DNA of 64,000 nt from Allorhodopirellula solitaria (GTDB lineage Bacteria; Planctomycetota; Planctomycetia; Pirellulales; Pirellulaceae): the NCBI RefSeq assembly GCF_007859855.1, contig NZ_SJPK01000003.1, positions 503,182 through 567,181 of the forward strand, read 5' to 3'. Below are positions 1 through 64,000 of this stretch, one piece after another. The notes beneath the pieces are model-generated. The model made no database searches. It saw only the letters and a program-made list of their open reading frames with translations, and was not told the DNA's origin. The first letter of the stretch is position 1, and the number at the start of each line of letters is the position of its first letter. Position numbers and translations under genes: made by a program.

Positions 1-3000
1 CGGCGGGGTCAGTGTCGCGGCTGTCGCTGTCGGCAATGCCAGTTGGGTTCCCGCATAGGAAACTGGGATTCCTTCGGCTTGAATTGCTTTGGCAAGGGAC
101 TCAATGAAAACCGTGTCGCTGGCACTGCGATCGATCGGGACAACGATATTGCCCGGTGTCGTCGCGTTGCCTGCATTGGTCAATTCGAATGTTACCGGAG
201 CTTGTCCGGGCAACGTCACGTTCAGAATCGTTCCGTTGGGGATGCTCGCCGGATTCGACGAGATCAAGGTGAAGCCCTGATTCAATTCAAAGGTGACGAA
301 GTCCGTACCATTGGTCAGTGTGAAGGTGTCACCGTCATAGAGTTGCGGCACTGCCACACCCTGGGAATTGACGGCTGTCGCCGCCGAGACACCGATCACG
401 TTGGCGTCTTCCGGCAATCCATCATCGGGGTCGTCGTGCGTATCGATCTGACCGATTTCACGAATGTTCGTACCGGCACCTGCATTGGAGAGCGTCAGAT
501 CAAAGTCCGGACCGGTAGCCTCACCGGTCTCTTCATCGAACGCATACAGAATGTTTTCCGTGTAGCCTTGGCGAGTGAGCCCTGGCCCCGGCTCGAGTCC
601 TTGCTGCCCGACCGGCCGATCGGCGACGAAGTATCCCGTTTCGTTACCAAATCGAGCCCGGATGGTGATCCCTTCAATGACCAAACCATCGTCGCTGTCC
701 TCGTCGAGAACTTGTACCGCGTCTTCTTCGACTTCCAGGTCATGGAACGTGCCAATTCCTGTACCGCCCAAATTGGTCAGGCCCGCTGTGACGGTATCGA
801 TGCGGGTGTACTGGTAACTGCCGTCGTTGAGGTCCTGCGGCACGGTGTAGCCAAACAGTTCCCCGTTGGCGGTAAAGGCAACGTCCCGAATCTCGGTTCC
901 GAATCCTCCGAGGTCTGCATACCGTTCACCGGTGAACGGGTTGACGAGGAACAATCCCGAGCCGCTGTTGACGTACAGGAACACGTCATCGAGTGTCTGT
1001 TCAACAATCGAATCGTCATCGAATAGGACAGGGACGATCGGCCCCTCCGCCACTTGGCTGTAATTGGAGAACCCGTTGAGCGAATTGAATCCCTCTTCAG
1101 CAATTCGGCGGGTGCTATCGATCGGTTCCAAGCGAACGAGTGGGTTCGTGGCATCGCGGCTGGTGAATTGATCCAACTGCGAGGGAGCTTGGAACTTGTT
1201 CGACACTGCGACGTAGTAGGTGCCCTCGGGGAGTTCGGCTGAACCGATGTAAGGATCGGCCGTGCCGAAGGAACCGCGAGACAGATCGGAGGTGCCTCCC
1301 GATGACAGGCTGATATCGTCAGCAATATTCGAATCGCCACCAATGAGAACGAGGTTTCCATCTCCGTCAAAGACGTACAGCGAAAGGTCGGCTCGCGATG
1401 CGCCATCGGCGTAATCGATGTCAAACACCGTGGCGAGATACATCGCCGCGTCGTCACGGGTGAGCTTCTGATAGTCGATTTCGAACTCATACCAATCGAC
1501 GTCATCGATCCCATCGATGGTTCCCGAGATATTCTTCGCCAAACGATCCGACGACAGTGGTCCGGCACCGTTATTCAGTTCCACGTCAACGCGGTTGGAC
1601 TGGGCATCGTCACGCGAGATCAGGATCGAGCCGTCGGGTTGGACGACTACGTTGGCGGGCAGGTCGGGGTCACCGGTGAACTGCGTATCGTAGAGCCCCA
1701 ATCGCTGAGCATTGGCGAGCGTGCCGTTGTCACCAGCGGTTTCAAAATCTTCGCCCGACAATGGGCTGTGCATCGGGCCACCGATGACCTGCACGCCATT
1801 GTCGGCATACAGCACGTCGCTATATCGAATTTGGGTGCCCGCGAAAACATCGGGTTCTTCGATACGGACCTGCAGTTGATAGGAACCACTGGTCAGCCCG
1901 GCTCGCAAACTGCCCGACTGGTTGAGGAGATCCTCTTCGTCAACGGCAACGTCACTGGTATCGCCGACCACCATCTTGTTCTTCTCGTCAGGCGTCAGGG
2001 TCGCCTTGGACTGCGGTGAGATGGCGCTACGGATGCGGACGTGATAAAGCGTCTTTTGGCCGATCACACCGGGCAGGATGACTCGCATCCCGGCATCGCG
2101 TGAATTGATGGAATAATTGTCTTGGAACGCCGCCAAACCGCCGCTGGCGTCGATCTGGCCAGTCGCCAATCCGAAGACCGAATCAATGCTCAAACCGTCG
2201 GCACCCCGTCCGGTACGTGACTCGATTATCCGCGTCAGTTCCGCGCGGCGGGCCGCCGTGGATGGGTCGGCGGCGTCGAGGGAGAGCAACTCTTCAATCG
2301 CGGCCGCTTCGGCCATGGCGTCGTCGGACAGCACAATGGTTTGACCATTGGCGTTGACGAGTTCGACGACCGTATCGAGGCTCAGGTCGGTGCGATCAAT
2401 GTCGATCCACACCTGCGTCCCGGCTTCGGCAACAAACGAATAGACATCGATATCACTGCTGCTAGAAAGCTCACCGTCGACGATCAGTCCGAGTCGCCGG
2501 TTTTCATCACCGGATGCGCGATCCGGTGCGACTTCGCCGAGGTACTGCGATCGGCTCGCCAACGCGTTGGTATCGCTGTCTCCCACATTGGCGGGTTCAT
2601 TCTCCGCCGTTAGCGAGGCATTGGAATCCGATGCCGCTTCGCGAATCACGATGCCGTCCCACGTGCCCACGCCCGCTAGGTTGCTCGATGTGTCGAAGGG
2701 GAACGGGTCAGCCGATGGGTCCGAGGGAATGAACTCGAGGAACGAGGTTACCTTGGCGTCGGTGGCGTCGTTATCGAGACGCCACGCATGTGCTGTGTCG
2801 AAATTACCAGCCGGACCGATAGCTGACGTCCCAGGTGTCACCCCTTCAAACGTCGGAGCAGCCGGCGGTGCCAAAAACTGTAGCCCGGGTTGGAAGTGTG
2901 CGCCATCGAGCGATGTGCCCAAACCAGACACCAGTTGATCATTGTTGATCTGGCCGAGTACATATCCGGCTCCGGCAGAGAACCCAGTGTACGTGGCGTT

Positions 3001-6000
3001 GTCTTGATTGAGTGAATCGTTCACATAGACGCCACCGTGACTGAACGCCAATCCGTTGTCTTGGTTGACCGTGGTCAGCCGGAAATCGGCTTGGCCAGGC
3101 GTGCCAACTTCATAAAGGAGATTATTGCCATCGTCCAAGCCGGGGCTGCCGGAATTGTCGTAGCTGATCACGTCGATCGAGTTGATCCGACCCGCGTCGA
3201 AAGGCAATCCATCGGCGGTTTCGAAGGTCAGCTGGGTGTAGATCGTACCCCGGTTGTCGAGGATGAACGTCTCAGCCTGCCAGCGAATCTGCCTCCCGAA
3301 TACGGTGGGATACTGCGTTCCCGCAGCCGGGTTTCCAGCGAGTTCGTAGTCAATATCGTAGGTACCACTGCTGACGACACGGTCGTCGCTGGTCAGATCG
3401 ATCGCGATCGGCTGTGTCGGCAGGAAGGCATCGGACAGCTCGATAGGCGCCGGGTTGGGGATCCCTGGGAGCGTGTCTTGGGTGACGTTGATGAACGTCG
3501 TGTAGAGGAACGCCAGGTTCGCGGTCGCGAGCTGCTGTTGCTGGGCAGCGTCGAATCCGGTGACTTCGATGGTGTCGATCCGCCCACCGTTGCCGACTGC
3601 GGTCTGCAGGTGGCCGACGGCGTCGGCGGGGACGTCATCATCGATCAAGTACGGTGCATCGGGTGCGACACCACCGCCCTGGCGTCCCAGGTCCACTTCC
3701 GAATCGTTGTTGCCGAAGGAGGGGCTCAGCGGCAACAGCGGCGGCAAACGGTCGCTGCTATCCGTCGACGTCCGTTGGTCGAGAACGATACCGTTGTTGT
3801 CCGTGTCCACGTTGGCGCGGCCGTCCGGTGTGAAACCGGCGCCGACGGCGTCGTCGCTGAGCGAAGTCAGGATGACAGGGAAATCGGGCATGCCAACGAT
3901 CTGCAGGCTACCACCGACTCGGTCGGCAATGTCGATGAGTTGGTCTTCGGCGGTATAGCTGTTCCCACCGACGATGATCCCAGCCCGACGTTGCAGCAGG
4001 GCGTCGTCGACGCCTTCGTCTTGGTTGGCCAGTTTGACCACCAGAGACGCTCGCGCGTCGCTTTCTATACGCAGGCCGCCGTAGATGTGTTGATTGGGGA
4101 CTTCGATCGTATCACGGACGATGTGCACGATATCGGTGTCGTCCCAAACGACTTCCGTTGCCACCTTGCCGCCGCGAACTTCGAGTCCGGCGAGGCCGCC
4201 ATTGTCGCTGCCGTCGGTATCGATCGAGTTACCCTTGATCAACGGCCCATTGTTTCCACGCAGGTCCATGGCATCGAGATTATCCGCCAGGCTGACCGCA
4301 TCGGGGTTTGCTGTCGAACGACCATAATCAGTGACTTCTTGCCAGGTAAAACTGTTGACGTCAAAGGTCATGGCCGGACCATTGCCATCGACGAAAGTGT
4401 TCCCGGTGATCACGGGCTGAGCGGCCCGTACGAAGATCGTGCCACTGGCGTTGTTGACCCGGCCCACACGCTCTTCGCGTGGGTCGTCGGGATTATTGTT
4501 GCTATTGTCCTCATCGTTGACGAATCCACGCCCATCGTCGTTGTTCTCAAACCGCGTGTTGGCGACTCGAAGGTCGCTCTGGTGAGCTTCGATGACATTG
4601 AAGCTGGCGAAGCCACCCTCCACCCGCGTCGTTCCGCCACCGCCGGCCAAGACTGCGTGATCGAAGGAAGCTTCGGCGCCGAAGGCAGCGAATACACCGC
4701 CCCAATCGCCCGCTTCCACGGCGGTGGTAGCGCCTGGGGTCGAGTCTTGAAACAATCCGTTGGTATTGAATGTGCCGCCCGCACCGTAGCGGCGGTCGTT
4801 GAGGCTGGTCATCACGATCGGAGCGGTCGCGGTTCCTTCAGCATACAATCGCGCGCCAAACGTCACGTCGATGCGAGACTGATTGAGCTTCACGATCGTA
4901 CCAGGATCGATCGTCAAACCCGGATCCAGTCGTCCGGCCAGGGCGAGGCCCGTGTCGCTCACTCGCTCAGGGTCGAGCGGGGTCAGTCCCTCGGCGACTT
5001 TGTCTTCAAACGCCGTCGAGCTGGTGTTCAGCCGTGCCACACGCACGAACTCGCCATAGATCGGCTGCCCATCTGCATCGGTTCCGGTGATGGGAGCCCG
5101 ATACAATCTCCGCCCTGCGTAATCTGTGTTCGTCGGCACGGTGGGCAGGTTGTTGAGCTGGACCTTGCCGGTGTCACTGAGGGTCACCGCGATGCTCGGA
5201 TCACTCGCAGCACTTTCAAACCCATCTTTGGTAACGAACGTCATCCGGTAGGCATACTCGCCCGCGGGAACCTCTCCAGCAACCTGACTGGGGGTGGTGG
5301 GAGCGTTAACGACCCCATTGGCTTGAGCCAACAACAGACTCGGTGGCTCATGCAAGCTAACCGGACCGCCGGCACTGCCCTCTATAATGAGGTTGTCGAT
5401 GAGGATATGAACGATGTCCGTGTCGTCAAACCTAGCGTTGACTTCGAGCGTTTCCAAACTGCCACCGGTCGGGGTGTCGATCCGGATCAGCAAGCCATTG
5501 TAGGTGTTGTCGAGAATCGTGTTGCCACGAATATGGGGACCGGTGCGTACGAAATCGCTCGTGAAGTAGTACGACAAGCCCGCTCCGGCAGCGACTTCAT
5601 CTTGGTAGCGCGATTCATCAAAGCGGGTTTCAGCAAAGGTATTGGGCGTGGCAGCGATCGCGGCATCGGCCGATTGGGAGATCATGCTGTTGATGATCGT
5701 CGCCCGTGTTTCAGCCAACTCGATCGGAGCCACCGTTTGCGGCACGCCGTCGATACTGACAACACCACCGGCATGCTGGATGTCAGCGTACTGGATGTGG
5801 TTGAGGAAAACGCCATTGGTTTCCATGTTCACGCGGCTGTCATCGGCGAAGTCAATGTCGCCGCGGAGATCGATTCCGCCCCACGTTCCCTTCTGCGGGT
5901 TGGTGCCGAATCCGACCAACTGGACAGGTTGATCGGGCGTTCCGAGTACCTGTACCGACGCGTTGCTACCGTCCTGGGATGCCGACGTGCTGCCCACACC

Positions 6001-9000
6001 AATGTGGCTGCCGCGCATCTCGAACTTCACTCCCGCATCGAGAATCAAGTTGACGTCTTTCGGGACCTGAATATCGGTGAGCTCGCCACTGGTCAGGGCG
6101 GAACCGTTTTGGTTCCGGCCAATTTGATAGGTTCCACCACTGACCACACGCACAACTTCCACTGCATTGGTGGTCAGCCGGCGTGACTCCACACTCTGGA
6201 AGGCGTCGTTAAGTGTTTGGAATGGATTGGTGATCGATCCTGGCGTGCCGGTTCCCGCTGCGGTGGCCGTGTTGTCGACGAAGACCGTCGTATTGGCGTC
6301 GTTGGGTTCAAACCAATACTGGAAGAGGCCGCCTGCCTTGCCATCGGCGTCGCCGTCGAGCACCTGGCTGCCGTCGGAGATCGCGTCCGCTGCCGAGGTG
6401 GTCGGCGTGAAGGTCATCGCGACCTCGTACTCACCCTGAGTCACACCGCCGATGCCGGTGCCGGGGATGATCGGATCATAGTTGTCGTTACCCGAGGCGC
6501 TGACACCGACGACATACTCGCCAGCCTGCACCTTGATTTCGATCATCGAATCGTTGCTGAAGTAATCGTCATTGGCGGCGATTTCGATCGGGACGCCGCC
6601 TTCGATCTTGTACAGCCGCAGCATCGTGTCGAGCGTGCTCGACGACGCCAGTCGCTCGGCGATCGTCGACACGTTGATGGTGCCGGCGTTAGCCAGAGTG
6701 AACTTGTACAAGTCGATATCGTTGCTCTCAGGCTTGTACAGGAACTGTCCGTTGACGATATCTGCAGGAGCCGGATAGGACGATTCATTGGGCTCGAAGA
6801 GGGAGTCCGTTGTCGCCGGGATCTCGTTCTGGGTCGGCATGAGCGGGTCGAGCACGCTCTCGGTCGACTGCGTGATCGGTTGAGGCAGATGATCGGCATA
6901 ACCAAAACCGAGCAATTGACCAACGCCGAGGAACACGCCCCGGAAGAACTCTCCCCCGGTGAAGTCGTCGGTGCTCTGGTCAAAGTCTTGACCGTCGAGC
7001 ACGATCAACTCGTTCCCGTTGGCAGTCGAAGCATCTGGATCGAGGGCCAGGAATGTGTTGCCCAAGTCATCGAGTTCGCGCGTCGCCACGGTGACACCGC
7101 CGGCCGCACTGCTGACGAGTACGCCGCTGCCGTCGAAGGTGCCCGCGAGCTCACCCACGGTGATGCTGTAGATCGGTCCCGAGGGGCCTGTGAAATTGGG
7201 GCTAGTGATTGCCTCAGCGGCGTCTTGCCCGACCTCGATGAACTGCACGCCGAGGTATTCGCTAAACAACGACGCTACTTCGCGGACCCGGGTCTTCTGT
7301 TGCTCGGTGATCAGGTTGAGGTAGGTCTGGTTGAGATCGGTCGTCTGGGTACCGAAATCCTCGCCCTGAAATTGATCGGGGAAGTTGTAGTAGATCGTGC
7401 TGATACCCGGCGTCATATCACCGTCTTCTCGCCAAATACCGAGCGGTACCACGCGGTCATCACGCGTTGGATCGTCGGGGCGAATATCACGCACACCCTC
7501 GTAGCCAGTTCCGCCGGGGTATTGCAGGTCATAATCCGACGGGTTTTCCACGACGCCGCCGGTCAACCGAACGCTGGTGGTTTGGTCTGTGTTGCTGCCA
7601 TTGAATGCGCCGATGACCATCGGTCCCGGTTCGGTCACTGGCGAGAGTGGGTTGCGTGTGATGCTGTCGCCCGCTTCGATCACCGGAATCACCGAGGGAT
7701 CCGAGGGCAGCAAGGTCTCATCGCCGATACGGAAACGCACGGCGCCATCGATGAACGACCCGGCGTTGTCCGGGTCTGGCGTGCGAGAGAACGGAGCTTC
7801 GAAGATCACGCGTACCGCGTCGGTACGGCCATCGATCGACTCCACACTAATGGGTTTGATCGGCTCGTCGTCACCACCGGTCACTGTGTCACGGGTAAAG
7901 ACAGCGGTGTAGTAGTCCTTATTGAGGACCGAAGCATTGACGTCGTTGGTGAAGTACACCTCTGCCACGTTTGGTTCCGAGATCAGCCGACCATCGGTTT
8001 TCGAGACCGGCTCGGGGACGACCGCGAGGACACGTGGCGGCGCATTGATCGAGAACTGGACGGCAAAGTCTTCGCCGTCATTGAAGGCTTCGTCGTTGGT
8101 GTTTAGAAGTGCGCGATCACCCGTGCCATACACCTCAATTTGATAGGAGTCGTCGGGCAACGCTTCGGCGAACCGGAAAACAACTTCATTGGGGCGATCA
8201 CCGATCCCGACGTAGCCAGGGGTGACCACGGTGTCAGTGGCACCACCGAGTTGCAGCCCATTGGGCGTCGAAGTTGTGACGGTGGTGAATCCAGCGGCAA
8301 TGGCGTCGGCACTCTCGCCCCGCTGCAGAGACGCTTCGACCAACTGCGCCGCCGTGGGGCTGTTGTTAACGGCAGCGATCAGTTCGCCGACGGTGGATCG
8401 GGCTGCCGAGTTGTTGTTGATGCGGACCGTGATGATGTCATTGGCAACACTCACCAGCGGCGTCGAGGACGAGCCCAGGTTCGTGCCCACGATTTTGACA
8501 CTCACCGCGCGGCCGCTCTCACCGGACTGGCTGGCCAAGAACCGAACCTGTGTGGTCGGGCCGAGCCCCAAATCAGTGACTGCGCGGGCGGTGTTGGCGC
8601 CGTCGAGAGTCAGCGTCTCGCCGCCCGAGGGCAGCTTATTGCCAATCGGGGTCTGGGTCGAACCGTGAACCGAGAACGCCGTCACGACGCCGTTGGCTGG
8701 GGATGACTCGAGCGCCTTGAGCAGGTCAGCGACGGTCGCCGGTCGTGTCGGGTTGCTGTTCAGACGGATGTCGATTGTCTTCAGATCTGGATCTGCCGCG
8801 GTAATCAAGACCGGCGCTGCACTGAGTGGCAGATTGGCGCTCGTCAGCCGCACGACGGTGCCATTGCCCTCGACACCGGGATTCTCCTTGGCGGCCCGGA
8901 ATTCCACTTCGACCTGGTTGACGACGTTAGCATTGCTGCTCGTCCCAAAATCAGTGATCGCGCTGGCGGTTTCGAACCCGCCGTCGGCACCCGCTCGGGT

Positions 9001-9411
9001 GATGCTGAGCCCCTTGGGAGAAACCGAATCGTCGTTGGCAGCTACCGGGTTGAGGAGCGTCGAGACATCGATCGACGAATTATCGTCAAACTGAAACAAC
9101 AGCTCGTTCGGCGAGGTCTGCAACACCGTGGGATTGACCAACGGAGCGTTACCGAGCGACGAGCCACCCTGGATCAATTGACCGCTATTGGGCTGGATGC
9201 CGACCAGCTCGGGGCCGGCGAGCAATTGGCGTTGCTCGAGCATTTGCGATTGCAATCGCCGCTCGATTGCGGCCCGTCGGTCGCGGGTGCTCGAGCTGCG
9301 GTTGCCTCGTTTCCGACTGCCGCCTTCAAGGCCGCCCAGCCCCAGCCGATTGGCCAAAGCTCCACGAAAACTGCGATTGGAAGAACGTTTGCCCGGTTTA
9401 CCGATTGTCAT
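1..9411 (-). CDS. Giant exported surface protein, LEPR-XLL-like N-terminus (3' end outside window)
   Basis: One minus-strand frame stays open from an ATG at 9411 to the left edge (3137 codons, no stop), so the C-terminus is missing. The N-terminus is basic and Arg/Ser-rich and carries MLEQRQLLAG, the LExRxLLAG-type motif of planctomycete exported giants. Two related beta-sandwich-like repeats follow (about residues 115-215 and 255-350). At about residues 700-840 there is a metzincin-like segment whose zinc motif is replaced by FLGVGQLLGFGY (827-838). A PPC-like domain with a DIDLYKF core lies at about 880-990, then a long right-handed beta-helix-like region with NTILDNTYNGL-type turns (about 1040-2100), then two more PPC-like domains (near 2290 and 2580). 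Likely located on the cell surface or secreted; role unknown. The gene runs divergently from the symporter at 10195. Confidence 0.85.
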   Translation of the reverse strand, partial: MTIGKPGKRSSNRSFRGALANRLGLGGLEGGSRKRGNRSSSTRDRRAAIERRLQSQMLEQRQLLAGPELVGIQPNSGQLIQGGSSLGNAPLVNPTVLQTSPNELLFQFDDNSSIDVSTLLNPVAANDDSVSPKGLSITRAGADGGFETASAITDFGTSSNANVVNQVEVEFRAAKENPGVEGNGTVVRLTSANLPLSAAPVLITAADPDLKTIDIRLNSNPTRPATVADLLKALESSPANGVVTAFSVHGSTQTPIGNKLPSGGETLTLDGANTARAVTDLGLGPTTQVRFLASQSGESGRAVSVKIVGTNLGSSSTPLVSVANDIITVRINNNSAARSTVGELIAAVNNSPTAAQLVEASLQRGESADAIAAGFTTVTTSTPNGLQLGGATDTVVTPGYVGIGDRPNEVVFRFAEALPDDSYQIEVYGTGDRALLNTNDEAFNDGEDFAVQFSINAPPRVLAVVPEPVSKTDGRLISEPNVAEVYFTNDVNASVLNKDYYTAVFTRDTVTGGDDEPIKPISVESIDGRTDAVRVIFEAPFSRTPDPDNAGSFIDGAVRFRIGDETLLPSDPSVIPVIEAGDSITRNPLSPVTEPGPMVIGAFNGSNTDQTTSVRLTGGVVENPSDYDLQYPGGTGYEGVRDIRPDDPTRDDRVVPLGIWREDGDMTPGISTIYYNFPDQFQGEDFGTQTTDLNQTYLNLITEQQKTRVREVASLFSEYLGVQFIEVGQDAAEAITSPNFTGPSGPIYSITVGELAGTFDGSGVLVSSAAGGVTVATRELDDLGNTFLALDPDASTANGNELIVLDGQDFDQSTDDFTGGEFFRGVFLGVGQLLGFGYADHLPQPITQSTESVLDPLMPTQNEIPATTDSLFEPNESSYPAPADIVNGQFLYKPESNDIDLYKFTLANAGTINVSTIAERLASSSTLDTMLRLYKIEGGVPIEIAANDDYFSNDSMIEIKVQAGEYVVGVSASGNDNYDPIIPGTGIGGVTQGEYEVAMTFTPTTSAADAISDGSQVLDGDADGKAGGLFQYWFEPNDANTTVFVDNTATAAGTGTPGSITNPFQTLNDAFQSVESRRLTTNAVEVVRVVSGGTYQIGRNQNGSALTSGELTDIQVPKDVNLILDAGVKFEMRGSHIGVGSTSASQDGSNASVQVLGTPDQPVQLVGFGTNPQKGTWGGIDLRGDIDFADDSRVNMETNGVFLNHIQYADIQHAGGVVSIDGVPQTVAPIELAETRATIINSMISQSADAAIAATPNTFAETRFDESRYQDEVAAGAGLSYYFTSDFVRTGPHIRGNTILDNTYNGLLIRIDTPTGGSLETLEVNARFDDTDIVHILIDNLIIEGSAGGPVSLHEPPSLLLAQANGVVNAPTTPSQVAGEVPAGEYAYRMTFVTKDGFESAASDPSIAVTLSDTGKVQLNNLPTVPTNTDYAGRRLYRAPITGTDADGQPIYGEFVRVARLNTSSTAFEDKVAEGLTPLDPERVSDTGLALAGRLDPGLTIDPGTIVKLNQSRIDVTFGARLYAEGTATAPIVMTSLNDRRYGAGGTFNTNGLFQDSTPGATTAVEAGDWGGVFAAFGAEASFDHAVLAGGGGTTRVEGGFASFNVIEAHQSDLRVANTRFENNDDGRGFVNDEDNSNNNPDDPREERVGRVNNASGTIFVRAAQPVITGNTFVDGNGPAMTFDVNSFTWQEVTDYGRSTANPDAVSLADNLDAMDLRGNNGPLIKGNSIDTDGSDNGGLAGLEVRGGKVATEVVWDDTDIVHIVRDTIEVPNQHIYGGLRIESDARASLVVKLANQDEGVDDALLQRRAGIIVGGNSYTAEDQLIDIADRVGGSLQIVGMPDFPVILTSLSDDAVGAGFTPDGRANVDTDNNGIVLDQRTSTDSSDRLPPLLPLSPSFGNNDSEVDLGRQGGGVAPDAPYLIDDDVPADAVGHLQTAVGNGGRIDTIEVTGFDAAQQQQLATANLAFLYTTFINVTQDTLPGIPNPAPIELSDAFLPTQPIAIDLTSDDRVVSSGTYDIDYELAGNPAAGTQYPTVFGRQIRWQAETFILDNRGTIYTQLTFETADGLPFDAGRINSIDVISYDNSGSPGLDDGNNLLYEVGTPGQADFRLTTVNQDNGLAFSHGGVYVNDSLNQDNATYTGFSAGAGYVLGQINNDQLVSGLGTSLDGAHFQPGLQFLAPPAAPTFEGVTPGTSAIGPAGNFDTAHAWRLDNDATDAKVTSFLEFIPSDPSADPFPFDTSSNLAGVGTWDGIVIREAASDSNASLTAENEPANVGDSDTNALASRSQYLGEVAPDRASGDENRRLGLIVDGELSSSSDIDVYSFVAEAGTQVWIDIDRTDLSLDTVVELVNANGQTIVLSDDAMAEAAAIEELLSLDAADPSTAARRAELTRIIESRTGRGADGLSIDSVFGLATGQIDASGGLAAFQDNYSINSRDAGMRVILPGVIGQKTLYHVRIRSAISPQSKATLTPDEKNKMVVGDTSDVAVDEEDLLNQSGSLRAGLTSGSYQLQVRIEEPDVFAGTQIRYSDVLYADNGVQVIGGPMHSPLSGEDFETAGDNGTLANAQRLGLYDTQFTGDPDLPANVVVQPDGSILISRDDAQSNRVDVELNNGAGPLSSDRLAKNISGTIDGIDDVDWYEFEIDYQKLTRDDAAMYLATVFDIDYADGASRADLSLYVFDGDGNLVLIGGDSNIADDISLSSGGTSDLSRGSFGTADPYIGSAELPEGTYYVAVSNKFQAPSQLDQFTSRDATNPLVRLEPIDSTRRIAEEGFNSLNGFSNYSQVAEGPIVPVLFDDDSIVEQTLDDVFLYVNSGSGLFLVNPFTGERYADLGGFGTEIRDVAFTANGELFGYTVPQDLNDGSYQYTRIDTVTAGLTNLGGTGIGTFHDLEVEEDAVQVLDEDSDDGLVIEGITIRARFGNETGYFVADRPVGQQGLEPGPGLTRQGYTENILYAFDEETGEATGPDFDLTLSNAGAGTNIREIGQIDTHDDPDDGLPEDANVIGVSAATAVNSQGVAVPQLYDGDTFTLTNGTDFVTFELNQGFTLISSNPASIPNGTILNVTLPGQAPVTFELTNAGNATTPGNIVVPIDRSASDTVFIESLAKAIQAEGIPVSYAGTQLALPTATAATLTPP

Positions 9412-10194
9412 CAGTGGCCTCGTGTGGCTGCCCCAAATATTCGTGACGGACGGTGTCGCGAAAATCGGAGGTCAGGAAGCTGGAATTCATGTTGCAAAAA
9501 CAATCTCGAAAGCCGCTGCTGCCCAGAAACCTGGAAAACGCACCAGAAAGCGACGACGTCGAGAATGCAGATCTAGATAAGCTGCAAGACTTGCGCAATT
9601 TTAGCTCAGTCTCACGGTGCGAGTGTAATTGGCAAGCCCTATTTCGCAACGAAAAACACGTTCCATGCAGGGTTTACACCGTTGACGACCGGAGAAGACG
9701 ATTGCACCAGTCGCAACACACGCACGCCATCTGACGACGCCAAAGTGGAAAAAGTTCCCTGCGTGTCTGACGTCGGATCCGCCGTCATCGCTGCCGCCTC
9801 GCCGCCCGCTGACTTTCACTCTAGGGGTTATCGGGATTATTCCGGTGATTCCGTAGCCCGATAAGCCAGGTAGGGACAGAACGCTTGCAAACAATCCGCG
9901 CAGGCCATCTGCGCAGCAGGCTAGATCGCGTGCACTAAGGTCGCGCTGGCTTATTGCTAATCTGCGCAATATCGCTAAAGTACGATTTTGGTGCTGAGCG
10001 ACTCGTAGGGCTTTCAGAGCGCCCCGGAGACCCCCAGATCGCCCGCCAATGAGCCATTACTGTTGCTCCCATTGCTGCTCGCTGCGAGTGTTTTTCCCAG
10101 ATTCGGTGCTTGGGAGCGTGGCAGGTTTCGGTTTCATTGCCACAGTCGCAGCAGAGATTAGCCCCCACCCGTTCACTGCCCACGAAAGCCCCGA
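9412..10194. other. 783-bp divergent intergenic region
   Basis: This lies between the divergent starts of the giant surface protein and the sodium/solute symporter. Plus-strand frames of 60-90 codons here have no convincing composition or motif. I see one 49-codon minus-strand frame (9639-9788, listed separately) and a short inverted repeat ttatcggg/cccgataa at 9828-9835 and 9857-9864 with a 21-nt spacer. No tRNA, CRISPR repeat or transposase remnant is visible. The promoters of both flanking genes must lie here, but no clear -35/-10 pair stands out. Confidence 0.5.
9639..9788 (-). CDS. Possible 49-residue small protein
   Basis: An ATG at 9788 opens a 49-codon frame ending in TAG at 9639-9641. 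The product has a soluble beta-strand-like second half (GVRVLRLVQSSSPVV, then a C-terminal NVFFVAK). A GAGG sequence lies about 8 nt before the ATG and could be a weak ribosome binding site. Third-position base use is only mildly GC-rich, so coding is not certain. It could also be the tail of a decayed longer gene, because a stop codon sits just ten codons upstream of the ATG. Function unknown. Confidence 0.22.
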   Translation of the reverse strand: MTADPTSDTQGTFSTLASSDGVRVLRLVQSSSPVVNGVNPAWNVFFVAK

Positions 10195-11871
10195 ATGGAT
10201 CTCGCGATCACCCTCATTTCCTTTTTCTTCTTCACAGGTCTTGTTGGCGCGCTGACATGGTGGATCACTCGCAAGGACGATCACGCTAGCACCCAAGGGT
10301 ATTTTCTAGGAGGTCGCTCGCTCACCTTCCCACTGATTGCGGGCTCGCTCCTGCTGACGAACCTTTCAACCGAGCAGATGGTGGGGCTCAATGGGGCGGC
10401 CTTTACCGATGGGTTGTCCGTGATGGTATGGGAGGTGGTCTGTGTGATCGCACTCGTGTTCATGGCGTGGTTCTTTCTACCGAGGTTCCTCCGCAGCGGT
10501 GTGGCGACGGTGCCGGAATACCTGGAGATTCGATTTGACCATCAAACGCAGGTCATCACGAACCTGATTTTCCTGGTGGCGTATGTAGGCATTCTGCTGC
10601 CTATTATTTTGTATACCGGTGCCCTGGGCATGATTGGGATTCTCGACGTTCCCTCCTTGCTAGGTGATCTGCCGTCACGACTTCAGATGGACGCCGATAC
10701 GTTGGCCTTGTGGCTGATCGTGTGGTCGGTGGGGATCGTCGGTTCGATCTACGCATTGTTCGGCGGTTTGCGAACGGTGGCGGTGTCGGACACCCTCAAT
10801 GGGGTAGGTTTGCTCGTGGGCGGGCTATTGATCACCGGTTTCGCTTTGTCTGTGCTCGGCGGAGAGGCAGGGCTGATGGCGGGTGCGGAGTCGCTGTGGA
10901 CGGAGCAACGCGAGCGATTCAATTCGATTGGCGGCGCGGAGAGTTCGGCGCCCTTCGGCACCATTTTCTCCGGTATTTTCTTGATCCAGCTTTTTTACTG
11001 GACCACGAACCAACAGATCATCCAGCGTACCTTTGGAGCGAGCAGCCTGGCCGAGGGACAAAAAGGGGTGCTCTTGACGGGCGCGCTCAAACTGCTCGGG
11101 CCGCTATTCTTGGTAGTCCCCGGTATGATTGCCTATTCCATGTTCGCGGGCCAATCGATCAAGCCAGATGAGGCGTATGGAAAATTGGTCAATCACGTGC
11201 TGCCCGCGCCGCTGACTGGATTCTTTGCAGCAGCCATGATCGGTGCCATCCTGTCGAGTTTTAACTCGGCCCTCAATAGCTCCTGCACTCTCTTCAGTCT
11301 CGGGCTTTACAAGGGCGTCTTTTGCAAGGACGCCGACCAGGCAAGTGTCGTTCGCTCGGGCAAGGTTTTCGGGTGGATCGTGGCAATCATCGCGATGAGC
11401 GTGGCCCCGCTGTTGGCGCAAACGACGAGTATTTTTGAATACCTTCAAAAGATGAACGGGATGTACTTCATCCCGATCTTCGCCGTGGTGCTGGTCGGCA
11501 TGTTGACTCGTCGCGTCCCAGCATTTGCGGCCAAGATAGCGTTGCTATTGGGATTCGTGGGAATTGCAATCGGCTACTTCGTCTCTCCGTTCGACCTCAT
11601 TGTTGCCTCCCTCCACGATTTTCACTTTCTCGGTCTGGTGTTCTCTTGGCTCGTTATTCTGATGCTCGTCATCGGTGAGATTTGGCCATGTGAAACGGAG
11701 TTTGAACAACAGGACGTTGGTGCCGTCGACATGACACCATGGCGATTTGCCGTACCAGTCGGATTTGTGCTGATCGCGATCGTGTTCACAATCTACATCA
11801 GCTTGGCTGACTTTTCGGTCCTCTCCCCTGAACCCACCCCTCCGAACCCTTCCGCCTTGGAATCCATATGA
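10195..11871 (+). CDS. Sodium:solute symporter (SSS/SLC5 family), probable sugar importer
   Basis: A 558-residue polytopic inner-membrane protein with about 13-14 hydrophobic helices. Family features include [12 protein letters not shown] after the first helix, a [13 protein letters not shown] segment forming part of the substrate and sodium path in helix 1/2, and [19 protein letters not shown] in the later core helix. Members (TC 2.A.21) couple sodium entry to uptake of sugars, amino acids or other solutes. The gene overlaps the aldose 1-epimerase gene by 4 bp (ATGA), and a GH2 glycosidase follows, so a hexose such as galactose or glucose is the best guess. The substrate cannot be read from the sequence. 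The C-terminus ends in a short Pro-rich tail. Confidence 0.85.
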
Positions 11872-12980
11872 GAACGTTTACTCTAACCTGTTTGGCACTA
11901 TTCATGACGCTCACCGGTTCGCCATCCCAAGCGGCTTCGGACGCAGCGGTCGAGGACTTTGACTCGATCAAGCTTTACACGCTCAAGAACGACCAGGGGA
12001 TGACAGTGAAGGTGACCAACTACGGCGCTATCATCACGTCGATCACGGTGCCCGATCGCGATGGCAACCCAGGCGATGTGGTGTTGGGTTACAACAACGT
12101 CGAAGGCTATATCAATGCGGTCGATAAGCCCTATTTCGGTGCAGTGGTTGGTCGCTACGGAAACCGTATCGCCGAAGGCTCCTTCACGCTCGATGGAGAG
12201 ACTTATTCGCTGGCTGTTAATAATGGTGAGAACTCACTCCACGGCGGTATCATCGGGTTTGACAAGGTCGTCTGGACGGTGAAGTCGGCCGATGATCGCT
12301 CCATTGAATTGACCTACGTGGCCAAGGACATGGAGGAGGGTTATCCCGGTAACCTGGATGTCTCGGTGACCTACACGGTTACCGATGAGAATCAACTCGT
12401 GATCGACTACCACGCTACCACGGATAAAGCGACGCCGGTCAACCTCACCCAACACACCTATTTCAACCTGCAAGGTGAGGGGGAGGGCTCGATTCTCGAT
12501 CACGAATTGATGCTCAACGCGAATGAATTCACACCGGTCGACCAAGGTTTGATCCCTACTGGAAAAACCCCGAACGTCGAGGGCACTCCATTTGACTTCA
12601 CCTCGGCCAAACCGATCGGCCGTGACATCGACGACGATCACGAGCAACTGACATTTGGCGGTGGCTACGATCACAACTGGGTACTCAACAAAAGTGGTGA
12701 GGCCGATGCACCCACGCTCGCCGCGCGAGTCCATGACCCCGCGAGCGGTCGCGTTTTAACCGTCAGCACCACCGAACCGGGGATCCAGTTCTACTGCGGC
12801 AATTTCCTCGATGGTCGTTTGCAGGGAAAGTCAGGAAAAACCTACGGGCATCGCAGTGGATTCTGTTTGGAAACCCAGCACTATCCTGACAGCCCGAACC
12901 AACCTAATTTCCCGTCAACCATTCTGCGCCCCGGTGATACCTACCAAACGCAAACCGTGTTTGGCTTTTCTACCAAGTAG
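11868..12980 (+). CDS. galM: Aldose 1-epimerase (mutarotase), exported
   Basis: The 370-residue product interconverts alpha and beta anomers of aldohexoses. A signal peptide is present ([17 protein letters not shown], probable cleavage after SQA), so it acts in the periplasm or outside the cell, unlike E. coli GalM. Catalytic residues are visible: His125 in NSLHGG, His196 in LTQHTYFNL and the base Glu303 in TEPGIQFY, plus the sugar-binding GGYDHNW. Length is normal for the family. The start overlaps the symporter stop (ATGA), indicating translational coupling. It probably supplies the correct sugar anomer to the symporter after extracellular hydrolysis by the GH2 enzyme downstream. Confidence 0.92.
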
Positions 12981-13034
12981 ACAACGCGCCGACTCGGCAC
13001 TCGACTAAGCAACGCACGATCAATTTCTGTCGCA

Positions 13035-13083
13035 GTGGACGAGGCGACGAGTCCAAAGCCGCAGGACTCGTCGCCTCGTTCAC
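13035..13083 (+). terminator. Long hairpin after galM (copy 1 of a recurring palindrome)
   Basis: Arms 13035-13054 and 13064-13083 pair over 20 bp with one wobble, around a 9-nt loop, 54 bp after the galM stop. The right arm is followed by a mixed sequence, not a clear T-run, so termination or mRNA 3'-end protection are both possible. The left arm (gtggacgaggcgacgagtcc) recurs at 59473 with 19 of 20 matches, and a related hairpin lies at 28728-28789, so this may be a dispersed REP-like palindrome. Confidence 0.6.
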
Positions 13084-13181
13084 TACGAAAACCGACGCTT
13101 ATTCACCGTGTGTTGCTAACACGCCCGTCGACTGCCCCACCTTCCTGTTTCCTGTGTCGCCCGCCCAAGATTCGTCCCACC

Positions 13182-15470
13182 ATGAACCTCCCAATGAGAT
13201 CCCCATTTCCATCGCACTTACTACTCGTCGGTTTGGGGGCGTTGATTGCTTTCTCACCAGCCAACAACGCTCACGCCAATCGGCTTGAAAATACGCCCTG
13301 GCAATACACGCTCGAAAAGCCTGCAGATGGTTGGCAGCAAGCCGATTTTGACGACAGCGGCTGGAAGTCGGGCCAAGGCGGGTTCGGTACGCGCGGGACC
13401 CCCAATGCGCGTGTTGGGACCGTCTGGAAAACCAAAAATATCTGGATCCGCAAGACTGTCTCGCTCGACGAAGTGCCTGCCCATCCGGCGATCCTGATGC
13501 ATTACGACGAGGATACCGAGGTCTACATCAACGGCAAACTTGTCCTTACTAAGAAGGGTTGGGCCGACGATTACGATGCATTCTCGATCGACGCAGCCGA
13601 CCGGGATGTCCTGAAGGCCGGAGAGAACGTCTTGGCCGTGCATTGCCGCCAAAATTCGGGAGGTCAGTTCATCGACGCTCATATCGTTGATGGAGACAAT
13701 CTTCCGCTGCTGCCGAAGATGAAACCGTTCGTCTCGGAACTGATTAGCCCCTGGGGTAGTGAAGTCTCTGCGGACAACGTCTGGCAAGAGTACCCACGTC
13801 CACAGATGGTCCGCAACGATTGGAATAACCTCAATGGAAATTGGGATTACGCGGTCACTGAAATCGGACAAGTTGACGCTCCGCAAGAATGGGACGGAGA
13901 AATCCTGGTGCCATTCTGCTTGGAGTCAAAACTCGGCGGCGTGCAAGAACTGCTTAGCGAAGACGAAGTCCTATGGTATCATCGCACGTTCTCGGCATCG
14001 CGTACCGACACAGAACGGACGCTCCTGCACTTCGAAGCGGTTGACTATGCCAGTGAAGTTTTCGTCAACGGTACATCGGTCGGCAAGCACGTTGGCGGAA
14101 ACACTCCGTTCTTCTTTGATGTGACCGACGCGCTCCAGGACGGCGAGAACCAGCTCGTCGTGCGTGTCGAAGACGCAACCGAAGCGTGGCAGCTCAATGG
14201 GAAGCAACGTCGCAATCCCGGCGGCATCATGTACACGCAAGTCTCCGGAATCTGGCAGACAGTTTGGATCGAACAGGTCCCTGCGAGCTACATCACGGAT
14301 CTGACGATCCTGACCGATGCCAACGAGGGAACGATTCAGGTGACGCCGGAGTTCGAGAACGGGGATGCGGTCGCCAAGGTACGTGTTAGCGTCAAAGACG
14401 GTGATCACGAAGTCGCCAACTACAGCGGCAAGGCCGGAGACATTGTGCTCACGATTGACGATGCGAAACTGTGGTCGCCCGATTCCCCGCATCTCTACAA
14501 TCTCGAAGTTGCGTTGCTCGATAGTTCGGACAACGTACTCGATCGCGTCGGCTCCTACGCTGGCATTCGCACGGTGGGCAAGACGCGCGATGAGGACGGG
14601 CACATGAGAATGACGCTCAATGGTGAGATCATTTTTCACTGGGGACCGCTCGACCAAGGTTGGTGGCCGGATGGACTGCTCACCCCGCCGTCGGATGAAG
14701 GCATGTTGTTCGATATCGAATGGCTCAAGGCGGCCGGATTCAATATGATTCGCAAACACATCAAAATCGAACCGCGCCGGTACTACTACTACTGCGACAA
14801 GCTCGGCATGATGGTTTGGCAGGACCAGGTCAGTGGTGGCAAGAATCCGCCCTGGACCCGGATGGCGAAGAACCCCACCGACGCCCAGTGGCCTGCCGAA
14901 CAACACGAGCAGTTCATGCTCGAGTTCGAACGTATGATCGATGAACTCGAAAGCCACCCCAGCATCGTGGTGTGGGGACCGTTCAACGAAGCATGGGGCC
15001 AACACCAGACCATGGAAGTGGGCAAGTGGACCGTCGAGCGTGATCCGTCACGATTGGTCAACATCGCCAGTGGCGGGAACTTTTGGCCGGTCGGCGATAT
15101 TGCCGACCATCACTCCTACCCCCACCCGAACTTCCCATTCGATCCTGCTCGATACAAGAATTTCATCAAGGTCGTCGGCGAGTTTGGTGGGCATGGCTAT
15201 CCCGTCCAAGGACACCTTTGGGACGTCTCACGCAACAACTGGGGATACGGCGGTCTGCCCAAAACGAAGGCTGAATACCGTGACCGATATGTTAAGTCGC
15301 TCGAGATCCTCGATGAACTTCGCGAAAAAGGCATCGCCGCTGGCGTGTACACGCAAACGACCGATGTCGAAGGCGAGATCAATGGTTTGATGAGCTATGA
15401 CCGCAAGGTCATCAAGATCCCCGCTGAGGAGCTCAAAGAATTGCACCAGCGATTCTTCGAGGAGGAATAG
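13182..15470 (+). CDS. Exported glycoside hydrolase family 2 enzyme, beta-galactosidase-like
   Basis: The chosen ATG at 13182 is followed by a classic signal peptide (hydrophobic LLLVGLGALIAF, cleavage near NAHA); the frame is open 49 codons further upstream, but that stretch is Pro/Ser-rich and unlikely to be coding. The mature protein has an N-terminal beta-sandwich (about residues 35-175), the GH2 sugar-binding domain (RTFSASRTDTERTLLHFEAV region), an immunoglobulin-like domain and a TIM barrel. The acid/base Glu603 is in GPFNEAWG and the nucleophile Glu667 in VVGEFGGHG. The length of 762 fits the family. It likely releases galactose or a related sugar from algal or other polysaccharides outside the cytoplasm; linkage specificity is unknown. 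The N-terminal sandwich is also found at the C-terminus of the next gene's product. Confidence 0.87.
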   Translation: MNLPMRSPFPSHLLLVGLGALIAFSPANNAHANRLENTPWQYTLEKPADGWQQADFDDSGWKSGQGGFGTRGTPNARVGTVWKTKNIWIRKTVSLDEVPAHPAILMHYDEDTEVYINGKLVLTKKGWADDYDAFSIDAADRDVLKAGENVLAVHCRQNSGGQFIDAHIVDGDNLPLLPKMKPFVSELISPWGSEVSADNVWQEYPRPQMVRNDWNNLNGNWDYAVTEIGQVDAPQEWDGEILVPFCLESKLGGVQELLSEDEVLWYHRTFSASRTDTERTLLHFEAVDYASEVFVNGTSVGKHVGGNTPFFFDVTDALQDGENQLVVRVEDATEAWQLNGKQRRNPGGIMYTQVSGIWQTVWIEQVPASYITDLTILTDANEGTIQVTPEFENGDAVAKVRVSVKDGDHEVANYSGKAGDIVLTIDDAKLWSPDSPHLYNLEVALLDSSDNVLDRVGSYAGIRTVGKTRDEDGHMRMTLNGEIIFHWGPLDQGWWPDGLLTPPSDEGMLFDIEWLKAAGFNMIRKHIKIEPRRYYYYCDKLGMMVWQDQVSGGKNPPWTRMAKNPTDAQWPAEQHEQFMLEFERMIDELESHPSIVVWGPFNEAWGQHQTMEVGKWTVERDPSRLVNIASGGNFWPVGDIADHHSYPHPNFPFDPARYKNFIKVVGEFGGHGYPVQGHLWDVSRNNWGYGGLPKTKAEYRDRYVKSLEILDELREKGIAAGVYTQTTDVEGEINGLMSYDRKVIKIPAEELKELHQRFFEEE

Positions 15471-15514
15471 GGGGCTAGCCTAATCCCTTTCCCTCTCTCT
15501 GGGCTGTCGATTTG

Positions 15515-15572
15515 ATAGCCCGACGCGTCAGCGATGGATTCGATGTGATCCCTCGGACACGCGTCGGGTTAT
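15515..15572 (+). terminator. Rho-independent terminator-like hairpin after the GH2 gene
   Basis: Arms 15515-15528 (atagcccgacgcgt) and 15559-15572 (acgcgtcgggttat) form a 14-bp stem with one G-U pair around a 30-nt loop, then gtttttc. It lies 45 bp after the GH2 stop and before the next gene's start, separating the two transcription units. Confidence 0.6.
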
Positions 15573-15769
15573 GTTTTTCATGCTATTTCACTGTCAACGA
15601 GTATCTCGACGACCCGTGACGCGTCTCGGCTCACTCAATCGACAGCCCGTCTCGGAGAACGGTGAAGTCTTGTGAACGCTTGCCCACAAACATCTTAAGA
15701 ACTGCACGACCCCCTTTGCTGATGAAACCTTCCCTCCCACTGCCTGCGCTCGTTCCCGTGTTTCGCTCA

Positions 15770-18391
15770 ATGAATATTTGCCGCCCGATGATGCGGTGCC
15801 TCGTTGCACTGCTATCTGTATTCCTACTCTCCTCCGCCACGAGTGCAACATCCGCAGAGGAGCCGGCGTTTCGTCCCCCCGCGGTCCCGTTGGTTGCCCA
15901 CGATCCCTATTTCAGCGTGTGGTCACAAGCGGATGAACTCTGGGCAACGAAGACAACTCACTGGACCGGAAAGACGCAGCGGATGGCGGCGATCGTGCGG
16001 GTGGATGGCCACGCCTATCGATTGATGGGCAGTGGACCGCAGACGATTGCCGCGATGAAACAGGTCTCCGTCGAGGTGCTGCCGACGCGGACGATCTATC
16101 ATTTCGCCGGCGGTGGCGTCAAAGTCCGGTTGATCTTCACAACGCCTGCCCTGCCGATGAACATCGAGATCCTCAGCCGGCCGACGACGTACGTCAACTG
16201 CGAAGTCACTGCCACGGATGAGAAGACTCACGAGGTAGAATTCTACTTCGACGCCGGTGGAGAACTGGCTACCAACGTGGGTGAGCAAGAGGTCACCGGG
16301 GAAGCTGTTGCGATGAGCAACGCAGCGGGACTCAAGCTCGGATCGGTCTCTCAGCAGGTGCTCGGCAAATCGGGTGACGATCTCCGGATTGACTGGGGGT
16401 ATCTCTACGTCACCGCTCCGCGGACTGCCCAAGCGACAGCCGCCTTCGGAACCGCCGCGACACTTCGCGACGGTTTCTCGCAGGCCGGGCCAGCCGCGAT
16501 CGCCGAGGAGATCCCCGAGTTCCCGATCGCTGCCGATCGGATTGTGGCCGCCGTCGCAATGTCGCTCGGTAGCGTTGCCAATGAGCCGGTGTCCCGTTAC
16601 GCCTTGATTGCCTACGACGACCTGTACTCGATTGAGTTCATGACCAAGCATCTTCGACCGTACTGGCGGAAGGATGGCTGGGAGGCGAGCGACCTCATCG
16701 AAGCCGCCGTGAATGAACATGACGAACTCGAGATTCGCTGCGCCGAACTCGATGCTGAGCTCATGTCGGATTTGAAAGCGGCCGGGGGCCAGGAATACGC
16801 TGACATCGGCGCACTCGCTTACCGCCAATGTTTCGCAGCGGGCAAGTTCGTAGCTGATGCCAATGGCCAACCGCTGCAGTTCAGCAAAGAGAACCATTCC
16901 AACGGCTGTATCGCCACCTCGGATGTGTTCTATCCGATGATGCCACAGTTTTTCCTGTTCGGTCCATCGCTGACCAAGTCGGTGCTCGTCCCATTCATGG
17001 ATTATGCGGCATCGGAGCGTTGGCCATTTCCTTTTGCACCCCATGATCTCGGCACCTATCCGAAAGCCAACGGTCAGGTCTACGGAGGGGGGGAAACCAA
17101 TGAAACCAATCAGATGCAGGTCGAGGAGAGCGGCAATATGCTGATCCTGTTCGGCGCGTTGGCGAAGATGGAGGGGAACACAGACTTTGCTGAGATCTAT
17201 TGGGACGAACTGACCGAGTGGGCGGTCTACTTGGAGAACAAAGGCTACGATCTCGATAATCAATTGAGCACCGATGACTTTTCGGGGCACTTGGCTCACA
17301 ACGTCAATCTCAGTGCCAAAGCGATCTGTGGTCTGGGGTCGTACGCGATGATGTGCGACATGCGAGGCGATGCCGACTCCGCGAAAAAGTATTCGGATCT
17401 GGCGCAGTCGATGGTTGACGAGTGGATGATGGCGGCGGATGACGGCGATCACTATCGGCTCGCCTTTGACCGCAGTGGCACTTGGAGCCAAAAGTACAAC
17501 TTGGTTTGGGACCGCGTGCTCGGCTTGGATCTCTTTCCGGCCGAAGTCGCCGAGACGGAGATGAAGTACTACCAGAAGATTCAGAACAAGTACGGTCTTC
17601 CGTTGGACAATCGCTCCGACTACACGAAACTCGACTGGATTCTGTGGTCGGCGACACTCACCAATGACCGCGACGATTTCTTGGCGTTGATCGGTCCTGT
17701 TCACGATTTTCTCAATGCGACGCCACAGCGTTCACCGATGACGGATTGGTACTTCACGTCGACCGCAAAGAAACGCGGTTTCACAGCCCGTCCCGTCGTG
17801 GGCGGTGTCTTTTTGAAACTGCTCTATGATTCCGCGGTGTGGTCAAAATATGCGGCGATGGATGAAACCCAATCGTCGGATTGGGCACCGATGCCCCGCC
17901 CCCCGAAGACTCGCACGCTCGTGCCGACGAGTGCCGACGCGAAGGTGCAGTGGAAGTACACTTTCGCACGACCCGAGGGAACCTGGCAGGCTGAGGACTA
18001 TTCCGCCGACGGCTGGGAAGAAGGGTTGGGAGGATTTGGAACCGATGAAACCCCGGGAGCGACGGTCGCAACGACCTGGAACTCCGCGGATATCTGGATT
18101 CGCCGTTCGTTCAAAATTGAAGGCCAGATCCCCGAAAGCATTGGTTTGCGACTGTATCACGACGAGGATGCCGAGGTGTTCATCAATGGCGAACTCGTCG
18201 CAGACCTGGGGGGCTACACGGGCGATTACCAGTTCTTTGAACTTCCGTCGTCCGCCGTTCGCAGCGGTGAGAATGTGATGGCAATTCATTGCCACCAAAC
18301 CACCGGCGGCCAGTACATCGACGCGGGTATCGACGAGATCCTGCCCGAATCGGCTGACCCCGAACCGAGCAGCGATGAGGGAAAGGACTGA
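15770..18391 (+). CDS. Exported glutaminase-A-like protein (DUF5127/DUF4965/DUF1793 type) with C-terminal beta-sandwich
   Basis: Start ATG 15770 gives a good signal peptide (RCLVALLSVFLLSSATSATSA); ATGs at 15722 and 15791 are alternatives. The mature N-terminus PPAVPLVAHDPYFSVWS, the TKTTHWTGK motif and the later AYRQCFAAGK, WPFPFAPHDLGTYP and GGETNETNQMQVEESGNM segments are typical of the GtaA-like family (beta domain plus an (alpha/alpha) barrel). The founding member is a fungal glutaminase, but bacterial members sit among polysaccharide-degradation genes, so activity here is uncertain. The extra C-terminal domain (about residues 725-860) matches the N-terminal domain of the upstream GH2 enzyme. 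Location is periplasmic or extracellular. Confidence 0.75.
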   Translation: MNICRPMMRCLVALLSVFLLSSATSATSAEEPAFRPPAVPLVAHDPYFSVWSQADELWATKTTHWTGKTQRMAAIVRVDGHAYRLMGSGPQTIAAMKQVSVEVLPTRTIYHFAGGGVKVRLIFTTPALPMNIEILSRPTTYVNCEVTATDEKTHEVEFYFDAGGELATNVGEQEVTGEAVAMSNAAGLKLGSVSQQVLGKSGDDLRIDWGYLYVTAPRTAQATAAFGTAATLRDGFSQAGPAAIAEEIPEFPIAADRIVAAVAMSLGSVANEPVSRYALIAYDDLYSIEFMTKHLRPYWRKDGWEASDLIEAAVNEHDELEIRCAELDAELMSDLKAAGGQEYADIGALAYRQCFAAGKFVADANGQPLQFSKENHSNGCIATSDVFYPMMPQFFLFGPSLTKSVLVPFMDYAASERWPFPFAPHDLGTYPKANGQVYGGGETNETNQMQVEESGNMLILFGALAKMEGNTDFAEIYWDELTEWAVYLENKGYDLDNQLSTDDFSGHLAHNVNLSAKAICGLGSYAMMCDMRGDADSAKKYSDLAQSMVDEWMMAADDGDHYRLAFDRSGTWSQKYNLVWDRVLGLDLFPAEVAETEMKYYQKIQNKYGLPLDNRSDYTKLDWILWSATLTNDRDDFLALIGPVHDFLNATPQRSPMTDWYFTSTAKKRGFTARPVVGGVFLKLLYDSAVWSKYAAMDETQSSDWAPMPRPPKTRTLVPTSADAKVQWKYTFARPEGTWQAEDYSADGWEEGLGGFGTDETPGATVATTWNSADIWIRRSFKIEGQIPESIGLRLYHDEDAEVFINGELVADLGGYTGDYQFFELPSSAVRSGENVMAIHCHQTTGGQYIDAGIDEILPESADPEPSSDEGKD

Positions 18392-18554
18392 AATAGTCCG
18401 ATCCATCTGTTAGGATAGAGGGATCGAGCGAATGTCGCCGCGAGATTGGAGTTGGCAGCTGCCTTTGCTGACCCACCATGCCTCCTGGCGACATCCGCGA
18501 CGCTAGCCTCCCGTGATATCACGGCGGCGTCCGCCCCTCCAACTCCTGGTTTCC

Positions 18555-19688
18555 ATGTTCTCGTACGTCCTGAAGACGCTCTGGCGGCATCGCACACGAA
18601 CGCTGCTCACGGTGACCGGCGCCGCCGTGGCAATGTTTGTGTTTTGCTTTGTCGGTTCGGTCCAGGAGGGGCTGCGCCGCCTGACGACTGGCTCGGATGC
18701 CAATCGCAGTCTGATCGTTTTTCAGGAAAACCGATTCTGCCCGACCAGCAGCCGACTGCCTGAGGACTACGCGCGAAAGATCAAGAAGGTGCCGGGGGTT
18801 CGCGAGGTCATGCCGATTCAGGTTTGGACGAACAACTGTCGTGCGAGTCTCGACATCGTGGTTTTCAACGGTGCTGATCCAGAGCAGATCCAAAAGACAC
18901 GGCCGATTTCACTGACGAGCGGTTCGTGGCAGCAGTTCGCGTCGCAGCGTGATGCTGCGATCGTCGGTCGCAACGTGGCGAAACGCCGGGACCTGAGCGT
19001 CGGTGACCAATTCTCCATCGGCGATCTCTCTGTTTCGGTCGCCGGCGTCTTTGAATCGAGTGTGCCCTCAGAAGAGAATTTAATCTACACGAGCCTGTTG
19101 TTCCTGCAGTACACCCGCGGCCTCGATGCAGCGGGATTGGTAACGCAGCACGAGGTGCTGCTGAGCGATGACGCGGATCCCGATCATGTGGCCAGCGAGA
19201 TTGATGCGTTGTTGCGGTCGGGCACCGTGGCGACCAAGACGCGGCGCAAAGGTGCCTTTCAAGCCAACACGCTTTCGGACCTCGTCGATATGATCGGCTT
19301 TGCTCATTGGCTCGGCTATGCCTGCGTCGGTCTGGTGCTTTCGCTCGTGGCGACGACGACGGTGATGAGCGTCCAGGATCGGATCAAGGAGTATGCCGTG
19401 CTGCAGACGATTGGCGTCCGCCCACTGCGTGCGCTGCGCCTGGTTTTGGCCGAGAGTACTGTTCTTTGTTTGGTCGGTGGCGTGATCGGCACCGCGGCTG
19501 CCCTCGCGGTCTTAGCGGTCGGAGGATTTGCGATCGGAGCGGAGGGAGCAACCATTGCCTTTCGCCCCTCGCTCGAGTTAGCGGTTACGGGGACGATCGT
19601 GTCTTTGATCGCTGGCGTGATTGCAGGTTTAGCCCCCGCTGTCCAAGCGGCGACGGTACCGATTGTGAACGCGTTGCAGCAAGCATAG
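18555..19688 (+). CDS. ABC transporter permease of the FtsX/MacB type
   Basis: Start ATG 18555 gives [20 protein letters not shown], the usual cytoplasmic and first-helix start of MacB/FtsX permeases; the frame is open 14 codons upstream. The topology is one N-terminal helix, a periplasmic core of about 220 residues ([25 protein letters not shown]), then three C-terminal helices, including [26 protein letters not shown], whose motif defines the FtsX domain. No ATPase gene is adjacent, so the partner is encoded elsewhere. Substrate unknown: lipoprotein release, drug efflux or envelope signalling are all possible. The last 60 bp overlap the 3' end of the convergent lnt gene. Confidence 0.78.
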
Positions 19689-21419
19689 CCCCAGGCCGGC
19701 GGCCCAGAGAACTCCCATTACGCTGGCCGGCATGGCTCCATAGCGAACGTAGAAACTAACCCGGTCATCGATGCGGGGTTTGGCAACGATCTCGCCCGCT
19801 TCGCCGGCTGGGAGTTGGCTCACCACCCGCCCCATGCTATCGATCCAGGCCGTCGGTCCACCGTTGGCAGCGGAAAGTATCGGCCGCCGGCATCCGATCG
19901 CAACCATCTGGGCACAGCGAAGATGGTGGGCCACGACAGCCGAATGGTCAAACCAAGCATCGTTGGTCAATGTCACGATGGCTTCGGGCAGGAGATCGGC
20001 ATCACGCTTCCAAAGGGTCCGCATGTGATCGACTGCGATCCGCTCGACCGCGGTCTCAATACATAGGTTGGGCAGGACTCGGAAACCTCCCACGTCAAAG
20101 GACGCGGGCCCCACCCCAGCGGCGAGTCCCAGGCCTGCCGGCACCATCTCTTTGAGTACCGGGATGGACTTGATCAACGGGATGTACTCGCCGAACATGA
20201 CCAAGTGGTTCTTGGCATAGGTATCCTGGACCGTCCCATCTTCTCCGACCAGCACGATGCCACTGAATTGCTCCGCCGACGCGCCGTAGCGAACGATCCC
20301 ACAGCCACCAATGATCGCCGGTGGCTGATTCGTGGAACCAGCCGACATCGCTGCCTGAATATTGCGATTGCGGCGGACAAAGTCAGCTTGTGATTGCGAG
20401 ATAATCTGCCGCATTTCGGGCACGGTCAAAGGCGGCCCATCCCGCCCCGTGGCGAGTTCTTCGGGGACCGCGAGATCTTCTTCAGCGATATACCAGGGCT
20501 GCCCGCCTGAGAGCATCGACTCGGGCCAAACAACGGCGTCAATCGGTATCGGGCTCTGTGAGACTGCAGCAATCGTTTGCCGGGCGAAGGCGGCGAAAAT
20601 TTGCTGTTCTCGGCCTAGATCCTGTTGATACTCCGTCTGTTCATCACGGCCAATCAACATCAATGTTGTGTCCGATTCGGCCGTCGGGTGCGTCAGTGCC
20701 GCGGCGCCGTAGAAATAGGCTCCGGCGGCGGCAACGCCGGCGATTGGAAGCGACGTTTGCCAGCCCCTGCTGAACCGGCGATCGCGATCGTCGTTGGTCC
20801 ATCGCGAAGGCGAGCCACGACGGGACATTGCCAGTAAACAGACATCGGCGGCCGCGACACTCGTCAAAACGAGGAGAAAACTGACCCCATAGGTGCCAAA
20901 CAGATCGACGATCTGGATCATCGTGGGCGCAGCCATGCCCGCGAGGGAGTGACCGAGCATCAACACGGAGATCCCTGTGGCAAAGTGATTGCGAACCCAC
21001 TCACCGCCAACCCACAACGACGCAGCGACCAGCGCGACAGGCAGATGGGCGCGCCATCGGTCCCATCGAGTTCTCACTGTCGCTGCTTCCTCGCTCGGCT
21101 GAACCAGGCACCGGCTCCAGCGGCGCAGCAAGACGACGAACAACAATGGGTACACCGCCAGGTAGCCCGCTAGGGCCAGCAGCGGCAAGATCATCAGGGG
21201 GTGGGCATGTCGCAGCCCCTGCAGCGAGACGAAGTAGTATGCAAAAAAACTGGCATACACGGGCAATCGCACGGACTTCTCTGAATGCGAGGCCAGCAGA
21301 ATCAGGGGCGTCAGCGCAACGAAGGCGAGCGGCCAGAGATCAAATCCGGGGCCAGTCAAATACAACAGTACCCCGCTGGCTATGGCAGCAAGCCACGCAT
21401 TCGTGCTGATCAGCTTCAT
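19629..21419 (-). CDS. lnt: Apolipoprotein N-acyltransferase
   Basis: The 596-residue inner-membrane enzyme transfers the third acyl chain to the N-terminal cysteine of lipoproteins. It has about six N-terminal helices, a further helix near residue 225 and a periplasmic nitrilase-fold domain. The nitrilase triad is visible: Glu300 in WPES, Lys403 in [12 protein letters not shown] and Cys453 in NLCIE. Family motifs NDAWF and SAANGG are present. It is about 85 residues longer than E. coli Lnt; the extra length includes a loop at residues 95-115 and another at 200-225. Start ATG at 21419. The gene overlaps the convergent permease gene by 60 bp at its 3' end and lies just downstream of an alpha/beta hydrolase gene on the same strand. 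Confidence 0.85.
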
Positions 21420-21437
21420 CGCAAAACATCCGTGTTC

Positions 21438-22469
21438 TCATTGAGTCAAGCCGATCAAAAGGTGCTCGCGCAAGTGCGCTTCGACGGCGTGATCGGTAAT
21501 GTATTCCAAATAGTCATGCTGCATCCCCACAAACCGTGCTGCGTTGAGCTGGTGGACGCGAGCGTCATGATCGGGCAGGCAGTGCAAACCGCTGACGCCT
21601 GTATATCCCAACGCAGGTCGTCGATTGTCAAACCGCGTGAAACGATAGAAGCTCAGGTAAGTATCGCGATTGTTATACAATAAATCGAGGTGCTTGATTT
21701 GGTCGTAAGCACAGCGATGTGTCGTTACCAGGCAATCATTCCGAATCGCCGGAACCGCCAACGCCAAGTTGACCGGAGGCACCCGATGCGGAGCTGTTGG
21801 CACGCCGCACCCATCGATCGCACCGCCGCCGACAAGCTGCAGCGCCCCAAGTGCGACACGCCCCCCGAAGCTAAAGCCGATGATGGAGACGGGGATCGCA
21901 GGATCCATTTTCTGCAGGAACCTCGCCAGATGAAAGGAGTGTTCATCGGCTCGCTGGGCTTTCACTCGGACATCGCGAATCGGGCCGACAATGCGATCGG
22001 CAGGCCACGCCCAGATCACGAAACGCACCGGTGGAGCATCCGGCCACTGTAAGATCGTTTGATTATAAGTCTGTAAGCCACGCCGGATCGCTTTGTCGAG
22101 CGACCAACGATTGCCGTGGATAAAGATCACCACAGGACGCTGAAACCCGTCTGCGTCCGGTGCCATGAAGTCAACGACCGAAGAGGCCTGCCAGCAACTT
22201 CCTCCGACCCGTCGACGGATATCGAGTGAATCGAGACTCGCGTTTCGCGACCCCAAGCGGCGGCTGCTGACCAGCCAGATCTGATCGAGGGCCCGGGCGT
22301 CAAAGTTTTCTGTTGCCGTCGCCTGCAGTTGACGCTCAGCCGACTCCTCACTCGCTCCCGCGGCGACGGATGCCAGCGGTGAGGCCACTGTCTGACCGTG
22401 CACGAGGCCTCCCCCAAGCAGAATCGCTGAAGCGACCATTACACGACGAAACAATTCAGCGGTTAGCAT
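21438..22469 (-). CDS. Exported alpha/beta hydrolase
   Basis: I chose ATG 22469 (343 residues) because it gives MLTAELFRRVMVASAILLGG, a signal peptide; a TTG 17 codons upstream is possible but less likely. The alpha/beta hydrolase fold is shown by VVIFIHGNRW (oxyanion strand) and the nucleophile elbow GFSFGGR with Ser as the nucleophile; the last conserved His could be in MQHDYLEY. It resembles the DUF900-type lipase-like proteins, but I cannot assign a substrate. It lies 18 bp upstream of lnt on the same strand, so the two are probably co-transcribed, which may hint at a role in envelope lipids. Confidence 0.65.
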   Translation of the reverse strand: MLTAELFRRVMVASAILLGGGLVHGQTVASPLASVAAGASEESAERQLQATATENFDARALDQIWLVSSRRLGSRNASLDSLDIRRRVGGSCWQASSVVDFMAPDADGFQRPVVIFIHGNRWSLDKAIRRGLQTYNQTILQWPDAPPVRFVIWAWPADRIVGPIRDVRVKAQRADEHSFHLARFLQKMDPAIPVSIIGFSFGGRVALGALQLVGGGAIDGCGVPTAPHRVPPVNLALAVPAIRNDCLVTTHRCAYDQIKHLDLLYNNRDTYLSFYRFTRFDNRRPALGYTGVSGLHCLPDHDARVHQLNAARFVGMQHDYLEYITDHAVEAHLREHLLIGLTQ

Positions 22470-22651
22470 AAGCTCACTCAGGGCAGTAGCGGCAGCGGAG
22501 GATACGTCAGTGTAGCTCAAAGTGGCTGTCCGACAATCAAGAATGCAGCCGCGTTCGCTAGAGACTGCGGATTCTCGCTAGTTCGCTCCTACAAACCCAT
22601 CCCGGGGCCCGACCTATCGCATCGCCAGCCCGCTATCGCTCGCCCGCCGCC

Positions 22652-23782
22652 CTAGCTCAGCCGGGAGTCGGTGAGATCATCTTCCTGGGCAGCCGGGTCC
22701 TGGCGTTCGGAATCGTTGCGATTCAGTCGAGTCGTGACGATCGTGAATACAAACGCAAAGGCAGCGAACCGGTATCGGTTTTCGCTGATCTTCTTAACCA
22801 GTGAAGTCTCATCGGTGCCCTCGGATTCTCCCTGACTGGAGAAACAGTCGATGCTCACGATGCTGTCCATCACCGCTGACAACGATGCCGGAGCGGCAGT
22901 CAGGAATGATCGTGGCACGTCGAACTCGGTCAGCTCCAGCCCGAGTGTCGATTGTCGGAGCGAACTCAGGTCCACGTCGTCGTTGAGACCATCGACATCG
23001 CCTCGGCGGTCCGAGAATGCGGCATGACGGGATCTCGGATCCGATGGCCTCGCGAGGGACTGGCTATCGGGTCGATCGATTGACGGCGAAGAGGGCAGTA
23101 ACGCCATCGCCATGAACACGTCCGATTGCGCGTGGTTCGCTAGCGATTGATTGGCTAGCGAGGGACTCTCGTTGGAGCGTCGATTCGTCTCGGACCCTAA
23201 TCGGCGCGATGCGTGGGCGCCGATTGTCTCCGAGCCAGCGGCGGAGGAAGGCTCTCCGATTCCGACGAAGATCTCCGTTTGCATCCCGGTCGAACCCAAT
23301 GACTGTGAATCTCGGCTGTCGCTTGCCGACCGCGCGCCGGCGCCCCTCTCACGAGATGAGTTCAGACCGCTGAGACTTCGGAGAACCTGCGGCGTCGTCA
23401 CCGATCGAGCATTCGTTTCGGCGGCGCCATCCGCATCGACCATCATTTCCATGGCCGTGTCTTCCAACGTGACCGCTGGGCAACTCGGGAGGAATTCGGG
23501 GCTCAGCCAGGTCTCATTTCCTGCCAGGGCAGCGTCGAGTTCTCCCGGGTCGCTGATCGCGGGTGCGTCGTGCGTTGTCGCGGCGATCGGGGCCGTTTCC
23601 AAGGATTGCACCACTGCAGGCACGGACTCTGACATCGACGACTCACCGCCGAGAACATACGAACCGATGTTGAGATCGCCCGCCATCAACTTGCGCGCCT
23701 CGAGCCGTTCGAGCGCGCCGCGAATCTTGCGCCTTGGCGTCTGCCTGTGCGTTCGGCTCGTGGATCTAAGTATCGATTTCAA
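22652..23782 (-). CDS. Exported LExRxLMAG-motif protein of unknown function, coupled to the kinase gene
   Basis: The 376-residue product begins with a basic stretch and LERLEARKLMAG, the same N-terminal type of motif as the giant protein at 1-9411. The rest is Ser/Asp/Glu-rich, poorly ordered and has no domain I recognise; a hydrophobic stretch (FAAFAFVFTIVTT) lies close to the acidic C-terminus. The only start that keeps the motif at the N-terminus is TTG 23780-23782, inside the last codons of the kinase gene (17-bp overlap), which implies translational coupling. It may be a surface or envelope partner or substrate of the kinase; that is inference. Confidence 0.6.
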   Translation of the reverse strand: MKSILRSTSRTHRQTPRRKIRGALERLEARKLMAGDLNIGSYVLGGESSMSESVPAVVQSLETAPIAATTHDAPAISDPGELDAALAGNETWLSPEFLPSCPAVTLEDTAMEMMVDADGAAETNARSVTTPQVLRSLSGLNSSRERGAGARSASDSRDSQSLGSTGMQTEIFVGIGEPSSAAGSETIGAHASRRLGSETNRRSNESPSLANQSLANHAQSDVFMAMALLPSSPSIDRPDSQSLARPSDPRSRHAAFSDRRGDVDGLNDDVDLSSLRQSTLGLELTEFDVPRSFLTAAPASLSAVMDSIVSIDCFSSQGESEGTDETSLVKKISENRYRFAAFAFVFTIVTTRLNRNDSERQDPAAQEDDLTDSRLS

Positions 23783-26486
23783 GACCTAATCTCCGTTGGG
23801 TCACCTGCTCAGCATGCTCGGCCGAGTGGGGTGACTGGTCTAATTGGCGCAAGAGCTGTTCTAGCAGTTCGCTGTGAAGTTCGAGAAGCTTCCGATAACC
23901 CACGTCTCGCGGCGCTTTGCCGACTGCGAGGGTTTGCATTTCGATGGCATCGGTCAGATCGCCGACTGCTGACTGGAGGTCCCCGCGACGCTGGCGAAGA
24001 ACACTGAGGTTGTGGAGCACCCCACCGAACCGGCTGAGCAATTGGGGATCATCGCCGCCTGCGGCGACTAGTTTCTGAAACAATACCTGAGCCCGACTGA
24101 AAGCTGCCTCCGCGTCCGCCGTGTCGCCCTCGGACGCGCCGCTGAACAAGATCTGCCCATGATTGTTGTGGGCGACCGCCAAATGCTGCTGCACGTCGCG
24201 GTCAATCGGATGTTCGTCGAGGTAGCTTTCCAACGCCTCGATGGAACCGAGAGTCAGCTCACAGGCTTCGCTCCATTGCTGGCGTTGGGCGAGTAGGTTG
24301 GCAAGATTGTTCTGAGCGACAGCTCGCTGACACTGAGGTGACAGGGAATCAAATCCATCACGAGAATTGCCTCCGACTGAAAGACTCCAGCTGCGGCTCA
24401 GAACCGAGTCCAGACGCGAGTCAGCGAGGTCCGCGAGGTTGTCGCGAAACAATTCTTCGGCTTCTGTGGGGGCGGAATGACGTATCAATCCTGCGAGCGT
24501 GTTCCGGCATTCGATCATGGCGGATCGCAAATTGCTGCCGGCAAGGTTGCTCTGGATGAATTGTTCGAGTTCCGCATTGGTCTGCCTCATCCGCTCGATC
24601 GCGGGCGTCGTTTCGCCGCATTCGAACTGCAGCTTGGCGAAGTTCGACTGCGTCAGTGCCCACCGCCGCATCATGGACTGGCTCCTCAAAAACTGAGCCT
24701 CTGACGACTGGCTCTCCACAGGCATCGCAATCGCCTGCTGCTGCACGCGCGAGGCCTTGGTGTACAGTTCTCCGGCGTCCTGGTAGCGACCATTCTGTTT
24801 GCGCATGTTGGCGAGGCAGTGCAGGCAAACTGCATAGTCGGCCATGAACGTGGAGTTCTCTCGATGGAGCGGCTCGAGGGCGGTGAACTGCGCCAGGGCG
24901 AGCTCATATTTCGCCTCGGCGAGTTCGCGGTCTTCCAACCTATCCGCGATCGACCCGAGCACGAACTGAAGTTTCGCAGACTGGACCGCGAACTGGGGTT
25001 CGGCTTCGGAGTAGTGGATAAATCGTCTGACGAAATGCTGGGTGTTGGTCAGCATGCTCCGCAGCACCGGTTTACCGCCGGGCAAGTTGGGAAGTTTCTC
25101 CACGGCCATGCCATTGAAACCGTCAATCAGATTGAAGGCCTCCGAAAGGTGCGCGCGTGCGATATGTGCTTGCCGCTGTGCTTCGCGGCTCTGTTTCGCA
25201 ACGAGCATCGTCGAAACGGTCGAACCAATGAAGGCAACTGCGAGCAGGAATAGCGATGTCAGCACGATCTTGCGATGACGAACGACCCAGCGGAATGCCA
25301 AGTCGACTCTGCCCGGTCGACGAGCCATCGTCGGCAACCCGTCCAAGTATCGGCGCAGGTCGTCGGCTAGGTCGCCCGCTGTGGCATAGCGATCATCCTT
25401 GGATTTCGCGATCGCTTTGAGCACAATTGTCTCGAGATCCGTTTCGATCTTGGAATTGAGACGCCGCGGCGACGTGGGCTGCTGTGTTTCGACGGCCCGC
25501 AAGAGCTGATCGCGAGAATCCGCCGAAAATGCGGGCTCGAGCGTCAACATCTCATAGAGAGTGATCCCCAGAGAGTATATATCGGTGCGATGATCGACAG
25601 CTTGGGGACGCCCTGCGATCTGTTCGGGACTCATGTAGCGTGCCGTGCCGAGGGCGCTGCCGTCGGCGGTCAAATTGCCCGCGCCGCGACATCGTGCTAG
25701 CCCGAAGTCCGCCACCCAGACTTTGCCCTCGGCATCGATGAGCAAATTCGACGGTTTCACGTCGCGATGAATAACGCCTTGTTCGTGGGCGTAGTCCAAC
25801 GCATCAGCAACGTCGATGAACAGCCTGACAATCGTATGGATACCTCGCCGGTCGGACATCGACCGCACCGTGCTGCCATGATCTTTCACCGCCCGTGAGG
25901 TGGCCTGATCCTTGACCACCGATGCGAAGGGCTGTTCGGCAAATTCGGGGGCGCCTGTCAAACGAGCGGCGTCGGTATCGTCGAACGGCATCTCGGCAGT
26001 GAGTTCAGCGGCCGCCTGTTGGGCCTCCTCACGTCGCAGTTCAGAGAGTTTCTCAGCCCGCTTGCGCTGGGCTTCGTTGGCCTGGAGACTGGCCAGAGTC
26101 TGCTCCAAGGTGTCACCGTCGATCAGCTGCATGCTGTAGTAATGCACGCCGCGTTCGCAGCCGACGGCATAGACCGGAACGATATGGGGATGGTGCAGCG
26201 ACGCGGCGGCTTGGGCTTCGTTGCGAAATCTCGCGACCTGTTGTTGATCGAGCACGCTAGCGAACGGCAGTGTCTTGATCGCCACACTTCGCCGCAGCGA
26301 AATCTGGGTAGCCTCATAGACAATTCCCATCCCGCCCCGGCCCACCTCACGATGCAGTTCGTAGTCGCCGAGCGTCGAGGTGCGACGCGGTCCGGGCACC
26401 TGTGAAGCACTGGGCGTCACAGCTGCTGCCGGGTAGGTCGCAATTGCGGGCGACTGGATAGCGTCAGCGATCGAAGATTCACTCAT
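23766..26486 (-). CDS. Transmembrane serine/threonine protein kinase with repeat-containing outer region
   Basis: The kinase domain spans about residues 40-375: glycine loop GRGGMGIVYEA, ATP lysine in VAIKTLP, catalytic loop HRDVKPSNLL (Asp242) and DFGLA. Between the hinge and helix E is a charged insertion of about 90 residues, rich in Glu/Ala/Arg. One membrane helix follows (VLTSLFLLAVAFIGSTV, about residue 410-430), then a 470-residue helical, probably TPR-like region on the other side of the membrane (pattern such as NLANLLAQRQQWSEA). This is the standard Pkn-type Hanks kinase of planctomycetes. It overlaps the downstream LExRxLMAG gene and runs divergently from the rhomboid gene. Substrates unknown. 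Confidence 0.87.
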   Translation of the reverse strand: MSESSIADAIQSPAIATYPAAAVTPSASQVPGPRRTSTLGDYELHREVGRGGMGIVYEATQISLRRSVAIKTLPFASVLDQQQVARFRNEAQAAASLHHPHIVPVYAVGCERGVHYYSMQLIDGDTLEQTLASLQANEAQRKRAEKLSELRREEAQQAAAELTAEMPFDDTDAARLTGAPEFAEQPFASVVKDQATSRAVKDHGSTVRSMSDRRGIHTIVRLFIDVADALDYAHEQGVIHRDVKPSNLLIDAEGKVWVADFGLARCRGAGNLTADGSALGTARYMSPEQIAGRPQAVDHRTDIYSLGITLYEMLTLEPAFSADSRDQLLRAVETQQPTSPRRLNSKIETDLETIVLKAIAKSKDDRYATAGDLADDLRRYLDGLPTMARRPGRVDLAFRWVVRHRKIVLTSLFLLAVAFIGSTVSTMLVAKQSREAQRQAHIARAHLSEAFNLIDGFNGMAVEKLPNLPGGKPVLRSMLTNTQHFVRRFIHYSEAEPQFAVQSAKLQFVLGSIADRLEDRELAEAKYELALAQFTALEPLHRENSTFMADYAVCLHCLANMRKQNGRYQDAGELYTKASRVQQQAIAMPVESQSSEAQFLRSQSMMRRWALTQSNFAKLQFECGETTPAIERMRQTNAELEQFIQSNLAGSNLRSAMIECRNTLAGLIRHSAPTEAEELFRDNLADLADSRLDSVLSRSWSLSVGGNSRDGFDSLSPQCQRAVAQNNLANLLAQRQQWSEACELTLGSIEALESYLDEHPIDRDVQQHLAVAHNNHGQILFSGASEGDTADAEAAFSRAQVLFQKLVAAGGDDPQLLSRFGGVLHNLSVLRQRRGDLQSAVGDLTDAIEMQTLAVGKAPRDVGYRKLLELHSELLEQLLRQLDQSPHSAEHAEQVTQRRLGLEIDT

Positions 26487-26512
26487 ATCGGGGCCCTCCT
26501 TTGCCTCGCGAT

Positions 26513-26546
26513 GTACGATGGTAATTCACGTACGATGGTGATTTCC
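26513..26546. repeat. Tandem 17-bp repeat in the kinase/rhomboid divergent promoter region
   Basis: Two adjacent 17-bp units, 26513-26529 and 26530-26546, share 14 of 17 bases, starting gtacgatggt. They lie 27 bp upstream of the kinase start and upstream of the rhomboid gene. Spacing of 17 bp is close to two DNA turns, so a regulator binding both units on one face is possible. Confidence 0.4.
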
Positions 26547-26710
26547 GTGTGAGAACTTTGCTCTACACTGGGTCAATCCACGATAAAGTCATGTTTGGAA
26601 TTGGCAACCGGATTTTTCGAGATTCTCGATTCAGCGCCGTACCGACCCGACTACTCCTGCCCTCGAATCCCTTCCCCCTTCGCTCGCCCCGAATCGAGAA
26701 ACGCCCCATC

Positions 26711-27262
26711 ATGCCGCCACCGATTTACCAATCCGCTGTCTTCGTCGCCGTGATGTGGGGGGTGTTTCTGCTGGATCTCATTCTGCCGGGTTCCTTCCTG
26801 CACTACGGACTGGTACCGCGGACAGCCCGCGGGTTGCCCGGCATTGCCCTGATGCCGTTCCTGCATGCGAATTACGCACACCTGCTCAGCAATACTATCC
26901 CGATCGCTATCCTGCTGGCGCTGACCCTATCGACCCGTCCTCAGGCCTGGGCCAGCGTGATCGCAATCATGCTCTGCAGCGGCGCGTTGCTATGGTGTTT
27001 CGGTCGCCCAGCCAACCATGTCGGCGCGAGTGGTTTGGTCTTCGGGCTGACCACGTTTCTCATCATCGTGGGGGTGCGTGAGAAACAGTTCCTCTCGCTC
27101 GGTGTCGCCGTCGCGGTTGGGCTAATTTTCGGTGGTAGTCTACTGAGCGGCATCATTCCCTCTTTTGGATCTAATGTTTCCTGGGATGGACACTTGTGTG
27201 GCGCGATCGCAGGAGTGGTCGTCGGCATCGCGACCACGGAACGGGCAGAGTCGTTTCTCTGA
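26711..27262 (+). CDS. Rhomboid-family intramembrane serine protease
   Basis: Six hydrophobic helices in 183 residues. Active-site features: the helix-2 HANYAHLLSNTIPI segment, the catalytic Ser in VGASGLVFG (GxSG) and the partner His in SWDGHLCGAIAG. The protease cleaves membrane-protein substrates within the membrane plane. I start at ATG 26711 (MPPPIYQS), directly before the first helix; the frame is open to a GTG at 26549, which would add 54 residues lacking clear character. Substrate unknown. The divergent kinase is its only upstream neighbour, and the PPi-phosphofructokinase gene follows 190 bp later. Confidence 0.82.
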   Translation: MPPPIYQSAVFVAVMWGVFLLDLILPGSFLHYGLVPRTARGLPGIALMPFLHANYAHLLSNTIPIAILLALTLSTRPQAWASVIAIMLCSGALLWCFGRPANHVGASGLVFGLTTFLIIVGVREKQFLSLGVAVAVGLIFGGSLLSGIIPSFGSNVSWDGHLCGAIAGVVVGIATTERAESFL

Positions 27263-27452
27263 CCCAGTTCATTTTCTCGGGTGAGGTTGTTGAACGATCG
27301 TAGCAGTGCCGGGGAACCCGCTAGGCGGTTTGCGGGCGCCGTGATCGCCCTCGCGAGACTCTCCCCCTTTGCATCCACGGCGATTCGACGACAATTCATC
27401 GCCAAGTTGGCTCAGCTCTCGAATTTGCTCCACGATTTAGGAAATCACTCTC

Positions 27453-28682
27453 ATGTCGGTCAAACGCGTTGGAATTCTCACGGCGGGTGGACTCGCCCCC
27501 TGCCTGTCGTCGGCCATTGGTGCCTTGATCCAGACCTACACAGAGACCTCTCCGGAAATTGAGATCATCTGCTATCGATCCGGATACAAAGGCTTGCTGC
27601 TCGGCGACAGTCTCGTCGTGACGCCCGAGATCCGCGAGCAGGCCGCCGTACTGCACGAGCATGGTGGTAGCCCGATCGGCAATAGCCGCGTGAAATTGAC
27701 CAACGTCGATGACTGCGTCAAACGTGGCCTGGTCAAATCGGGGCAAGATCCTCTGCAGGTCGCCGCCGAACGGCTCCGCGACGACCGTGTCGATGTGCTG
27801 CATACGATCGGTGGCGACGACACGAACACCACCGCAGCGGACTTGGCCGCGTTCCTGGCCAAGAACGACTATGCTCTCACTGTCGTCGGTCTGCCCAAAA
27901 CGATCGACAATGACGTGATCCCAATTCAACAGAGTTTGGGTGCGTGGACAGCAGCCGAAATGGGCGGCAGGTTCTTTGAGAATGTTGTTGCCGAGCACAG
28001 CGCCAACCCACGGATGCTGATCGTACACGAAGTCATGGGACGCAATTGTGGCTGGCTTACCGCGGCAACGGCTGTCGCGTATCGCAAGCGTCTCGACGCC
28101 ATGAACTTTTTGCCCTCGATCGGCCTGACTCGGAAGAGCGTGGATGTCCACGGCGTGTTCATTCCCGAGATGCAGTTCGAACTCGAAGCGGAAGCCAAGC
28201 GGTTGCGAGCAATCATGGACGAGCACGACTGCGTGAACATCTTCATCTCCGAGGGCGCGGGCGTCGACACGATCGTCCAAGAAATGGAATCTCGCGGCGA
28301 GAAAGTCCCCCGCGATGCCTTCGGTCACTACAAACTCGACGCCGTGAATCCCGGCGAGTGGTTCGGCAAACAGTTCGCCGAGATGCTCGGGGCCGAGAAA
28401 ACCCTGATCCAAAAGAGCGGTTACTACTCCCGTGCAGCAGCCGCCAACGGCGACGACATCGCGCTGATCGGCCAGTGTGCTCGCAAAGCGGTCGAGTGCG
28501 CCTTGGCGGGCGACGGCGGTGTGATTGGCCAAGACGAAGACCGTGGAGGCGAATTGCGAGCGATCGAGTTTGATCGAATTCGAGGTGGAAAACCGTTCGA
28601 TATCGATGCGGCCTGGTTCGGTGAATTGCTCGCCGGGATCGACCAACCCAAACGAGCCGCAGTCCCCACCGAGCACGCTTAG
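27453..28682 (+). CDS. pfp: Pyrophosphate--fructose 6-phosphate 1-phosphotransferase
   Basis: The 409-residue phosphofructokinase phosphorylates fructose 6-phosphate reversibly in glycolysis. The nucleotide-binding site reads GGDDTNT (Gly120-Gly121-Asp122-Asp123); the second Asp, in place of the Gly of ATP enzymes, is the known mark of pyrophosphate use. PKTIDND carries the catalytic base, and MGRNCGWL contacts the sugar phosphate. Length and N-terminal MSVKRVGILTAGGLAP fit the planctomycete and actinobacterial type. The gene stands alone in the plus direction and is followed by a strong hairpin at 28728-28789. Confidence 0.88.
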   Translation: MSVKRVGILTAGGLAPCLSSAIGALIQTYTETSPEIEIICYRSGYKGLLLGDSLVVTPEIREQAAVLHEHGGSPIGNSRVKLTNVDDCVKRGLVKSGQDPLQVAAERLRDDRVDVLHTIGGDDTNTTAADLAAFLAKNDYALTVVGLPKTIDNDVIPIQQSLGAWTAAEMGGRFFENVVAEHSANPRMLIVHEVMGRNCGWLTAATAVAYRKRLDAMNFLPSIGLTRKSVDVHGVFIPEMQFELEAEAKRLRAIMDEHDCVNIFISEGAGVDTIVQEMESRGEKVPRDAFGHYKLDAVNPGEWFGKQFAEMLGAEKTLIQKSGYYSRAAAANGDDIALIGQCARKAVECALAGDGGVIGQDEDRGGELRAIEFDRIRGGKPFDIDAAWFGELLAGIDQPKRAAVPTEHA

Positions 28683-28727
28683 CGCTCGTCCACTACGCCC
28701 AGGCGAGCGGGCTGATGAAATCCTCAA

Positions 28728-28789
28728 CCGTCGTGGACAGGAGACGCCGAGTCCCAGGCAGCACGGACTCGTTAGTTCGTCCACCACGG
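28728..28789 (+). terminator. Hairpin after the phosphofructokinase gene (copy 2 of the recurring palindrome)
   Basis: Outer arms ccgtcgtggac (28728-28738) and gtccaccacgg (28779-28789) and inner arms cgagtcc (28748-28754) and ggactcg (28765-28771) pair around imperfect middle segments. The outer gtggac and inner cgagtcc blocks are those of the hairpin at 13035-13083. It lies 46 bp past the stop codon. A terminator or a REP-like element are both possible. Confidence 0.5.
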
Positions 28790-28828
28790 TGAATCCTCTT
28801 CCACCACTCGCCTGAAAGTACCACTTCC

Positions 28829-30223
28829 ATGCAAAAACTCGTCTCGCTTACCGTCCTGGTCGCCGGACTTTGGCTTGCGGTGCGCCCGATCCAGGCCGAT
28901 ACGTCTGCCGGTCAACCGTTTGAGATTCAATTGGTTGACCAAGAGAACGGCTGGCCCGTGCCGCTGGTCACTTTGGAAACCACCCACCATCTGACGTTCG
29001 TCACCGACAACGCGGGCCTGATCGCGATTGATGCCCCCGAACTCCTTAATCGAGAGGTGTTTTTTCACGTCCGCAGCGATGGCTACGAAGTTCCTGCCGA
29101 TGGGTTTGGGTATCGGGGTGTTCGATTGCAGCCTACTGCGGGCGGGTCGGCACGGATTGAGGTTTCACGCACCATGCTCGCCAAACGCCTCGGCCGCCTG
29201 ACGGGAGCGGGCCAGTTCCCCCATAGCCAACGACTTGGCAAAGACCTGGATTGGGAAGAGAGCGGTGTGCTCGGAGCCGACAGTGTGCAGTCGACTGTGC
29301 ATCGAGGACGCCGCTTCTGGTTGTGGGGCGACACGACACTGGCACACTATCCGCTCGGAATCTTCGACAGCAGCAGTGCGACAACGAAATCGCAACCGCT
29401 CGGATCGCTCAAGCCGCCGCTGCGGTTGACGTACGATTATTTTCGAGACACGAACTCGCTGCCGCGCGGTGTCGCCAAGATGCCGGGCAGTGGACCGACC
29501 TGGTTGAGCGGCTACGTCAGTCTTCCCGGTCGCGATGGAACGTCCAAACTGGTGGCCTGCTATGCCAAGATCAAGCCGCCTCTCGAGGCGTACGAACGCG
29601 GCCTGTGTGTTTGGAACGATGAGGCTGAGAAGTTCGAACGGCTCAAAGTCATCTGGAGGAAATCCGAGGGCGGCCCCAGCCCCACGGTGTTCCCACAAGG
29701 CCACCCTACTGTTTGGACCGATGCGAATGATCAGCAATGGGTCCTCATGGGTGATCCCCTGCCCACGATGAAGTTCCCGGCGACTTTCGAGGCTTGGCAG
29801 GATCCATCGAGCTGGCAGCAGCTGACCCCGCAGGAAACGATCGCCGCCGCCGAGGACGCAGTGCCGGTGCAACCGCACAGTGGCTCGATCGCCTGGAACG
29901 AGTTCCGCCAACGCTGGGTGAGCGTTTTTGTTCAGCTGCATGGCGAGCCCTCCCTGCTCGGCGAGGTCTGGTATGCCGAAGCCGACGCACCGACGGGGCC
30001 TTGGGAGGATGCCATCAAGGTGCTCACGCACGAGCACTACACATTCTATAACCCGCGGCTGCATGCCGATCTTGTGGAAACTGGGTCTCCCGTCCTGCTG
30101 TTCGAGGGCACCTACACCAAAGAGTTTTCAGGGAACCCGGTCGCCACGCCTCGCTACGACTACAACCAGGTGCTCTACCGAATCGATCTAGACGAGATTG
30201 TGGGTACGCCGCCGGCGGAGTAA
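28829..30223 (+). CDS. Exported protein, probable beta-propeller glycosidase-like fold
   Basis: The 464-residue product has a signal peptide (KLVSLTVLVAGLWLAV, cleavage near IQA). An N-terminal domain of about 90 residues resembles an immunoglobulin/carboxypeptidase-regulatory fold (FEIQLVDQENGWPVPLVTLET). The remainder has propeller-like strand repeats: RRFWLWGDTTL, GPTWLSGYVSLPG, QQWVLMGDPLP, SIAWNEFRQRWVSVF and GEVWYAEAD. Such layouts occur in five-bladed glycosidases and DUF4185-like proteins, but I see no decisive catalytic set, so no activity is assigned. It is probably periplasmic or secreted. It stands between two hairpins and is likely monocistronic. Confidence 0.6.
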   Translation: MQKLVSLTVLVAGLWLAVRPIQADTSAGQPFEIQLVDQENGWPVPLVTLETTHHLTFVTDNAGLIAIDAPELLNREVFFHVRSDGYEVPADGFGYRGVRLQPTAGGSARIEVSRTMLAKRLGRLTGAGQFPHSQRLGKDLDWEESGVLGADSVQSTVHRGRRFWLWGDTTLAHYPLGIFDSSSATTKSQPLGSLKPPLRLTYDYFRDTNSLPRGVAKMPGSGPTWLSGYVSLPGRDGTSKLVACYAKIKPPLEAYERGLCVWNDEAEKFERLKVIWRKSEGGPSPTVFPQGHPTVWTDANDQQWVLMGDPLPTMKFPATFEAWQDPSSWQQLTPQETIAAAEDAVPVQPHSGSIAWNEFRQRWVSVFVQLHGEPSLLGEVWYAEADAPTGPWEDAIKVLTHEHYTFYNPRLHADLVETGSPVLLFEGTYTKEFSGNPVATPRYDYNQVLYRIDLDEIVGTPPAE

Positions 30224-30308
30224 CCGATGGGCGGGAGGCTTGGCAGGCCGATTGGACTGGTGGATCGCTCCGAGGACCTGTCGCTCTAGCTAGTAACCGA
30301 TGGGCGGG
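30219..30308. repeat. 17-bp direct repeat around a stop codon
   Basis: agtaaccgatgggcggg occurs at 30219-30235 (including the TAA stop of the preceding gene) and again at 30292-30308, 73 bp apart start to start. It looks like a small local duplication of the gene end. No function is evident. Confidence 0.45.
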
Positions 30309-30418
30309 CGCGCCCGGTCCTGCTAGCTACTTCGATTGGGGCGGTCGTAAGCACTGTTTCGGTGTGGTTGTTTTTTGCGTTGGTGGAGCGAACCCATGAC
30401 GATTAATCCGGTAAGAGA

Positions 30419-30439
30419 CCGTGGACGATGGGTCCACGG
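30419..30439 (+). other. Short hairpin in the leader of the 30477 gene
   Basis: ccgtggac (30419-30426) and gtccacgg (30432-30439) form a perfect 8-bp stem with a 5-nt loop, 37 bp before the ATG. There is no T-run after it, so it is more likely an operator or mRNA leader structure than a terminator. Confidence 0.35.
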
Positions 30440-30476
30440 GGAATGAGCACCCCCACAGCGCGCCGGAGCGGCACTG

Positions 30477-31289
30477 ATGATCGGCGGAAAAATCGGACAA
30501 GTTACCGTACTGACGGCCGCCGTTGGCACCCCTTACATCGCTAACCAAACCGAGTGGGGACGCGACGCGGTTAGCTCGGTTCAGAGTCAAATCAGCAACC
30601 CGCCCTGGAGCAGTTCACCCGCCAGTGGCGACTCCAACGGGGCCAGCCCGATCGCCTCGGACGACTATCCAGTGCACTCGCACTATCAAGTCGAAACTTT
30701 GCGACCGGTCTCATCGGAAAAGTATCGCTACGAGGATGACCTCGCCCGCAAACTCGGGGCACTGCCCAGCGAAGGTAGTCCTGCTCCGAGTCTGGTGGGC
30801 AACAACGTCACGGATATTCGCCAAGCATTGCGTTTCGATTTGACGCCATCGATGATTCTGGGTCGCTTTTCGCGGGTCTCCACGGTTCTTGCTGACCTGC
30901 AACTCGAGGGTTTGCGTGTCCCTGTTGTCACCGGGACCCGAGCCGATGACCTGGCGGGCACCCTGACCTACTACTTTGACCACTCCGGAGCGATCCAGCG
31001 TATCAATCTGCACGGATTTACAGGCGAGACCGATCGAATCGTGGCCACCCTGACGAACCACTATGGCTTGCAAACCGAGCAGACGCTCGATGCAGGTGTG
31101 TACACCAAACGTTGGAATGGCATTCCCGTGCACCTGCTCCGGATCACGCACGCTCCGGTCGTCTTCAGTGACGCCGTGCACCAAAAGTACACAGTGTTCC
31201 TGGAGCTCAATCAGCCCAACTTGCGTTACGGCATTAGTGAAGAAGCCCGCCGGATTGTGCACGCCGATCGTTGGACAGGACGCTGGTAG
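30477..31289 (+). CDS. Conserved-looking protein of unknown function
   Basis: A 270-residue product starting at ATG 30477. A weakly hydrophobic start (MIGGKIGQVTVLTAAVGTPY) could be a membrane anchor. A Ser/Pro-rich linker (residues 35-75) leads to a structured domain with the segments IRQALRFDLTPSMILGRFSRVST, GTLTYYFDHSGAIQRINLHG and TLTNHYGL. The C-terminal part looks like an alpha/beta domain. I recognise no enzyme motif. It may belong to a planctomycete-restricted family, which I cannot confirm. The trxB gene follows 129 bp later on the same strand. Confidence 0.6.
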   Translation: MIGGKIGQVTVLTAAVGTPYIANQTEWGRDAVSSVQSQISNPPWSSSPASGDSNGASPIASDDYPVHSHYQVETLRPVSSEKYRYEDDLARKLGALPSEGSPAPSLVGNNVTDIRQALRFDLTPSMILGRFSRVSTVLADLQLEGLRVPVVTGTRADDLAGTLTYYFDHSGAIQRINLHGFTGETDRIVATLTNHYGLQTEQTLDAGVYTKRWNGIPVHLLRITHAPVVFSDAVHQKYTVFLELNQPNLRYGISEEARRIVHADRWTGRW

Positions 31290-31418
31290 GATGACGCTGC
31301 AATCCGACCACCTCCAGTCTGGGAGGATTGCAGGTTTTTCCCTATACTGCCTGCATCTTCGCTAGGGTCCGCGGCATCTCCGGACCGTTGTTTGAACCAC
31401 CCCACATCGAGAATCGCC

Positions 31419-32546
31419 ATGTCATCGACTTCTGATACTCCCCGCCCCGTCGGCAGCGACGGTCCAGAGAAAACGATCATCATCGGTAGCGGACCGGCGG
31501 GTTGGTCGGCAGCAATTTACGCGGCTCGTGCGAACCTGGATCCCGTTCTCTATGAAGGCACGTTTCGCCCCGACATGATTCCCTTGGGGCAACTCGCCTA
31601 CACAACCGAGGTCGAGAATTTCGCTGGCTTCCCCGCAGGTAACGTTCGCGCGTTTGTGGAGTCGGCTGTCGACAAAGATCGGCACTACAACCTGCCGCCT
31701 GTTCCAGCCGAGCACACCCGCGATGACCAGCCTCACTACGCTGTTCAGGGCACCGAACTGATGGAGCTGATGAAACAGCAAGCTCTGAATTTCGGGACGC
31801 GAGTGATTAGCGACGATATCGAACGGGTCGATTTTTCCGGGCCACCCCACACGCTCTACCCGGCATCCGGCGATCCCGTCCAGGCGCACACGGTCATCAT
31901 CGCGACCGGAGCGCGAGCCAATTACCTGGGTCTGGACAGCGAGGAAGAGTACAAAAACAAAGGCGTCAGCGCCTGTGCGGTTTGCGACGGGGCACTGCCC
32001 ATCTTCCGCAGCAAGCCATTGGCTGTCGTCGGCGGTGGTGACTCCGCCGTCGAAGAAGCCACCTACCTGGCTAACCTCAAAGGCGCCGACACGATTTACT
32101 TGATCGTCCGCCGCGACGAAATGCGAGCTAGCAAGGTCATGCAAGAGCGGGCCTTGAACCATCCGAAGATTGAAATGAAGTGGAATACGGTGGTCGATGA
32201 AGTGATTGGTGACGGAAAGAATGTCACCAGCCTGCGGCTCAAGAGCACCGTCGATGATTCCACCAGCGAACTCGCCGTCGGCGGGATGTTCGTCGCAATC
32301 GGTCACACGCCCAATACCGCGTTTCTCGATGGTGCCGTCGACATGAACTCCGCTGGCTACATCCAGTGGACGCGCCCCTTCCGCACCAATACGGATGTTG
32401 CTGGCGTGTTCGCCGCCGGGGACGTCGCCGACGATTACTATCGCCAAGCGATCACGTCAGCGGGAACGGGGTGCATGGCAGCACTGGATTCGGAGCGATT
32501 CCTGGTCGAACAAGAATCGGTCGTCAGTGCCTCGGCAGCTGACTGA
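31419..32546 (+). CDS. trxB: Thioredoxin reductase with an inserted segment
   Basis: This FAD enzyme transfers electrons from NADPH to thioredoxin in the cytoplasm. FAD motif [18 protein letters not shown], redox pair Cys186/Cys189 in CAVCDG, NADPH motif [15 protein letters not shown] and FAD-closing [10 protein letters not shown] are all present. I use ATG 31419; a TTG 9 codons upstream is in frame. At 375 residues it is 50-60 longer than usual. The excess includes about 30 residues between ENFAGFP and the [11 protein letters not shown] helix (residues about 77-105), where typical TrxB has a short loop; this insert is polar and contains several His. It converges on pssA with only 5 bp between the stops. 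Confidence 0.9.
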
Positions 32547-32551
32547 GCGAC

Positions 32552-33532
32552 TCAGGACGCCCGTTGTCGGCTCCGAAACTGCTGGGCAAGTGACCGCAAC
32601 GGGGAGCCGAGGCTGAAATAACACAGCATCAGCGGCAGAGCGACCCAGTGCAGCAGAGCTACGCCGACGACAGCAAAGAGCGCCTGACCAATCTGGTTGG
32701 GCGTTCGCCGGCCACGCATCAACTGCGCGAACACGTGGGGGTAGCGAAACCTCGAAACCATGAGGAAGGCGAGCAGCAACGCCAATACGGGAATGAAGAA
32801 GTGCGACGCGTCGAGCGTCCATGCACTGATGTTGCCGATCCATTCAGGGTACTTCTCGGCAGTGGCGTAGAACTTCAAATCTGGAATCGCGATCGCGAAC
32901 GCTGCCAAAGTGCCTGCCGCTGCCGGGCTCGGTAACCCTTCGAATCCCTCATGGTCATCGTCCTCGGGTGTTTCGACATTGAACCGGGCGAGTCGCAGGA
33001 GCACACAGATCGCGAACAAAACGCCGATCGCCCACGTCAGTCGCTGGGGCAGCGCGTCGCTGATCCGCCACACGATCACCGCTGGGGCGACGCCGAAGGT
33101 GACCGCATCGCAAAGCGAATCAAGTTCGGCGCCAAACCGACTGGCTTGACCTGTCAATCGGGCGGCCGATCCATCGAGTGCGTCGAACAACATGCCTCCA
33201 AAAATCAGCAGCCCGGAGGCATAGAGTTTCGTTTCGAGATCCCACTCGAGCGTGTCGGTACTGACCGCGATCGCAATCGCAGCCAAACCACACACACCGT
33301 TGCCGAGTGTTAACGCCGTAGGCAAGACCGCGAGCGTCAGCCGACGCTTTCGGTGTCGACGTTTTCGGCGTTGACGCGACCGGCCTGCTCGGGAAGTTGC
33401 ATTGGCCTCATGGTCCCCTTCCTCGGCAAGCTCTGGCCCGTTGAGCCCCTCATTGGCGTCAAGTTCTTCACTGAGTTCGTCGTCGGAATCCGTCCAATCT
33501 TCATGGGGATGTCGCGGTCTGAGTTCACTCAT
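32552..33532 (-). CDS. pssA: CDP-diacylglycerol--serine O-phosphatidyltransferase
   Basis: The 326-residue membrane enzyme makes phosphatidylserine, the precursor of phosphatidylethanolamine. The CDP-alcohol phosphotransferase signature DG-x2-AR-x8-G-x3-D-x3-D reads DGSAAR, then G, then LDSLCD (about residues 120-142). About eight hydrophobic helices are present. The first 65 residues form an unusual hydrophilic extension: acidic (SDDELSEELDANEG) then strongly basic (RQRRKRRHRKRR) before the first helix. Start ATG 33532. Phosphatidylglycerophosphate synthase is a less likely reading because the LPTALTLGNGVCGL start fits the PssA subgroup. Confidence 0.85.
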   Translation of the reverse strand: MSELRPRHPHEDWTDSDDELSEELDANEGLNGPELAEEGDHEANATSRAGRSRQRRKRRHRKRRLTLAVLPTALTLGNGVCGLAAIAIAVSTDTLEWDLETKLYASGLLIFGGMLFDALDGSAARLTGQASRFGAELDSLCDAVTFGVAPAVIVWRISDALPQRLTWAIGVLFAICVLLRLARFNVETPEDDDHEGFEGLPSPAAAGTLAAFAIAIPDLKFYATAEKYPEWIGNISAWTLDASHFFIPVLALLLAFLMVSRFRYPHVFAQLMRGRRTPNQIGQALFAVVGVALLHWVALPLMLCYFSLGSPLRSLAQQFRSRQRAS

Positions 33533-33809
33533 GAGAGCCGGGCGTATTGAAACGGGGTAGGAAATCGATCAGGAGGCGGGCCAATCCTAGTCGCGAGCAT
33601 GAGCACGCAGGGGCCACAGGAGCAGATCGTTGTGCGGGAGCGACGGTGAATACGTGCCCGCGTTCCCATCATGCCGATTGTGGCGAAAATGTGGATGCGG
33701 CGGAATCGACCGGGGTGCTCATGGAGAACCAGAGTAGCGGCTACAATAGTGCCTTGTCGAGAACACCTCCCCTCAACCATACGTCACTATCGCCTGCACG
33801 GCAGCCGTC

Positions 33810-35486
33810 ATGATCACGCCTCGCTATCTCGTTCCCTTTGATTCGCGTCGTGCCAATCACCGGTTCACTGACGTGTTGGTCATCGGGGGAGGATTGGCGG
33901 GGCTCCGCGCCGCCCACGCAATCGAGCCCAATTTGTCGGTGCTCGTCGTCACCAAGGATGTGCTGCGTGAATCCAATAGCAACTATGCCCAAGGCGGTAT
34001 CGCCGGCGTGCTCGACCCGGACGATTGTTTCGATGATCACGTCCGCGACACTCTGATCGCGGGGAAAAACCTCTGCGAACGCGATGTCGTCGAACGCGTG
34101 ATTCGCGAAGCTCCGCTGCGGATCGAAGAATTGATCCGATGGGGGACGCAGTTTGACAAACACGCTGGCGAACTCGCCCTGGGCCGAGAGGGGGGACATT
34201 CGCACGAACGGATCGTCCATGCGTTGGGCGATGCGACGGGGCGTGAGATCATGCGGGCCATGATCGAGCACACGCGAGAAGCCCCCAATATCGACACCTG
34301 GGAGAACACGTTTACTGTCGATCTGCTCACCCTCGAAGGTCGCTGTCGAGGAGCGGTGATCGTCCGCGATGGGGAACAGCCCACCATGGTTTGGGCCAAG
34401 GAAACGATTCTATGCACCGGGGGCGTCGGGCAAGTCTTTCGCGAATCCACCAATCCCGCCGTCGCGACCGGGGATGGCACGTCGCTCGCCTACCGCGCCG
34501 GAGTCGAACTACGCGACATGGAATTCATCCAATTCCACCCCACCGTGTTGTATATCGCTGGCTCGTCCCGTTCCCTGATCACCGAAGCGGTGCGGGGTGA
34601 AGGCGCCCACCTGGTCAATGCGAGCGGTGAACGGTTCATGCCCAATTACGATGATCGCGCTGAGCTGGCACCTCGAGACATTGTCAGCCAGTCGATCGTG
34701 AGCGAGATGAACGAGTCCTCACAGCCCTGTGTTTACCTCAGTCTAGCGCATCTGAACCCTGAGCATGTCCGTAGCCGGTTTCCTGGAATCGCCGAAGCGT
34801 GCCAACAATTTGGGCTCGATATCACAACCGACCGGATTCCCGTCCGGCCCGGTGCCCACTACATGATCGGCGGCGTGAGCGTGGACAGCCAAGGACGGAC
34901 TTCGCTACCAGGTCTATGGGCGGCTGGGGAGGCGACCAGTTCCGGGCTGCATGGAGCCAATCGGCTGGCCAGCAACAGTTTGCTCGAAGGACTCGTCTAC
35001 GGCGCTCACGCCGGGGAGTCCGCCAGTCGCTCGGCGGCCGAAGGCCCTCACAAGATGGTGGCCTATCGAATTCAACAGACCGCGCGGGAACAGACTCGGG
35101 CATTCGATATCGCCGACGTCCGCGTGTCCCTCAAAAGCCTGATGGGCAGACTCGTTGGGGTGCAGCGCGATGCCGCCGGGCTCGCCCAGGCCCACGAGCA
35201 GATCCGCTCTCTCTCGACCTACGTGATGCCTCACCAGTTCGATAGTGTGGAGGGATGGGAGTTGCAAAACCTGCTGCTTACCGCGTCGGCGATGACGGCG
35301 GCGGCTCTGGCCCGCCAGGAGTCGCGGGGCGTGCATTTTCGCAGCGATTTCCCCGAAACCGACAACGAAAACTGGCGCTGTCATCAAACGCAGCAAATCG
35401 ACGTCGATGGCGGCTACCCGCAGCGAGGGGAACTGATCACGCGTCCCACCGCTGACCACGTTGCCCCCTCGCAGAGAAACGGCTAA
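33810..35486 (+). CDS. nadB: L-aspartate oxidase
   Basis: This flavoenzyme oxidises L-aspartate to iminoaspartate, the first step of NAD synthesis by the quinolinate route. The FAD motif VIGGGLAGLRAA is near the N-terminus. Family signatures are NYAQGGIAGV, GREGGHSHERIVHA, DMEFIQFHPTVLY and the C-terminal GLHGANRLASNSLLEGLVYG. It lacks the extra segments of succinate dehydrogenase subunits, and its length of 558 is normal. Start ATG 33810. No nadA or nadC lies nearby. purQ begins 77 bp downstream on the same strand, so the two may share a transcript. Confidence 0.92.
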   Translation: MITPRYLVPFDSRRANHRFTDVLVIGGGLAGLRAAHAIEPNLSVLVVTKDVLRESNSNYAQGGIAGVLDPDDCFDDHVRDTLIAGKNLCERDVVERVIREAPLRIEELIRWGTQFDKHAGELALGREGGHSHERIVHALGDATGREIMRAMIEHTREAPNIDTWENTFTVDLLTLEGRCRGAVIVRDGEQPTMVWAKETILCTGGVGQVFRESTNPAVATGDGTSLAYRAGVELRDMEFIQFHPTVLYIAGSSRSLITEAVRGEGAHLVNASGERFMPNYDDRAELAPRDIVSQSIVSEMNESSQPCVYLSLAHLNPEHVRSRFPGIAEACQQFGLDITTDRIPVRPGAHYMIGGVSVDSQGRTSLPGLWAAGEATSSGLHGANRLASNSLLEGLVYGAHAGESASRSAAEGPHKMVAYRIQQTAREQTRAFDIADVRVSLKSLMGRLVGVQRDAAGLAQAHEQIRSLSTYVMPHQFDSVEGWELQNLLLTASAMTAAALARQESRGVHFRSDFPETDNENWRCHQTQQIDVDGGYPQRGELITRPTADHVAPSQRNG

Positions 35487-35563
35487 GTTTTCCTGTTCGA
35501 CGACGAGACTCCCCCTCCCCTCGCTGTCTCCTATCTCCTCACTCTCGAACTCCCTCACTGGCA

Positions 35564-36430
35564 ATGTCTGCTCCACGCGTTCTCGTACTTCGTGCTCCCG
35601 GCACCAATTGTGATGTGGAAACCGCTCACGCTTTTGAAGTCGCAGGTGCTACCGCCGAGCGAATTCACGTGGGGCGGTTGATGGAGAATCCGACGCTGCA
35701 CAAACGCTATCAGATCCTCTGCATTCCCGGTGGTTTCAGCTACGGCGACGACATCGCCGCCGGCCGCATTCTCGCCACCCGGATGCACCATCACCTCGAT
35801 GACATGATTCATCACTTTGTCGATAGCGGAGACAACCTTGTGTTGGGTATCTGCAACGGCATGCAGGTCCTGATGCGGCTGGGCGTCCTGACCGCTGGGG
35901 TGGAAACCCCGCAGGTCGCTTCGGCAACGGTCGGCGGTGACGCCGTCTTGAGTGGACAGAGCGACGCAGACGGGCCCGGACACGACGTGCCGCCGGCAAC
36001 TTTGACCTGGAACAATCACGGGCGTTTCGAAGCCCGCTGGGTGCACCTGTCCGTCGACGAAACCCCCTGCGTCTTTCTCAAAGGGATCGAGCAGATGTAT
36101 CTGCCGATGGCACACGCCGAAGGCAAGTTCGTCGCCCGCGATGCCGATGCCCTCGAACAGCTTCGCAGCGCCGGGCGGCTGCCGCTGCGGTACTGTGACG
36201 GGTCGGGTGAAATTCAATCCGAAACCTTGCAGTTCCCCTGCAATCCCAACGGCGGCGATGCCAATGTCGCTGGCGTCTGCGACGGATCGGGCCGTGTTTT
36301 CGGACTGATGCCGCACCCAGAACGACACATCGACGCGACCCAGCATCCGTTTTGGACGCGTAGGAAAACGCAGCCCGCTGAAGGCGACGGACTCGCAATG
36401 TTCCGCAACGCGGTCGAGTGGTTCGCTTGA
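35564..36430 (+). CDS. purQ: Phosphoribosylformylglycinamidine synthase, glutaminase subunit
   Basis: PurQ supplies ammonia from glutamine to PurL for the fourth step of purine synthesis. The class I glutaminase fold is shown by the start VLVLRAPGTNCDVETA, the GGFSYGDDIAAGRI strand, the nucleophile Cys97 in LGICNGMQ and the triad His/Glu in LMPHPERH. At 288 residues it is longer than the 220-230 typical of Bacillus-type PurQ. Part of the extra length is a linker after TAGVETP. No purL or purS is in the window. The downstream methyltransferase gene starts inside or at the stop codon, so they are coupled. Confidence 0.9.
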   Translation: MSAPRVLVLRAPGTNCDVETAHAFEVAGATAERIHVGRLMENPTLHKRYQILCIPGGFSYGDDIAAGRILATRMHHHLDDMIHHFVDSGDNLVLGICNGMQVLMRLGVLTAGVETPQVASATVGGDAVLSGQSDADGPGHDVPPATLTWNNHGRFEARWVHLSVDETPCVFLKGIEQMYLPMAHAEGKFVARDADALEQLRSAGRLPLRYCDGSGEIQSETLQFPCNPNGGDANVAGVCDGSGRVFGLMPHPERHIDATQHPFWTRRKTQPAEGDGLAMFRNAVEWFA

Positions 36431-37329
36431 GAGCCGACGAAGCCCGTTTCGCCTTTGGCAAAAACTGGACGTCGTTCCTCAAACAGGTTGACGTTGGAAG
36501 AGCCGAGCAAGCGGTCGCGTCGCTGCAGCAACTGTTTCAGCTCGACCCAGGGCAATCCCAGCCCCTCGCCGGCAAGTCGTTTCTAGACATCGGTTCGGGT
36601 AGTGGTTTGTTCTCGCTCGCGGCGGTATCCCTTGGCGCTTCGGTGGTCTCGATCGACATCGATGCTGAAAGCGTCGCTTGCACGCAGCAACTCAAGGACC
36701 AGTTCGAAGCATCGCTGGCGACTCGGAACGATATCGAGAGCGAGGCTGCTGCTGGCCGGCACGATTGGCGCGTCGAGCATCTCTCCGTGCTCGATGCCGA
36801 GGCCATGTCTGCCCTGGGAACCTTCGACATCGTTTACAGCTGGGGCGTGCTGCACCACACGGGAGAAATGGAGATGGCAATCGCGAGTGCCGCGGACAAA
36901 GTCGCCGGCGGCGGATGGTTTGCGATCGCCATTTATCATGACCAGGGTGGAGCGAGCCGCCGCTGGCTCGCGATTAAACGAGGCTACCATGCCTTGCCCG
37001 CCTTCCTGCGGGGCGGCTACGTGGCTGCCATCGCAGGCGCGTACGAGACCAAGTTTGCCGCCGCTCGCTTGCTGCGCGGTCGCAATCCGCTGCCCTTTGC
37101 CGATTGGCGGGCCAAGCGAAACGACCGCGGTATGAGCGTCTGGCACGACTGGGTCGATTGGATCGGTGGGCTGCCTTTCGAAGTCGCCTCGCCCGAAGCG
37201 ATCATTATGCCACTCCGCCGCCAAGGCTTTGTGCTGGAAAATCTTCGCACGGTCGGTTCGGGATGGGGATGCAACGAGTATGTCTTTCGCAGGACGCCTT
37301 TTCCACCTGGGACTGACGGCGGTTCATGA
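36418..37329 (+). CDS. SAM-dependent class I methyltransferase
   Basis: The Rossmann-type motif I FLDIGSGSGLFSLAA, acidic motif II VVSIDID and motif IV FDIVYSWGVLHHTG are clear; the latter resembles UbiE/UbiG-like small-molecule methyltransferases. The C-terminal segment GWGCNEYVFRR recurs in bacterial sugar or quinone methylase-like proteins. Substrate unknown. Two starts are possible: GTG 36418, overlapping purQ by 13 bp, or TTG 36427, whose TTGA overlaps the purQ stop. The stop overlaps the ATG of the MfnF-like gene (ATGA), so three genes are chained; whether this enzyme acts on a C1 cofactor precursor is only a guess. Confidence 0.75.
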   Translation: MVRLRADEARFAFGKNWTSFLKQVDVGRAEQAVASLQQLFQLDPGQSQPLAGKSFLDIGSGSGLFSLAAVSLGASVVSIDIDAESVACTQQLKDQFEASLATRNDIESEAAAGRHDWRVEHLSVLDAEAMSALGTFDIVYSWGVLHHTGEMEMAIASAADKVAGGGWFAIAIYHDQGGASRRWLAIKRGYHALPAFLRGGYVAAIAGAYETKFAAARLLRGRNPLPFADWRAKRNDRGMSVWHDWVDWIGGLPFEVASPEAIIMPLRRQGFVLENLRTVGSGWGCNEYVFRRTPFPPGTDGGS

Positions 37330-38351
37330 TGGCGGGCTCGACCGAGCGATCCGACGTCCTCGGAATCGATATCGGGGGCGTTCATCTGAAGTACGCAACC
37401 ATCGCTGGTGAGTGTCTCGACCGCCCCTTCCCACTGTGGACACGTTGGCAAGAACTCTCCGACCAACTCGCCTCGGACATTTCCCGGTTCCGCGGCATCC
37501 GGAGGCTAGCGATCACGATGACCGGCGAGCTGGCCGACTGTTTCGCTGCTCGCTCGGTCGGCGTTTCGTCGATTGTCGATCACGTCATGCGATGCCTAAC
37601 CATGACCGCATTGCAGTCTGCTGCGTTCTACGGGACCGACGGCCGGTTTCACGACGCCGGCGGCGCCAAGCACAATTGGGAGTGCGTGGCAGCATCGAAC
37701 TGGCACGCCCTGGCGACTTGCGTCGGCTCGCGGTTGGCCAAGGATGCACTGTTGATCGATGTTGGCTCGACGACAACGGACGTGATCGCGATCTGCGAGG
37801 GCGAAGTGCTGACGCGATCACGCACCGACTTCACCCGGCTGGGTGATCTGTCACTTGTCTATGTTGGCTGCCGGCGCACGCCTGTCTGCGCTCTGGTGTC
37901 GGAACTGGAGATAGACGGTCGATTCATTCCAGTCATGAACGAGGTCTTTGCAACGATCGATGACGCCCGCTTGCTCACCGGTACGCAGGCCGAGGATCCG
38001 TCCGATATGGCAACGGCCGATTCGCATCCACGCGACCGTGCTCACGCCCGCATTCGACTTGCACGCATGATCGGTCTCGACAGCGATCAGGTCAGCGACC
38101 GCGAGCTCGAACACCTGGCGACGCAAATTCAGCGTTCTGCATCGCGTCGCATCGATGTGGCCGTCGACCGATGGTGGCAGATCCTAAGCTCTCAAACGGA
38201 GTCACCGCCGACCTGCGTGCTCAGCGGCCATGGCCAAGATCTCGTCGGACCTCCAGGCGACTGTGACGTCATCGATCTCCGCACGCAGTTGCCGCGAGGT
38301 GTCTCCCGAGCAGCCCCCGCCTGGGCCGTCGCGGTACTCCTTCCCCGGTGA
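37326..38351 (+). CDS. H4MPT-linked C1 pathway protein, MfnF-like (hydantoinase/oxoprolinase-type fold)
   Basis: The 341-residue ASKHA-type protein has DVLGIDIGGVHLKYATI at its N-terminus, RRLAITMTGELADCF, and the second phosphate loop ALLIDVGSTTTDVI. Together these mark the family found next to tetrahydromethanopterin C1 genes in bacteria and methanogens; the archaeal member MfnF joins the furan and glutamyl-tyramine parts of methanofuran. Planctomycetes are known to carry H4MPT-linked C1 genes, so the assignment fits. Its ATG overlaps the methyltransferase stop; ATG 37329 is an alternative. No other C1 gene is in the window. Confidence 0.72.
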   Translation: MMAGSTERSDVLGIDIGGVHLKYATIAGECLDRPFPLWTRWQELSDQLASDISRFRGIRRLAITMTGELADCFAARSVGVSSIVDHVMRCLTMTALQSAAFYGTDGRFHDAGGAKHNWECVAASNWHALATCVGSRLAKDALLIDVGSTTTDVIAICEGEVLTRSRTDFTRLGDLSLVYVGCRRTPVCALVSELEIDGRFIPVMNEVFATIDDARLLTGTQAEDPSDMATADSHPRDRAHARIRLARMIGLDSDQVSDRELEHLATQIQRSASRRIDVAVDRWWQILSSQTESPPTCVLSGHGQDLVGPPGDCDVIDLRTQLPRGVSRAAPAWAVAVLLPR

Positions 38352-38479
38352 CAGGGCGGCATTGATCGCCGTTCCCTCTGCCTGCTTGTCCAAAGTGATG
38401 CGAAGCCGCTGCCGGCTTAGGCTTGTCACGCTGTTTCGCTAGCAACGAAACACCCATCGTCGCCCCAAAGCTTCGAGGT

Positions 38480-38508
38480 TTGACCCCGCGGAGGTGCATT
38501 GCTATAGT
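38480..38508 (+). promoter_or_regulatory. Sigma70-type promoter of the GntR-ABC operon
   Basis: TTGACC (38480-38485) and TATAGT (38503-38508) are separated by exactly 17 bp, close to the vegetative consensus. Transcription would start about 38514-38516, at or one to three bases before the ATG at 38517, so the message would be leaderless or almost so. No Shine-Dalgarno sequence precedes this ATG. Confidence 0.65.
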
Positions 38509-38515
38509 AATGCAC
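38494..38515 (+). promoter_or_regulatory. Palindromic operator overlapping the -10 box
   Basis: gtgcattgctatagtaatgcac is a 22-bp inverted repeat with a single mismatched pair (20 of 22 bases symmetric). It covers the -10 element and ends two bases before the regulator's ATG. This is the expected position for autorepression by the YtrA/GntR-type regulator encoded immediately downstream. Confidence 0.65.
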
Positions 38516-38516
38516 A

Positions 38517-38918
38517 ATGTCACTTCCCCCTCAGCTATTCCGTGTTGCGACTTCGTCGGGTGTGCCGATCTTTCGGCAGATCATGGACCAGGTCCGTGCG
38601 TTGATCGCCTGCGGCGACTTAGCGGCCGGCGAGATGTTGCCGAGCACCCGTGAATTGGCCCGGGAACTGGAGGTGAACATGATGACCGTGTCGAAGGCCT
38701 ACTCGCGGCTGGAGGCCGATGGTGTGGTCGAGCGTGTTCGTGGGCTGGGGATGCGCGTGGTCGAGATTCGCGATACCCGATCAGCCACTGAGCGCAAACG
38801 TGATTTCCAGGAACTGGTCGCCCCGGCGCTGCATCGGGCGCGCCAACTCGGCCTCTCCGACGACCAGATTCTGTCCGTTGTCAAAAAGGCACTCAAGGAT
38901 TCATCCCATGAACAATGA
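38517..38918 (+). CDS. GntR-family transcriptional regulator, YtrA subfamily
   Basis: The 133-residue protein has a winged helix (PIFRQIMDQVRALIACGDL, then MLPSTRELARELEVN and TVSKAYSRLEADGVVE) and a short C-terminal helical part (LVAPALHRARQLGLSDDQIL) rather than a large effector domain. This short form is the YtrA subfamily, which usually represses an adjacent ABC transporter operon. It starts at ATG 38517 without a leader. Its last 11 bp overlap the ATPase gene. It most likely binds the palindrome at 38494-38515 and responds to envelope stress or an antibiotic, which is inferred from the subfamily. Confidence 0.85.
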   Translation: MSLPPQLFRVATSSGVPIFRQIMDQVRALIACGDLAAGEMLPSTRELARELEVNMMTVSKAYSRLEADGVVERVRGLGMRVVEIRDTRSATERKRDFQELVAPALHRARQLGLSDDQILSVVKKALKDSSHEQ

Positions 38919-39792
38919 CATTATCCGAACGTCTGGATTGCGGAAGCACTTTGGTAAGAACGAGGTGCTTCGCGGTGTGGATCTAGCGATCCCCCGAGGC
39001 GCTGTTGTCGGCCTGCTCGGGAGCAATGGCGCCGGCAAGAGCACTCTGATCAAGTGTCTCCTCGGACTGCTAAAAATCTCCGCGGGCACGGCCACTCTGA
39101 TGGGCGAAGACCCGTGGAACCTATCGGCCCATACCAAATCTCGCATTGGCTACGTGCCCCAGGTCGTGCATCTCTATCCCTGGATGAAGGTTCGCCAAGT
39201 GATCGAGTATACCGGCGCGTTCTATGCGAATTGGGATCACGCCTGGTGCCGCGAACTCCTCGATCAATGGGACCTCGACGGGGCCGCGTGGATCCGCAAT
39301 CTGTCCACCGGCCAACTGCAGCGACTCGGATTGATCCTCGGGATGGGACACCGCCCCGATCTCTACCTACTCGATGAACCCGCTGCGAGCCTTGATCCGA
39401 GCGGCCGTCGTAGCTTGTTGCGATCGCTACTAGAAATTACCGAAGATCGCGAGCACAGCATCCTATTCTCAACCCACATCACCTCTGACCTGGAGCGGAT
39501 CGCCTCGCATGTGGCGATCATGGGGAATGGCGTGATCGACTACTTCGGTGAACTGGATGAATTGAAGGATAGTGTGAAACGGATTCGCGTGCATTCGCCC
39601 GTCGATTTACCGCCGGACTTCAGCGTACCAGGTGCTCTACGGACTGAAATCAATGGCGACTCCGCCATCGTCGCTGTCGCGGCAGTCAACGATGAGGTGA
39701 TCGATGGTATTCGCGATCGTTGGGATGCGTCCGTCGATGTCGAGGACCTCAATCTCGAGGACATTTTCCTGGAGCTTCACGATGCTCAGTAA
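38908..39792 (+). CDS. ABC transporter ATP-binding protein
   Basis: The 294-residue ATPase has Walker A GSNGAGKST, the Q-loop region IGYVPQVVHLYPWM, signature LSTGQLQRLGL and Walker B LYLLDEPAASLDPS, followed by the switch His in FSTHITSD. A C-terminal domain of about 80 residues after the core (KRIRVHSPVDLPPDF) resembles those of YtrB/YxlF-type ATPases. True start ATG 38908, 11 bp inside the regulator gene; the open frame extends 63 codons upstream only as a shadow of that gene. It powers the membrane subunit encoded next, with which it overlaps by 11 bp. Confidence 0.9.
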   Translation: MNNDIIRTSGLRKHFGKNEVLRGVDLAIPRGAVVGLLGSNGAGKSTLIKCLLGLLKISAGTATLMGEDPWNLSAHTKSRIGYVPQVVHLYPWMKVRQVIEYTGAFYANWDHAWCRELLDQWDLDGAAWIRNLSTGQLQRLGLILGMGHRPDLYLLDEPAASLDPSGRRSLLRSLLEITEDREHSILFSTHITSDLERIASHVAIMGNGVIDYFGELDELKDSVKRIRVHSPVDLPPDFSVPGALRTEINGDSAIVAVAAVNDEVIDGIRDRWDASVDVEDLNLEDIFLELHDAQ

Positions 39793-42040
39793 ATCCGCAC
39801 TCCGTCAAATTTCGGGGATTTCCAAGACCTACCTGATGCGTCCACTGATGCTCTGCGCGCTACTGATCTTGGGGATCGGATGTGCCATTTTCTGCTTCTC
39901 ATCTCGCTCACTCCGATTTCGCGATTCATACTCAACACCTTTTGATCAGAATGCGAGCGATACTTTTCACGACGCCCAAGCGTTTGTGCGTTGGTCTGAG
40001 GACGGGACCGTCCATCCCGAAATCACTGCGATCGATTTCACGCGTATGGGATCGGCGATCAGAACAAAGCCCAACGATCTGGGGCCGCGACAAGCCGAGG
40101 TGCTCCCCTTCGGCGACCTTGAGCAGACGCTCGCTCAGTTCCCCAATTTGGCGAAGGTTCAGTTTGATAGGGACCAGTTGACTCAAGTTGCACCGACGAC
40201 GCTCGCCGCCCTGACGAGTTTACGAGCGATTTCGGTACTCGATGTAAAGGTAACCGCTGCACACATTGCTGCCTTGTCACAGGTCCCTTCGCTGGAGTGG
40301 ATCTCGCTGCAAACGATCGATTTACCTGCATCCTTGGAGCCGCTCTCCACGCTCCCAAACTTGAGTTCGGTGTGCATCTCCAATGGACCGTTATCGATGT
40401 CCAACGGCCCAATGGCCAGCCCCTACCGCCCCGAAACGCTGGTCGAACTCAACGCCCTGCCATCGCTCAGGGAATTGATCCTGCGGCCACAGTACCTACC
40501 GGGACTAGGCTATTTCGCGGGTAGCAAGACGCCCGATCCTGCCTGTGATCCGGTGCTGAAGGAAAACTGCCGTGAAGTGTTCGCAGACAGTCAGACGCTG
40601 CAGCGACTCTGGCTAGGATCCAATCAAAGCGACGCCGAACGCAATCAACTCGCAGTGGTCGCCAAAACGCTGCCCCACGTCCGCGTGCGACCGGCAACCT
40701 ACGATAGCAGGAAGGTGCTTGAGTCGCGGATGGCCGGTGGCATTTTGATGTTTGCGACGATGGTGATCATGCTGCAATTGACGAGTCAGTTCTCTGGGCC
40801 GTCGGCGCAGTTGATCCCTCGTTTCGCTCCGGTTCATCTCGGGTTTTTCGCGGCGTTCATCACGATCGCGACGTGTGCCTATGCCCTCGCAATATCCGGC
40901 CGGGACCTTTCCTTGTTACCGGCACTGGCAACATTCGCATCTTGCGTTGCGGTCGTTGCGATCTTACATGCCATGTGGAGCGTCGTGGGGATGACGGGGC
41001 GCCAGTACGCATATTGGCTTCCTGCGTTGATTGTGGTGTGCGTGATGTATCACCCCATCGCCATGAACTTCGCACCACCCTGGTGGAGCGCGATTCTGGA
41101 CCAGTTTTTGATGGGGGTGCACCCAGTGGTCGCGATGCTATTGCTGGCGACGGCAGCACTCGTGTTGGCGGGCTGCCTGCTGCTGTTCTCTTGGCAGCAC
41201 CGGTTCTGGGCCGAGCATGCCATCGCACCGGCCATGACGGTTGGCGATCTCGGTGCGCGGATGTCGAGTTTGGCGTGGAACCGACGCGACGATCGCAAGA
41301 GTGCCGCCCAGATAGGACGATGGAATCGAAGACTGCAAGACACACTGGCGCAGCCGCGAGCGACACACCGGTGGATTGCACGGATGTGGCGGCTGGGAAA
41401 CTCACCTGCCTATATCGGTGCGATCATGATCATCGTTGCGATCACTTTCTCGTTCGGTTCCTTTTTTCGCGTCAATGGCGCGTCCGCGATGGACCACATG
41501 ATGGTCCATCACAGCGTCTTGATGCTGCTCGCGCTACCCATGTTACTTATCGCAATGCAGTGTAGCGGGCGTCGCGATACGCTCGCTCGAGATATCTTGT
41601 ATCCCGTCGCACGAGAGCGGTGGATAGGCAGCGTCTTCCTGGCAGTGTGGACACAGCTGGGGTCCCTGTTGGCGTTGGCATTCATCATTGCCAACCTCCA
41701 AATCGGATTTCTGATGCAGGTGCCGACACCTTCGCATGTGTTGAGAGGATTAGTGGCTGCGGGCGCACTGAGCGTATTGGGGACGGGAGTCATCCTATCG
41801 GTCACCCTCCATCGCGGCATTGCCTGGGCAATCGCTCTCGGTCTGGTGGGGCTGATTTCGACGATTTGCGTCACCATGATCATCGTCGATACTGGATTGG
41901 GACCCTCCGGCGCAGCGGCTGAGTCAGTTCGCCAGGCTCTGCATCACCCTGCCGTACTGCCAGGGATCTGGATTGTCGCTGGCGTCATCTTTTCGCTCGC
42001 CTACCGACAGTGGCAACGCACCGAGTTCGCATGCGTCTGA
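39782..42040 (+). CDS. ABC transporter membrane protein with inserted leucine-rich-repeat-like domain
   Basis: Start ATG 39782, 11 bp inside the ATPase gene. The 752-residue product has one helix at residues 18-38 (LMLCALLILGIGCAIFCF), then an extracytoplasmic stretch of about 280 residues, then roughly eleven helices from residue 320 onward. The outer stretch has repeated leucine-rich units: LEQTLAQFPNLAKVQF, LAALTSLRAISVLDV, LSQVPSLEWISLQ, LSTLPNLSSVCIS, LNALPSLRELILR. This pattern is LRR-like and not a normal part of ABC-2 membrane proteins. The later half resembles ABC-2-type permeases. It is probably a sensor-coupled exporter or a resistance transporter; the substrate is unknown. Confidence 0.75.
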   Translation: MLSKSALRQISGISKTYLMRPLMLCALLILGIGCAIFCFSSRSLRFRDSYSTPFDQNASDTFHDAQAFVRWSEDGTVHPEITAIDFTRMGSAIRTKPNDLGPRQAEVLPFGDLEQTLAQFPNLAKVQFDRDQLTQVAPTTLAALTSLRAISVLDVKVTAAHIAALSQVPSLEWISLQTIDLPASLEPLSTLPNLSSVCISNGPLSMSNGPMASPYRPETLVELNALPSLRELILRPQYLPGLGYFAGSKTPDPACDPVLKENCREVFADSQTLQRLWLGSNQSDAERNQLAVVAKTLPHVRVRPATYDSRKVLESRMAGGILMFATMVIMLQLTSQFSGPSAQLIPRFAPVHLGFFAAFITIATCAYALAISGRDLSLLPALATFASCVAVVAILHAMWSVVGMTGRQYAYWLPALIVVCVMYHPIAMNFAPPWWSAILDQFLMGVHPVVAMLLLATAALVLAGCLLLFSWQHRFWAEHAIAPAMTVGDLGARMSSLAWNRRDDRKSAAQIGRWNRRLQDTLAQPRATHRWIARMWRLGNSPAYIGAIMIIVAITFSFGSFFRVNGASAMDHMMVHHSVLMLLALPMLLIAMQCSGRRDTLARDILYPVARERWIGSVFLAVWTQLGSLLALAFIIANLQIGFLMQVPTPSHVLRGLVAAGALSVLGTGVILSVTLHRGIAWAIALGLVGLISTICVTMIIVDTGLGPSGAAAESVRQALHHPAVLPGIWIVAGVIFSLAYRQWQRTEFACV

Positions 42041-42131
42041 GCCATTGACGATGAACATCGCGAGCTGAGGGCATCGCGAACTTAGACGAAGCTAGCGGTT
42101 CGTTCCGACCCAAGCGCGCCTCATGGCGGGG

Positions 42132-42230
42132 TCATCGCCGTTTCTCCCAGGTTTGGGATCCACGGCGGATGAGTGAACCCGGAACAGCATCCGGGGATAC
42201 TGCACCGATCCTAGAGAAACGCCGGATCAT
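42132..42230. repeat. Inverted repeat between two convergent genes
   Basis: The arms near 42132-42151 (tcatcgccgtttctcccagg) and 42209-42230 (tcctagagaaacgccggatcat) are imperfect reverse complements of about 20 bp enclosing some 57 bp that can itself fold. It lies between the ABC membrane gene and the convergent thioredoxin-like gene. It may act as a bidirectional terminator or be a small palindromic mobile relic. Confidence 0.45.
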
Positions 42231-42254
42231 GCTTCACACAGCGAAGCGGCGAGA

Positions 42255-42698
42255 CTAGCCGCGACCGAGTCCGATCCGAACCTTTTGCAACAGATTGCGG
42301 ACGGGCTGGACGGGTTGGAATCCCATCAAGCGACGTCGCTTCCAGTGACCGTCTTCGGTCTTGCTGAACATGATGATTTGCGGGATCAAATTTTCTCCCT
42401 CCATCAACTGAGCGGCCAGTTCAGGCTCGGCATCGCGGTCGACAACCGCGACACTCACGTTATCCAATTCGCCCGACCGCGTCATGTCCGCGATCGTCGT
42501 CTTCTTGAGTACCTGACAGGCCGGGCAGTACGGGGCACCGATCACGACCATCAGAGGTTTGTCTTCTTCAACTGACTTCTTATACGCCAGAGTGTAGTTC
42601 TGGTCACTCGGGTGAGTGGGAGTCTCCCTCGCAGGTTCAATCATCGACGAACCGGTGGTAACCAACGAGAGGGTAAGACCCAAGAACAGTGACAACAT
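42255..42698 (-). CDS. Thioredoxin-fold protein, exported
   Basis: ATG 42698 gives a 147-residue product with a signal peptide (MLSLFLGLTLSLVTTGSS). The redox motif is CPAC in VVIGAPYCPACQVLKK, followed by the DRDAEPELAAQL and IPQIIMFSK segments of a thioredoxin fold; the cis-Pro is in LIPQI. It likely works in the periplasm on disulphides. The frame is open 28 codons upstream, but those residues do not resemble a signal peptide. It stands alone on the minus strand, converging on the ABC operon. Confidence 0.72.
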   Translation of the reverse strand: MLSLFLGLTLSLVTTGSSMIEPARETPTHPSDQNYTLAYKKSVEEDKPLMVVIGAPYCPACQVLKKTTIADMTRSGELDNVSVAVVDRDAEPELAAQLMEGENLIPQIIMFSKTEDGHWKRRRLMGFQPVQPVRNLLQKVRIGLGRG

Positions 42699-43419
42699 TC
42701 CATGCTTCCTAATGCAAGTTAGTTCGTCGGAACAGTTGTGGCACCATGCCAGCGGAATCGAGTCAGGCGAATCATACGCCAACGGTTTTTTAGTTCAGGT
42801 GGGTGGGCTTTGAGAAAGCGAAACCACCCGTGAAACCATGCTCGAAAATTGAAAAGATTTAAACTGTCCGGACAAAATGTAACGCTGCGACCCACTGAAG
42901 ACTCAGGAAAAATCCCTTCCTTTACCTCAACGAGCGTAGCAACATATCGCTTCGCAGTAAGTCGGCTCCCGTCGACGCACTCCACGCTGACTCAGGAAAT
43001 GACTTTGGCCTGAGGGAATCCTTCGCCCGTGGGGCCGAGTCTCCAACTGGAAACCCGCCTCAACAGGGTGGTCTGTCTTTCCATTCAGGCTGGTCGGGAT
43101 TGTAGGAACGCTGGGGGGCCCTGCAACCGGCAGAACCGGCATTTTCGAAATCTGTTGCCAAGGGAGCCCTTAGCCCCGCTTGCAGGCCGCGTATGGTCGT
43201 GATCAGCCCCGCTGTAGCTTGCCTATTTTAACTGTTTGCTAGCAACTGGCGTCGGGCCGCCCGTTTTGGCGCCGGTCCGAGCATCCATACTTGGCTGGGC
43301 GTCGGCTCGGTGGCTCGGTCTGCCGCCGCGACAACCGCCCTTTCGCGAGACTGCGGATTGTCGTCCAATGGCGAGCCACCCACTTCGCTCGTACTGTCAG
43401 ACGGCCCGAGAAATTCTCC
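42699..43419. other. 721-bp divergent intergenic region before the thiamine gene
   Basis: Minus-strand frames of 70-90 codons here have no recognisable motif, and I do not call them. A 10-bp palindrome tgtccggaca lies at 42865-42874. I looked for a TPP riboswitch before the thiamine gene and saw no CTGAGA/ACCTGA-type core. The region must contain the promoters of the two divergent genes, but none is clear. Confidence 0.4.
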
Positions 43420-44553
43420 ATGACGCAACCGCCGTTCCCCGATCACGCCACGTCTCCGGGTCACCGACGCCAGGCGATCATGCGAATTCTCGATGCGAAC
43501 GCCAATCGTGCGGCAGAGGGGCTGCGCGCGATGGAAGAGACCGCCCGGTTTGTGCTCGATGCAAGCTCGATGACTCAGCAATTGAAGTCACTGCGGCATG
43601 ACTTTGCCAGCGCACTTTTGCGGTTGCCTCGCAGTGAATGTCTCGCCGCGCGCGATAGCGGTCAGGACGTCGGAACCACCGTCTCGACCGAGAGTGAACA
43701 GCAGCGAACCACGGCCACGCAAATCGTGGCCGCGGCCGCGGGCCGGACCCAGCAAGCGATGCGTTGTCTAGAAGAGTACGGAAAGATCGTCGACGTCACG
43801 TTCGCTGGCGAAATCGAACAGCTGCGTTACCGGTGCTATGATGTCTGTGCTCGTCTCGAACAGGTTTGCCTCGGCGGCAGCGATCGTTTTCACCGGCTGC
43901 AACAGGCCAGGCTCTACGCACTTGTCGATGCCTGTGCTAGCGAAGCGGCGATGATTCAGCGAATGGTCAGTTTGGCAGATGCCGGCGTCGACATCATTCA
44001 GCTGCGCGATTCCAATGTAGACGACCGCACACTCTTTACACGGGCGGTCGCGGGAGCGAATGCCGCGAAAGATCTCGGTGTGTTGTGGATCATCAACGAT
44101 CGGGCCGATATCGCCGCCGCCTCGGGAGCCGACGGCGTGCATGTCGGTCAAGATGAGTTGCCCGTCGCGCAGGTTCGCCGTATCGTCGGGGCCGATGCGA
44201 TCATCGGTCTTTCCACTCACGACATCGACCAAGTGCACGATGCGATCGCCTCCACCGCCGACTACATCGGCTGTGGTCCGGTATTTCCCGGCAACACGAA
44301 AAAGTTCGATGCCTATCCCGGTTGCGATTTACTGCGTCAAGTAACCGACGTCTCCTGTGATCCATTGACTCCGGTCGCTTTCGCGATCGGAGGGATCATC
44401 CCATCGAACGTTTCCGAGGTGGTCGCTGCTGGGTTCGGCCGGGTAGCGGTCACCGGCGCGCTTTGCGTCGGTAGCGAAAGCCAAGCTGCTGGCGAGCTGC
44501 TAGCGCAACTTCGTAGCGTTACTCTGTCATCATCCGAGGAACTCGTTTCATGA
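43420..44553 (+). CDS. thiE: Thiamine-phosphate synthase fused to an N-terminal ThiD2-type domain
   Basis: The 377-residue protein has two parts. Residues 15-150 (MRILDANANRAAEGLRAMEE, RCLEEYGKI) match the ThiD2-type domain, which in characterised fusions phosphorylates HMP-P. Residues 165-370 are the ThiE barrel: YALVDA, QLRDSNVDDRTL, WIINDRADIAAASGADGVHVGQDE, ADYIGCGPVFPGNTK, and FAIGGI. ThiE joins HMP-PP and the thiazole phosphate. I use ATG 43420; the frame is open 43 codons upstream. The stop overlaps the next gene's start (ATGA). Confidence 0.88.
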   Translation: MTQPPFPDHATSPGHRRQAIMRILDANANRAAEGLRAMEETARFVLDASSMTQQLKSLRHDFASALLRLPRSECLAARDSGQDVGTTVSTESEQQRTTATQIVAAAAGRTQQAMRCLEEYGKIVDVTFAGEIEQLRYRCYDVCARLEQVCLGGSDRFHRLQQARLYALVDACASEAAMIQRMVSLADAGVDIIQLRDSNVDDRTLFTRAVAGANAAKDLGVLWIINDRADIAAASGADGVHVGQDELPVAQVRRIVGADAIIGLSTHDIDQVHDAIASTADYIGCGPVFPGNTKKFDAYPGCDLLRQVTDVSCDPLTPVAFAIGGIIPSNVSEVVAAGFGRVAVTGALCVGSESQAAGELLAQLRSVTLSSSEELVS

Positions 44554-45482
44554 TTCGTAGTGTTCGCGTGCTATTGGTGGTCATGCACCTCAGCGTTCCT
44601 GCCCTGCTCACCGCCCAATCGCCCAGCGAAGAGCTGGTCCACGATGTCGTCTCTCTGACCAGCAACACGGAGTTGGCCGAGAGCAGCGGTTTGGCGTTCT
44701 CAACTCGGGATCCTCACTGCATCTGGACTCATAATGATTCGGGTCACGCAGCAACCTTGTTTGCTTTTGATAGCCGAACGGGCCTTCAGACTGGCGAGTG
44801 TCATCTCGCCGGAGTCAACGCTATCGACTGGGAATCGCTGACGTCGGCAGGCCTGGGACGTCGCGAGCTCATCGTCGCCGACAGTGGTGACAACGACGCT
44901 CGTCGCGAATTCATCACGCTGTATCGTTTTGATGAACCCGATCCGCACGAGACAACCCGTCTGAGTCCATCCGACTATGGGCAGCTCCACGTCCGCTACC
45001 CCGGCGGCGCGATCGACTGCGAAGCGGTCTGGTATGACGAGGTGGAATCGAGCCTGATTTTGCTTGGCAAGGGGCGGTTGCCGTTCGCGGGTGTCTATCG
45101 AATCTCTGATCAGCATTGGCAGCAATCGAAAGCGCAGGCTTCGCCGATGGATCGACGAGAATCCGAAGTTCGGCCCGACGTCGTCACAGCGAAACGGATT
45201 GCGACGTTGGCGCTACCAATGGCGACTGGCGCTGATCGAGACCCGGCAACCGGTGATATTTGGATCACGAGTTACTTCCAAGCCTTTTGTTTCCGACGCG
45301 GCGACTATACGAGCTTGACCACCCAGCTCGCTAGTATTCCCACCGCGGTCGACATGCCGCGTTGGCGACAGATCGAAGCGTTGGCGGTCGATGCCGATTC
45401 CCAGGTATGGATCACCAGCGAAGGGCATCCAGCCAAGTTGGGGCGTTTACCTATGTTTTCAGATTCAGCAGCGAGTGAATAG
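44550..45482 (+). CDS. Exported beta-propeller-like protein of unknown function
   Basis: The 310-residue product has a signal peptide (VRVLLVVMHLSVPALLTAQ). Repeated strand motifs such as HCIWTHNDSGHAATLFAF, NAIDWESLT, RRELIVADSGDNDARRE and GDIWITSYFQAFCFR suggest a propeller like those in phytase or esterase-like secreted proteins. Asp-rich loops (DSGDNDARR) could bind calcium. No catalytic residue set is clear. The ATG overlaps the thiE stop, so the two are translationally coupled, but no functional link to thiamine is evident. Confidence 0.6.
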   Translation: MIRSVRVLLVVMHLSVPALLTAQSPSEELVHDVVSLTSNTELAESSGLAFSTRDPHCIWTHNDSGHAATLFAFDSRTGLQTGECHLAGVNAIDWESLTSAGLGRRELIVADSGDNDARREFITLYRFDEPDPHETTRLSPSDYGQLHVRYPGGAIDCEAVWYDEVESSLILLGKGRLPFAGVYRISDQHWQQSKAQASPMDRRESEVRPDVVTAKRIATLALPMATGADRDPATGDIWITSYFQAFCFRRGDYTSLTTQLASIPTAVDMPRWRQIEALAVDADSQVWITSEGHPAKLGRLPMFSDSAASE

Positions 45483-45565
45483 TACGATCTCATCGACGGC
45501 CCCGGCGCCGAGAGATGCAGTGAAGCCGTTGTCCCCTCGACCACTTTCTACAAGACTCACGAGCA

Positions 45566-46144
45566 ATGTTTGAAATCGAGCAGAAGTATCACGTTGATGA
45601 TCGCGACGCCTTGACCGAGCTTCTCGCTGCGGAGGCGGCGGTGTTAGTATCAAAACGATGCAATGACGATACGTACTACAACCACCCGAGCCGCGATTTT
45701 GCTCAAACGGGTGAGGCCCTCCGCGTGCGCCGTGTCGATGGCACGCCGATGGTGACTTATAAAGGTCAGAAGCGAGAGGGGGATGTCAAAGCGCGCCAGG
45801 AGCTCGAATGGCGACTCGATCCCGGTGACGCGGACGGTCGATCAATGGAACAGCTTTTTCAGCTGCTCGGCTTTTCCAAAGTGGCCACCGTCAGTAAACA
45901 GCGACATACTTATCGCATTGGTGACGACATCGATGGGCTGACGATCACCATCGACGAAGTCCCCGCATTGGCATCGCAAGAGAAGCCGGGATTGTTCGCC
46001 GAGATCGAATGTGTGCTACCGAGCGACAAACCGACCGACGAGGAGATCCGCAGTGCGAGACAACGGGTTACCGAGATGGCGGAAAAGCTTGGCCTGAATC
46101 TGCCTGAATCACGTAGCTACTTGCGGATGGTATTGGAAAGCTAG
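45566..46144 (+). CDS. CYTH-domain protein (class IV adenylate cyclase/triphosphatase type)
   Basis: The 192-residue single-domain protein begins with MFEIEQKYHV, the ExExK motif of CYTH tunnel enzymes. LRVRRVDG and MVTYKGQKREGDVKARQELE supply the basic and acidic lining residues; ITIDEVP and FAEIECVL continue the barrel. Family members hydrolyse inorganic or thiamine triphosphate, or form cAMP. Given the nearby thiamine synthase gene, a triphosphatase role is plausible but unproven. Start ATG 45566. The gene converges on kbl with 16 bp between the stops. Confidence 0.85.
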   Translation: MFEIEQKYHVDDRDALTELLAAEAAVLVSKRCNDDTYYNHPSRDFAQTGEALRVRRVDGTPMVTYKGQKREGDVKARQELEWRLDPGDADGRSMEQLFQLLGFSKVATVSKQRHTYRIGDDIDGLTITIDEVPALASQEKPGLFAEIECVLPSDKPTDEEIRSARQRVTEMAEKLGLNLPESRSYLRMVLES

Positions 46145-46160
46145 TCTCGGCAGCGTGACG

Positions 46161-47348
46161 CTATGCCATACCGAGTTCGCGTTTGGCTTCACCGAATTTT
46201 TCAATAGCGAAACTCAGATCCTCACGCGTGTGGGCGGCTGAAACCTGAGTGCGAATCCGAGCCTTGCCCATCGGCACAACTGGGTAAGAAAACCCGATCA
46301 CATAGACGCCCTTGGCGAGCATCAGGTCGGCCATGCGAACCGCGAGAGCAGCGTCGCCGAGCATGATCGGCACGATCGGATGTTCCCCGGGCACGATATC
46401 AAACCCGGCTCGGGTCAAGCCTTCGCGGAAGAACGCAGTGTTTTCTGCCAAGCGATCACGTAGTTCTGTCGACTCAGTCAACAACTCAATCGCTGCGATC
46501 GAGCCAGCAACGATCGGTGGCGCGACGGAGTTCGAAAAGAGATAGGGGCGGGAGCGTTGCCGCAGCAATTCGATGATTTCCTGGCGTCCACTGGTGTATC
46601 CGCCACTGGCCCCGCCCAGTGCTTTTCCGAGCGTCCCTGTAATGATGTCGACCCGATCCATGACGCCGTGATGTTCGTGCGTGCCACGGCCGTTCTGGCC
46701 GACGAAGCCTACAGAATGCGAGTCATCGACCATCACGAGCGCATCGTAGCGTTCGGCAAGATCACAGATCCCAGACAGGTTTGCGATCGTCCCGTCCATC
46801 GAAAAGACACCGTCGGTCGCGATCAGACGAAACCGCGCCGTGGACGCTGCTTGCAGCTTCTCTTCGAGATCAGCGAGATCGTTGTTGCGGTACCGGAATC
46901 GCTTGGCCTTGCACAAGCGGATGCCATCGATGATCGATGCATGATTGAGTTCATCGGAGATCACCGCATCTTGATCACTCAGCAGGGTTTCGAACAATCC
47001 ACCGTTGGCGTCGAAACAAGACGTGTACAGGATCGTATCCTCGGTGCCGAGAAAATCACTCAGTTGCTCTTCGAGCTGCTTATGAATCGATTGGGTCCCG
47101 CAAATGAAGCGAACCGAGGAGAGGCCGTAGCCCCATTTTTGCAGTCCTTCGGCCGCCGCTGCAGCGATGTCAGGGTGTTCGGATAAACCGAGGTAGTTGT
47201 TCGCACAGAGATTGAGCACCTCGTCGCCATCGCCGACGCGAATGTGCATGTCCTGGGGGGAACGGATGGTTCTTTCCGATTTGTAGAGCCCGGCCTCGCG
47301 GATTTGAGCAAGTTCACTTGCAAGATGGGCTTGAAGTTTTCCGTACAT
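46161..47348 (-). CDS. kbl: Glycine C-acetyltransferase (2-amino-3-ketobutyrate CoA ligase)
   Basis: The 395-residue PLP enzyme cleaves 2-amino-3-ketobutyrate with CoA to glycine and acetyl-CoA. [14 protein letters not shown] near residue 50, [13 protein letters not shown], and the PLP lysine in [15 protein letters not shown] identify the alpha-oxoamine synthase family; the length equals E. coli Kbl. The pairing with tdh distinguishes it from BioF or HemA. The ATG follows the tdh stop directly (TAGATG, no gap), so both subunits of the pathway are made from one message. Confidence 0.95.
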
Positions 47349-48377
47349 CTAGATGTTCCAATTGAGAATTACTTTTCCGGATTGCCCCGACATCATCACG
47401 TCGAAACCTTTCTCGAAATCATGAAAGTCAAAGCGGTGCGTGATGATCGGTGAAAGGTCCAAGCCGCTTTGTAGCATCACGGCCATTTTGTACCACGTGT
47501 CATACATCTCGCGCCCGTAAATGCCCTTGAGGGTCAACATATTGAACACCACCGTGTTCCAATCGATGGCGATCTCTTCGGAGGGGATGCCGAGCATGGC
47601 GATCTTGCCACCATGACACATCTGAGAAATCATGTCGCGAAATGCGCTGGCGTTTCCAGACATCTCCAATCCCACATCGAATCCCTCGTGCATCCCGAGC
47701 TCTTTCTGCACATCACTCAGATTTCGATTGCGGACATCGACCGTGTGCGTGGCTCCGAGTTTCGTTGCTAGCTCTAAACGCCATGGGTTGACGTCCGTCA
47801 CAACCACGTGCCGGGCTCCGGCGTGCCGCACCACCGCTGCCGCCATGCAGCCAATCGGTCCTGCCCCAGTGATCAGGACATCTTCTCCCAGAGTCGAAAA
47901 CGTTAGCGCCGTGTGGACCGCGTTGCCGTAGGGATCAAAGATGGCAGCGATGTCACGATCGATCGCATGGTCATGATGCCACACGTTGGTCATCGGGAGC
48001 GAAATGTATTCCGCGAACGCCCCCGGGCGATTCACACCAATTCCCTTGGTATCGGCGCACAGGTGCCGACGGCCGGCCATGCAGTTTCGACAACGCCCAC
48101 AAACCACATGCCCCTCACCGCTAACGATGTCGCCCGGTTGGAAATCGACGACGTTTGCACCGACCTCGATGATCTCACCGACGAACTCATGGCCCACCAC
48201 CATCGGTACGGGAATGGTTTTCTGTGCCCAGCTATCCCACGCATAAATATGAACGTCGGTTCCGCAGATGCCCGTCCGGTCAACTCGAATCAGTACGTCG
48301 TTGATACCGTGCTCGGGCATCGGGACATCTTCGAGCCAGAGGCCAGGCTGGCGTTCACGTTTGACGAGTGCTTTCAT
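47349..48377 (-). CDS. tdh: L-threonine 3-dehydrogenase
   Basis: The 342-residue zinc alcohol-dehydrogenase-family enzyme oxidises threonine to 2-amino-3-ketobutyrate using NAD+. The catalytic zinc site is in [17 protein letters not shown] and GHEFVG, and the structural zinc cysteines are in [15 protein letters not shown]. The NAD motif is [14 protein letters not shown]. The start [19 protein letters not shown] is typical. Its stop abuts the kbl start. Together they convert threonine to glycine and acetyl-CoA. Confidence 0.95.
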
Positions 48378-48481
48378 AGGATTGCCAACTCTGCCATCAG
48401 GTATTGTGGGTCATCGCGCCTCGCAGAGACGCAGGATTGATCAACCGAAACGTTTCCAAACCAACAACGCAGCCGAGACGC

Positions 48482-51400
48482 TCACTCGGGCTCCGCTCGC
48501 TGCGTTGCTGCATATTGCAAGTATTGAACAATTTCCGCAATGCCCTCACTTCCAATGGCCTTATGCAAGCCACTGGGCATGAGCGATGTGGAAGATTCAC
48601 GACGCAGTTCGATTCGGTCGAGAGGGATTTTCTGCGTTTTCCCGTCGACCCCCACGACCAAGACGCGAGACGAGTCCTCGTCTTTGACCAAACCGTTGAT
48701 GACGCTGCCATCGACGGTCAGAAACGTCGTCGTTCGAAACGCTTTATCCACATTCCGGTCGGGCACCATGATGTCTTCAATTAGACGCTGCGCACTGCGA
48801 CTGCCAAGGCCATCGAGTTGAGGGCCGACCAGCTCGCCCTGACCACCGAGTTGGTGGCAGAGGGCGCAGTGTTTGACAAATCGACTTCGCCCCGACTCCA
48901 TGTCTGCTTTCACGTGAGCCGATCTTTGTCCAATTGCTATCATCTCGGCCTCGATTGCCGCATCCATCGGTGGGGCCTGTTCTCGGGTCGCCTTGGCGCG
49001 TTCAAGCAAACTCGCGTCGGCAGTGGTCTGCAGGGGTTCCCAGACGGACTTTTCCAGTAGGATCTCTGGAGCGAGTGCACCGTCCTCGCTGAGTTTGACG
49101 AGGATGGAAACCGTCTCTGCATCGCTCGCCAGTGAGATCGCCAATTGTGCTTGTTGGGCTGTGGTCAGTTGTTTGGCGAGCGTTGCCGTCGGCTTGAGCT
49201 CGTCGATCGTTTCGCCCTCAATCGCTAGCAAGCTCCAGTCATCAACGACCGGTCGGATGATCGATAGTTCAGATGCCCGCGTGAGAAGTCTCGCCACAGC
49301 GTGGTTTTGATCCAGTTCGGCAATGGCCGCGACGATGCGAACCCGCTGCAATGGATCCTCGTCTAGCACGGTGTGTAGTTCCACCAGATCGGCGCGGCGA
49401 TCGCGTATCTGGTACCGAGTCAGTGCGGAGAGGACACGCTCGAGAGTCTGGTCGGTTTCGGACAGCCAGGCGGGGGTCAATGCACCGACTGCGATCCATG
49501 CATACGCGGCGCCCGCATCGCCATCGATGCAGCGAAGGAACACGGACGAACCCTGTATCGATCGGCAGTCCCACTGGGTGAGAACAGCCGGATCCTGACG
49601 CGGCGGGAGAGCTGTTTGGAGGACTTGCCCCGTCTTCGATGCAACCAGTTCGATACGATTCAATCCACTGTCCACTCGTTCGGGATGGCGATTGTGTCCA
49701 GCAAGTCGAAAGGAAATCTGTGGCGGGCAGACAAATGGGCTGCTGACAAGTTTCCCGGTATAGCTTTCCCCCAACGGAAACGAGCTGAACATCTCGACCG
49801 GTTGCCCCGTGTCGGCGCTTGGGCGGGCTTGTGCTGGCCAGCGGGCGCCGTGCTCGTCCTGCCACCGGATCGCCAGCGGTCGCCCGCTCGCCAATCTCGA
49901 TCGGAGTTGCTCGAGGTCACTTTCGATCTGCTCGTCAATCCAATCTCGCAGACGCGGTGGGATCGGCTTGCCCCGTTGCTTGCAGGCATCGGCGAGCGAT
50001 TGAGCAAGGTCGAAACCGGCATCCGTTCGATCAGCAGCATAGCGTTTCGCCAGACCGATGACCGCATCGAAGCGATCGGAAGACGCGCGGGTGACAATAT
50101 GCTGTATCATTGCGTCAGCCCGGGAGGGCAATGTTTCCTCGTGATCGAGTAATGAGATCAACGCATCCGCGGCAACCGGGGTCGGAACGGCTGGCATGAT
50201 TTCGGCAAACTCGCGCCGCTGCGCCCGGGGCATGGTCGCGGTGAGTCCCTCCAGCGAGGAGTCGAAATCGGGCTGCGATTGCACGATATCGCGAATCGCA
50301 ATGCGCACGGTTTGCCGTCCAATCACGTCTTCGGGACCAACCCTGGCGAGCAGTTCTAGTAGCGGTACGATTGCCTCAGTGCGAGTACTCTGCCCCAACG
50401 CTTCTGCGGCGGCGGAGCGGACGTGCGCATTGTTATCTTCGAGTTTCGCAAGGGCGAGATCGAAGCAGGGCGGCGACGGATCAGCAACCGAGCTCTGCTG
50501 GTGCAAGATGGCTGCTATTGCTCGGCAGCCGTGAGTGCGAACCTTCGCCGACGCGTCGTTGCTCAATCTCTCGAGCAGTTGGCGATCGAGCTGACCACGC
50601 TGCTGCAGGTACCACGCTGCCGTGATGCGGGCGTTCGTCGTCCCCGCCTCAGGGTTCGTGACAAGTTCTCTCGCTCGCTGGTCAAGCATCTCGCTCGGAT
50701 GCTCAGCCGCGACCTGAAGGGCGAGGCGGCGGTGGGTTGCGTTGGTTGAGCCCCATGACCGCTCGACGGCCTTGGGACCGGTGCTCGATCCCGCTCCCTC
50801 TTGCTTGGCATCGAGAGCACGGATCTGCCAGATCCGGCCCCGAAATCGATCGCGTCCCGGATGATTCAAAGGTACTTCGTAGTGCCCGATGATTCGATTG
50901 TAAAAGTCAGCTACATAGAGATATCCATCGGGGCCGAGCCGGATGTCGACAGGGCGAAACCACGGATCGTCACTGGTAAGAAAGTCTGGCAGTTCTTCCG
51001 CCACGGCAGTTGCTCCTTGGTAGGAAACCGCGTTGCGATTGATTCGCGATGTCATCACGTTTCCGCTCAGCATCTGGTTAGCCAGCGACGGCATCGGTGA
51101 TTCCTCCGAGAAGAACACCAGCCCCGAAATCGCCGTGCTGCCATGGAGATGATCCATCATCGGTGGGATCATGCCCAGCCCATCGTCCAGCCTTCCGAAA
51201 CCTGGATACTGTCCACCACGAACCATCTGGCTGATCGGTTTACTGTGGCAATCAGCCGTGAAATCGTTGCCCCAATCGTCACTCGTTCTTCCGAACGGGT
51301 TCACTTGGCCCCAGGTGATGTGCTCCACCCGCGAGCCATCGGGACGGAAGCGAAAAGTATTCCCTGAATGCATAACGATTTCATGTCCGTCGGAGCCCGC

Positions 51401-52066
51401 CACCGTCGATTGGTTGTTGAACCCATGATTGGCGTATACCCAACCATCGTCCCCCATCCGCATCGAATTGATCATGCCGTGGGTGTCACGCGTGGTGTCA
51501 AACGGCCCGAGAATCACTTCTCGTTGATCGCAGACACCATCCTCATCGGTATCGCGGAGGTAGTAGATATTTGGAATGCTATAGCAGAGGCATCCGTCAC
51601 CGTAGGGCAGCACTCCGATCGGAATGTTCAATCCATCCGCGAATACGACCGACTCATCCGCGTGGCCGTCTCCATCGGTATCCTCGAGAATGCGGACGGA
51701 ATCGCTCGGTGTGGTTCCGTCTGGCGCCGGAAAAGGATACTCAACACTATTGGTGACCCACACCCGGCCTTGATCGTCAAACGCCATGTTCATGGGCTTG
51801 GCGATCTGGGGCTCTGCCGCAAACAGCCGGATTTCGAATCCGGGAGCAAGATGAAAGCCTGCCTGCTCGTCACTGGGCGTGCGGGGTTCGGTCGGCCGCA
51901 CGCCCGCCCCATACCAGCTCGCAGGGGAACCCGGTTGAGCAGCACCGGGAAGGCGATCCCCGGTCGCTGCCAACGCATCATCTGCCGCTCTAAGCGAGGG
52001 CAGCGGTAAGCCAGAAAGAAAAAGCAGCGTCAGGCGGAGGACCGCAGCGGGCGGGATCATGTGCAT
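48482..52066 (-). CDS. PVC-type haem-binding CxxCH protein with dehydrogenase-like propeller and HEAT-like repeats
   Basis: ATG 52066 gives a signal peptide (VLRLTLLFLSGLPLPSLRA) and a 1194-residue secreted or periplasmic protein. The N-terminal 400 residues form the membrane-bound dehydrogenase-like propeller seen only in Planctomycetes and Verrucomicrobia (FEIRLFAAEPQIAKPMNMAF, DTDGDGHADE, FRPVDIRLGPDGYLYVADFY). HEAT-like repeats follow (about 430-700), then a beta-sandwich-like region, and a C-terminal single-haem cytochrome c with CALCH in FVKHCALCHQLGGQGELVGP and the distal Met near SLMPSGL. Such proteins probably pass electrons from an extracytoplasmic oxidation; the substrate is unknown. 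The upstream GTG at 52135 is less likely. Confidence 0.85.
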   Translation of the reverse strand: MHMIPPAAVLRLTLLFLSGLPLPSLRAADDALAATGDRLPGAAQPGSPASWYGAGVRPTEPRTPSDEQAGFHLAPGFEIRLFAAEPQIAKPMNMAFDDQGRVWVTNSVEYPFPAPDGTTPSDSVRILEDTDGDGHADESVVFADGLNIPIGVLPYGDGCLCYSIPNIYYLRDTDEDGVCDQREVILGPFDTTRDTHGMINSMRMGDDGWVYANHGFNNQSTVAGSDGHEIVMHSGNTFRFRPDGSRVEHITWGQVNPFGRTSDDWGNDFTADCHSKPISQMVRGGQYPGFGRLDDGLGMIPPMMDHLHGSTAISGLVFFSEESPMPSLANQMLSGNVMTSRINRNAVSYQGATAVAEELPDFLTSDDPWFRPVDIRLGPDGYLYVADFYNRIIGHYEVPLNHPGRDRFRGRIWQIRALDAKQEGAGSSTGPKAVERSWGSTNATHRRLALQVAAEHPSEMLDQRARELVTNPEAGTTNARITAAWYLQQRGQLDRQLLERLSNDASAKVRTHGCRAIAAILHQQSSVADPSPPCFDLALAKLEDNNAHVRSAAAEALGQSTRTEAIVPLLELLARVGPEDVIGRQTVRIAIRDIVQSQPDFDSSLEGLTATMPRAQRREFAEIMPAVPTPVAADALISLLDHEETLPSRADAMIQHIVTRASSDRFDAVIGLAKRYAADRTDAGFDLAQSLADACKQRGKPIPPRLRDWIDEQIESDLEQLRSRLASGRPLAIRWQDEHGARWPAQARPSADTGQPVEMFSSFPLGESYTGKLVSSPFVCPPQISFRLAGHNRHPERVDSGLNRIELVASKTGQVLQTALPPRQDPAVLTQWDCRSIQGSSVFLRCIDGDAGAAYAWIAVGALTPAWLSETDQTLERVLSALTRYQIRDRRADLVELHTVLDEDPLQRVRIVAAIAELDQNHAVARLLTRASELSIIRPVVDDWSLLAIEGETIDELKPTATLAKQLTTAQQAQLAISLASDAETVSILVKLSEDGALAPEILLEKSVWEPLQTTADASLLERAKATREQAPPMDAAIEAEMIAIGQRSAHVKADMESGRSRFVKHCALCHQLGGQGELVGPQLDGLGSRSAQRLIEDIMVPDRNVDKAFRTTTFLTVDGSVINGLVKDEDSSRVLVVGVDGKTQKIPLDRIELRRESSTSLMPSGLHKAIGSEGIAEIVQYLQYAATQRAEPE

Positions 52067-52221
52067 CGACCCGTGGGATCTGAGAACAGGAAGAAAGCTT
52101 CGGATTCTACCTGACTTCTCACGTTCACGTCGCACCGCCCTCGCCTCTTTGCGTTAACGGCATGCCCTCACGGCCAGAGGGAGTTAACGTTCTGGCATCG
52201 ATGATTGCTTCGAGGCTTTCG

Positions 52222-52831
52222 GGCTGATCCGACGGAAGCGTGCGGCCGAGGTTTTCAAGGCATGGCTCCCGTATCGAAGGATTTATTTGTGGGATGTGAT
52301 TATCAATGTTAGCCTGGCACTGGCGGGAGAAACGGAGCCGAGCTCCAATGGCATGGACTTAAGCAGGTTGACTCGAGTTTCACGGGCATCTGCTTTCGCT
52401 TCCGTCCGGCTTGTCCGGGCGGAGTGGCAACTGCAAGCTACCTGCAAAACGCCCTCGCCACATCGATCTCCGCTCCGGGCTTGTCCCGGCGGAATCAGCG
52501 AATCAAGTCGTGTGACCGCCGGGACAAGCCCGAGACGGAGCACCGTTTCTACTTCGCATTTTTTCGGTAGCTGCCAGTTGGTTCCTCCGCCGAGACAAAC
52601 TCGACGGAAGAATGTTTCACACGCGGCAATCGCTTAAGTCCACGCCATTCGAGCCGAGCTCTGCAGAGGTGCAGCTTGGCAAGGGATATCTCGGTCGACG
52701 GTACGCCAATGGTGTTGTCGGTCCCTGGCGAGCGTTTGTTCGTCAGGGACGCATTTTTGAACGATCATTGGATACGAGAGCCATGCCTCAAAAAACCTTC
52801 CGCTGTGCTCTGCGCGCTTCCGTCGGATGAA

Positions 52832-52832
<1 letters not shown>
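52222..52832. repeat. Palindromic repeat element, copy 1 (interrupted by a MITE)
   Basis: The flanks 52222-52345 and 52662-52832 together correspond to the copy at 53889-54205. The first 124 bp differ at only 5 positions. The two ends of the element are imperfect inverted repeats of about 60 bp (atccgacggaagcg, then aggcatggct and cgtatc in matching order on both strands). No transposase frame is visible. The copy ends within one base of the mdh stop codon, so insertion removed or replaced the native 3' region. Confidence 0.75.
52346..52650. mobile_element. 305-bp MITE nested in the repeat, IS4/IS231-like ends
   Basis: The terminal inverted repeats are caatggcatggacttaagc (52346-52364) and its near reverse complement at 52632-52650 (17 of 19 match). 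They are flanked by an 11-bp direct duplication, gagccgagctc, at 52335-52345 and 52651-52661, present once in the uninterrupted copy at 53889-54205. The acttaag core and an 11-bp duplication fit the IS231 branch of the IS4 family. Inside lie further palindromic units around ggcttgtccCggcgg (52468-52492, 52516-52540). No transposase is encoded, so it must be mobilised in trans. Confidence 0.75.
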
Positions 52833-53791
<959 letters not shown>

Positions 53792-53888
53792 TCATTTTGC
53801 GAGGTGAGAGGGATCAAGATTGGCAATATCCTGGCAGCGCCACCCCATGCGTCAAGAGGGGCTGTTGAGGGCAGATCGAACAAAATAT

Positions 53889-54205
53889 GGCTGATCCGAC
53901 GGACGCGTGCGCCCGAGGTTTTCAAGGCATGGCTGCCGTATCGAAGGATTTATTTGTGGGATGTGATTATCAATGTTAGACTGGCACTGCCGGGAGAAAC
54001 GGAGCCGAGCTCTGCAGAGGTGCTGGCTTGGCAAGGGATATCTCGGTCGCCAGCGTTTCCCTGCAAAAGCGGTACGCCAATGGTGTTGTCGGTCCCTGGC
54101 GAGCGTTTGTTCGTCAGGGACGCATTTTTGAACGATCATTGGATACGAGAGCCATGCCTCAAAAATCTTTCCGCTGTGCTTTTCGTACGCTTCGGTCGGA
54201 TGAAC
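53889..54205. repeat. Palindromic repeat element, copy 2 (uninterrupted)
   Basis: A 317-bp copy in direct orientation to that at 52222-52832, lacking the nested MITE and having an extra 20 bp (about 54049-54068). It starts 106 bp upstream of the mdh ATG on the minus strand, so it lies in the mdh promoter region. Small frames on both strands within it are products of the repeat and are not annotated. Confidence 0.75.
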
Positions 54206-54492
54206 CCAAAATATCTACCTGCAGCCGGATTGTGTTGTAGAGTAGAAAGCTCGGTTCCATCGGCGGCCGATCAAGCGGGCGCGGCGCTCTCGGCCACCTG
54301 TTGTCCTTTCCTCGATTTTCTCCGGGATCGACGTTCGTGGCGAACTGCAAATGGATCCTTCGCAGCTGAACGCGTTTCGAAATCACGTTATCAATCTGTA
54401 TTTTGCAATGAATGTACTGCAATTTGCAATCTCACCGCCCCTCTTTTTAGGCGAGGCCCGCATCACTGTGGCCGCTCCGCCACGATCATCTG
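54206..54492. other. Intergenic segment upstream of the release-factor-like gene
   Basis: An AT-richer patch at about 54385-54432 contains three tgcaat motifs close together (ttttgcaatg, ctgcaatttgcaatc). This may hold the promoter of the gene at 54493. I see no gene here. Confidence 0.35.
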
Positions 54493-55122
54493 ATGCCTGA
54501 CCGCAAGCCAGCCTCTGGAACCAACCGATCGACTGTGGATCCGGCCGCTGCGGTGCTTCCCAGTGCTGACCAGCGGTTGGCTCTAACGACGATAGCGCCG
54601 CCGCACCCGGCGGTATGGCAGCTCGATGAGCTGCTGGCCAAGTGCGAGTTTCGCACCCAGGCACGAGGTGGTCCCGGCGGTCAGCATCGAAACCGCACCG
54701 CCTCGGGAGTCTTCGTGACGTTCCGGCCCATGGAGATCACCGCTGAAGCGACCGAGCAACGCAACCAGCATCGCAACCGAGAGATTGCCATCCGCCGGCT
54801 GCGATACGTATTGGCCGTCAGCTTGCGGACGACATCGCCCTTGGCAATCGAATCGGGGGATCCACTGAGTGCTGCTGAGCACGAACTACGCGATCGCTAT
54901 CGCGGCACACCGCTGAAACTGGCCGATGACAATCGACTCAAGCCTGCTGTCACTGCGCTGTTGCTCAACGACATGCACGTGGCGGGCGGGCAACCGAGTC
55001 TGGTGGCGCCCCTTTGGCGGGTTTCAACCAGCCGTGTGGCGAATTTATTGCGAACGCATCCCCCGGCCTGGACGCTCGTCAATCGCATCCGTGCCCATCA
55101 TGGTCGTGGCCCACTTCGCTAA
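54493..55122 (+). CDS. Peptide chain release factor-like protein with GGQ domain
   Basis: The 209-residue protein has the RF-1 catalytic motif GGQ at residues 62-64 in RGGPGGQHRNRTASGVFVTF, followed by the R-rich helix segment (TEQRNQHRNREIAIRRLR). It lacks the codon-recognition domain of RF1/RF2 and the basic C-terminal tail of ArfB; its C-terminal 85 residues (DRYRGTPLKLADDNRLKPAV) form a different helical domain. It may hydrolyse peptidyl-tRNA on stalled ribosomes, which is inferred from the GGQ. Start ATG 54493. serS follows 98 bp later. Confidence 0.72.
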   Translation: MPDRKPASGTNRSTVDPAAAVLPSADQRLALTTIAPPHPAVWQLDELLAKCEFRTQARGGPGGQHRNRTASGVFVTFRPMEITAEATEQRNQHRNREIAIRRLRYVLAVSLRTTSPLAIESGDPLSAAEHELRDRYRGTPLKLADDNRLKPAVTALLLNDMHVAGGQPSLVAPLWRVSTSRVANLLRTHPPAWTLVNRIRAHHGRGPLR

Positions 55123-55220
55123 TCAGTCGGGGCTGCGAAAAGTCAGCGACTTTCGTTAAGTTGTGCGTTTTCCGCGCGGACTCGATTTCTGCTCCCTTCC
55201 TCTGACGTTCCCCATCGCCG

Positions 55221-56504
55221 ATGCTCGATCGCAAATTCATTCTGCAAAACCCCGATCTCGTCGCTGAAAATTCGGCCCGACGTGGCGTGCAAGTCGACGT
55301 GCCCGCGATCTGTGAACTCGAAACACAGCGGCGGGCGGCACTGCAGAAATCTCAGGAATTCAACACCCAGGCCAACGAAACGAGCAAACGCATCGCGTCG
55401 GCCAAGGACGCCGATGAACGCAATGCGCTGATCGCTGCCGGACGAGAACTGCGTGACCAAAAAGACGCAGCGGCGGCCAAGCAGTCCGAGCTGGAAGCCC
55501 GCATCGTCGAGCTGCAATCGATCTTGCCTAATCTCACCCACCCCGCCGTTCCCGACGGTGGCGAGGAAGACGCTAAAGAGCTTGGCTTCGGCAAAATCAC
55601 CCAGCCCACCTTCGATTTCAAACCGATCGACCACCTCGCTCTGGGTGAGAAGCACGATCTTTTCGATTTCGAAGGCGGCGCTCGCGTGGCCGGCTCAGGG
55701 TTCTACTTCCTACGCAACGCCGCTGTGCGATTGGATCTCGCTCTGCAGCAGTTCGCCATCAGCTTTCTCGCCGATCGCGGATTCACACCCGTGGCCACCC
55801 CTGACCTGGCTTTGACGAGTGTTTTGCAGGGTACTGGGTTCAATCCCCGTGGCCCCGAGACGCAGATTTACAGCATCGAGAACACGGAACTCAATCTGAT
55901 CGCGACCGCCGAGATCCCACTCGGCGGGATGCTCAGTGGCCAGATCATCGAGAGCGAACAGCTGCCGATTAAGTTGTGCGGCCTGAGTCACTGTTTCCGC
56001 ACCGAAGCGGGAGCGGCGGGGCGAGCCTCGCGAGGACTTTACCGGGTTCACCAGTTTAGCAAGATCGAGATGTTTGCCTTCACAGTGCCGGAACAGAGCG
56101 ATTCGGTTCACGAGGAGATGCGTGAACTCGAGTGCGAAATGTTCGACGCCTTGGAGGTCCCTTACCGCGTCGTCGATACCGCTGCCGGCGATCTCGGTGG
56201 ACCGGCTTACCGGAAGTATGATCTGGAGGCGTGGATGCCCGGCCGCGGCGACGGTGGCGAGTGGGGAGAGGTGACCAGCACGAGTAACTGCACCGATTAC
56301 CAAGCCCGCCGGCTCGACGTGCGGTACAAAACCCCCGGCCAAAAGGGGACCCAATACGTGCACACGCTCAACGGTACCGCTGTGGCGACCGGCCGCGCCA
56401 TGATCGCCATTCTCGAGAACCATCAACGGGCTGATGGCTCGATCACCATCCCCAAAATTCTCCAGCCTTGGGTTGGCCAGGACGTGCTCGAGCCGATCGC
56501 GTAA
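55221..56504 (+). CDS. serS: Seryl-tRNA synthetase
   Basis: The 427-residue class II synthetase charges tRNA-Ser. The N-terminal coiled coil spans about residues 25-100 (RRAALQKSQEFNTQANE). Motif 2 is FRTEAGAAGRASRGLYRVHQF and motif 3 is GTAVATGRAMIAILENHQ. The start MLDRKFILQNPDLV is typical. Length is normal. alaS begins 49 bp after its stop on the same strand, so the two synthetase genes probably share a transcript. Confidence 0.97.
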   Translation: MLDRKFILQNPDLVAENSARRGVQVDVPAICELETQRRAALQKSQEFNTQANETSKRIASAKDADERNALIAAGRELRDQKDAAAAKQSELEARIVELQSILPNLTHPAVPDGGEEDAKELGFGKITQPTFDFKPIDHLALGEKHDLFDFEGGARVAGSGFYFLRNAAVRLDLALQQFAISFLADRGFTPVATPDLALTSVLQGTGFNPRGPETQIYSIENTELNLIATAEIPLGGMLSGQIIESEQLPIKLCGLSHCFRTEAGAAGRASRGLYRVHQFSKIEMFAFTVPEQSDSVHEEMRELECEMFDALEVPYRVVDTAAGDLGGPAYRKYDLEAWMPGRGDGGEWGEVTSTSNCTDYQARRLDVRYKTPGQKGTQYVHTLNGTAVATGRAMIAILENHQRADGSITIPKILQPWVGQDVLEPIA

Positions 56505-56553
56505 CCGCCCCGCCTTCCCACTTCAACGCATTCTTTTCCCCAAAACAACATCC

Positions 56554-59391
56554 ATGAAGACTGACGAACTCCGCGAGAAATACCTCGAATTCTTTGAGAC
56601 CAAAGGTTGTGTGCGACAACCCAGCGACGTGCTCGTACCGGCGTGGGATCCATCGGTGTTGTTCACGCCGGCTGGGATGAACCAGTTCAAGGACCACTTC
56701 CTTGGCAAAGTCAAACTGGACTACACCCGGGCGACAACCTGCCAAAAATGCCTCCGCACGGGGGACATCGAAAACGTGGGGCGGACGGCGTTTCACCACA
56801 CGTTCTTTGAAATGCTCGGCAACTTCAGCTTCGGTGACTTTTTCAAAGTCGAAGCGATTCATTGGGCCTGGGAATTTCTCACCGATCAGAAATGGCTGGG
56901 GATCGCGCCGGATCGGTTAACAGCAACGATCTACAAGGATGACGACGAAGCGTTTCAAATTTGGAACGAATCGATTGGGCTGCCAAGCTCTCGGATTACA
57001 CGCATGGACGAGGACGAGAACTTCTGGCCCGCCTCAGCGCCGAGTGAAGGTCCCGACGGCGTCTGCGGTCCCTGCAGCGAGATTTACTACAAGCTCGACG
57101 ACGGCAGCGAAGTGGAAATTTGGAACTTGGTCTTTACCCAGTTCAACCGCGTGGGAACACCACCGGACAATTTGCATCCCCTGCCCAGCCAGAATATCGA
57201 CACGGGGATGGGACTGGAGCGCACAGCGAGTGTGTTGCAGGGCGTGCCAACGAACTTTCACATCGATAGCCTGTTCCCGATCGTGCAGGCCGCCTCGGAA
57301 GTCTGCGGCGTCAAGTACGAATACGAGAGCGATCACGGGCGTCGTCTCCGCCGCATCACCGACCACGCTCGTGCTGCCGTTTTTGCCATCCACGAGAACG
57401 TCTATCCCGGCCCAAAGGACGCCCGGTCAGTGATCCGCCGTCTGATTCGCCGCGCCGTCCTCGATGGCTACCAGATGAATCTTCGCGAACCCTTCCTCTA
57501 TCAGCTCACCGGGGCCGTCGCAGACGCATCCAAAGCCGCCTATCCGGAGCTCGGCCAAACCGCGCAGCGAGTCAGTGAGGCGATCGAATCCGAGGAGCGA
57601 GCGTTCTTCTCCACAATTGATGGTGGTATGAAACGTATCGGCAACCTCTTCGACGACATGCGCTCCGAATCCTCGGTAATGGTCCCGGGCGCCGAAGCAG
57701 CCGATCTGCTGACGACCTATGGCGTGCCGCCGGAGCTCGTGCAAACCCTCGCCGCCGAACAAAACTTTACGTTCGATTGGTCGGGATTCGAACAGGCGAT
57801 GGAGGAACACGCCGGTGTCAGCGATGGCGGTCAACGAGTTCTGTTTCAAACCGGTCCGCTCGAAACCCTGAAGGAGTCGCTGCGGGAAACCCCCTTCGTC
57901 GGGTACGAATCGACCGAGTCCAGTGCGGAGATCAAAGGCATCATCACGGGCGATGGGAAAGCCAAAGGGGACGATGGCCAATTGCTCTCGCACCTCGATC
58001 GCCCCGGGGACGCGATCCACCGGATCGTACTGAATCACTCTCCCTTCTACGGAGAATCCGGCGGACAAGTCGGTGACACCGGCGTGATCGAGAGCGACGA
58101 TTTCGCGTTCGAAGTCATCGATACCAAGCGGCATGCTTCCCTGATCGTCCACCTCGGCAAACTGACCCGTGGGAAAATCAGCACAGGTGAGAGCTGTGTG
58201 GCGAAAGTGAACGTGGAGAATCGCAATGCCCTCGCTCGCGCTCACACCGCGACTCATGTGTTGCACCATGCCCTGCACAATCACGTCGGCCGGCACGCTG
58301 AACAGCAAGGCAGCAAGGTCGAACCGGACCGTCTGCGTTTCGACTTCACCAACCCCAAGCCCATTCCCGATGAAACGCTTGTCGAGATCGAACGCGACGT
58401 GCTCAATCATGTTGCCCAAGGGGAGCCTGTCCGCTGGGATACCGTTTCTCTCGATACGGCTCGCAAATCGGGCGCGATGATGCTGTTTGGCGAAAAGTAC
58501 CCAGACCCCTGCCGAATGGTGTCCATGGGGGAATTCAGCCGGGAGCTCTGCGGTGGTACACACCTCACGAACACCGGAGACATCGGCGGTTTCGAAGTCG
58601 TCGTCGAAGAGAGTGTTTCCACCGGTACGCGTCGCATTCATGCTTTCACGGGCGAACGGGCGAAGGAGCATCGTGAGCAAACCCAGCGGCTGCTCGACGA
58701 GGTCGCCAGCCGACTCGGCTGCGATGCGAGCCATGCCGCCGCTGCCACCGAGGCGTTGATGGAGGATGTGCGGAGCCTGAAGAAAGAGCTCTCCGCAGGC
58801 AAAGCGGCAGACCACCCAGCCGATTTCCACTTCGATGCTCGGGCCGCGAAAGCGTCCGCGACCGACACATCCGATTACAACGATGTGCGTTCTGCCGTTC
58901 GGTCGTTGACCCGGCGACTCAATGTCGCCATCGATGACGTCGCTGCGCGACTCGATGCGCTGTTGGCCGACCGCAGTCGCTTGGTGACACAGTTGAAACA
59001 GGTTACCGATGGCGGCAAACTGTCTGCTAGTGAACTGATCGAATCCGGCGTGATGGTGGGTGATACACTTCTCGTGGTTGTCGAAACGCCTGGAGCCAAT
59101 CCGAACGTGATGCGTGGATGGATCGACCAGATCCGCAAGAAATGCAAGGGACCGTCCGCAGTTCTGCTCGGAGCCGCGCAAGGCGATAAGGTCGTTTTGG
59201 TGGGTGGGCTCAGTCGGGATCTTGTCGACCGTGGCCTCCAAGCAGGGCGCTGGGTCGGTGATGCTGCCAAAGTGGTCGGTGGCGGTGGCGGTGGCCGAGA
59301 CGACATGGCTCAAGCCGGCGGCAAGGATCCCAAAAAGCTCCCCGAAGCGATCGAGAAAGCCCGCCAAAGCATGACGGAACAACTTGGATGA
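56554..59391 (+). CDS. alaS: Alanyl-tRNA synthetase
   Basis: The 945-residue enzyme charges tRNA-Ala and removes mischarged Ser/Gly. The start MKTDELREKYLEFFETKG, class II core (FHHTFFEMLGNFSFGDFFK, DTGMGLERTASVLQG), editing site HTATHVLHHAL and zinc residues in LCGGTHLTNTGDIGGF are clear, with a DHHA1-like C-terminus ending in a Gly-rich VGGGGGGRDDMAQAGG stretch. It is about 70 residues longer than the E. coli protein, mainly through a linker near residues 425-470. The frame is open 40 codons upstream of ATG 56554, overlapping serS. Confidence 0.97.
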   Translation: MKTDELREKYLEFFETKGCVRQPSDVLVPAWDPSVLFTPAGMNQFKDHFLGKVKLDYTRATTCQKCLRTGDIENVGRTAFHHTFFEMLGNFSFGDFFKVEAIHWAWEFLTDQKWLGIAPDRLTATIYKDDDEAFQIWNESIGLPSSRITRMDEDENFWPASAPSEGPDGVCGPCSEIYYKLDDGSEVEIWNLVFTQFNRVGTPPDNLHPLPSQNIDTGMGLERTASVLQGVPTNFHIDSLFPIVQAASEVCGVKYEYESDHGRRLRRITDHARAAVFAIHENVYPGPKDARSVIRRLIRRAVLDGYQMNLREPFLYQLTGAVADASKAAYPELGQTAQRVSEAIESEERAFFSTIDGGMKRIGNLFDDMRSESSVMVPGAEAADLLTTYGVPPELVQTLAAEQNFTFDWSGFEQAMEEHAGVSDGGQRVLFQTGPLETLKESLRETPFVGYESTESSAEIKGIITGDGKAKGDDGQLLSHLDRPGDAIHRIVLNHSPFYGESGGQVGDTGVIESDDFAFEVIDTKRHASLIVHLGKLTRGKISTGESCVAKVNVENRNALARAHTATHVLHHALHNHVGRHAEQQGSKVEPDRLRFDFTNPKPIPDETLVEIERDVLNHVAQGEPVRWDTVSLDTARKSGAMMLFGEKYPDPCRMVSMGEFSRELCGGTHLTNTGDIGGFEVVVEESVSTGTRRIHAFTGERAKEHREQTQRLLDEVASRLGCDASHAAAATEALMEDVRSLKKELSAGKAADHPADFHFDARAAKASATDTSDYNDVRSAVRSLTRRLNVAIDDVAARLDALLADRSRLVTQLKQVTDGGKLSASELIESGVMVGDTLLVVVETPGANPNVMRGWIDQIRKKCKGPSAVLLGAAQGDKVVLVGGLSRDLVDRGLQAGRWVGDAAKVVGGGGGGRDDMAQAGGKDPKKLPEAIEKARQSMTEQLG

Positions 59392-59472
59392 GCAGGCCCT
59401 CCTCCCCAGGAGCCGCAGGCCGTAAGCAACGCGTGATCAATAAGTGACGAGTTTTGCGAAAGCTTTCCTGTG

Positions 59473-59492
59473 GTGGACAAGGCGACGAGTCC
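59473..59492 (+). repeat. Half-copy of the recurring palindrome
   Basis: gtggacaaggcgacgagtcc matches the left arm of the hairpin at 13035-13054 at 19 of 20 bases. No right arm follows, so it cannot fold the same way. It sits in the 194-bp gap between alaS and the YidR-like gene. Confidence 0.55.
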
Positions 59493-59585
59493 TTGATTCT
59501 CCAAAGGTTTTCCTGCGCCGAAGGCGTTGAAGAAAATAGCCGGTTGTTGAGCGCAGCGAACACCACCGGAAGAGACCCCATTTGC

Positions 59586-61016
59586 ATGACTACGCATCTC
59601 CATGGCCGCGAACGGCAACTGACAACTGGGCCCACCAACCATCTCTTGACCAACGCGAACGTTTGGTCAGCCGATGGACAGTGGATCTATTATGACGTGC
59701 GAAGCGATGCTGCTGGCTCGGTATTCGACGGAACCCGGATCGAACGGGTGGGCGCGGCATCGGGTGATGTCGAGGTGCTCTACGAATCCGGCGACGGTGC
59801 CTGTGTCGGTGTTGTGACGGCGTCACCCACCGCGGATCAGGTCGTTTTTATACATGGCCCCGAGGCTCCCACGCAGGACTGGACATATCAAGCATGGCAT
59901 CGGCGTGGCGTGATCGTTGATGCTGCCCGTCCGGAGGTCGCCATCAACATGGACGCTCGGGATCTCACGCCCCCGTTCACACCGGGAGCGTTGAGAGGCG
60001 GCAGTCATGTGCACACGTTCTCCCCCGACGGCAAATGGATCGCGTTCACGTATGAGGATCACATCCTTGCTGAACTCGGTCATTGCACCGACGAGGCACC
60101 GATTTCGCATGAGTCTAACCAGCGTGTGGTCGGTGTTAGCGTTCCAGCGGATTCGTTGCCCGGTGGATTGCTCGTTGTGGGAAAAGAACATCCTCGTAAC
60201 CACAACGGCCATTACTTTTCGGTCATCGTCACTCGCACCCACGATCATCCCGGTCCAGGGTCCGATGAGATCTGCCGCGCATTGGAAGACGCGTGGATCG
60301 GCCGCAACGGCTACCTCCGTCGCGATGGCCAGCGCCAAGCGAAAGCGATCGCCTTTCAAGGCGAAGTCGTCGCACACAATGGGCAGCACCACCGCGAAGT
60401 CTACGTTGTGGATTTACCCAACGACCTCACTCAGAGCGACGACGGCGCGATAGCTGGAACCCCGACGACTCGCCCTCGCCCCCCGAAGGGCGTTGTGCAG
60501 AGACGGTTGACGACGACAGACGAACGTCGATTCCCGGGTATCCAAGGGCCGCGACATTGGCTGCGAAGTTCCCCGGACGGTGACCGGATCGCATTCCTGA
60601 TGAAAGACGATGACGGGATTGTGCAACTTTGGACGGTGGCACCCACCACGGGCGACACGCGGCAACTCACCCAGAACGCCTATGACGTCAGCTCCGCTTT
60701 CACATGGAGCCCCGACGGGCGGTGGATCGCTCATCTGATGGATACGAGTGTCTGTGTGACAGACACCGATACAGGAGAAACCCAGCGATTGACCGGCGCT
60801 TGTCACGAGTCCGTGGCGCCTCGACCGGAAGCTTGCGTGTTCTCACCCGATGGCACTGAACTCGCGTACGTCCGGCCAGTCCAACAGGCCGGTGAGAAAG
60901 ATCCCCAAAGAGCATTCAATCAGATCTTTTTGTGGACGTTCGCGGCCAGGCCACAGGATGATCCATCCGGGACAGCAAAAAAGCCTGGACCGCGATTGGC
61001 GATCCAGGCTTCTTGA
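59586..61016 (+). CDS. TolB/WD40-like propeller protein of the YidR (DUF3748) type
   Basis: ATG 59586 gives 476 residues without a signal peptide; the frame is open 44 codons upstream. The sequence has repeated TolB-like blades: WSADGQWIYYDVRSD, FSPDGKWIAFTYED, SSPDGDRIAFLMKDDDG, WSPDGRWIAHLMD, FSPDGTELAYVRP. The start (RQLTTGPTNHLLTN) and the HGPEAP and HVHTFSPDGKW segments resemble E. coli YidR, whose function is not known. The last 12 codons coincide with the terminator hairpin of the convergent glnA gene. Confidence 0.65.
   Translation: MTTHLHGRERQLTTGPTNHLLTNANVWSADGQWIYYDVRSDAAGSVFDGTRIERVGAASGDVEVLYESGDGACVGVVTASPTADQVVFIHGPEAPTQDWTYQAWHRRGVIVDAARPEVAINMDARDLTPPFTPGALRGGSHVHTFSPDGKWIAFTYEDHILAELGHCTDEAPISHESNQRVVGVSVPADSLPGGLLVVGKEHPRNHNGHYFSVIVTRTHDHPGPGSDEICRALEDAWIGRNGYLRRDGQRQAKAIAFQGEVVAHNGQHHREVYVVDLPNDLTQSDDGAIAGTPTTRPRPPKGVVQRRLTTTDERRFPGIQGPRHWLRSSPDGDRIAFLMKDDDGIVQLWTVAPTTGDTRQLTQNAYDVSSAFTWSPDGRWIAHLMDTSVCVTDTDTGETQRLTGACHESVAPRPEACVFSPDGTELAYVRPVQQAGEKDPQRAFNQIFLWTFAARPQDDPSGTAKKPGPRLAIQAS
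60981..61011 (-). terminator. Rho-independent terminator of glnA, inside the convergent gene
   Basis: Reading the minus strand, a perfect 9-bp stem (aagcctgga/tccaggctt) with a 13-nt loop is followed by a run of six T residues (60977-60982 region), 35 bp past the glnA stop. On the plus strand the same bases encode the C-terminal KKPGPRLAIQAS of the YidR-like protein. The plus strand lacks a T-run after the stem, so it acts on glnA only. Confidence 0.75.
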
Positions 61017-61045
61017 AAAATAGAACTTTTACCGCGGGCGGTTGA

Positions 61046-62071
61046 TTAGACCGTGGCGGGGAGTTTCGCTGTCCGCACGGTTGCGATAATCGCACTGGCG
61101 ACCATGTACGGGTCCGCATTGGAAGCTGGGCGACGATCTTCGAGCCAACCCTTCCAGCCGTGCTCGACGGTGAAGATCGGAATTCGGATCGACGCACCAC
61201 GATCGGAGATGCCGTAGCTGAACTTGTCGATCGACTGGGTTTCGTGCAGACCGGTCAAACGCTGGTCATTGTCGGCACCGTAGACGTCAATGTGCTCATT
61301 GATCCGCGGCTCGAATGCCTGGCAAACTGCTTCATAGACTTCCTTGCTGCCGCAGGTTCGCAGCAAGGTGTTGGAGAAGTTTGCGTGCATGCCGCTGCCG
61401 TTCCAGTCACCCTGCATTGGCTTGCAGTGGTAATTGATGACCAAACCGTACTTTTCTGCGGTGCGGTCGAGCAGAAAGCGAGCGACCCAAATCTCGTCAC
61501 CTGCGAGGCAGGCGCCCTTGGCAAAGATCTGGAATTCCCATTGGCCCATCATCACCTCGGCGTTGACGCCTTCGACGTTCAGGCCAGCTTCGAGGCACAG
61601 TTCGAGGTGCTCTTCGACGAGGTCACGGCCGACGGCCTTGCCTGATCCAACGCTGCAGTAGTAAGGGCCTTGCGGGGCGGGAAAGCCTTCGGCGGGGAAG
61701 CCGAGGGGGCGATTGGTTTCAGGATCGAAGATCGTGTATTCCTGTTCGAAACCGAACCAGAAATCGTCATCTTTGTCTTTGATCGTAGCCCGGCCGTTGC
61801 TGCGGTGGGGCGTGCCGTCGGCGTTGAGGACTTCGCACATGACGAGGAACCCGGTGCCGGAGCGATCGGGGTCGGGGCAGCAAAAGACAGGTTTGAGCAA
61901 GCAATCGCTCGCACCGCCGGGAGCTTGCTGCGTCGACGATCCATCGAACGACCACACAGGTGCGTCTTCAAAATTGCCGCTGAAATCGTCGACAACCTTG
62001 GTTTTGCTACGCATGCTTTGGGTCGGCTGATAGCCATCGAGCCAAATGTACTCCAACTTGCACTTGGTCAT
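61046..62071 (-). CDS. glnA: Glutamine synthetase, type II (eukaryote-like)
   Basis: The 341-residue GS-II enzyme makes glutamine from glutamate, ammonia and ATP. WSFDGSSTQQAPG, metal-binding FGFEQEYT, NAEVMMGQWEFQI, GSGMHANFSN and RGASIRIP are GS-II signatures; the length of about 340 is half-way between GS-II of plants and well below the 470 of the adenylylated GS-I, and the GS-I Tyr adenylylation loop is absent. Start ATG 62071. A clean terminator lies after the gene. It is monocistronic. Confidence 0.95.
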   Translation of the reverse strand: MTKCKLEYIWLDGYQPTQSMRSKTKVVDDFSGNFEDAPVWSFDGSSTQQAPGGASDCLLKPVFCCPDPDRSGTGFLVMCEVLNADGTPHRSNGRATIKDKDDDFWFGFEQEYTIFDPETNRPLGFPAEGFPAPQGPYYCSVGSGKAVGRDLVEEHLELCLEAGLNVEGVNAEVMMGQWEFQIFAKGACLAGDEIWVARFLLDRTAEKYGLVINYHCKPMQGDWNGSGMHANFSNTLLRTCGSKEVYEAVCQAFEPRINEHIDVYGADNDQRLTGLHETQSIDKFSYGISDRGASIRIPIFTVEHGWKGWLEDRRPASNADPYMVASAIIATVRTAKLPATV

Positions 62072-62535
62072 AAAACGAGAGTCTCCTCAGACTGGTTGGG
62101 CCTGCGAAACAGATGTTCGCAATGGCCTGGAATCGGAACTTTGGGACAAAAAAACGATCTACCCAACCGCACCTGTCCACACGGCTGAGCAGGGTTACCC
62201 ACCGCCGTCTGCTAACGCACATAAAGTAGCGGAATTTCAATAACTTTCCAGTGGTCCGGCCGCTGGCCTATTGGCGGGAATCCGCCCCCCGCCGCAGACG
62301 AACGAGGGCTAGGGAGAGGTCGCGCCCCCGCGGTGTGATTTCACCGTCCCCTCTCCCGCCCGATGGGGTGAGAAACCGCCCCACCGAATCGAGCCGCTCC
62401 AGCGGCGGCGCGCCGTCTGGAGCTACAAAATGATTGTAAAAAAAGAGCTCTTTTAGTAGACGCTGCCACGATTGACGCGGCTTTTGGGTGCGCAGCGAGC
62501 CAAGTTTTCCGAGTCCTCAGACGGTAAACCTCCAG
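62072..62535. other. 464-bp region upstream of glnA and downstream of the GNAT gene
   Basis: No gene is apparent. The palindrome aaaagagctctttt at 62441-62454, followed on the minus strand by further T residues, could end transcription of the GNAT gene. GC-rich hairpin-forming sequence lies at about 62390-62425 (ctccagcggcggcgcgccgtctggag). The glnA promoter should lie within 62072-62250, but I see no obvious sigma54 or sigma70 pair. Confidence 0.4.
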
Positions 62536-63639
62536 CTATCCCAGTTCTTTCGTCCACTGCTTGCCCTGCTCGACGCATTCAAATTTCAATTGCCCGAGCT
62601 GTTCGATGAGCTTGCGGTCGTCGCGATCGACCGCCGTCTCGACAGTCAGGATTTGACGGTTGGACAGCGATTGGACGAGTGACGAAATCAAAAACTGACA
62701 CTCCACCGATAGCTCGTGCGACTCCGGGTCGACAAAACGCTTCGATGGGACGGGAACGGGTTGACCGTTGTAGAGACGACCGCCCATCGGACTGAGCGAG
62801 AGGATTGCCCGGGAACTCTCCATCACCTGGACCTCTGGATCTCCCAACCAAAATTCGCAGGTCGCGAGCATCTGCTGCTGTTGATGATCGACGAGCGTGT
62901 GACGCTCGAGATCAAAATGGCTCATCGCCGCTGCCACTCGCTGGCTCCCCGGCAGCAGCGGTGTTTGATCGAGCCGCGTGCTCCGCCGCAGCTGCAGAAA
63001 CGAGCGGTTGACGGGCGGGCGATACGTCGATGTCTGGACAGCCAAGCGATCCACGCTACGGGCGACATGGTACCCATTGCGAGAGAGCAATGAACCGGTG
63101 CGTGCGTCGGAAACGGGGACGCCAATGCCGTGTCCGATCGGGGCCAGCCCGGAGTAGCCATTGCTGACGTCTCGGACGGGACCGACATCGATCCGGGTGA
63201 CTCCCTCGCGGTGCAGCTGCGCCTCGACGGCCCGCAGCAGTTGATCGCAAACCGCGATCCCGGGCTCGTCGGCAAAACACAGGGCGGCGAGCATCGCGGT
63301 CGTCTCGCCGCCGTCTCTCGCAGACTCCTGGCCGGCGTCATTCTCGAGGTCATCCTCGGCGCCGCTCTTGGCAACGCTCTCGTGCCGGAATGGGGCGCCG
63401 TCGTCTTCGTCGGGCTCGTCACTGAGCTCATGCGAGAGCGAATGGGCCCATGCGATCACTCGTTCGTCCTCCACCGCGACCATCAAATCGGTCGGTCGAA
63501 AGAAGCTGCGAGACAGAATCGCACGCTCCAAAATCGAAACACTGACCGGTGGGGATTGGCGGGCCGCCATCCAGTGCCGCATCCAGACCTCAAAGATGCC
63601 CGGTAAATCCGAATTCTGGAAAGGTCGAATGGTTGCCAT
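62536..63639 (-). CDS. Protein with GNAT acetyltransferase-like domains
   Basis: The 367-residue product starts ATIRPFQNSDLPGIFEVW, the usual start of GNAT domains, and has VAVEDERVIAWAHS and a partial A-motif-like segment. A charged linker (residues 73-110, DEPDEDDGAP) splits the first domain. A second half (LLSRNGYHVARSVDRLAV, LATCEFWLGDP, ILTVETAVDRDDRKLIEQLG) looks like another GNAT-fold unit, so a tandem arrangement is likely. Substrate unknown. It is divergent from the aspartate kinase gene. Confidence 0.6.
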   Translation of the reverse strand: MATIRPFQNSDLPGIFEVWMRHWMAARQSPPVSVSILERAILSRSFFRPTDLMVAVEDERVIAWAHSLSHELSDEPDEDDGAPFRHESVAKSGAEDDLENDAGQESARDGGETTAMLAALCFADEPGIAVCDQLLRAVEAQLHREGVTRIDVGPVRDVSNGYSGLAPIGHGIGVPVSDARTGSLLSRNGYHVARSVDRLAVQTSTYRPPVNRSFLQLRRSTRLDQTPLLPGSQRVAAAMSHFDLERHTLVDHQQQQMLATCEFWLGDPEVQVMESSRAILSLSPMGGRLYNGQPVPVPSKRFVDPESHELSVECQFLISSLVQSLSNRQILTVETAVDRDDRKLIEQLGQLKFECVEQGKQWTKELG

Positions 63640-63860
63640 CGGATTAATCTCCTCTCCGACACAGGCAACTCGGATGACATCACCTGCAGTACTTGCTCGT
63701 GCGTTACAGCCCAGCCCAAGGTGGCTGGACCTGAAAACTAACCTAGCCCGGCCTCGTACACAATCGGCTTTTAGGAACTTCCGCTGGCTGGTAAGCTCCT
63801 GGGCCAGAAAAAATCAGTCCCCTGTCCGTCTCCATCGCGATACGTAGAAACCGCTTTACC

Positions 63861-64000
63861 ATGTCCTTGATCGTCCAGAAGTTTGGTGGCACGTCGGTTG
63901 CCGATCCTGAGAAGATTCGCGCCGCGGCCCGCCGCGCGATCCGGGCGCAGAATCAGGGACATCGGGTCGTCATGGTCGTCAGCGCGATGGGCAAACAAAC
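63861..64000 (+). CDS. lysC: Aspartate kinase, 5' end only
   Basis: The first 46 codons are present before the right edge. [19 protein letters not shown] is the near-invariant start of aspartate kinases (KFGGTS phosphate loop), followed by [13 protein letters not shown], the second core strand. The enzyme opens the pathway to lysine, threonine and methionine. The homoserine dehydrogenase-fused type cannot be excluded, as the C-terminus is missing. Start ATG 63861. Confidence 0.92.

What the first reader, a model, noticed from the sequence alone, without database searches (positions are those of the whole stretch)
39782..42040. ABC membrane subunit carrying an extracytoplasmic LRR-like domain
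Between its first helix and the remaining helices the protein has five to six leucine-rich units in about 200 residues. LRR domains are not part of known YtrA-linked ABC transporters. The operon (GntR regulator, ATPase, LRR-permease, each overlapping by 11 bp) may be a new type of sensing exporter that recognises a peptide or protein ligand outside the membrane.
Basis: partly seen in the sequence, partly recalled or inferred. Interest (0 to 1): 0.7.

Follow-up and report, generated by a model that had tools for sequence, protein, structure and literature searches.

The report
ABC exporter with leucine-rich-repeat ectodomain
A three-gene bacterial operon from planctomycetes encodes a membrane pump, probably repressed by its own regulator, whose membrane subunit carries a leucine-rich-repeat domain, a fold often used to bind proteins or peptides, inserted after its first membrane helix; related planctomycete pumps lack that domain.

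Summary
The 752-aa permease (39782-42040) carries a leucine-rich-repeat (LRR) solenoid (residues ~83-306) between TM1 and TM2. Alone it is below Pfam cut-offs, but a profile of 29 relatives matches 465 PDB sequences at E<=1, the 60 listed being LRR proteins by name or recall (best 8.5e-34); 30 relatives without the region match none. AlphaFold2 gives strand-helix repeats, pLDDT 84-95 in 10 of 12 blocks of 121-240.

The set is a YtrA-type GntR regulator, an ABC ATPase and an ABC-2/type-V-like permease. I found 40 distinct operons with a long insert (39 with gntR) and 80 with a plain 410-516-aa permease (70 with gntR); 30 of 34 proteobacterial plain permeases are too divergent to match my profiles. 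Long types were seen only in Planctomycetota. Both forms usually share a YtrA-like palindrome. Long types are not one clade (AU p 0.00036), so the insert was gained or lost more than once.

Best reading: an autorepressed exporter whose LRR docks or captures a protein or peptide; it is more conserved than the membrane part in 8 of 10 chosen pairs. Ligand, cargo and direction are untested. New variant of a known kind.

The parts
38480..38508 (+). Sigma-70-like promoter TTGACC-17-TATAGT
   Evidence: 10 of 12 matches, 1 found, 0.0 expected in shuffles; a consensus match only
38494..38515 (.). 22-bp palindrome GTGCATTGCTATAGTAATGCAC, probable YtrA-type operator, covering the -10 box and ending one base before the gntR start codon
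   Evidence: only site in the window at up to 3 mismatches (chance 0.02); same type of site before gntR in 34 of 34 scored LRR-type loci at >=15 of 17 positions; the only perfect match to the pattern in the genome (one other site with 1 mismatch)
38517..38918 (+). YtrA-subfamily GntR regulator, 133 aa
   Evidence: (PF00392 64.2 bits)
38908..39792 (+). ABC ATPase, 294 aa, with Walker A, Q loop, LSTGQ signature, Walker B and H loop
   Evidence: (PF00005 91.5 bits)
39782..42040 (+). ABC permease with LRR domain, 752 aa
39845..39901 (+). TM1, residues 22-40, after a helix at 4-19
   Evidence: positive charge before TM1
40028..40699 (+). LRR domain, residues 83-306
40484..40567 (+). Loop of the LRR domain, residues 235-262 (RPQYLPG..YFAGS.TPDP..DP..K.N), conserved in L002, L078, L115 and L116, less in L129; 240-251 have low model confidence
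40706..42037 (+). Permease core, residues 309-752, homologous to planctomycete plain permeases
   Evidence: hhalign probability 99.7, E 2.6e-26 (residues 318-752)

Best explanation
A self-contained three-gene unit. A YtrA-type GntR dimer represses its own operon by binding a palindrome over the -10 box (inferred from sequence). When repression is lifted, two ATPases and one fused-dimer permease of about 12 helices (ABC-2/type V kind) would form an exporter. In this version an LRR solenoid stands in place of the short loop between TM1 and TM2 and would lie over the outer face of the pump. I think it most likely serves as a docking or capture surface for a conserved extracytoplasmic protein or peptide that the pump releases, extracts or works on, comparable in position to the ectodomains of ABCA exporters and in role to NosD on NosFY (both comparisons recalled). 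Shown by computation: gene set, LRR fold, insertion site, insert-free relatives, operator-like palindrome, intact ATPase motifs. Inferred: outside location, export direction, stoichiometry, docking. Unknown: the ligand.
For: LRR fold: AlphaFold2 mean pLDDT 80.1, pTM 0.73, eight strands alternating with helices. Foldseek: most of the 50 PDB hits listed (of 451) are LRR proteins by title or recall (SKP2, internalin InlF, TLR9); the others include ABC permease NosY (probability 1.00, TMt 0.56, E 0.035) and 8k1p_A, a mycobacterial efflux pump (probability 1.00, TMt 0.48, E 0.11). Insert: long-profile residues 318-752 align with plain permeases from residue 53 on. Lengths are bimodal: 35 complete long (688-791 aa), 80 plain (410-516 aa). 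A profile of 12 ATPases is nearest to ABCA transporters and Rv1218c among solved structures. Topology: mean net charge +2.8 before TM1 and +0.65 in the 15 residues after it; K+R 14.7% in the central loop, 9.6% in the LRR (n=31). The LRR is more conserved than the membrane part in 8 of 10 chosen pairs. Apart from the three genes and frames overlapping them, the commonest neighbour family occurs in 5 of 17 loci.
Against: No ligand, cargo or direction of transport is known. Foldseek found nothing at E<=0.001. 4 of 18 long permeases scanned singly give no LRR family, so some long inserts may be degenerate or different. Conservation runs the other way in 2 of 10 pairs. The model rests on 29 sequences and is unsure at 103-105, 240-251 and 482-490. 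The outside location rests on charge bias and fold class, not on a measurement.
Confidence: 0.6

Rival explanations
1. Sensing transporter (first reader, extended): the LRR binds an extracellular peptide and the transporter's state is relayed to the GntR repressor, so the pump is both sensor and effector.
For: In C. difficile, ClnAB contributes to the response of YtrA-type ClnR to LL-37; PmtR is released by PSM peptides. LRRs often bind proteins or peptides (recalled).
Against: Plain relatives mostly keep the same regulator type and palindrome without an LRR. The GntR protein has no membrane part. The LRR is more conserved than the membrane part in 8 of 10 chosen pairs, unlike a receptor that tracks changing ligands.
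Confidence: 0.2
2. Defence pump against envelope-active peptides or lipid II-binding antibiotics: the LRR captures the attacker at the membrane and the pump expels it.
For: The B. subtilis ytr operon is induced by compounds that bind lipid-linked cell-wall precursors; its operator AGTGTA-13bp-TACACT resembles the one here.
Against: The ytr operon has a larger gene set; [quoted passage not shown] a conserved LRR fits a constant partner better than varied attackers.
Confidence: 0.2
3. Structural insert: the LRR stabilises the outer gate or the subunit assembly and binds nothing specific.
For: Related pumps exist without it, so it is dispensable for the core.
Against: Where present it is more conserved than the core in 8 of 10 chosen pairs, with a strongly conserved loop at 235-262 among close relatives.
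Confidence: 0.15

Closest known systems
YtrA/YtrBCDEF of Bacillus subtilis
   Same: YtrA-subfamily repressor early in an ABC operon; operator AGTGTA-13bp-TACACT much like AGTGYA-N12-TRCACT here. Newer work proposes two separate transporters, YtrB2CD and YtrE2F2; YtrB2CD would be the nearest in layout.
   Different: Two ATPases, two separate permeases and a MacB-like YtrF in the operon; one ATPase and one fused permease here, plus an LRR.
ClnRAB (C. difficile) and PmtR/PmtABCD (S. aureus)
   Same: YtrA-type regulator with an ABC transporter, linked to amphipathic peptides. ClnRAB has the same three-gene order. The window ATPase's best NCBIfam hit is PmtA (146.6 bits, below its cut-off of 350).
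   Different: No LRR in the passages read; Pmt has two ATPases and two permeases (recalled).
Rv1217c-Rv1218c and NosFY, type V ABC exporters
   Same: Fold of the permease core (that 8k1p_A is Rv1217c is inferred from its partner Rv1218c) and relatedness of the ATPase.
   Different: No LRR (recalled); NosFY works with a separate NosD subunit (entry titles; role recalled).
ABCA-family lipid exporters
   Same: Nearest ATPases among solved structures; ectodomain between TM1 and TM2 (recalled).
   Different: Their ectodomains are not LRRs and occur in both halves (recalled); here only the first half has one.

Membership tests
YtrA subfamily of GntR regulators | GntR winged helix with a very small C-terminal domain | tested here: met
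   133 aa, PF00392 64.2 bits over residues 20-81
YtrA subfamily of GntR regulators | Encoded at the head of an operon with an ABC transporter | tested here: met
   GntR gene beside the ATPase in 39 of 40 distinct LRR-type operons; the other contig is cut
YtrA subfamily of GntR regulators | Long (about 24-bp) palindrome with distant half sites | tested here: met
   definition from passages of PMC6746942 and PMC8060467
YtrA subfamily of GntR regulators | Binds that site and represses | not testable with these tools
   needs EMSA or reporter
YtrBCDEF-type operon | Two ATPases, YtrC/YtrD permeases, MacB-like YtrF | tested here: not met
   three-gene set; no further family in more than 5 of 17 loci
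PmtABCD/PmtR | Passes the NCBIfam equivalog cut-offs | tested here: not met
   PmtA 146.6 of 350 bits; PmtR 64.6 of 200
Type V (ABC-2/ABCA-like) exporter | NosY-like permease fold, here as two fused halves | tested here: met
   (probability 1.00, TMt 0.56 and 0.48, but E 0.035 and 0.11)
Type V (ABC-2/ABCA-like) exporter | Passes a Pfam ABC-2 permease cut-off | tested here: not met
   window protein: no such family; L116 ABC2_membrane_2 19.6 of 27.2 bits, L078 ABC2_membrane_5 16.6 of 25. A missing Pfam match does not speak against the fold.
Type V (ABC-2/ABCA-like) exporter | Exports or extrudes substrate | not testable with these tools
   none
Leucine-rich repeat domain | Passes a curated LRR cut-off | tested here: inconclusive
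   window protein not (12.2 of 27 bits); relatives L154 and L159 yes, 2 of 18 scanned singly
Leucine-rich repeat domain | Solenoid of strand-turn-helix units of about 24 residues | tested here: met
   between strands 125 and 301 the spacings are 24, 24, 23, 35, 44 and 26 residues

The most novel reading that the evidence does not exclude
A class of receptor-exporter chimeras: an LRR binding domain was placed more than once at the same outer loop of one ABC exporter family in planctomycetes, so that the pump itself recognises a specific protein or peptide partner outside the membrane and acts on it with ATP, without a separate binding protein.
Probability: 0.35. Interest if true: 0.8.

Novelty: new variant of a known kind. 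Interest (0 to 1): 0.6.

Why it matters
I know of no ABC membrane subunit with a built-in LRR, and three searches of the held papers listed none. Planctomycetes hold related pumps with and without the LRR under the same type of operator, a natural experiment: swapping or deleting the LRR would show what an ectodomain adds to such an exporter. It would also give a handle on what planctomycetes use LRRs for.

Tried and rejected
Rejected: chance leucine richness. Not favoured: anti-phage defence; PADLOC gave nothing for the permease; the ATPase hit 13 models (best mad3, 80.9 bits, best stretch 129-207, read as general ATPase similarity) and the regulator 2 weakly. Rejected: a fourth conserved operon gene. 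Led nowhere: first genome-contig scan with the permease alone, no relative confirmed; first 4-row structure, mean pLDDT 48.6; permease-core tree, too divergent to decide (6 changes); viral fold library, mostly giant-virus LRR proteins but also a phage tail protein, none at E<=0.001. A first ATPase tree missed rows because my Walker A pattern was too strict (L109-L112, L084, L087, L089 and probably L169); one search includes them and replaces it (3 changes then, 4 now).

Rows dropped and limits: 'LRR-type' or 'long' means a loop of at least 220 residues after TM1 by hydropathy (L149 added by eye); the LRR itself was not tested in every one. Alignment A3 uses 29 of the 31 complete long permeases of the first set (near-copies L111 and L119 left out), A4 30 of 31 plain ones (L082 left out, start uncertain). 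Of 58 ATPase matches I read 55 (not G654, G555, G629). One search left out 10 long-branch plain rows of 85, all Pseudomonadota and L186. One search used the 116 loci of the first tree and could not score 20; 9 of its 348 random control stretches reached >=15, some of which may contain the operator itself. 31 of 80 plain permeases (30 proteobacterial, 1 unassigned) match neither of my permease profiles, so their kinship rests on ATPase, size and, in part, gene order. Strict motif patterns matched Walker A in 36, Q loop 29, signature 36, Walker B 33 and H loop 40 of 40; the window's Walker B missed only because the pattern was narrow. The 10 pairs were chosen by me from different lineages.

Full report
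What was checked. The permease ORF starts at 39782 and ends at 42040 (752 aa). It overlaps the ATPase gene by 11 bp, and the ATPase gene overlaps the GntR gene by 11 bp. A search of the genome finds no second copy of the permease; a profile search adds one LRR-only match elsewhere. The genome is in the same family as Blastopirellula marina DSM 3645 and Roseiconus nitratireducens: genomes G508 and G755 of family f1 have contigs equal in length to those named records, and the permeases agree over the first 150 residues compared.

The LRR is real. For the single protein, Pfam gives only LRR_8 at 12.2 bits, E 0.15, below the cut-off of 27. With relatives the case is clear. LRR_14 was found in 10 of 29 long permeases at E<=0.01 and no LRR family in 30 of 30 plain ones. 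Of 18 long permeases scanned singly at E<=0.05, 14 gave an LRR family, 4 did not (L128, L093, L118, L113), and L154 and L159 pass Pfam cut-offs. A profile of the 29 matches 465 distinct PDB sequences at E<=1; the 60 listed are LRR proteins by name or recall, such as plant receptor kinases, Leptospira LRR proteins, internalins and TLRs. The plain profile matches none. Repeats inflate such whole-sequence scores, so the contrast matters more than the E-value. AlphaFold2 from 29 sequences (mean pLDDT 80.1, pTM 0.73) shows strands starting at 83, 125, 149, 173, 196, 231, 275 and 301, alternating with helices; blocks between 121 and 200 lie at 85-95, the loop 241-250 at 41. Foldseek lists mainly LRR proteins and ABC permeases, none at E<=0.001.

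Where the insert sits. Among 396 genomes of the order, 56 hold a close ATPase (58 matches at E<=1e-75); among 392 of the phylum, 22 do (23 matches at E<=1e-70). I read 55 of the 58 and all 23, 75 distinct loci. Of these 75, 31 have a complete long permease with a loop of at least 220 residues after TM1, 4 a cut or broken one, 31 a plain permease, and 9 are unclear or lack it. All 15 are in Planctomycetota (15 of 36); of the other 44 loci, including one of unassigned phylum, none is long, 38 are plain and 6 unclear. Duplicates removed by the first 150 permease residues, there are 40 long and 80 plain operons; near-copies remain. gntR was found in 39 of 40 and 70 of 80. hhalign aligns residues 318-752 of the long profile with planctomycete plain permeases from residue 53 on (probability 99.7, E 2.6e-26), so the LRR permease is the plain permease plus a domain after TM1. 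Outside the phylum the link is looser: only 4 of 34 proteobacterial plain permeases match my profiles; single loci titled Acidobacteria, Krumholzibacteriota and Omnitrophota do match.

History. On an ATPase tree of 75 rows the long state changes 4 times (none of 500 shuffles as low; well-supported branches force at least 2), and holding the 40 long rows together is rejected (AU p 0.000357). L154 and L159, with the most canonical repeats, group with plain L084, L087 and L089 (94/72) inside a well-supported, otherwise plain group (100/98). L131, L133 and L188 are plain among long relatives, but the backbone there is weak (43/72). The data do not say which changes are gains. Of 12 other genomes of the genus, only G007 has a full-length relative (52% identity); G008 has a weak LRR-only match.

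Regulation. A palindrome at 38494-38515 ends one base before the gntR start codon and covers the -10 box of a TTGACC-17-TATAGT promoter. It is the only perfect match to the pattern in the genome. The same type of site occurs before gntR in 34 of 34 scored long loci at >=15 of 17 positions and in 54 of 62 scored plain loci (20 of 116 not scored). It resembles the B. subtilis YtrA operator AGTGTA-13bp-TACACT (passage in PMC8060467) and the typical 24-bp YtrA motif (passage in PMC6746942). The regulator's second-best structural relative is 6sbs (E 1.8e-14, 121 aa), which I take to be YtrA of Sulfolobus (recalled; the length fits).

Mechanism. The window's ATPase motifs are intact. A profile of 12 ATPases is nearest to ABCA transporters and to Rv1218c among solved structures. 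The permease core resembles NosY and the membrane part of a mycobacterial efflux pump. Charge bias puts the N terminus and central loop inside and the LRR outside. In 8 of 10 chosen pairs the LRR is more conserved than the membrane part; the other two run the other way (88 against 90, 49 against 56). A loop at 235-262 is strongly conserved between the window and L002, L078, L115 and L116, less in L129. This fits binding of a constant partner better than recognition of varied ligands. Since most plain operons keep the same type of regulator and palindrome, the LRR is not needed for the regulatory layout. I therefore favour docking or capture in an exporter, and rank sensing, peptide defence and a purely structural role below it.

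Literature. YtrA-linked ABC systems are tied to peptides in two cases: PmtR/Pmt with PSMs (passages of PMC5080381) and ClnRAB with LL-37 (passages of PMC6117091). The ytr operon responds to compounds that bind lipid-linked cell-wall precursors (passages of PMC12772383). No paper describing an LRR in an ABC permease stood out in three searches (2, 0 and 9 papers listed, none opened). The library lacks most subscription papers, so this is weak evidence of novelty.

On rereading I counted gntR and permease matches among plain operons and scanned ten more long permeases.

Noticed in passing
38503-38517: If the -10 box at 38503-38508 is used, transcription would begin about where gntR starts (ATG 38517), so the operon mRNA would be nearly leaderless, or gntR starts further in. 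L002 has the same distance from palindrome to the regulator's conserved motif.
   Followed up: no
L115, L116, L129 (ATPase genes): ATPases of 240-253 aa lack the roughly 50-residue accessory part near the C terminus that the window's 294-aa ATPase has; some plain operons seem to have short ATPases too.
   Followed up: no
L109, L110, L112 (ATPase genes): In the Blastopirellula-like group the Walker A motif reads GTNAAGKT instead of the usual GxxGxGKT.
   Followed up: partly
L234 5535-7023 (minus strand), next to the LRR-type operon of G049: A second ORF of 496 aa next to the LRR permease fell into the same blast cluster as the permeases, possibly a tandem relative. G049 also has a separate plain operon (L106).
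   Followed up: no
L105 1894-3528: The permease ORF seems to lose its frame after about residue 385, with a low-hydrophobicity tail; the permease ORF of L098 ends early too.
   Followed up: no
G054:C63 163175-163615 (L015): An LRR-like match in a planctomycete genome contains one in-frame TAG.
   Followed up: no
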